From positions 1 to 30,725 of the forward strand of contig WELB01000264.1 in the NCBI GenBank assembly GCA_009602725.1: a stretch of 30,725 nucleotides of DNA. Direction: 5' to 3'. Within the stretch, counting starts at the first letter, position 1; every line of letters begins with the position of its first letter. The notes beneath the pieces were generated by a model. That model was not told where the DNA came from, made no database searches, and saw only the letters and a program-made list of their open reading frames with translations. The translations under genes and the position numbers were made by a program. Source of the stretch: Spirogloea muscicola. Its lineage: Eukaryota; Streptophyta; Zygnematophyceae; Spirogloeales; Spirogloeaceae. Shown piece after piece: positions 1-30,725 of this stretch.

Positions 1-44
1 TCTCCATGTTGTCCTCCTCCATGGCAATCTCGGATGATGTTGGG

Positions 45-110
45 GCCGCTGGCCAACCACAGCCATCGCCCTCTGCTGGAAGAGCCTTCCTCTCTCCACA
101 GCGCTTCTCC
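45..110 (+). repeat. Fragment of the dispersed 3'-end repeat module
   Basis: This stretch (CTGGCCAACCACAGCCATCG and what follows) resembles the minus strand at about 11330-11385 (CTGGCCAATCACAGCCATCG), by eye about 80% over some 50 bases. The 11.3 kb copy sits beside hairpin modules of the non-LTR retroelement family described below, so this is probably a short stray piece of that family's untranslated sequence. No coding capacity is claimed. Confidence 0.4.
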
Positions 111-256
111 GTGCCAACCTCCCTCCAAGGTGTGTGGGGCCGACCCCAAGGCCCACCCCGAGGGGTGTGCTGCTCGAGGGTTGTCCCTCAGGGCCCAGTG
201 TCCAAGGGGCGCCTTCAGGGCCGTGAGGCCCTGACGAGCAGGTAAAGGCACACTGA

Positions 257-395
257 GGACCACTTGGGCCGTGTGGAGAACCCACCAAGAGTTACCTCAG
301 ACGCACAGCGGACCACCTGGGCCGTGTTTGGCCCCACCTGGAGCCATCTGGGCCCTTGTGCTGACCCACCAAGGGTCGCCTGGCCAAGCTAGGTC
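257..395. repeat. Imperfect direct repeat, two units
   Basis: Two related units are visible. The first, near 257-301, reads GACCACTTGGGCCGTGT, then ACCCACCAAGAGTTACCT. The second, near 312-382, reads GACCACCTGGGCCGTGT, then ACCCACCAAGGGTCGCCT, with extra sequence in the middle. No gene is recognised around them. The rest of 111-540 shows nothing I can name. Confidence 0.45.
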
Positions 396-539
396 GATCG
401 AGGACGATAACGGAACGAGTGCTGGAACGGCAGAGGAACGTGCCGTGCGTCTCGAGATTGACGGCCTCATAGTTCGGTAGATTTTGGTGGAACATGCCCG
501 CAACTATTCCAACTATGTAATCGTCAATGGCGCTAGTTG

Positions 540-1389
540 ACGCTTGCAAACGGTGGGAACGTCACATCTTCTCTCCACTGGACCTGTGTCTGCTCCTGCA
601 CCTGCTCGTCCAGTATGCACAGACTGTCCTCTTTTTGCAACATCTTGACCAGGTACTCTCATGTTGCATTTGCCGCCCTTATGAGTGACCTGTTATCCAC
701 GACTAAGCAGCTGAAGTACAGAGGACGGATAAGAGGCAAGGTCCACGTTACGTGAAAATACACAACCAAGTCGCTGCTGTTTAGCCCGTACTGTGACTAG
801 GCAGGCAAGCACATCCCCCTTTCTTCTGAGCAGGCTGTACGCTTGCATCCAAGGAAAGATTTGGCGCAAAATATTGTCAGCCTATCTTGCCTGTAGCTTA
901 GAAGATGCGTGGCTCTATTGAAATTAGCTGTTGTGTATTGGCATTGCAGTCTGAGCAGACAGATGAGCTTGTCCCCCCGTGTTCTACGACATTTCCACCA
1001 TGTAGCCACTTAGCTCCAGAGCCCTTTTCTTTGGCGACTTGATGGCCTGGTTGTTGACAGCAGAAGCAGACCCTAGAGGGCACATATATTGTGGTTCCAA
1101 TCTGCAGAGATTCTCAGTCTGTCGATACTTTGACCATACTCCCTTCTGACTTGGTGGCCGGAACCTGTAGCTGCCTCTGCAGTTGGCGACCTAGCATCTT
1201 GCTGAGATGCGCTCCATAACTAAGATATTGTCTGAAGATTCTTTGTCCTACACCTATCTGGCCATCAGAGCTGTACTTACTGCTTGAAGGCTATGCCGTT
1301 GTTCCTATGAAATTCTCTCCTTGTGAAGGAGGAGAGCCAGCACGTAGCAACCGTCAACTGCTCTCTACTTACCCTTGGAAGGGGTTCCG
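540..1389. other. No identifiable gene
   Basis: Only short open frames with frequent stops are present. One minus-strand frame near 1030-1083 contains CFCCQQPGH, which looks like a gag zinc knuckle, but the final cysteine is missing (an acidic residue follows) and nothing around it supports a gag gene. This could be downstream or flanking sequence of the copia fossil at 1390-1850. Confidence 0.3.
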
Positions 1390-1850
1390 CAGAGCACCAT
1401 GTCAAAATGGAAGCCCCAAGGTTCCGTGAGTACCTGTAGTCCAACTGGAGGTCCTTTACAATTTTTTGCAACTGAAAGGGCCAGATATACCACTCTTTCC
1501 ACAATCTCGTGACAGTCTTGTTTTACCTCCCTTTGGCACTCTTGATGTTCACACTAAGATAGGATGCCTTTGATGACTGGGAATATAAAAGCTCACAGAA
1601 GCTCCAATCTGCATCATCAAGTCATTTGCTCAAACGCGTGCAGTTGATGTTCTGGACAAATTGGAAGCCGGCCGGTGATCCCATAGCCTGACGACCTTGG
1701 GAAGCTGGCCCTTATGCTGCACCTCTGATGTAACGAGATTTCATGGCCGGAGCGTCGATGGCTAAGGAAAGATGGCGTGATGGGTACTGGGAAGGCTAGC
1801 TATCTATTCAGTCGGGCGAACCTTGCGCTCGACGTCGACGAAGGCGCAAC
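1390..1850 (-). pseudogene. Fossil Ty1/copia RT-RNase H region
   Basis: Read on the minus strand with several frame changes, this shows ordered landmarks of the Ty1/copia polyprotein C-terminus. First comes a SQYPSRHL..A...SRYIRG segment, like the conserved S-Q-x(n)-H-x(n)-RY-[LI]-[KR]-G of copia RT/connection. About 40 codons later comes DADWS (the copia RNase H DADW). About 43 codons further comes VVYLALSVAKN, like the E-Y-L-A-L-S-V-A-K segment. Last comes LPF..HGAL..RNPFQG, like the D-N-x-x-A-[IL]-x-L-[AS]-x-N-P block. The spacing from DADW to the E-Y-x-A-L block matches what I know of the family. Stops and frameshifts are frequent, so it is non-functional. No LTRs were found. Each landmark alone is weak; the order and spacing carry the call. 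Confidence 0.5.
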
Positions 1851-2135
1851 CAGAACCACGGCATTCACATTCAGGTCGTGAATTTCGCTACAACTTAACT
1901 GCGCTGAATAGCTGCCACTTCGCATCTGCCCTACTCAATCTTTCAGCTTGCGCATAAGCCTCCTCGCAAGATCAGCAGACCGCCTACATCTTGGTGGTAC
2001 AGGTGCAGATTCGCTTATGGTGCAACACGAGTCAGGCAGGCTAAGGCCTATACGCACCCAGTGTGGGCGCCTGCTGCAGCTAGGAGCAGGTGCAATTACC
2101 TTCAGGATAAGCTAGATGTTGTGGGGCACCTCATT
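1851..2135. other. No identifiable gene
   Basis: No convincing reading frame, repeat or RNA was seen here. It could include more decayed RT sequence upstream (on the minus strand) of the copia fossil, but no motif is readable. Confidence 0.3.
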
Positions 2136-2411
2136 TCACGGGGAATCTGTATATCTGTGTGCTTGCCTTGTACTTGGCTGCTCTGACCCTCCATCACTCA
2201 AAGCAAAACTATCCTTTTGCAGAGAGAGCTTTTCTACAGCAAGGACATGCTCTTTTCTTGCAGAGGAAAACCAAGCCAGTACAAAGCAAGCCAGTATACT
2301 GTTCGTAAGAAGGACGGTGGGAAAACTAAGAGGGGCTAAGGCAACAAAGCAATGTAAACACAAACTAAAGGGGGAGTAGTAATACCCGCGAGTGAGCAGA
2401 ATGTACGGCAA
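2136..2411 (-). mobile_element. Retroelement 3' end: last codons plus 3' UTR
   Basis: On the minus strand the sequence begins with codons for ILLTRGYY, matching the C-terminal VLLTRGY-stop of the family copy at 26890-27115. The nucleotide run TACCCGCGAGTGAGCA is shared between the plus strand at about 2385-2400 and at about 26897-26912. The rest, down to about 2140, is AT-richer and non-coding, and would be a 3' UTR of this subfamily. Everything 5' of the last few codons is missing, as expected for a strongly 5'-truncated non-LTR insertion. Confidence 0.45.
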
Positions 2412-2814
2412 AGGCTATGACAGACCAACTAATGTCAGGTAGCGTTTCTACAGCCCACTGGCCTACGTTTCACTGGGCTAGGTCTCCCAGCTTTGGCTCG
2501 CTGGTTCATCCTATTATCACACTTATTATATCTTGCCGCATCGCGGTGAAGTATGATGTTTTGGGCAATAATCAAAATGCAAATCTAAGTGAAGAATTTC
2601 CAACTCATGTTTCCAACCCATGGTAAGGATGGGAATGTTGTGTACAAGTCATGTTGTAGCGGATTTGATAGTGCTTTTGATCTATAAATATTTCGTGGGT
2701 TGGAGTAGCTACTTCGGCGGAGAGGAAAAGAAGGACATATTGACAAGTTTATCTTGCAATGCTGAACTTGCATTTGCCAAACTGATTACACCGCATAACG
2801 TTAACGTTTCTTCC
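2412..2814. other. No identifiable gene
   Basis: AT-richer sequence with no recognised coding or repeat content. Short open frames on both strands lack family motifs and were left out. Confidence 0.3.
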
Positions 2815-3070
2815 ACACTCTGCTTCAAAACATTGCCAATCTAGGCTACACTCGACGCGCAGATGTGTTTCCGGCTGAGATGGGCTTGCCAGCTGCATAT
2901 CTGTCGCTCTTGCGACGTCGAGTTTCGGCCTGTTTGCAGCGTGCTCAGGCTAGTGCCTTGCACCAGAAAGCTGGGCGAGCTCTAGTAGGTGGCAGAAGGG
3001 CTCCGTTCCTGGCATCTAGTATTCATGCATCGAGTAGTGACCTTTATGTTTTGACCCGTGGTTATTGAGC
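2815..3070 (+). mobile_element. C-terminal fragment of RLE-type non-LTR retrotransposon
   Basis: After one frame change near the start, the frame reads LLQNIANLGYTRRAD.., then the AYLSLLRRRVSACLQRAQA region, and ends SDLYVLTRGY-stop at about 3067. It matches, almost residue for residue, the C-terminus of the minus-strand copy at 23640-23880 (same QNIANLGYTRRAD, RAQASALHQ and HVLTRGY-stop). The 5' part of the element is missing. The sequence after the stop (about 3085-3140) also matches the sequence after the stop of the 23.6 kb copy, so coding end and 3' UTR are one unit. Confidence 0.8.
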
Positions 3071-3149
3071 GGGTCAATCTGCTGTAGGTTATGTAGATTT
3101 TTTGATGTGCTTGCCTTTGTACCTGGCCATTTGGCCTACATTTCTTTCT

Positions 3150-3227
3150 AATACACGATCTCTTTTATTCTCAACGGGCGAGCACTTTCTTCTATTTCAG
3201 CCCCTATCCTCAATGGGCGAGCCCTTT
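3150..3227 (+). repeat. Two tandem retroelement 3'-terminal modules
   Basis: The first module ends CTCAACGGGCGAGCACTTTC and is followed by TTCTATTTCAGCCCCTATCC and a second CTCAATGGGCGAGC. These match the 3'-most sequence of the non-LTR family seen complete at 29658-29705, although the left arm of the hairpin is absent here. The direct juxtaposition of two ends suggests stacked, heavily truncated insertions. Confidence 0.65.
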
Positions 3228-3455
3228 TCGGCGGGCTACGCAGTTGGCCAAGCGGCGGGCGAGAAGGAGCGCAAGTACTCGGACCACCCGGTGGGCGACG
3301 AGTTCGTTCCACTGACAGTGGATGTGCACGGAACCTTTGGCTCGAAATGGCTTGACTTGCTCCACCGCCTGGCACGGCGTGCAGCGGCCCACCGCCTCGG
3401 GCAGCAGGGCGAGCAGCCCGGCCTCAACGTAGCCGGGTCGCTCGCTCAAAAAAGA
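3228..3455 (+). mobile_element. Endonuclease/C-terminal fragment of the same element
   Basis: The frame reads AGYAVGQAAGEKERKYSDH, then EFVPLTVDVHGTFGSKWL, then LLHRLARRAAAHRLGQQGE. This aligns with AGYAVACAARAKELKYADH, EFFPLAIDTHGALGARWL and LTQLARHNIARRF of copy E4 at 29200-29360. It contains the A...K..KY segment after the endonuclease D-x14-D core. In an intact element this part lies upstream of the segment found here at 2815-3070, so the order is inverted relative to the gene. These must therefore be two separate truncated copies. The fragment stops at about 3450, exactly where the NAC gene's last exon begins. Confidence 0.75.
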
Positions 3456-3461
3456 AGAACG

Positions 3462-3848
3462 TCAGCAGCAGTCTCCATAGGATCCCATTAGGGGATCATG
3501 TAGTGTGTAGGGTGAAGTGTCGACACCTTCGTTGTCCTTGTCAACATACCAATGCTGTCCTTGCTTATCTTGACCTTCAAGATTGCCTGCAGACTCCATT
3601 CCACGCAACTCTGCGCTTGCCTGCCCTGTCCTCTCCCTAGGCCGTTCGAATTGCCAACCCTCCACTGGATCTGAGAAGGAGTGAAGGAAGCTTTTTCCAG
3701 CACAAGCAAGAAGAAGGTGGCACAGTGCACACTTCGTAGCCAAGGATGTTGTGCTGGAGAGGTTGGCGTCTAGATCTTCCAGCCCAGTGGTAGTGGCAGC
3801 AATATCACGCTTGTGAGTGTAGATAAGCTTGCAGATGACGATCTCATT
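3462..3848 (-). CDS. NAC exon: second subdomain E, 3' end at a retroelement junction
   Basis: The acceptor TTGCTGTTGCAG|AATG is the same 12 bases as at the first E exon. The frame begins NEIVICKLIYTHKRD and has the same TT.LE.LD.NLS and KCALC landmarks as 5165-5767. It then diverges and stays open to a TGA at 3462, a few bases into retroelement sequence. A CATTG|GTATGTTG donor (about 3546) offers an alternative ending, but no downstream exon survives because retroelement tails follow. The original 3' end of the gene may have been lost. Confidence 0.6.
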   Translation of the reverse strand, partial: NEIVICKLIYTHKRDIAATTTGLEDLDANLSSTTSLATKCALCHLLLACAGKSFLHSFSDPVEGWQFERPRERTGQASAELRGMESAGNLEGQDKQGQHWYVDKDNEGVDTSPYTLHDPLMGSYGDCC

Positions 3849-6800
3849 CTGCAACAGCAATATGCAGTGAGATACTTGTTCTGTGCAGCAGAGCATGCCT
3901 ACTCGCTAGGACATTGAACGTTTTTTATATCCTGATAGCATGGAACATGGCAAGATTACAGATCATACCCCTGGAGGCCAATCAGTGAGCAGCATCACTA
4001 ACTCAGAGGCATAGCACTGCGTAGATGCAGCAAGGGCAATAACCCTTGTACCTGAGTTGCTCGTGGCTGCTTGTTGCTTAGGTTATACTCATGCATGACC
4101 CAATCGCTCTTGATCCAGGTGCTCATCCTGGGCCGTTTGCTGGACGTGGAGGCCTCCTGCAGCATGTCAGTAATGTCTTCAGTTGTCGGCTTGCTAATAG
4201 ATGCCAGTGCAAGTTCATATCCTGCACCACTGCATGGATCTTCCTGTAAGCTAACCCCTAACCAGCAGACCTTATGCAACGTGTAAAAGACGAAGAGAAA
4301 CAAACATGTAGGATGGAAGTGACGTTCTACTGATAAGTGCAATAAATGTGTCCCGTGATTATCAACTCGCTTCAAAAAGGCATACCAATGCTGCAGCTCT
4401 TCCCACTCCCTGCACACCGCTTTCGCCTCTGCCTCCTCCGGTCGCTGTCGCCATTTTTCAAGGGTGTCTTGCATGTGCTTTGCCTTCTGAGCTGCCGCGT
4501 CTATTGCTCTATTGAGATCATTTTTTGCATCCTGCAGCTCATTCTCACACTTGATCCTCATCTCTGCTGATGCTGCTGCTGCTGCCCGACTTATTTCTTC
4601 CTCAGTGTGCTTGTGTTCTTCCTCAACAAGTCTGTGAGCTTCCTCCAGAGCAGCGCGGACCTGGACATGACTGTCAGTGCTGAGTCACAGCTACGGTCTC
4701 TAACAACCAGCAAAGCGGTTCGATACTCTGTACAGGGCAGGTAAGGTGACAGTGCAAGGGTGGTTGCTATCAGCTCCAGACGTGCAGCACAGCATGGCCA
4801 CAGACGACATTGCAAGGGCAAAACAATTGTAGAGATGAAATGACCTTAGGCCTAAGCCAGTGAAGCAGGCAAAGGCAATCATGAGTAGCAACCTGCTCAT
4901 ACCTGGCCAGCAGGTTCAGCAATTCTACTCTCGCTAGAGTTCCACAGATTACGAAAGATCCAATTCGAGAGCAGGTAGAACCAGTAGATGCCCTGATATG
5001 GCAGGCCAACGGCAAAGTCAATGATAAGAGCATGGCAAGGAGCATCAAGGTTGTGAGGCCAAGGACTAGGCCAACGACTTACTGCCTTGATTTGCAGCTG
5101 TCAAAGAGAGGACCATGTGGACACATGTACGTACTCAGAGTTATCCAGCTATTGTAGCAGTTACCTTGCCAGCATGCTCAGCTCCTCTTTCCGGATCATG
5201 ATCAGCTGGCCTTCCATGGTGGTCTATCCAAGGTGCAAATTCATCATCGGTGATAACCTTGTCCAGTAGACTCTGTGTCTGGTTTTGCTTCTGAGGAGAT
5301 GCAGCAGCTGTAGCTGGCCCCAGACGAAGGACCAAATCCTGCTCTCCAAGTGTGGCTCCTCTGCCACAACCTCCCATGAGAGCACCCTGTTGATGACCCT
5401 CTTTACTTAGCCCTGTACTAGCGGGAAGTAAGTTCCTACTCCACTCTCCGCCGGCCTGGTCAATTTTCCCCTTCTTGACATGTTCATCCAATTCATTCCA
5501 GTTCTCATGGATGTTATCAAGCGACTTTCCCTCTATCTCACTACCGGCAGTGCAGTTCACAGTAGCACCTGCTTCGCCCATCGCCAGCTGACGACGACAA
5601 TCGACAGTGAGGTCATTTCCATACCAAGCCAGGGGGCTGCAAAGTGCACACTTTGCACTTGAGGATCTACTGCCAGACAAATTGACATCCAACTTCTCCA
5701 GCTCTGTGGTGATTGAAGCACTTTCGTCTTCAGCAGTGTACTTGAGCTTGCACACAACAATTTCATCCTGCAACAGCAACATCCTCTGATACACTTAGCC
5801 AGCACCTTATGGGAAGGAAAGGTGCTGGCCTACCCTGCAGGCAATCTTCATCATGATGGACCTGTGTGGCTTTAATAGTGCAACTATGTAGTCCGTCCAT
5901 GAAAAGCAACATTGAGTTCCAAACCACGGCTCCATACAAGCAGTATCACATACTTACCTGTGATGCTGTTGACTGGTTTAGGGTTGACTGGTGGTCAACT
6001 ATGTGATACTCGTGCAGTATCCACTTTGTCTTGCTGTTGCGTGCACTGCCTTTCCGGACCCTCTTCTTGGACGATATGGAAACCTCCACTGCATCCTGCA
6101 CTACCACAGGGTGGAGTACTTCAAGATTGTAATAATCTAGTTGACCACAATGCTTTAGAAGAGTCCTAGTGCTCCCCTGCGGTGTGCAGGGCTGTGGTCA
6201 AAGTAGGCACTAGGTACAACCTGCAGACGAGGCCAAAGGTGTGGGACATGACATACTGGTGCTGCAGCTTGTTGCATGGTAGTATCAGTGCTGCTCTCTT
6301 CCACATGGGACCGGACTTCAGGAACCGGATCAATGGGTTCTTGATCCTCGCTGTAGTACGTGAATATGCGCTTTGTTGCTGTTACTCCACTTAGTGGCAT
6401 GGTCATGGTACTACAGCCTTTCCACTTGCCCTTCCCTGCTTGCCGATTATAATCCCCTTTCCTTTTTTCGGAGCCCTCTCGATACTTGCGCCTGAGGGCA
6501 CAGAAAAAATATGCATCATGGAGCACTCGACAAGATGTGCCTGCACACAAGCATATGATCAAAGTGAATGATGAGATGAGAGACTAGCAGACTGGCTTTG
6601 CAATCAAGCTTTGACACTCTCAGGCAATCCAAGTAAGGAAATCCTTTGTGACTCTGACGGCAAGCATCGAGGGCACATGTTGGTCCTCGATGACATCATG
6701 TTAGAAGTTATTAGTAAATTAGTAACTTGGCTTCGAGAGCCGAGACATAGCAGCTTACAGGCAAATGCTGGATCCCATGCAATATGCACAAATTGCAAGC

Positions 6801-7023
6801 ATCTGATAGATCTAGTAGCTTAGCTGCTCAGTGTCCATCAGAATGTGGCAGGAATTTTACTTGTCAACTTCCAAGGTTCAGTCTCAAAGACGTCCTTGTC
6901 TGGGATGAGAATCTTCTCTTGTTCCGTAAGCTTCCCTGCTAAACGAGATCTCAAGTAGTGCACCACCAACTCCTCATCTGTGGGAGCGAAGCGAAGCCCC
7001 ACTACCTGCCTTTCTGCACTCAC
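3462..7023 (-). CDS. NAC-domain transcription factor gene with duplicated D-E exons
   Basis: NAC proteins are streptophyte DNA-binding regulators built of subdomains A-E; they bind promoters in the nucleus. I reconstruct eight exons with GT..AG borders: 6861-7023 (A-B), 6221-6540 (C), 5958-6095 (D), 5165-5767 (E plus C-terminal region), 5083-5097 (15-nt microexon), 4386-4660 (coiled coil), 4052-4229 (second D) and about 3462-3848 (second E). Phases agree throughout (1, 0, 0, 0, 0, 2, 0), giving about 690 residues. The true first exon is not found: the A-B exon opens upstream without an ATG, so a short 5' exon probably lies above 7023. A second D-E pair after a coiled coil is not usual NAC architecture. 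It may be an internal duplication, mutually exclusive 3' ends, or the remnant of a tandem second gene. The last exon runs into a retroelement at about 3455. cDNA would be needed to be sure of the model. Confidence 0.72.
4052..4229 (-). CDS. NAC exon: second subdomain D
   Basis: It contains TWIKSDWVMHEYNLSNKQ, a nearly canonical NAC D motif (T-D-W-V-M-H-E-Y-R-L). The donor is ACTCAG|GTACAA at 4051. Two acceptors are possible: CATGCAG|TGG (exon from 4229, which fits phase 2 of the coiled-coil exon) or CTTACAG|GAAG (from 4243). No further A-C subdomains are visible between 4660 and 5083, so this D exon has no A-C partners of its own. Confidence 0.75.
4386..4660 (-). CDS. Coiled-coil exon of the NAC gene
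   Basis: Acceptor CATGTCCAG|GTCC, donor CATTG|GTATGC at 4385. The translation is continuous and strongly helical: VRAALEEAHRLVEEEHK, then an alanine run, then KCENELQDAKNDLNRAID, then QKAKHMQDTLEKWRQR. It is rich in E, K, Q and A with heptad-like hydrophobic positions and no proline in the first 75 residues. A dimerising coiled coil is the natural reading. NAC domains dimerise through their own N-terminus, so an added coiled coil would be a second oligomerisation surface (inference). It could also belong to a separate gene if the eight-exon model is wrong. Confidence 0.65.
5083..5097 (-). CDS. Candidate 15-nt microexon
   Basis: Between a TTTGACAG acceptor and a GTAAGT donor lie five codons (LQIKA). 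They join exon 5165-5767 to the coiled-coil exon in phase 0, and the preceding intron would be 67 bases. The splice signals are good, but such a short exon cannot be proved from sequence. Skipping it would also keep the frame. Confidence 0.4.
5165..5767 (-). CDS. NAC exon: first subdomain E and C-terminal region
   Basis: Acceptor TTGCTGTTGCAG|GATG, donor GGCAAG|GTAACT at 5164, 201 codons in phase 0. It begins DEIVVCKLKYTAED, matching the D-E-W-V-[VL]-C-[RK]-[IV] motif of NAC subdomain E. A KCALC motif follows about 40 residues in, then a long hydrophilic, low-homology region, as is usual for NAC regulatory C-termini. The first 45 codons and the acceptor are clearly paralogous to the exon at 3462-3848. 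Confidence 0.72.
5958..6095 (-). CDS. NAC exon: first subdomain D
   Basis: Acceptor TAGTGCAG|GATGC, donor CAG|GTAAGT at 5957, 46 codons in phase. It contains SKTKWILHEYHIVDH, matching the K-T-D-W-V-M-H-E-Y-R-L motif of NAC subdomain D. It is less canonical than the second copy at 4052-4229 (SDWVMHEYNL). The upstream SSKKRVRKG stretch is basic and could serve as a nuclear localisation signal (inference). Confidence 0.75.
6221..6540 (-). CDS. NAC exon: subdomain C
   Basis: The acceptor is TGTGTGCAG|GC at 6541. The frame reads AYFFCALRRKYREGS, then DYNRQAGKGKWKGC, then SGVTATKRIFTYYS. These correspond to E-W-Y-F-F-x-x-R-x-x-K-Y, N-R-A-T-x-x-G-Y-W-K-A-T-G and V-G-x-K-K-x-L-V-F-Y of canonical NAC domains. 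The W-K-A-T-G-K-D core that contacts DNA is altered to KWKGCS, so DNA binding may be changed. The donor CTGCAG|GTTGTA at 6220 is in phase 0. Confidence 0.75.
6861..7023 (-). CDS. NAC exon: subdomains A-B
   Basis: The frame reads VVGLRFAPTDEELVVHYLRS, then the DVFETEPWKLTS segment. This is the NAC signature G-[FL]-R-F-x-P-T-D-E-E-L-V-x-x-Y-L followed by D-[LV]-[YF]-x-x-E-P-W-x-L. The donor is A|GTAAAA at 6860, leaving phase 1, the usual intron position just before the E-W-[YF]-F block. The frame is open upstream to a stop near 7056 and contains no ATG; an acceptor such as GGCAG|GTAG (about 7005) or one nearby is likely. Confidence 0.85.
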
Positions 7024-7056
7024 TGAAAGCCTACAGCCTGCATGAAGCTTCTACTT

Positions 7057-7595
7057 AGCAACTTAGTTGATTGCGACAGGCAGGAAAGAGAGACCTGATG
7101 AACTGCCTCAGCAGAGCAGAAAGCGAAGGTGATTGTTCTGAATAATACTTAGAGAAAGGTGTTTGAATCTCACAACACAGACGTGCACTACTACACGTTC
7201 TAAAGAGCGTACACCGGATGTGCATGCTCTGTTTCATAAGACGACCAGGCAAAAACAAGCCCACTCGTATTTTTATGAATGTGCGCACAACCCCTATATA
7301 CCTGCCCATGCATCCCCCTTGTCCATCGGACGAGCTGGCAATGACTCGCCCCTCCTCATGTCTGAGTTATCCTGTGCAAGAACATCAAAGCAAATGGCTG
7401 GCTCAACCGTGCATCACATACTGCAGGGCCGAACTCACATGCTGACAGGGTTTGGAGCACCTAATGAATCCCAGCCAACAGCGTCATGTTAGGCCTGAAC
7501 AGTGATATTCATCAGAGCTTGTGCGCCTGCCAATGCACCTCTCTCCTTTGATAATATACAAGGGTGCCAGATCAAGGAGGTCAGGAAGGTCCAAA
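7057..7595. other. No identifiable gene; possible upstream region of the NAC gene
   Basis: This probably holds the 5' exon, leader or promoter of the minus-strand NAC gene, but I could not fix an initiator ATG spliced in phase or a TATA element. Short open frames on both strands have no recognised motif. Confidence 0.3.
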
Positions 7596-8180
7596 TTACC
7601 GCTGCACAGGGTGCTGATGGAAGTTGCGGCACAGCAGTTGCAGATCTCTCCGGCACTGCTTTCCCAGACGGGTACAGATGTAGGGGATCACGTGCTGCAC
7701 CTGGTGCTTCCTGAGAGCTTGTTGCAAGCACCCCACTGCTGCATCAGCGCACCTATGCAAGGCTGCATTGCGCAACTTACAGATCCCAAGAAAAGGACGT
7801 CTTACACATTGATTGTATCTGAGTGAGAAGCTCCGCAAAAGACTAATAAGTATCAGCCAAGAAACATCAGCATATGCACATGGACTGCTGGCTATCCAGG
7901 CTAGCACAGCAGCATTTGCAGCAGAATCAGCAGTAGCTACAGGTAGCAGATTGGCAGGCTGGAAGGGTAAGGCATCTACCAAATTAGAGAATGTTGGCAG
8001 GATATGCTCTGTAGGGTTTGTCTGCTCAGCCTCCATAGGACCTTCAGTAAGCGAGTTCTTTTCCAACGTTGGGCCTTCAGCTTGTGGTGCCTGAGGGTTC
8101 AACACATGCACCACCCTGAATGAAAAGCATAATCCTGCAAGCTGCTGTAGTACGCAATCTCTGCTTCCAACCACAAGGAC
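7596..8180 (-). CDS. Possible exon(s) of an unrecognised gene
   Basis: A minus-strand frame is open across this interval (FDVLVVGSRDCVLQQLAG, then PTFSNLVDALPFQPANL and further). It lies downstream of the better-supported exons at 9258-10206 and could be the same gene's 3' part. Splice borders could not be fixed. No domain is recognised. It may be partly chance or intronic. Confidence 0.22.
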   Translation of the reverse strand, partial: VLVVGSRDCVLQQLAGLCFSFRVVHVLNPQAPQAEGPTLEKNSLTEGPMEAEQTNPTEHILPTFSNLVDALPFQPANLLPVATADSAANAAVLAWIASSPCAYADVSWLILISLLRSFSLRYNQCVRRPFLGICKLRNAALHRCADAAVGCLQQALRKHQVQHVIPYICTRLGKQCRRDLQLLCRNFHQHPVQR

Positions 8181-8520
8181 GTCAAACTGGGGAGAAAAGC
8201 ACAGATATAGCAGCCCTGGTCGTGTCGCTCGACTACAATCAGGAGCTATTGGGCTCATTCATGCTATGCATAACATGGCGCTGGCACTGAGAAAGAGATC
8301 TGGGCGTCCACCAGCATTGGAGTGAATGGCAGAACAGCAGCAATTTCCGCTGCATCAGCTCCAGTACTCCCCTGCACTGGGTGCTCAGGTAAGTCCCAGT
8401 CACGTGAGGGCCAGGGCAATGTTGTGGCTGCACCTGATTCCTGTTGTCACAGGGCTGTCTGAGTGAGCTATGGTTGCATGACTCCTGGTCAATTTTGTCG
8501 CAATCATAGTAGCTGTTGGA

Positions 8521-8963
8521 TCAAGAGCAGATCGTTGTATACAACACCGGAAGCTGATTGTGCAAGGGCGTTGCTGAACAACGTACTCGGGGGCTGCAAA
8601 TAAGCCGAAGCAGGAGCAGGTGCTGTTCTACCAGGGCGCCAACAGATGCTATCCGTGAATCTCCTTGACCTCCAACATATTTGTCCGAGCTTGTGCCATG
8701 AAGAAAGACTGGGAAAGACGGGCTCGTCTTAGGGCGCTGTGGTTGTGCCTGTCCAGCCAGAGAAGCTTGCAACCCACTTGGAAAGGAATGCTGCATGCTT
8801 AGCTCGACGAACTCCTCAGGAGTGGGAAGATCCAAACACATGCCGAGTCTACTGCTCATGGAGCCAATTGATTCCAGGAAGCGGAACATGTGCCGTAAGA
8901 GATCCCTGCAAGTCCATTCAGCTGATGACCCAGCCTCAAGACCAATGTCGAGACCCCTGGAGA
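8521..8963 (-). CDS. Possible exon of the same unrecognised gene
   Basis: A good acceptor with a pyrimidine tract (TTTATTCTCCAG) precedes a frame reading GLDIGLEAGSSAEWTCRD, LLRHMFRFLESIG and LPTPEEFVELSMQHSF, which looks like real, mildly helical protein. The frame is open to a stop at 8521; the true donor is not fixed. No family is recognised. Confidence 0.35.
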
Positions 8964-9257
8964 ATAAACCAACACCAGAAGGGATGTCAGCCGAAACCAT
9001 TGCACTTCTTACACAGTAGAGGGTGAATGCAGACAAATATGCTAGTTAACAGACCCAATCCCAGCTCAAAGCTTGCGGGCAACGCTCAAGGGACTATCAA
9101 AAGGGCCAGACTTCGAATTCCTGTGAAACTTGTGCCCTTACATGAAGCACACTTGCCACCTGAGGAGCAGTAAGTCTGACAAGTCAGATGAGAACCCAAA
9201 GTGCTTCGACCGCATGCAAATTAGTGACTCTGCAGATACTACAGAGCTCATCAGGGC

Positions 9258-9559
9258 TTACAGAAAATGTGAAAGTACACAGAAGGTGCATTGGATCTGA
9301 TCGCGTAAGACGTAAGCCAAAGCCAGAGCTGCTCCGTCCCGAGGCTCCAGTTCCTGTTCCAGATTGAAAATCTTATCCGATTCTCCGCAGACGATGACCA
9401 GATCGGCAAGAAACAAGATGCCATTAGCAAACCGTTCCTTCAAGGTGCCCACAGTCTCGTACAGAGTAACGCGCTGCTCTTTGATGACATGCTCAAAGTA
9501 GCCACGGCCAGGAGCACCTGTCTCCTCAAGGCTCTCTTCTTGTACCTGCTTGCCGTTCC
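9258..9559 (-). CDS. Exon of an unrecognised gene (second)
   Basis: The acceptor CATGTGCAG|GG joins in phase to the exon at 9720-10206. The frame reads QVQEESLEETG, GYFEHVIKEQRVTLYETVG, LKERFANGILFLADLVIV and EPRDGAALALAYVLRD, with well-mixed composition typical of a folded protein. A stop occurs at 9258; a donor before it could lead to 8963. I do not recognise the family and assign no function. Confidence 0.5.
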
Positions 9560-9719
9560 CTGCACATGGCATACCTCGAACAAGCAATGAGATGTCAGAA
9601 TCTAGTCACTACTTCACCCAAAGCATCCAAGTCAGTCCAAGCAGCACGCTGCACAAGGGCCAGCTCAACTAGTGGAACATCATGCGAATACTATACGATA
9701 CATCAGCTCTTGGTAGTAC

Positions 9720-10206
9720 CGCGCAGCATTTGCAGCAACTCTGCAACGAAAGGCGTCATGCTCCCAGCTACAAAATCACGAGAATCAATACTGATGACAA
9801 CAACATGTCGCCATGATGGGTCCTGCGGCTGCAGCCTCATACGGAATTGGGCTCGTCTGATGGTGGCAATCATGGCGAAATCTGGTAGAGGTTCCACTAC
9901 TACATCCTTCAACCTCAGCAGTCTGTCAAACCAATGGATGCTGTAGGCAGAAGCCATGTGTATGATGGTTTCATTAGGGCTATGAGGTCCCTCTATGGCT
10001 TGGAAGCGACTCATTTTTCTTGGCATCCAACAAGTATCGTCCCAGTGCAGCTCCATCATCTCTGCTGCGTGGCACATTTGCCTCGGTGACAAGTCCTTCG
10101 GCGCAACCCTTCCTTCCAACATCTCCACCAGGTCCTTCTCATCTTCCCTGTACTCCCCGAGATTCCCTTCAGGCAGAGGAGGCGGTGTGCCATCAACGCG
10201 TTGCTT
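9720..10206 (-). CDS. Exon of an unrecognised gene (first)
   Basis: The acceptor CATGCTTAG|AAGC opens a 162-codon frame ending at CTGCGCG|GTACTA in phase 1, which fits the acceptor at 9560. The translation includes YREDEKDLVEMLEGRVAP, RQMCHAAEMMELHWDD, ETIIHMASAYSIHWFDRL, PDFAMIATIRRAQFRMRL and WRHVVVISIDSRDFV. It looks like a genuine globular domain, but I cannot place it in a family. Introns in this stretch are about 160 bases. The gene's 5' end lies above 10206 and was not found. Confidence 0.5.
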
Positions 10207-11299
10207 CTAAGCATGACTTCGGCTATATGCTCAGGCGACACTCAATATTCGGAAGCACAAAAGACTATGCGATAGCAACAAGCAGCCCTGACTGCTACTC
10301 ACGCCCTGTGAATTTGTGGTGCCTAGTGTCCCTCTCGACAATCTCAATGCATGCCAACTTTGCGGCCCTTCGACGCAAAGCTGGGCAGGGTTGCTTGCCC
10401 TGGCGCGATGAGCTTTGCTGGCAAATAAGATCAGCTTGCCTGGTCAATGGCAGTCATCATCATCACAGGAGGTCAAGAGGAGCAATAGAGGCGCGTGCGA
10501 CTTGCACAGTAGTGGTTATGAAAGAGCTTACTTGCTGCAAGGGACTGCTTGACAGCTTGCCAGAACATCTGGTTGTAATCCCACGGACTGCGAAGCGAAG
10601 ACATGCCGCCCTCGCTTTGTATGCTGGCCAGACAGAGCAGCAAGTCGAGTCAGAGTGACATGGATCGGGCCAGTGGCAGCCGCTGTGCTTTGCCGAGGTG
10701 CGGGTCCAAGCTCGACGCAGGCCTGTTGGCTTGGCCTTGCATTTGCGTATGCGGGAGGTCTCAAAAATCGAAAGGCACAACAGCTTTCTGGGAGATCGCC
10801 CATCTGGGAGAGACGGAGCAGTACGGGAAGAAGTGGAGAACCCGGTGAAAGGCAGGGGATTGCAGGCGCTGCAGGAGGTCAGGTCACCCGCGCAGCACCA
10901 GAACAGAGATGGTCGCAAAGGCCCGGCGACGCGGGGGCTGCACTGCTTGCCAGACGCGCTTGAGGAGGCTGCCGCTGGAGAGCTGGCGCCCGCAAGAAGG
11001 GCGCAGAGCTCTCCGAAAGCGCACTCATGGCGCGTTCACAATCATACGTCCCAGGAACCCAGCGTCCCAGGGACGGACTGGCGGGCGGGGGCGGACTGCG
11101 CCGGCGTGCGCTCCGGAGGCCAAGGCTGGGGCACGGCCACGGGCCCGCTGCCGACGGAGCCGCCCCGGGCCCGGGCCGTCGGTGGCGGCGGCGGCGGCGG
11201 GAGCCGAGGTGAGGCGCGGCCGGGGAGTGGTCGCACGGCGGACTCGTCTCGCTACGCGCGGACGGGCCGCTGGAAAGCCCCCGGTGGCGCAGGGTGACG
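10207..11299. other. No identifiable gene; GC content rises sharply
   Basis: To about 10.8 kb this is mid-GC DNA with no recognised exon, although the 5' part of the unrecognised minus-strand gene should be here. From about 10.85 to 11.3 kb it becomes very GC- and CpG-rich (for example GGCGGCGGCGGCGGCGG near 11180). Long open frames appear on both strands, as expected from composition alone. I do not call them genes. Confidence 0.35.
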
Positions 11300-11560
11300 A
11301 TGGACTGCCTTGCTCGCTAAGCCGAAGAGCGACTCTTTCCAGAAGACGGCGATGGCTGTGATTGGCCAGCCAGCCCAGAGAGAAGAAGAAGAAGGGATGG
11401 GCAAAGTGCGACGGCACCAGAAAAGGAAGCGAAGCGTGGCCAGATTGACTGGTTGCTGGGAAAGGCCAGCCCAAAGGAGTGGACAAGGTCTGAAGGAGCC
11501 GGAGTGCGACCTAGAAACCCAGAAAAGAAGACGAAAGTGCTCGCCCACCGAGGGTTAGGA
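11300..11560 (-). repeat. Retroelement 3'-end modules (at least two)
   Basis: On the minus strand it starts with GTGGGCGAGCACTTTCGTC (about 11545), then CAGACCTTGTCCACTCC and TTTGGGCTGGCC (about 11470), AACCAGTCAATCTGGCC (about 11450), and a second CTGGGCTGGCTGGCC (about 11385). The same landmarks recur near 13715-13795 (plus) and near 30405-30425. They are variants of the 3' UTR hairpin and end motif of the non-LTR family. No coding sequence is attached. Confidence 0.6.
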
Positions 11561-11699
11561 GATGTGTCTTTCCATTCACACGCGGCAGCCGCCGCCGAGA
11601 CCTCCAAAACCCCGGGCCGCCAAGGGTTTCGCCGCGAGTCCGTTGCCGGCTCCGGCCCCGCGCCGCCCCTCGCCGCCGCCGCGGACCTCTTGGCCGAGC

Positions 11700-11830
11700 G
11701 CCTCCTACCTCCTACCAGCCGCAATCAATCGACACCTTCGGCTACATGGTGCCTCGCTTCCATACCCTACTTGACAACATAGCGAGTCTGGGATATGCAC
11801 GATGCGAGGGTATGCTTCCAGCCCAGACGG
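11700..11830 (+). mobile_element. Short C-terminal fragment of the non-LTR element
   Basis: The reading runs LLPAAI (one frame), then DTFGYMVPRFHTLLDNIASL, then GYARCEGMLPAQTG. It matches LLPAAIDIFGCLGLRFHTLL and GYTRRADVCPAEMG of copy E3 near 23830-23920. A frameshift separates the two parts. The fragment passes into low-complexity sequence before the assembly gap. Confidence 0.65.
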
Positions 11831-11916
11831 GCTCCTCCTCTTGCGCTAGGTCGAGGGCGCCGCCGTCGCCGCCGCCACCCCTCCGAATTCCCGGGCCGCC
11901 GCTGGCGTCGCTTCCT

Positions 11917-11948
<32 letters not shown>

Positions 11949-12340
11949 TCCTCCCCCTCCTCCTCCGCCTCCTCCTCCCACATCGCCNNNNNNNNNNNNN
12001 NNNNNNNNNNNNNNNNNNNNNNNNNNNNNNNNNNNNNNNNNNNNNNNNNNNNNNNNNNNNNNNNNNNNNNNNNNNNNNNNNNNNNNNNNNNNNNNNNNNN
12101 NNNNNNNNNNNNNNNNNNNNNNNNNNNNNNNNNNNNNNNNNNNNNNNNNNNNNNNNNNNNNNNNNNNNNNNNNNNNNNNNNNNNNNNNNNNNNNNNNNNN
12201 NNNNNNNNNNNNNNNNNNNNNNNNNNNNNNNNNNNNNNNNNNNNNNNNNNNNNNNNNNNNNNNCCGCCGCCGTCGCCGCCGCCATCGCCGCCAGCTCCGC
12301 CGCCACCCCCGCCGCCTCCACTGCCGCCACCTCCGCCTCC
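11917..12340. repeat. Triplet low-complexity tract around a 276-base gap
   Basis: A CTC/CCT triplet tract (about 11917-11980) runs into 276 Ns (11988-12263). On the other side it continues as CCG/CCA/CCT triplets to about 12340. It translates to poly-Pro/Leu on the plus strand and poly-Gly/Arg/Glu on the minus strand. Any long frame crossing the Ns is an artefact of the gap. A similar triplet tract (13840-14060, with a CGC run near 13978-14000) lies in the same position relative to copy E2, so it is probably the element's N-terminal region expanded by slippage. Confidence 0.75.
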
Positions 12341-13656
12341 CCTCTTGCAATTACCACCTTCCTCTCCATTGCTGCAACCGATGCCTCCCCCCTCCAGTTC
12401 CGCCCAGCCTGCCTCCACCTCTGCGGTGCCTGCACTGCCAGGGCCCCTGCCACAACCCCCCAGCTTGGCTCAGCACGAGATCGCCTGCGCCCGTCGCGAC
12501 AATCAAGCGGAGCAGGTGCAGCATGCAGCATCAGCCGACGCTCGCTGTAGCGGCCTTGGGAGGACTGTCCCACTGCGCCCATCACAACCGAGCCGCCATC
12601 ACTGGCAGTGGGCTGTGGACCTTGACCTGGCTACGGTCCTCAGGCAGGCGGCGCACCCCCTCGTCCGCCATGTTTCCCGCTGGGCACGTCCGCATGCGCC
12701 CTCCTCCGCCGCGCCCTCCTCCCCGTCATGCAGCACATTGCAGCGGATCATTGCGACCAGGCGGCCTGGACCATCTTCCTCCTCTTCCCTCACCTGCTAC
12801 TGGGCCGGGTGCCGCACGAGGGCCGCAGCCAGGGCCGCCAGCCCCTTCTGGAACACATCCATCTCTGCGAGAACGGGTGGTGGGAGGAGCTCCCGGCGCA
12901 ACACAACGCCACAGTGGCAGCAGCTGCCGCCAGTCGCCACGCCTGGCACGGGGAGTCGTCCTCTGATAGAGCAGCGGCCATCCGGCGTGCTCTTCGCTTT
13001 GGACATGCCGGCGAGCTCTCGCGGGCTGTGCAGGCACTTGAGGACTCTTCCTGGCTCTGCCGTCCTCGACAACCAGACTCGCCCTGGAAGCCCTCCATCC
13101 CGAAGGCCACGCCCCCTCCCCCCCTGGCTGCCTTCCTTCGAGCCGCCAGAGGCGGTGGCCCTCGACGCCGCAACCCTCCGCAGGGTACTCCAGAGCAGCC
13201 GCAGAGCAGCCGCAGGCGGCCCCTCTGGCATGCTCGCAGAGTACCTGCGTGAGCTGTTCTTGGAGGGCGAGCCCTCCGATTTCCAGGTGCTGCTCCAAGT
13301 CTGTCAGCTCGTGGCCCAGGACAAGGTCCCTGCTGCTACTCGTTCGGTGCTCTGCTCCAGCAACCTCCTCGCCATCACCAAGGCCAATTGCGGAGTCCTC
13401 CCCATCGCCATCAGCGAGGTTCTGTACCGTCTGGTGGCTCGCACGCTCTGGCAGCAACATCTCAGGCCCCACATCAATACGGCGCTGGGCTACGAAGCGG
13501 CAGGGAGGCTGTCGTCCATGGCTTCCGCGCGGCTCTGGATCTCCACCCTGACTGGATGGTCCTGGCTGTCGATGTGCAAAACGCGTTCAACAGCATAGAG
13601 CTCAACGCCATTGCCGAGGAGCTGCGAGCTGCCTTCCCCTCCCTCCTTCCCATCTG
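12264..13656 (+). mobile_element. Non-LTR retrotransposon copy E1 (N-terminal part and half of RT)
   Basis: After the triplet-rich N-terminus, several frames share one message: WEELPAQHNATVAAA (about 12880), ELSRAVQALEDSSWL, and then an RT in the order AAAGGPSGMLAEYLRELF, VLPIAISEVLYRLVART, and in another frame REAVVHGFRAALDL and MVLAVDVQNAFNSIE (motif A, with its aspartate) and EELRAAFPSLLP. A frameshift near 13480 splits the RT. The copy stops dead at about 13656, before RT motifs B and C, and is followed within 60 bases by a 3'-end module. It therefore lacks the catalytic YADD/FADD box, zinc motif and endonuclease, and cannot be active. It lies head-to-tail with copy E2. Confidence 0.8.
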
Positions 13657-13699
13657 AATAGCCTACTTGCTGACGTTTTACAGATAAGTAATTTGCTTC

Positions 13700-13800
13700 T
13701 TCTTGCGCCACCTGGCCCTTTCAGACCTTGTCCATTCCTTTGGGCTGGCTTCTCACAAGCACTGCTGTCAAGTTGGGAGCGCCCTTTCTTCTTATGCAGC
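13700..13800 (+). repeat. Retroelement 3'-end module after E1
   Basis: CCCTTTCAGACCTTGTCC, ATTCCTTTGGGCTGGCTTC and TTGGGAGCGCCCTTTCTTCT follow one another. They parallel CCCTTCTCGTACTCTG, TTCATTC..GGGCTGGC and ATGGGCGAGCACTTTCTTC at 29635-29705. E1 thus appears as N-terminus, half of RT, then 3' UTR, with the middle deleted. Confidence 0.55.
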
Positions 13801-13839
13801 AGCCATCCGCAGCGGAACTGCCGCTGCTTTGGCAGCCGC

Positions 13840-16800
13840 TTCTCCGTCCGCCATCGCCGCCGCCACCACCTCCACCATCGCCACCATCATCACCGCCGCC
13901 ATCGCATCATCATCAAAAGCACAGTCCCAAATGCTTTCCGTACTACCGCTTTTGCAGCCTGTGCTGTTGCAGCCCTGTCGCCGCCGCCGCCGCCGCCGCC
14001 GCCTTCGCGGTCGTCACCACCACCGTCATTCGCGGCAGCCACCGCCGTCACTGCCCCGTCTCTGCCGTGACCTGCTGGCTGTGGCGGCCCCTGCGTCAGG
14101 AGCCCTTGCGCGCAGCCAAGGTGCACGGCCTAGCCTCATGACCCAGCTGAGCTGCTCCTATGGCAAGCAATGGCAGCGGCCTGCAAGGGCCGTCGTGGCC
14201 TGACCCAGCACGAGAACGCCTGCACATGGCCACATCATTGTGCAGAGCAAGCGCGGAAGGCAGCGGCAGCTGGTGGCAGCCACAGCGGCCAAGGAAGGCA
14301 CATCCAACCAGCGATGGCTGGTGAACACCACCACTGGCAGTTGGCCGCAGCCTGTACCTGCAGACAGGAGGCACTCCTGCTCCTGCATCACGCCTCCTGC
14401 TGGGCGTGCCCACAACTTCATCAAGCCCTCTGTCCCATGATGCAGCGCAGTGCGTGCAGACCACCACGACTATGCAGCCTGGAAGGTTGTCATTGTCATC
14501 CCTCAACTGCAGCTTGGGCGCGCTGCTCACGGAGGACCATAGTCAGGGACGCCAGCTCTCTCTCAGCGAATTCACCTCTGGGAGACCAGGAAGTGGGAGG
14601 AGCTCCTGGTGCAGCACAGCGCGCAGTGGCTGCAACTGCAGTCACTCGCCGTGCCTCAAGTGCGGTGCTGATACTAAAAAGAACAGCAACTTTACGGCAT
14701 GCTCTCTGCTACATCACGGCGGCGAGCTCTTACGGGCTGCGCTGGCGCTGGAGGAGATCGCTGGCGCCAGCAAACAGGGCGATCAGGCAAGCTCTGGAGG
14801 GTCTCCACGCCGAGGTGCACGCCCCCCCAACCCCGTTGTTGACCTCCTTTGAGCCGCATGAGGAGGTAGTCCTGAATGCTGCTGCCCTTTGCAAGGCGCT
14901 TCGAGGCCTCGAAGCAGACTTCTGGACTCTGCTGCAAGCGTGCCAGCACATAGTGTGGACAACTCACCATCAATGCAAGCGGAGTGCTCTGCATTGGCGC
15001 TCTGCTCGCCATTGGCAAGACAATTGGTGGAGTCCAGCCCGTTGCTATCAGGGAGATGCTGTGTCGCTCAGTTGGGCGAACTTAGGCAGCAGCACGTGGG
15101 GAAGGGCCAGGCCTGTCTGGCGCTCACCAGTACCGCACAGGGCTGCGGAGCGACAGAAAGGTTGTGGAGCGCGAGGTAAGGGCCACTCTGCTCCTGTAAG
15201 TGGATGTGAACGATCTTCACGGTCCGCAGCACCATCACAGAGGTTTCGCCTGTGGGTTCCCCTTCCCCTCCTGCTTCCCGCCTGGGCTACGGCTAGCCCA
15301 GTGAGTCTGTCTTGCGGACGTGGAGCCATGTGGTGGAGAAATAGTAGTCAACCACAGCACGCACTGGAGGACCCACCGCTGGCAGTCTTCTCGGTACAGT
15401 TGCGCTCAAAGGCTAACAGCGGTGCTCACACTGGTGTCCTCATGCCTACGTTCGCCAACGACACCACACTGGTCGGCAGCCCCGGCAACAATATGGCCGT
15501 TGCGATCCTCCAGCAGCAGCTGGGCAATCAACCTGACCATTTGCACGCAGAAGTGCGTCGCCTGTTCGCCGTGAGGCCTGACCAGCACCCTGATGCTGCG
15601 CTCAGGGTGCCAGATTACGCTGGGCAGCCTCGCCCTCTTTGGGGTTCCCCCTCGGCGCACCGGCGTTTCTGGAGGAGCAGCTGCAAGCGCGGCTACAGGA
15701 GCAACTCAAGCCAGCGGCCCGCTTCAGCGAGCTGCAGGACATGTAGCTGGCATTTGCCATGCTCAGTGAGCAATGCGCAGTGCCCACAGTACCTTGTTGA
15801 GCTACCCCTCCCTCTCCCAAATAATGTCACATGCAACAAATGATGCAGGGCATCATGGCGAGCACGGCCGCTCTCGTCGAATACCAGATGTCATCAACTC
15901 AGCGGCTGGTAAGCAACAGGCTCTTTGCTCATCAGCTGCAACTGCCTGGGTGCTCCGCTTGCTGGCGCATGCAGGGCGACGTACACGGGCAGCTAAGCGC
16001 AAGTTGTTGGTGCTGTGTACCAGTGCGTACTCCTGCATAGATTCCGTGCGCTTGAGCAGGTGCAAATGGTGGCAATTGAGTCGGAGACTGGCACGCTGCC
16101 CTCTTGACGGCCTTCCGCTTGGCTTGTGACTTGCTGCTGACAGACCACCGGAACCAGGTATAGACAGCAGTCCCCGTTGCGCACCTCGCATGCACTGTTG
16201 ACCCGTGTGGACAGGCTCGCTACGATGTTGAGGTGGAGAAGCCGGCCTTTGACTCCGCTTTGCTGGTCAGGAGCACCTGCGCGCGTGCCTGCTTGTGGTG
16301 CATCCCCGTTGGGAGGCATGGCATGTGATGCGGCACTTCTTAGACATGCTACGTCGCAGATGACAGACAAGGCCTTCTAGACAGCCTTCTACGACCTCCT
16401 TGGTTTTCTTCCGCCCTGTCTCATCAGCATGGCGCAGTGCGAAAACGGAGAGTGGTGGGTGACTTTGGCGGAGATGGCTGTGCACATACTTCGCCGAGGG
16501 ATTAAGGGAAGCACCAACCCACCCACGACCTCGTCAGAGATGGTATATTCGGCATTGCAGGCTACCATGGGGGACACGTCCATCATGCCCATCCAACAGA
16601 CTCGCACAAGAGGTGTCAACCTGGTTGCCATCACACGTGGTGGTGGCCTGCCCATCATTGATGTGGTCATAGAAGAGCTCTTGACAGCAGCAACCTGCTC
16701 CCATTCCAGCAGGTTGAAATTCCCAAAAATGGCCGTAAGGAAGAGCAAGATGTTTCGCAACTCTGCTGCCACTTGTTGCAGATGCAATACTGGTACACCC

Positions 16801-16935
16801 GAGTTGGCGTGCTCTATTCCCGTGCACCACCACAACAATATAAGAAAAGCAACTCCAGTCTTGGAGAAGCGCACTGCCACCGGTCCAGTCACAAGGCGTT
16901 TGCAGTCAAGGCGCTCGCTATCTCCGTCCAGCTGA
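13840..16935 (+). mobile_element. Non-LTR retrotransposon copy E2 (near full length, decayed)
   Basis: Landmarks in order, spread over three frames: a triplet-rich N-terminus (13840-14060); AGCACGAGAACGCCTGC (14208), as in E1 (12473); WEELLVQH (about 14608); SFEPHEEVVLNAAALCKAL (about 14850); the RT box FANDTTLVG at 15451; LFGVPLGAPAFLEEQL (about 15640); MQGIMASTAALVEYQ (about 15845); and the endonuclease-like RGVNLVAITRGGG..PIIDVVIEE (16610-16680). FADD has become FAND, and the first endonuclease aspartate is also asparagine (position 16618). Most of the RT middle is scrambled by indels. A 557-codon open frame (14170-15843) crosses it, but only parts are in the ancestral frame, so it should not be taken as a protein. 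Confidence 0.75.
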
Positions 16936-17335
16936 GTTGTGCAACACTACGGCTGTCTTTGGGGCAATTTTTGACAAGGGACTTCGAAGCAAAGCCTACG
17001 CAGACTGGCCTTCCATTATGCGTGCCGTTTGCCAGACCGTTCACGGCAAAGTGTAAGGCACAACTTGGCCTACTAGGCGATGCTAGCTGGGTCCTACGAG
17101 CAGTGAAGTCTTCTATCAACAGGAGCCTCACAAAGACCGCCTTCAGCTCCGCTCTTCTATGCAAGATCCCATGCCAGCTCACGCAGTACTGCGCCACGAG
17201 TCCGCTTGCATCTCCCAATGTCTGGTAGCATACCACCTCCCGTTCGGCCTCGCTGGTGAGGCTAGCTCCTTCAAGCATCCGTCAAGCTTCCTTTTCCTTG
17301 GCATTGACATTCCGACCATGTAAATTGGTACAGCT
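16936..17335 (+). mobile_element. Fragment of another RT class (DIRS- or Ty3-like)
   Basis: A plus-strand frame near 17215-17323 reads AYHLPFGLAGEASSF, KHPSSFLFLGIDIPTM, then stop. It resembles the ...K-x-E-x-P-S...L-x-F-L-G-I-x-I-D-T segment after the catalytic box in RTs of DIRS-like and related retroelements. The same peptide pattern (SRHLSIRYCCIDIPAM) occurs at about 26805-26850. Upstream sequence to 16936 yields no clear RT motif. Class assignment is tentative. Confidence 0.35.
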
Positions 17336-17730
17336 TGCCAAGGCCCACTTGACAAGCCCCAGCACTGCCACCAAGCACTGCAACAGAAAAGAAGGCGTAT
17401 CTGGCGTATCTGGCTGGTCATTGAGGCTTTCTCCTAGGTACCCATAGTCCTCACACAAAGTTGTGTCCCACAGTACTTGAGGGCCTGCAACACAGCCAGC
17501 TGCAGCCGCCATGCCGCCAATGCCCGCAGCAGCTTGCGCCAGCATGGAGGGCAGCTGCGGCGCCGGCGGCGCCGACAGAGGAGGGTCCGGAGGGAGCGAG
17601 GAGCCGCGGGCAGGGCCGAGGGCAGCGGCCGTGGCTGGCGTCGTTGGCGCCGGCGGCAGTGGGCGGAGCGGGCAAGCCGGGCAGCCCCCGAAGTGGGGGC
17701 TGATTGTGGTATGGACAATGGTGGCGTTGC
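17336..17730. other. GC-rich sequence, no gene called
   Basis: The part after 17510 is strongly GC-rich, with open frames on both strands dominated by Arg, Gly, Ala and Pro. Nothing is conserved or motif-bearing. It may be flanking sequence or a 5' UTR of an unidentified repeat. Confidence 0.3.
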
Positions 17731-18035
17731 CCGGTAAGTGGCCAGCATCGCGAGCCACCCTGCCGTCGGAAGTCCCCCCGTCGTGCCCTTTGGAGATGGA
17801 GTGTCCGAAAGGCTAGCCGCTTGTCAGGAAAGATGGCCAGTGTCGCGAGCCCCACCCCAGGCCCTCTCGCCCTTCACACAGATGGAAGGTCCGAGCGGCT
17901 ACCCGCTTGTCAAGGAAAAGCGGGGGAAAGGAAGGTGGGGGAGTAGCGCTAGCCACCCTGCCGTCGGAATGGGTAGGTCCCTTGCCCGTCAAGAAATGGA
18001 CTGTCAGACAGGCTACCGGCATGTGGCAACATGGG
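17731..18035. repeat. Three imperfect direct repeats of about 90-115 bp
   Basis: Units begin near 17731, 17829 and 17919. Each carries, in order, a GCGAGCC or GCTAGCC(ACC) box, CCTGCCGTCGGAA (first and third units), an ATGGA..GT(C)..A box, and a GGCTA(G/C)CCGC(T)TGTCA(G/A)G-like end with a following GGAAA. Divergence between units is considerable, so the array is old. A promoter- or UTR-like array is possible; no function is shown. Confidence 0.55.
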
Positions 18036-18208
18036 AGAGGCGGGCGGCGGGAAACACGTGGCCGCAGCTGGGCCCCGAGACGGTGGCGGGCCTGGCTCGC
18101 CACCGTCCGACGCGCGCCACACTTCTTCCCCCTCGAGGATTCCGCAAAAGATACCCTGTAGCGAAGCCTCATTGGTTGCAGGCCGCCCACCTAGCCGCCT
18201 GACCTCCT

Positions 18209-18242
18209 GCATCCGCCATCGCCCCGCATCCGCCATCGCCCG
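18209..18242. repeat. 17-bp tandem duplication
   Basis: GCATCCGCCATCGCCCC is followed directly by GCATCCGCCATCGCCCG. It lies in a C-rich stretch (18190-18400) upstream of the plus-strand NAC gene and might sit in its promoter or leader region. Confidence 0.7.
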
Positions 18243-18482
18243 GCGCTCTGTAACGTCTCGCACAGGTCACCCGCTCCAGGCCCCCCCAGCCGGCCTATCT
18301 CCTCCTTAATCCCCCCTCCCCACCCCTCCCCGGGGACTCCCGTCTCCTCTCCCTCCGCTCCCACTCCCGCTGGCCGTGGCGCCGCGCCTGGCATCTGACC
18401 TGCCACGCTCCCTCGGGCGCCTCGACGTTCTCCTTCACGATGCAATCTCAAGGTTCGGGCTGATGAGTCGAAGGCGACTCAC

Positions 18483-18728
18483 ATGTCAGATGCCCCTCTG
18501 CTTCCTGCATACTTCCTTGGGTCGTGCACACGACCGCCTATTTGCCAGATGGTGGCTGACAGTTGCGCACTTACAGACTCTATGAACGCGTGGTGGTGCG
18601 ATCCTTTTGAGCAACGGGATAGCTTCAGCGACCCTTGGAGCAAGCCTCCCCTTGATGACGACTTCAACATACCCAAGAACGGCGCGCTCGCAGACTTCGC
18701 AGACGACTTGTTGAATCTTGAGCACATG
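18483..18728 (+). CDS. Possible first exon upstream of the divergent NAC gene
   Basis: An ATG-initiated frame reads MSDAPLLPAYFLGSC, then WWCDPFEQRDSFSDPW, DDDFNIPKNGALADFADD and LLNLEHM, followed by a good donor (ATG|GTGAGG at 18729). It is acidic and protein-like, unlike the GC-rich noise upstream. I could not join it in phase to the exon at 18890: a candidate middle exon (18787-18833) gives the wrong phase. It could be the NAC gene's N-terminus, or a separate or broken gene. Confidence 0.4.
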
Positions 18729-18889
18729 GTGAGGTTTCAATGACGACTGGTCAGTCATCTCTCTCCGAGCCTTACTGATGACCCAGACTCAAATTAAGCT
18801 CCATGCAAGTTCGCGCCCCGTCTTGCTACTAAGGTACAAGATACTGCAGCTTTGCTGCAATTGACACCTTCTTACAACACCTTCCACAG

Positions 18890-20664
18890 ACCAGCAGCTG
18901 TGCCCAGTATCCACGCTGCCAGCATGCAAGCTATGGTTGACTGACCGTGTTCTCCAACATCTGCTTGCTGAGGAGTATGGTAGCTATGACGGTGTTGGCC
19001 AGATTGGAGAGCTGAGCGAGGAGGCACCTTCACCAGGCTCTGCAACCGATGTGCAACCAGGCGACAGCAGGGCGGTCAACAACTTTCACGGCCAAGAAAT
19101 GCACGACCGTCACTCGTCCCCCATCTCAGGTGCTTTAGACTGCACAATGGAGGACCCGGACTGCCTCAGCGTCTTAACACAAGGTGCTGCTGGTGCAGGT
19201 AATTCATTGCTGCAGCTTACTTGCTCCATTGCACGCACCACAATGTTGTTGGTATTCACCTTGTCATTGTGCATCCCATTGTTGAATGTGTGAATCTCCA
19301 ACTCCCGCTCGTATGCGAGATGTGAATCTGAATGTGATGCACCCTAAGCTCCAAAGTGGAGGTATGAGAGCTGGCACTTCGGCTTTGGTTTGCAGAGGAG
19401 GTTGACGAGTCAAGAATAGTCGACCCTCAACCTCACCCGGTTATGCTTGCACACTGGGTATATACGGGGCCTGTGATCAGTTTCCCCGTGGAAGTGTTGC
19501 TCTGCAATTTGTACAGATTTGTACAGATTCCAGAGCAATTTGGAATACCCACATTCAAAATATTTCCATGGCCAGGAGAACCTCTACGAGCTTGGCCCGA
19601 ATATTGTTGGCATTTTAGGTGCAGTCGATCTGCACCTTACTTGCTCCGTTGTGCTAATTTGTGACTAGCCCACTTTGTAATTATGCAAGTCCTTTCTAAG
19701 TGACTTGGTGCTTTCAGCTCTGGTTTTGGAGGTAATGCCCACTGATAATGGCCTCCTCTGTCATTTGGATGTGAAAATTGGTACCTACATGAAGATCTTA
19801 TATACCTAAGACCCTTGCCTGTCGCAACACTCCAGCTGAACAGACTAAACCTTCTCGCTGAGTCTTACGGGCTGCACAAGTTTGTAGACTGGCTCCTGCA
19901 TTGGCTGCAGGATATAATCTCACGCTGCTTCGTGTGCAGAATGGCGCCCGCCAATGTATGTTTTCTGCTTGGTGGATAGATCCAATGCGTCCAAGAAGAA
20001 GCGGTCATATAAAGGTCATTACTTTCGCTCGGATGGAGCGAAAGTGATTACTGTTTCCAATGCAGAATGTCATCCTACTTTAGTGGGATCACGCTGCAAC
20101 ATGCACCTCACAAATGGAAGGAGAAGCAGGACAATGGAAGGTGCGAAAACCGACTTACTCTATCAAGAATTGAGTCTTGTTGACATGACTTCTCCACCAG
20201 CGTCTCCAGTTTCACCACCAGCTTCTCCTCCACTTAAAAAGAAGGAGGTATTGTCCATCAGCCACCACGCCGTGCTTCAATTTCTATCCTTCATGATTTT
20301 GAGATCTACCTTCACGTAGTACAAGCATGTGCAAGTCTTCTTACGACTTGTACCTAGCCTTTCAAAGACAGAATCTCATAGTCTTGTCAGCACGACAGCA
20401 CAGCTTTGCCTTGTTGCTCGGCCGTGTGTAATCATAGATGAGCAAATGCAATTCCATGTAAGTGTTGCCTAGCAACACTTGCTCTCTTGCGTAGTAGCAG
20501 CTCTTCTCTTGGTTCCACTCTAGCTCCCTTTGTGTCTAATGGGCTTTCTGTGTTGACAGGGTGATTGGGTTCTCTGCAAGGTCTACCTCTCTGTAAGGAA
20601 AGGTCGAGGTGTTCGCCCAAGAAGGAAGACATCAGGATCTAGTAACCTTGCCTCCACTTCGTAA
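18890..20664 (+). pseudogene. Highly divergent NAC-domain gene, frame broken by a 10-bp duplication
   Basis: Exons with matching phases are 18890-19198, 19396-19618, 19940-20247 and 20560-20664. The third reads EWRPPMYVFCLVDRSN (the E of EW is formed across the splice), KGHYFRSDGAKVI and VGSRCNMHLTNGRRSR..AKTDLLYQELSL. These align with NAC E-W-Y-F-F-C-P-R-D-R, G-Y-W-K-A-T-G-K-D-K-x-I and V-G-x-K-K..T-D-W-V-M-H-E-Y-R-L. The last reads GDWVLCKVYLSVRKG (NAC subdomain E) and ends at TAA 20662. Intron phases before EW (1) and before subdomain E (0) equal those of the minus-strand NAC gene, which is the strongest support. In the second exon a 10-bp tandem duplication (19507-19526) switches the frame between its two halves. 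Upstream, an acidic stretch of about 100 residues precedes the NAC domain, which is unusual. It is a recent pseudogene, a fast-evolving relative, or a local sequencing error. Confidence 0.62.
19507..19526 (+). repeat. 10-bp tandem duplication inside the NAC-like exon
   Basis: ATTTGTACAG occurs twice in direct succession. Upstream, the frame that fits the splice phase reads VEVLLCNLYR. Downstream, the frame that fits the next splice phase reads HGQENLYELGPNIVG. The two frames differ by exactly the shift that ten extra bases cause. Confidence 0.85.
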
Positions 20665-22640
20665 CCAAATGCATGCAGATTGTACACAATCAGCCATCGG
20701 TCTTAATTTTCAAGGGCTTGTCTTGATGCAGATAACCAGCTTGCACAGTGCTTTCTTCAGTAGCGATTGCTCGTTTTGACAGCAGATGGCATCATGCAAA
20801 CGAAGCAAGTATAACTACCTCTTGCAAAGAATGTGGCAATTACGCCAATATCACCTATGCGCACTTGCTGTGTGGAGTGGACTGGCATAATTCGTGCCAT
20901 ACTGATCTCCCAGTTAGCAGTGGCTGCACACTACCATCAACTTTGTCAGTGACGATGTCAAGATGCAATGATCAAAGGCTGCACAAAGCAGAACCCACAG
21001 AAGCTCAATGTGCCCCAGAGTCGAATGAGCAGGTCCTGCTCTTGATCTACTACTCCTCCTCCTAGTACCTTCTCTAACAAGGACGACACTGTGCAAGTAC
21101 TCGAGGGCTCAGCTTGTGCTGAGTTCTCGTTCAATTCCTCAGCTTCGTTATCGACGGCTTTGCTGGTCACAACCTTCAACATCGCATGCTAAGGAGTCAA
21201 TTGTCTCTTCGAAGTCAGTCTGCGCTTGCCCCGTTCCACCTCTTCCACTTCCATCCATGCCATACTTTCGTCAACACCAGTCTGCGCTTGCCCTGTACCA
21301 CCTCTTCCACCTTACTCCATCGTCCCTCGTCCTCGTAGATCAATCATAAAACACGAACGTAAACACGCGAACACACACTCTAGACACCCCTTCAAAAGGA
21401 GGTGGTGCCTGTGAGAGGACGACCAACAAATAATGAATAAAGAGGTAGCTTGAGCGACCCAGGCCGGCGCGGCTGGGGCGCTGGCATTATTTCTGGAGTC
21501 GACTGCCATGACATCGATGAGTGACGTCAAACGAAATGCTGATGTCTAAGATACATGAGAAACGAACCTAAGAGTTGAGTGATGTTGGCCAGGCTGACTG
21601 CAGTAATATCCAATAAGAGGCCAACAGAGACAAGACTAGTTCCGTTAATCTAAACAATTCACATACAACCACTTAGTCATAACCAGTCCTTAGAGTGTCT
21701 GTGGTGGTTCTGAAAGCTCCCCCCCCCTCCCCTCCCACTCCCTGGAACTGTGAGTCTGGCACAGTAGGAAGGGTTGGGTTGGCAGTCCACACTATACCAG
21801 TCAATTTGTGCAACAGAGATAGGCATCATCTTCCGTACTCTTCACGTACGAAGGCGTGATGCGCTTGCGCAATGGGCTTGCCAGGTCCACCACCATCTTT
21901 GGGCTCTGTGCTTGATGCCATGCTCACCAGGAATGTCAGTAGCATATGCAGTTAGAGCAACTGGACAACAGCGTGCTTAACAATGTGAGGCAACATTGCA
22001 TGGGTGTGCACAGAGCAGTCGCAACAGGCAATGTAACAGATTGCTCTCCCCGACGCAGTTGGAGCCCTTCCATTTTCAGATGAGATCTTGCAGCTGTTGT
22101 GTTGTCCATGGGCATTACCATTCAAAGAATGTTGGCCTGCAGTTCTGCTTAAGATCAGATGTTCAGTAGAGGCAATCAACCTTGTCAGTACCCGAATCTG
22201 CCGGTTCGATCTGTATATCAAGCGGTAGGTATCATGGCAAGACCTGGACGTTATAACAGGCTTCAACATACACGGCAATACCTTTACCGCGTATGTATGA
22301 AAAGGAGAGCCCAGGAGGTAGGCATGGACGGCCTCCGTCTCCACCGGCAATCCGGCCATATGCTGTGGATATGTACATCAAACGAATCAAGTAGCTACGA
22401 AACATATAGCAACCCACTGGAGGAGTCTTTCTCTCCGAGAGAGGCGCAGCCCTGCTGCTGCCTGCTGCTGCAGATGGCTGCCCCGTGGCCTGTTGCCCGG
22501 CTCGCTGTGGAGAAGTTGGCGGCGTTGCCTGAGGCAAGTCTGTGGCGAGTGCCCACGAGGACCGCGAACCACGACTGCATGGACCAACATGATTACAAGG
22601 ACTGGCTTGGCAGGCGTCAAGTAGTGATGTAGCAGAATCA
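20665..22640. other. No identifiable gene
   Basis: This is AT-richer DNA with several medium open frames (about 20748-21065 plus, 20958-21182 minus, 22159-22632 plus, 21952-22359 minus). None shows a motif I recognise. A C-rich run lies near 21720-21737. Some of these could be exons of real genes; nothing allows me to say which. Confidence 0.3.
21216..21310. repeat. 33-bp direct repeat with 62-bp period
   Basis: CAGTCTGCGCTTGCCCCGTT followed by CCACCTCTTCCAC (21216-21248) recurs at 21278-21310 with two substitutions. It is a local duplication in a pyrimidine-rich stretch. Confidence 0.75.
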
Positions 22641-23139
22641 GAGTAAGCCCCCTAGGCTGCAAAAGCCAGTACAGAATAGACAAGGCAATGGGGCAAGGTC
22701 ATTCGACAGCAATGGGTGTCATAGAGCCCCTTGCAGTACAGGCCAGCAGTGTCACAAGCGAAGAGGGACTGGCCGGGCACACTGTTAAAGACATAAGCAG
22801 CCATCATGAGAAGGCGATGCTGAACTGCGTGCACATGCGCCTTAAAGACCTCATCGGTGTTGCTGGCACTCTTGATGCACATCAGGCCTAAGGTGGTGGA
22901 GGTGGGGTGGCTGGCAGGCGGCTGACGTGTGAGCGCAGCCTGGTTTGGCTGCGCCGCGACAGGCAAGGGCCAAGCCGGGCAAAGTGAGGAGTGATGGAGT
23001 GCCATGGCGACCAAGTACAAAGGCAAGCACGGAGAGGGCAAGTGAAGAGAGAATGCGGCTCCTGGTACACGAAGAGTGGCTGTAAATGCCAGCCAGGTGC
23101 CGACAGTGGGTGTTCATAACCCTTCTAGCGGAGCCAAAC
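22641..23139. other. No identifiable gene
   Basis: Open frames on both strands are interrupted or lack motifs. This probably includes decayed repeat sequence adjoining the tails that follow, but no family landmark is readable. Confidence 0.25.
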
Positions 23140-23360
23140 ACTAGGCAGACAGGGCCCTCTTAGTAACCCCTAGCAGCAATAGAGAGTCAGATGAGCTGAG
23201 GGGGAAGAGCAACCCCGCTGCACAAGCCGGAAGAAGCAGCTTCCTCAGAATGGGGGTGTGGGCTGTGAAAAGCGAGTAGAGTTCGCCCATAGAGAAGAGG
23301 GGCTGGCAAAGCCAACCCAAAAAGAAGGACAATGTCCAAAGCCAAAGAAAGAATTGCCGA
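23140..23360 (-). repeat. Retroelement 3' UTR with hairpin (minus)
   Basis: On the minus strand it reads GGACATTGTCCTTC, then TTTTTGGGTTGGCTTTGCC and AGCCCCTCTTCTCTATGGGC. The hairpin is GGGTTGG-CTTTG-CCAGCCC, where a G.U pair replaces one Watson-Crick pair of the consensus stem. The same GGACATTG(T/C)CC..CTTT block precedes the hairpin at 25804-25860. Confidence 0.65.
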
Positions 23361-23409
23361 AAAGTACTACCCTACAAAGCACGAGACGGTGCAGAGGGAA
23401 ATTCAGATG

Positions 23410-23560
23410 AATGCTCGGTTTTCACGTGTGAGCAACAGCAAAACAGAGTAACTCGAAGCAGGAAAAGCGGCACTCTGCCGGGACCCAGAAGCAGCAGCTG
23501 TTGCACGACCAGCGCGCGTGTGGACCGCATGAGCCAAAGGAAAATTCCGTGCATTAGAAA
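23410..23560 (-). mobile_element. Short C-terminal coding fragment
   Basis: The minus-strand frame reads LAHAVHTRAGRATAAASGS, then ASSYSVLLLLTRE. It matches SLAHAVHTRAGRALAAASGS and ASYSDMVLLTRGY of the copy at 26890-27115. It is a separate truncated copy placed between the 3' end of E3 and the hairpin module at 23300. Confidence 0.65.
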
Positions 23561-23639
23561 CACATGTAGGCCAAGTGGCCAAGTACAAGTACAAAGGCAA
23601 GCACAAAGAAAGATCTACATGACCTACAGCAGATTAAAT

Positions 23640-25800
23640 GGCTCAATAACCACGGGTCAAAACATGAAGGTCACTAATCGATGCATGAATACTAGCTGCC
23701 AGAAACGGAGCCCTTCTGCCACCAACTAAAGCTCGCCCAGCTATCTGGTGCAAGGCACTAGCCTGAGCACGCTGCAAACAGGCCGAAACTTGTCGTCGCA
23801 CGAGCGACAGATATGCAGCTGGCAAGCCCATCTCAGCCGGACACACATCTGCACGTCGAGTGTAGCCTAGATTGGCAATGTTTTGAAGGAGAGTGTGGAA
23901 ACGAAGACCCAGACAGCCAAATATGTCGATTGCCGCTGGCAGGAGCTGATCGCATTGGGAGTCATCTGTGTAGTGCCGCAATTTTCTTTGTTCTGCACCG
24001 CCCACTGCGTGCCCAGCGATGTGTCGATGCTGGGCCTTTATATGCATCCGTAACAACAACGTCGACCAGGGCCCGTGGTCCTTTACCAGGTTGCACGCCC
24101 ACAATGTCAAGTGTGCCGCGATGATGACGTCCCTGGGCGTCCGTGGTGATAAGCATGATATTGTTGACTTCCACGACCGCACAGTAGCCGGCGTCGTGCA
24201 TCAAGCCCGCCAGGGCATCGCGAAGGAGGTTGTGAATGCCCACCACTGCTGGTCCAGTGGGGCATCTCAGCATGTGCATGTGAGTGGCGAGCACAGCACC
24301 CTCTGCACCGAAGCCGCACTTGCACTGGCGCACCCCAATCCGGCAGTTAGGTGGGAGGCCGAGGAAGACTTGAAGCGGTGTTGGAAAGGCCTCGGACCTG
24401 ATGCGACGGCGTTGGCGACGGGGGGAGAGGTGAGGCCAGGTGTGGCCAGAGAAGTAAGTCTTGCCAAGCTCCTTGGATTGTTCTGAATATCTGGCAGCCT
24501 CCTCAACCTTCTGCGGCGTTCGTCTTCCACTGCCGTAACCAGCCTGAATTGTGCCCCTTTATCAGAAGCTTGGGCGAGGGCGGAGAATGGCGTTAGTAGG
24601 ATTTGGAGAGAGGGGAAAAAGCTGATGGCTGAGTCGCGGATGCTACTCAGAGCTTGGAAGGGGAAGGAGCCTTCCTCCACATTGCGTACAGGGTCGTGGA
24701 GGCATGGGAAGCGCATGGGAAAGTGCCAGCAGCCCAGGAAGGCTGCTTGCGCCGTCTGCTCTAACGACAGGCAGCCAAGGCCGCCCATGCGAGTAGGGAG
24801 GGAGGCCTGGAGGGAAGCTGAAGCTGAGGGGAAAGATGAAGAATGTAGTAGGGATGCCAGGGACTGCTGAAGGGAGTCATCATATTCCTTGTAGAGCTCC
24901 CCCACCATGCCCAATGGGGCGACTGTCCGTTGCAGATAGCAAGCCCGTTGGCCGATGCAGCGGGTGAGGATGGCCAACGCCAGCTGCGTGTCCCCAAGGA
25001 GGGGAAGGGAAGGGAGGGGGGCGAGGTGTTCTTTAAGGCGTTCCTGCAAGTCCACCGCCACGTGAGCTGGTGTACCAAAGTGGACCTTGAGGATGGTCAA
25101 ACCATCGGCAGGGGTCTGACAGCCGTGAGGAAGCTGAATATCAGCAGGGAGACCGCATGGGGACCAGGCCACGCTCTTGGACGGGCAAACCGGCAGTCCC
25201 ATCAGGTCCAATTCGCGAACGAGCAAGGGGTAAGCCGCCATGACTTCAGCTGGAGGTCCAATGATGTGTGTGTCATCCGCGTAGGAAGGGAAGAGGAGGT
25301 CTGGGTGTTGGCTCTGAGAGCGCGAATAGCCCGGCAATGTGCCAACGCAAACAGGATTGGGCTAAGGTAATCCCCTTGGCCTGTGCCGGAAGATGACCAC
25401 AGCGTCTTCCACGACTCTCCGGCTTGCCACAGCAGCCGCCCTGGGCAGCCATAGGTCATGAGGAGAAGGGGTATAAGGGAAGGGAAGTGATTGCGCAGCT
25501 CCTCCATGATGACGCTGCGCTCCACTGTGTTAAAGGCGTTACTGATATCCAGCCCAAGGACCATCATTGAAGGGTCCACGTTGAGAGCGGCACGGATGCC
25601 GTGGATAAGAAAGTGCTCGCCCATCGCCGTGGATAAGGGGCCTCCGCCCTGCAGGACATGCCAGCATCAAGTTGGTGGGGTGATAGATAGCTGGAGTTTC
25701 AGCTCGCAGCACACGGCCTTTGATATCAGCCGCATGACAACCTCCGTCATCGCAATGGATCTCACACCGCCTGTTGGCTTCGCGAGGGCTAGCAAAAGAG
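23640..25800 (-). mobile_element. Non-LTR retrotransposon copy E3 (RT, zinc motif, endonuclease, tail)
   Basis: This is the most continuous copy. RT: PTGGVRSIAMTEVVMRLISK (about 25780), IRAALNVD, VLGLDISNAFNTVE (motif A), GTGQGDYLSPILFALAH (motif B), SYADDTHIIG (motif C, YADD at 25272-25283), GLPVCPSKSVAWSP (motif D). Then a thumb region (GMVGELYKEYDDSLQQSLAS), a zinc motif CKCG..HMHMLRC near 24255-24324, and the endonuclease core LDIVGVQPG...ALVDVVVTDAY (D-x14-D, codons at 24106 and 24061). RKLRHY follows, then AAIDIFGCLGLRFH, and the tail ends HVLTRGY-stop. One-base frameshifts lie between motifs B and C, before the zinc motif and after the endonuclease core. Restriction-like endonucleases placed after RT define R2/CRE-type elements; most plant LINEs are L1 or RTE types with an upstream AP-endonuclease. 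The 5' part is absent. Confidence 0.85.
25598..25637 (-). mobile_element. 16-nt retroelement 3'-end micro-insertion with 12-bp target duplication
   Basis: GCCGTGGATAAG occurs at 25598-25609 and again at 25626-25637. Between them lie 16 bases which, on the minus strand, read GATGGGCGAGCACTTT. Fifteen of these are the conserved 3'-terminal motif of the family (CAATGGGCGAGCACTTTCTT). The 28 extra bases shift the RT frame. Ignoring them, the frame before (ending PLIHG) runs straight into IRAALN. This is an insertion of only the last bases of an element into the RT of copy E3. Confidence 0.8.
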
Positions 25801-25870
25801 GAGGGGCTGGCGCAAAAAGCGCGGCAAAGCCAGCCCAAAAAGAATGGGCAATGTCCAAAGCCAAAGAAAG
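25801..25870 (-). repeat. 3' UTR hairpin variant joined to the 5' end of E3
   Basis: On the minus strand: GGACATTGCCCATTC, TTTTTGGGCTGGC, a 19-base loop, then CCAGCCCC, directly followed by RT codons (LLLALAKPTGG). The stem GGGCTGG/CCAGCCC is intact, but the loop is enlarged and contains a small CGC-AAAAA-GCG stem of its own. A tail of another copy therefore abuts the truncated 5' end of E3. Confidence 0.6.
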
Positions 25871-26085
25871 AGGTGCCGAAATGAGACTACACTACATGTA
25901 AGGAATGCTGTGGATCGCCAAGCCCGGGCTGCCGGCGGCGCAAGGAAAAGCGGGGAGGCATTGGGATGGGGCCGCAACGGTAAAAATTGAGCAACGGTTA
26001 CTGCAGGGGCAAGGGTCTAGGGATCCGAGGTTGGGTGAAGAACTCTCCCCCCCTCCCATTTCGGGCCCTCCATATATTCGCTGCA
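25871..26085. other. No identifiable feature
   Basis: Short intergenic stretch between two retroelement fragments, with a C-run near 26046-26055. No coding or repeat landmark is seen. Confidence 0.3.
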
Positions 26086-26345
26086 GAGGTCCATGGCCCG
26101 TGCGCTGCACCTTCGTGCCGGGAGAGCCCTCGCTGCTGCCTCTGGCTCTGTCCAGGGGACCCACTTCCAGGACCCTAGCCTCTCTGATTTGCGGCTGCTT
26201 AGCAGGGGTTACTGAGTAATTTGTAGCTGCTTTCTTTCTTTGTGTGCTTTGGTTTCTTAGCGCTTCCTCTGGCTTCCTCTGGCCCCCTTCTCGTTCTTTG
26301 TTCATTCTTTTTTGGGCTGGCTTGTCCAGCCCCTATCCTCAATGA
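26086..26345 (+). mobile_element. C-terminal codons plus 3' UTR hairpin
   Basis: The frame reads SMARALHLRAGRALAAASGS, then FQDPSLSDLRLLSRGY-stop at 26214. Exactly 100 bases further is the hairpin GGGCTGG-CTTGT-CCAGCCC (26314-26332), then CTATCCTCAATG. Homology to the other tails stops there, before the GGGCGAGCACTTT end. The fragment is 5' truncated to about 130 coding bases and its last 20 or so bases are missing or replaced. Confidence 0.85.
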
Positions 26346-26720
26346 AAACACTCCATATAGCCCGACGGACTGCGAGCCCGGCCATACGGGCCCGGGTGGG
26401 ACATTTGGCACCCAATCTCTCGTTGACGACCCGTAGACGACCTGTCGACGGCTATCAACGGGCTACCACCGACCCATCCATCGGCAACCACCGCCATACT
26501 GACGGTCCCCCGTCACTAGCAGCTGACGGTCACTACCCCCAGGCTATCGTCAGCCGTCCATCGTTCCCGTCATCACTAGCGGCTAACAACGCCGTCAAGG
26601 CAGTCTACAGCTCTGCCACCTCCCATCGCCGTTCCAGTGCCAGCACCATGCTGTCTCGCGTGTCACGACTCCGGGTTGCGCCGCTCTATATTAAATCCAC
26701 GCTGCCCAGCGTGGTGAAAT
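26346..26720. other. No identifiable gene
   Basis: Moderately GC-rich, with scattered short GACGG/CCGTC words and a TATA-like CTCTATATTAAATCC near 26686. No reading frame with a motif. It could be unique flanking DNA or an unrecognised repeat's 5' end. Confidence 0.3.
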
Positions 26721-26724
26721 TGTA

Positions 26725-26870
26725 AGTCTCCAGGCATCTGTCAAGCCTTTCCTGCGGCACTGACAGTCAATTTATCTATCAGCCGGATGAGGTGTCTAGT
26801 CTCCAGGCATCTGTCAATACGTTACTGCTGCATTGACATTCCAGCCATGAAAAATCGTTACACTACAAAC
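26725..26870 (+). repeat. Two direct repeats, also related to 17255-17335
   Basis: GTCTCCAGGCATCTGTCAA occurs near 26728 and again near 26799, each followed about ten bases later by a GCAYTGACA word. The second unit continues TTCCAGCCATGAAAAATCG, paralleling CATTGACATTCCGACCATG at about 17302. In the matching frame both long copies encode a [CG]IDIP[AT]M peptide, so the repeat derives from coding sequence. Confidence 0.65.
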
Positions 26871-26889
26871 CACACGGATACCAAGGGAA

Positions 26890-27115
26890 AATCAGTACCC
26901 GCGAGTGAGCAACACCATGTCGGAGTAGCTGGCTGCAGTGAACGAGGCACTCCGCCAAGACCCAGAGGCGGCGGCCAAAGCACGGCCTGCTCGCGTGTGG
27001 ACGGCGTGGGCAAGGGAGCGTTGAAACGATACCGCCAGGCGCATGCGGAAGACTTGTGCAGGCGCACCGGCGGCGTTGAAGCCGGGCAGCGCTCTGTTGC
27101 TGGCGCCGACCAATG
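26890..27115 (-). mobile_element. C-terminal fragment of a different subfamily (minus)
   Basis: From about 27110 down the minus strand reads LPGFNAAGAPAQVFRMRLAV, then AHAVHTRAGRALAAASGS and SYSDMVLLTRGY-stop at about 26893. It is homologous to QPGLNVAGSLAQ (3420 region) and AQVYFMRLAVSLQKFM (29400). Its 5' end abuts or overlaps the 5' end of plus-strand copy E4, so the two copies stand head-to-head. Confidence 0.75.
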
Positions 27116-29705
27116 CGGCAACCCGGGCGGCTCTGGACTCCCTCCACCCCTCGGCCAGCTCCCCCCTGCCACCGTAGTTGGCCGCGTTCGCCCCGCCCGA
27201 GGAGGTGGTCTTGGAAGCCGACGCCCTCAAGAAGGCCCTCCAGACCAGCCGTCGCAGCGCCGCCGGCGGCCCCTCCCACATGCTGACTGAGCACCTGCGG
27301 GAGATGTTCCTCGAGGGTGAGGCGGCAGACTTCAACGCGCTGCTGCAGATCTACCAGCGTATGGCCCGAGACAATGTGCCGGCCAGCATCCGCGGCGTAC
27401 TGTGCACCAGCACGCTGCTCGCCCTCGACAAGCAGAGCGGGGGAGTCAGGCCCATTGCCATTGGGGAGGTCCTGTACCGCCTGGTGAGCCGGGTACTCTG
27501 GCAGCAGCATGCGGGGCCGGCGCAGGTGCACATGGCGCCACACCAGTACGGCGCGGGGCTGCGGAGTGGGGGCAAGGCCGTGTCCACGGGGTTCGTGCGA
27601 CCTTGGACCAGCACCTGGGGTAACTGGTGCTGGCCGTTGACGTGAAGAATGCCTTCAACACTGTGGAGCGCGCCAGTATTGCGGAGGAGCTCCGGGCGTC
27701 CTTCCCCTCCCTGGTACCCTTTTTCCGCTTGGGGTACGGTCAGCCCAGCGACCTCCTCTGGCGGACAGGGCGTGATCAAGTGGAGGTCCTGCAGTCCCAA
27801 GCGGGCACGCGCGGCAAGGGGACCCCCTCGCCGGCTTCTACTTTGCGCTCGCTCACCACCGGGCTCTGCAGGCTACCCACGAGTCCTACTCCCCACCTTC
27901 GCCGACGACACCACCATAGTCGGCCCTCCGGAAGACGTGGCGGCGGCCTTCGGCACCTTCGTGCTGCAGCTGGCCACCCTCGGGCTGTCCATTCGGGCGT
28001 CGAAGTGCGCGGCTTGGTCTCCCTGCGGCCTCCCACCCACCCTGACGCTGCCCACCGGATGCCAGACTCCAGCAGATGGCTTCACACTGCTGGGGGTCCC
28101 CATCGGCGCGCCGTCCTTCGTGGAGGGGCAGCTGCGAGCCCGCCTTGCGGAGCATCTTCGGCCTGCGGCCCGGCTTTCCGAGCTGGACGACGCAGCTGTC
28201 GTTGGCCATGTTGATCAAGGCCATTGGGCAGCGGCCCCAGTACTTGACGCGGGCCACCTCGCCGTCCCCAGGGGCGTTGGCGGCGTACGCGGGTTTTGAC
28301 GCAGGCATGGTGGCGAGCTTGGCGGCCGTGGTCCGCCACCAGGAATTCCTCCAGTCGCCAGCCGCTATCCACCAGGCGGCGCTACCCCTCAGCCACGGTG
28401 GTCTCGGCCTGCGCCCGCTCGAGGCTGCATACCTCGGCAGCTGGGCGCAGACGGCCGCCTCCGTGGCCCAGCGCTTCATGGTCCACGGCCGGCGTGCACT
28501 GGAGCAGGCGGTGGTGGAGGTCGACATGGGCGCGCTGCCGTGCCAGGTGTCGCTTCGCTCAGCCCACCAGGAGCTGCTCGTGGCGCACCCGGGCCTGGCA
28601 GGCCAGGCGGTGTCCTTTGCACACCTCGCGCACACCGCTGACCTGCGCGTCCAAGCGCGCTTCCCGGCCGTGGTCGACAAGGCCGCCTACACCACCGCAG
28701 TGCGGCAGCTCCCCGAGGCCGACCTACGCGGGCGCGCGAAACTTCAATCGGCCTCCTCCCCAGGGACAGCGGCGTGGCTTCAGGCCCTCCCCATCAATAA
28801 CGCCCTCACTCTCCCCGATGAGGTATTTCCCACTGCCGTCCACCGGCACCTGGACTGCCGTCTCCATGTCTCCAGGGTGTGCGTCAGTGTGTATGCGGCG
28901 AGTGAGGGGCCGAGTCTGGGAGCTGGCCGCTCGTGTTCTGCGCTGCGCCCACGGCGGCGAGCGGACAGCGGCCCACGACCGCCTCCGCGATGCGATGCAT
29001 GGCATCCTGGTGGAGGCTGGCTTCTCGGTGGCACCGGAGCACTCCGGCGTCATGCCGCTCCAGGAAAGGGCCGACGGTCTCCACGCCCGTCGCGTTGACC
29101 TGGTGGCCACCCCACAAGCCGGCCGGCCACGTATTCTCCAGGACGTGGTGATCACCGACGCATACGACCGCTCACACCCAGCCCAATCTGCCACCAAGGC
29201 TGGGTATGCAGTCGCCTGCGCCGCTCGGGCTAAAGAGCTCAAATACGCCGACCATCGAGTTCTTCCCATTGGCAATTGACACCCATGGGGCGTTGGGCGC
29301 TCGGTGGCTCGAGCTGCTCACCCAGCTCGCCCGCCACAACATCGCCCGTCGCTTCCATGGGGAGCCGGTAGACTTTCCTGCAGCTAGGACGCTGGCGCAA
29401 GTGTATTTTATGCGCCTGGCCGTCTCGCTACAGAAGTTTATGGCCCGCGCGCTGCACCTTCGTGCCGGCAGAGCCCTCGCTGCTGCCTCTGGCTCTGACC
29501 AGGGGACCCACTTCCAGGAGCCTAGCATCTCTGATCTGCGGCTGCTTAGCAGGGGTTGCGGAGTGATTCGTAGCTGCCATGTGTTTTTTTGTGCTTGTTT
29601 TTCTTAGCGCTTCTCCTTTCTCCTGGGCCCCTTCTCGTACTCTGTTCATTCTTTTTTGGGCTGGCTTTTCCAGCCCCTATCCTCAATGGGCGAGCACTTT
29701 CTTCT
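27090..29705 (+). mobile_element. Non-LTR retrotransposon copy E4 (5'-truncated, through to the 3' terminus)
   Basis: It begins with LLAPTNAATRAALDSLHP, then RT: RRSAAGGPSHMLTEHLREMF, SGGVRPIAIGEVLYRLVSRV, MLAVDVKNAFNTVE (motif A), GDPLAGFYFALAHHRALQ (motif B, third frame), PTFADDTTIVGPP (motif C, FADD at 27898-27909), LGLSIRASKCAAWSP (motif D), FTLLGVPIGAPSF. The thumb follows (GMVASLAAVVRHQEFLQ, SHGGLGLRPLEAAYL). The zinc motif is broken: RQCVCGE then a stop at about 28896, then a frame change to VLRCAHGGERTAAHDRL. Endonuclease: RRVDLVATPQAG..RILQDVVITDAY (D at 29097 and 29142, x14), then AKELKYADH. The tail is FPLAIDTHGALGARWLEL, ARALHLRAGRALAAASGS and SISDLRLLSRG; the final Y-stop has decayed. 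The 3' UTR has hairpin GGGCTGG-CTTTT-CCAGCCC (29658-29676) and ends CAATGGGCGAGCACTTTCTT. At least four frameshifts make it inactive. Confidence 0.88.
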
Positions 29706-29744
29706 GCTTTCAGGGGACCCGCTACCCGATACCCGCTACTCGCT

Positions 29745-29795
29745 ACCCGGAGACTAGTTTCTCTGACCTGAGGCTGCTCAATAGAGTGTATCGAG
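29745..29795 (+). mobile_element. Isolated C-terminal codons
   Basis: The frame reads ETSFSDLRLLNRVYRAP, a variant of SISDLRLLSRGY from the end of the E4 protein about 230 bases upstream. The stop has been lost. It is preceded by a short tandem of CTACCCG/CTACTCG words (29715-29745). Confidence 0.6.
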
Positions 29796-29829
29796 CACCC
29801 AATGGCCACTTGAGTCGCTGTGTGCTTTG

Positions 29830-29961
29830 ACGTTTCTCTAGCCCCTTTAAACGTAGTTCACTCTTTTCCTGGGCTGGCCAAACCCAGCCATTTTTGTTTC
29901 CCATCGCCTCTACTGGAGCCCAGTTTCTCCGACCTGCGGCTGCTTAGCAGGGGTTACTGAG
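29830..29961 (+). mobile_element. 3' UTR hairpin followed by another set of C-terminal codons
   Basis: TTCACTCTTTTCCTGGGCTGG opens a hairpin (GGCTGG-loop-CCAGCC, 29872-29889) like the family's 3' UTR. It is followed at 29919-29961 by codons for FSDLRLLSRGY-stop with no 3' UTR of its own. Coding end and UTR thus alternate: 29518-29560 coding, 29658-29705 UTR, 29750 coding, 29835-29890 UTR, 29919-29961 coding. Confidence 0.6.
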
Positions 29962-30317
29962 GGCCTGTTTACACTTGGTCGCGCGGTCACGCACGTGCTG
30001 ACCGCCGGGTCAAGGGTTTGGTCACCGCCACGGAGGCCGACGCTGCTTGCACGTGCGGTATAACCTCCCAAGCCCCGCCAGGTCGGATTGGCTGCCCACC
30101 TAGGGCAGCAGCTTCAAACTAGGGCAGCAGCTTCAAGCTAGGGCAGCAGCTTCAAACCCCGGCAGGCTTGAATATCCTTGTCAAAGGTCGGATGCTTCCC
30201 GACGATGGCTGTGAGTATTCGCTTCCACTCAGCCAGCGCTTGGCCTGAAGCAGACAAGAAGAGGCGGTCAGTGGCTCAGTGACACCGGTCGTCGCGGAAG
30301 ACCGTTCGCAATGAACT
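29962..30317. other. Unassigned stretch, possible DNA-transposon end
   Basis: It starts GGGCCTGTTTACACTTGG immediately after the TTACTGA of the preceding fragment; GGGCCTGTTT-type starts are common at ends of plant cut-and-paste transposons. No matching inverted end is present in the window. On the minus strand (about 30250-30150) a short protein-like frame reads ALAEWKRILTAIVGKHPTF, then DKDIQACRGLKLLP-stop. I cannot name it. Confidence 0.25.
30100..30156. repeat. 19-bp tandem repeat, three units
   Basis: CTAGGGCAGCAGCTTCAAA is repeated three times without spacer (30100-30118, 30119-30137, 30138-30156); the middle copy ends in G instead of A. On the minus strand each unit contains a TAG. 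The array sits at the end of the short frame described at 29962-30317, so unit one duplicates that frame's last codons. Confidence 0.9.
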
Positions 30318-30547
30318 CCCTGGCCCCCTTCTCGTACTCTGTTCATTCTTTTTCGGGCTGGTTGTTCCAGCCCCTATTCTCAATGGGCGAGCACTTTCTT
30401 TTCAGCCACCAGTCAATCTGGCCGCGCTTTTCTTTTCTATTGAGGAGAGGCCAGCCCAGAAAAGAAGAAAGTGCTCGCCCATTGAGAATAGGGGCTGGAA
30501 CAACCAGCCCGAAAAGGAATGAACAGAGTACGAGAAGGGGGCCAGGG
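30318..30547. repeat. Fold-back pair of retroelement 3' ends (83-nt arms)
   Basis: The arm at 30318-30400 (plus sense: CCCTGGCCCCCTTCTCGTAC through GAGCACTTTCTT) and the arm at 30465-30547 are reverse complements with one mismatch, spaced by 64 bases. Each arm holds the family's 3' UTR end, including the hairpin GGGCTGG-TTGTT-CCAGCCC (30355-30373; 30492-30510 on the minus strand). Two tails thus stand tail-to-tail. The spacer contains GCCACCAGTCAATCTGGCC, which is also found (minus sense) near 11450. Confidence 0.9.
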
Positions 30548-30595
30548 GAAGCGCTAAGTAACAGAAACAAAGCTGCTACGAGACACTCAGTAACC

Positions 30596-30725
30596 CCTGC
30601 TAAGCAGCCGCAGATCAGAGATGCTGGGCTCCTGGAAGTGGGTCCCCTGGCCAGAGCCAGAGGCAGCAGCGAGGGCTCTGCCGGCACGAAGGTGCAGCGC
30701 CCGGGCCATGGACCTCTGCAGCGAG
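30596..30725 (-). mobile_element. C-terminal codons of a copy running off the window
   Basis: The minus strand reads SMARALHLRAGRALAAASGS, then FQEPSISDLRLLSRGY-stop (TGA at about 30592). The tail 30596 to 30465 leads into the fold-back arm. It is nearly identical to the fragment at 26086-26214 and to E4 at 29440-29560. The copy continues beyond 30725, so its length is unknown. Confidence 0.85.

Follow-up and report, generated by a model that had tools for sequence, protein, structure and literature searches.

A LINE 3' end of about 16-19 nt between perfect 12-bp repeats inside another LINE copy of Spirogloea muscicola

Truncation at the 5' end is the rule for LINEs, and the closest described systems show how far such truncation can go and what LINE junctions and tails look like. 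Target-site duplications in DT40 cells measure 15 bp for L1 and 5 bp for ZfL2-1, the length depending on the LINE, and LINE 5' junctions carry extra nucleotides, microhomology or direct joining (PMC4245944). The shortest Alu insertion, in SERPINC1 (Beauchamp et al. 2000, in a table of PMC4859970), apparently has 6 nt of Alu sequence followed by 40 nt of poly(A), and it came with a 1.4-kb deletion. An insertion in NF1 consists of poly(T) alone; its donor is uncertain, perhaps an Alu or L1 that was severely truncated (PMC3219598). Tails of the stringent type, with a stem-loop and a short terminal repeat, are described for ZfL2-1 and ZfL2-2 (PMC4176376), and the Chlamydomonas SINEX-2_CR has (CTTT)n and a RandI tail (PMC3747384). 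LINEs with a restriction-like endonuclease include R2, NeSL/Utopia and HERO (PMC4640811).

The window, by which we mean the whole stretch of 30,725 nt that was analysed (contig WELB01000264.1), contains a copy of an E3-type LINE with 28 extra bases in its reverse transcriptase (RT) region. We think it very probable that these bases are an insertion of an E1-type LINE made by target-primed reverse transcription that stopped after about 16-19 nt. Like 5'-truncated LINE insertions, the insert keeps the 3' end, has lost the 5' part and is flanked by a target-site duplication; unlike the usual ones, it has only about 16-19 nt left and no long poly(A) or repeat tail. As a retro-insertion with almost no element left it resembles the SERPINC1 Alu and the NF1 poly(T), and it differs from both in its unique 3' sequence, its perfect duplication and its identified donor family. 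Very short retro-insertions are already known for human Alu and L1, so what is less usual here is their number in one genome and the lack of a long tail. No description of this LINE family or of such a class of short insertions was found in the open-licence papers searched. The features at the locus are as follows:

23549-25794, minus strand: the host, a frame-broken E3-type LINE copy (RT and C-terminal endonuclease-like region), with ends taken from the alignment with L189.
25626-25637, minus strand: upstream (5') copy of the target-site duplication, CTTATCCACGGC, an exact 12/12 repeat.
25610-25625, minus strand: inserted LINE 3' end, GATGGGCGAGCACTTT, read exactly; 19 nt if the next CTT is counted as tail.
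25598-25609, minus strand: downstream (3') copy of the target-site duplication, CTTATCCACGGC, exact 12/12; its CTT may equally belong to the element's tail.

Read letter by letter, the minus strand from 25637 to 25598 is CTTATCCACGGC / GATGGGCGAGCACTTT / CTTATCCACGGC, in the wider context ...GGAGGCCC CTTATCCACGGC GATGGGCGAGCACTTT CTTATCCACGGC ATCCGTGCC..., which confirms the perfect 12-bp duplication around 16 bases that the initial annotation had claimed. With one mismatch allowed, GCCGTGGATAAG occurs in the window at exactly two sites, 25598-25609 and 25626-25637 (0.14 expected), and two or more matches appeared in 3 of 100 shuffles. When exact direct repeats of 12 bases were sought at start-to-start distances of 13-60, simple repeats excluded, it was the sole pair at distance 28, the others lying at three places (12696, 18209-18213 and 30100-30126). 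The inserted 16-mer has seven matches in the window at no more than two mismatches, itself included, where 0.03 are expected; three of them, with one mismatch each, are at the tail positions 29685, 30382 and 30468. With CTT common to target and tail, the locus can be read as a 12-bp duplication with a 16-nt insert or as a 9-bp duplication with a 19-nt insert. A single G separates the duplication from the 15-mer tail; either it comes from a donor variant, G standing at this position in 31 of 2587 copies, or it was added at the junction. Both repeats are seen to adjoin the fragment directly, and we therefore take the shortness of the fragment to be original and reject shortening by later decay.

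A 201-base query across the site gave 53 listed genome matches (95 candidates, 40 scored). The 28 bases are absent from all 19 aligned paralogs, these being the best 19 of the 53 listed matches with the window's own set aside; six of the 19 (L002-L007) are identical in the aligned stretch, and the 19 are not all independent. When the insert and one repeat are removed, the joined flanks can be aligned with L008 and with L189-L191 along their full 95 bases, with a single gap (L189, L190 and L191 are identical to the loci L007, L006 and L004). The empty site that a target-primed, 5'-truncated LINE insertion should have is thus directly observed, in line with the proposal of the initial annotation that most copies of the E3 RT would lack the 28 bases, and we reject the reading of these bases as a shared subfamily feature. 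The window actually differs from the paralogs by 29 bases, since its copy carries one more C immediately to the left of the first repeat. This C beside the duplication falls outside what the insertion model explains and counts against it.

The host copy is 90.6% identical to L189 over 2288 aligned columns, and it would be a pseudogene even if the insert were absent. At the junction of PLIHG and IRAALN the open relative L189 reads ...MSCGAEALIHGIRAALDVD, and skipping the 28 bases does reconnect PLIHG to IRAALN locally, as had been proposed, but it restores no open RT, because the window copy changes frame twice in the roughly 40 codons ahead of the insert. For the same reason we rejected frame repair as a sign of an intact ancestor at the locus. 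The RVT_1 match in the host at 25202-25666 (E=1.2e-5) is under Pfam's cut-off, and that in L189 is at 1.1e-16. In the PDB the RT matches R2 (E=2.4e-4), with bacterial group II intron-type RTs ranking higher. The frame of L189 runs uninterrupted from one stop to the next, and this single long frame has what we take, by eye, to be zinc-finger-like motifs, an RT and a C-terminal endonuclease-like motif. In this arrangement, with its zinc fingers putative, it is like R2, NeSL/Utopia and HERO; unlike those restriction-like-endonuclease LINEs, the insertions here are dispersed rather than at one gene, and the endonuclease is putative. L189, L190 and L191, all E3-type, are 99.1-99.6% identical over 2.7-3.0 kb and one of them, L189, is open for 1350 codons, and we therefore regard the E3-type family as recently active. 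An inverted pair in the window, 2811-3125 and 23586-23900 (315 nt, 93% complementary, 20.5 kb apart), includes by eye the 3' parts of two E3-type copies.

The initial annotation took the 16 bases for the conserved 3' end of the host's own family. They are a LINE 3' end, but that of another family: the three E3-type copies examined end in ...TTTCTAATACAC(G/C)ATCT, also written ...CTAATACAC(G/C)ATCT, and we rejected the 16-mer as the host's terminus. Because E3-type copies end differently and the 16-mer tail sits in E1-type copies, the donor is, judging by sequence, an E1-type LINE, related to but distinct from the E3-type family of the host. The relevant features in the window are:

27178-29703, plus strand: E1-type LINE copy of the donor family, with frame-shifted RT-like and endonuclease-like frames, 3' UTR and tail.
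29686-29703, plus strand: ATGGGCGAGCACTTTCTT, the 3' end of this E1-type copy.
30383-30400, plus strand: another tail copy of the same kind.
30465-30482, minus strand: another tail copy, inverted relative to 30383-30400.

Exact copies of the 18-base tail ATGGGCGAGCACTTTCTT number 2587 in 153 Mb; its reversed control has none. Without CTT, the 15-mer has 3300 copies genome-wide, with CTT next in 2587 of them. The base before the 18-mer is G in 31 copies, C in 49, T in 472 and A in 2035 (A by subtraction). The endonuclease-like frame of the window E1 copy gave 126 matches, from which 12 loci were cut out; with differences at up to 12 of 26 residues tolerated, the endonuclease-like motif was found in 11 of them, and in nine of these 11 the tail lies 598-613 nt behind the motif (at no more than two mismatches; four exact, the window's own included), the window's own copy, with 598 nt from the motif start, among them. 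The fragment therefore ends where the donor ends, about 600 nt behind the motif. The initial annotation had held that an abundant 16-mer without any link to the element would count against its reading; the 16-mer is abundant, but it is linked to another LINE family. Pfam found no RVT_1 match in the window E1 copy, whose frames are broken. The C-terminal regions of E1 and E3 are 31-41% identical, with a conserved motif around a DVV(V/T)T stretch in the endonuclease-like region. Structure prediction of the C-terminal region gave a mean pLDDT of 37.7, and a PDB profile search with it returned no relevant match, only chance-level ones (E 0.44 and 0.5).

The tail terminus is not the one fixed base that had been suggested: CTT follows 2587 of the 3300 15-mers, and among 91 copies, each chosen for carrying one CTT or more, one unit follows CACTTT in 58, two in 29, three in three and four in one. 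By folding energy alone, a stem-loop is predicted in three variants of the E1 tail; its outer 3' arm would be the ATGGGCG of the insert, and the letters after it would be unpaired. With this predicted stem-loop, a single-stranded 3' end and 1-4 CTT units, the E1 3' end resembles the stringent-type tails, and its repeat unit, CTT, is unlike those of the tails compared. Against the E1 query, 18 listed loci have an identical score (1.8e-85, 292.6 bits, 70%, query 1-238, 253-residue frames) and several further loci score nearly the same; the identical scores suggest a recent burst of one subfamily. Two inverted tails in the window, 30318-30400 and 30465-30547 (83 nt, 99% complementary, 64 nt apart), are perhaps two insertions of one family in one site.

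For the insert itself we infer the following course. An E1-type LINE complex would have nicked the E3-type copy, leaving a nicked strand that ends ...GATAAG-3', and its AAG would have served as primer by pairing with the CUU end of the E1 RNA. The reverse transcriptase would then have copied about 16-19 nt of the RNA 3' end, the length of the product that we see, before the first strand ended early. The other strand would have been cut 9-12 bp away, and joining and repair would have doubled CTTATCCACGGC, which does stand on both sides, around the tiny cDNA.

The main rival is break repair: a staggered double-strand break whose overhangs, when filled in, give the 12-bp repeat, with a 16-nt scrap of LINE DNA or cDNA captured and no target-primed synthesis. 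At a single locus this yields an identical product, and the source sequence is plentiful, with 3300 15-mers in the genome. Captured scraps would be expected from anywhere in the element. We searched 34 neighbourhoods, partly overlapping and totalling 158,893 bases, for pieces of 17-35 nt with an identity of at least 90%. The neighbourhoods had been picked by their RT- or endonuclease-like sequence, independently of tails. Nine pieces reach the 3' end, compared with internal pieces at one place from the first 35 positions and two from positions 60-81; 17 further pieces in the hairpin region were left uncounted, as related tails share that stretch. This 3'-end bias favours target-primed synthesis over break repair, although the control is small. 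We consider break repair with a captured scrap unlikely.

Other very short copies of the tail occur elsewhere in the genome. Our length-unselected sample consists of the first 91 listed 18-mer places (contigs C1, C2 and the start of C3), and a set of 171 copies, including the insert under study, joins to these all 80 with G or C in front. Lengths in the 91, counting the 18-mer, are at most 25 nt in four (L170, L186, L184 and L026c), 30 in seven, 40 in 11, 60 in 21 and 120 in 51; they are estimated from alignments and possibly too long, as in L121, which has 40 nt by alignment but whose repeat puts its start about 23 nt from the CACTTT end. The four of 91 (about 4%) extrapolate to the order of 100 loci. 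Direct repeats of at least 10 lie within 40 nt upstream of the tail in five of the 171 copies, the insert under study included, versus 0.05 expected from mismatched pairs. For repeats of at least 9, the counts are six versus 0.17 expected within 40 nt, 10 versus 0.75 within 150 nt and 13 versus 1.3 within 400 nt. Ultra-short copies with such repeats include:

L170: 15-bp repeat, 7 nt between repeat and tail.
L101: 12-bp repeat, 4 nt between repeat and tail; dropped from the 171-copy repeat count by the family-word filter despite this repeat.
L030: 10-bp repeat, 3 nt between repeat and tail.
L057: 10-bp repeat, 0 nt between repeat and tail.

The build with a duplication directly flanking the fragment, 12 bp (or 9) at our locus, thus recurs, and tails flanked by direct repeats, which the initial annotation had suggested looking for, are found elsewhere with repeats of 9-15 bp (search threshold 9). 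Among 25 ultra-short copies picked by hand from the 80 with G or C in front, 18 have no repeat of at least 7, which counts against target-primed insertion and is a point for break repair; many copies have therefore lost the repeat, formed without it or arisen otherwise. For two somewhat longer copies (about 50-75 nt) the joined flanks give gapless matches to host-repeat copies: L028p to L152 (95% over 84 bases) and L049 to L024 (93% over 54 bases). The joined flanks of L030 and L057 had no match among the sequences compared, those of L170 and L121 had only 30-33-base or gapped matches, and L026c was left out since its best matches were L026c itself. The central proposal of the initial annotation, a target-primed insertion cut to near nothing, is therefore supported by the 19 empty paralogous sites, by the LINE 3' end and by similar near-zero insertions elsewhere.

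A duplication length of 12 for the family, as first proposed, does not stand: it comes from one event, reads equally as 9 with CTT shared, and lengths elsewhere are 9-15 bp, with those below 9 also possible given the search threshold of 9. Four cases have a core match of at least 8 within 10 nt of the tail, and in them the bases at the duplication start that continue the tail number two in L057, three in the insert under study, four in L170 and three in L121, where we counted only bases beyond which the right flank departs from the CTT period. With a core of at least 7 the mean is 1.8 over 15 cases versus 0.47 by chance, and with a core of 8 it is 1.75 over eight cases versus 0.88; L171, L155 and L164, which resemble host-repeat matches, were kept in these means. 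L053 has zero such bases, and the repeat of L030 starts with letters other than the tail's. Duplications that continue CTT probably reflect a target strand ending in AAG that primes on RNA ending in CUU, as far as these few sequences go, and such priming would explain why the duplication here reads as 12 or 9 bp. This tendency of duplication starts to continue the tail is a further point against break repair.

We give very little probability to a longer LINE insertion whose 5' part was deleted afterwards. Such deletion is a possible route to the ultra-short copies without repeats, and it would be expected to take the upstream repeat, which here sits 1 nt from the inserted 15-mer; none of the 19 fetched paralogs (the best of 53 listed) has any insert at the site, let alone a longer one. 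Just as improbable is the reading that RT sequence was duplicated locally in tandem and that the 16 bases came about by chance or through gene conversion from the family tails 4-5 kb away in the same window, since slippage is not expected to put a 16-base LINE 3'-end match between perfect repeats, no conversion tract with more of the neighbouring tail is seen at the insert site, and other contigs also have sites built in this way.

Target-primed insertion of the E1 3' end, if it is the right reading, catches the priming step almost bare and indicates that nicking, priming and second-strand completion can succeed with less than 20 nt reverse transcribed. We put at about even chances the broader idea that near-zero LINE insertions are regular genome-wide, with lengths running smoothly down to about 20 nt, about 4% of tails at 25 nt or less, and priming by 2-4 nt of CTT pairing. 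Insertions of 15-30 nt resemble ordinary small indels, and if they are regular, ordinary repeat annotation would miss them, and LINE activity and small frame-shifting insertions would therefore be undercounted. The thousands of tails in this genome could be used to measure how soon reverse transcription fails and which pairing starts synthesis.

Two more very short tail pieces, TTCTCAACGGGCGAGCACTTT and CAGCCCCTATCCTCAATGGGCGAGCCCTTT, lie close together in the window at 3166-3227 on the plus strand; they measure 23 and 30 nt by alignment and lie, by eye, between two apparent LINE fragments. The same host sequence, (C)TACTGGAAG, stands behind the four LINE 3' ends of L142, L144, L176 and L190, as though a single site in another repeat family had been hit repeatedly.
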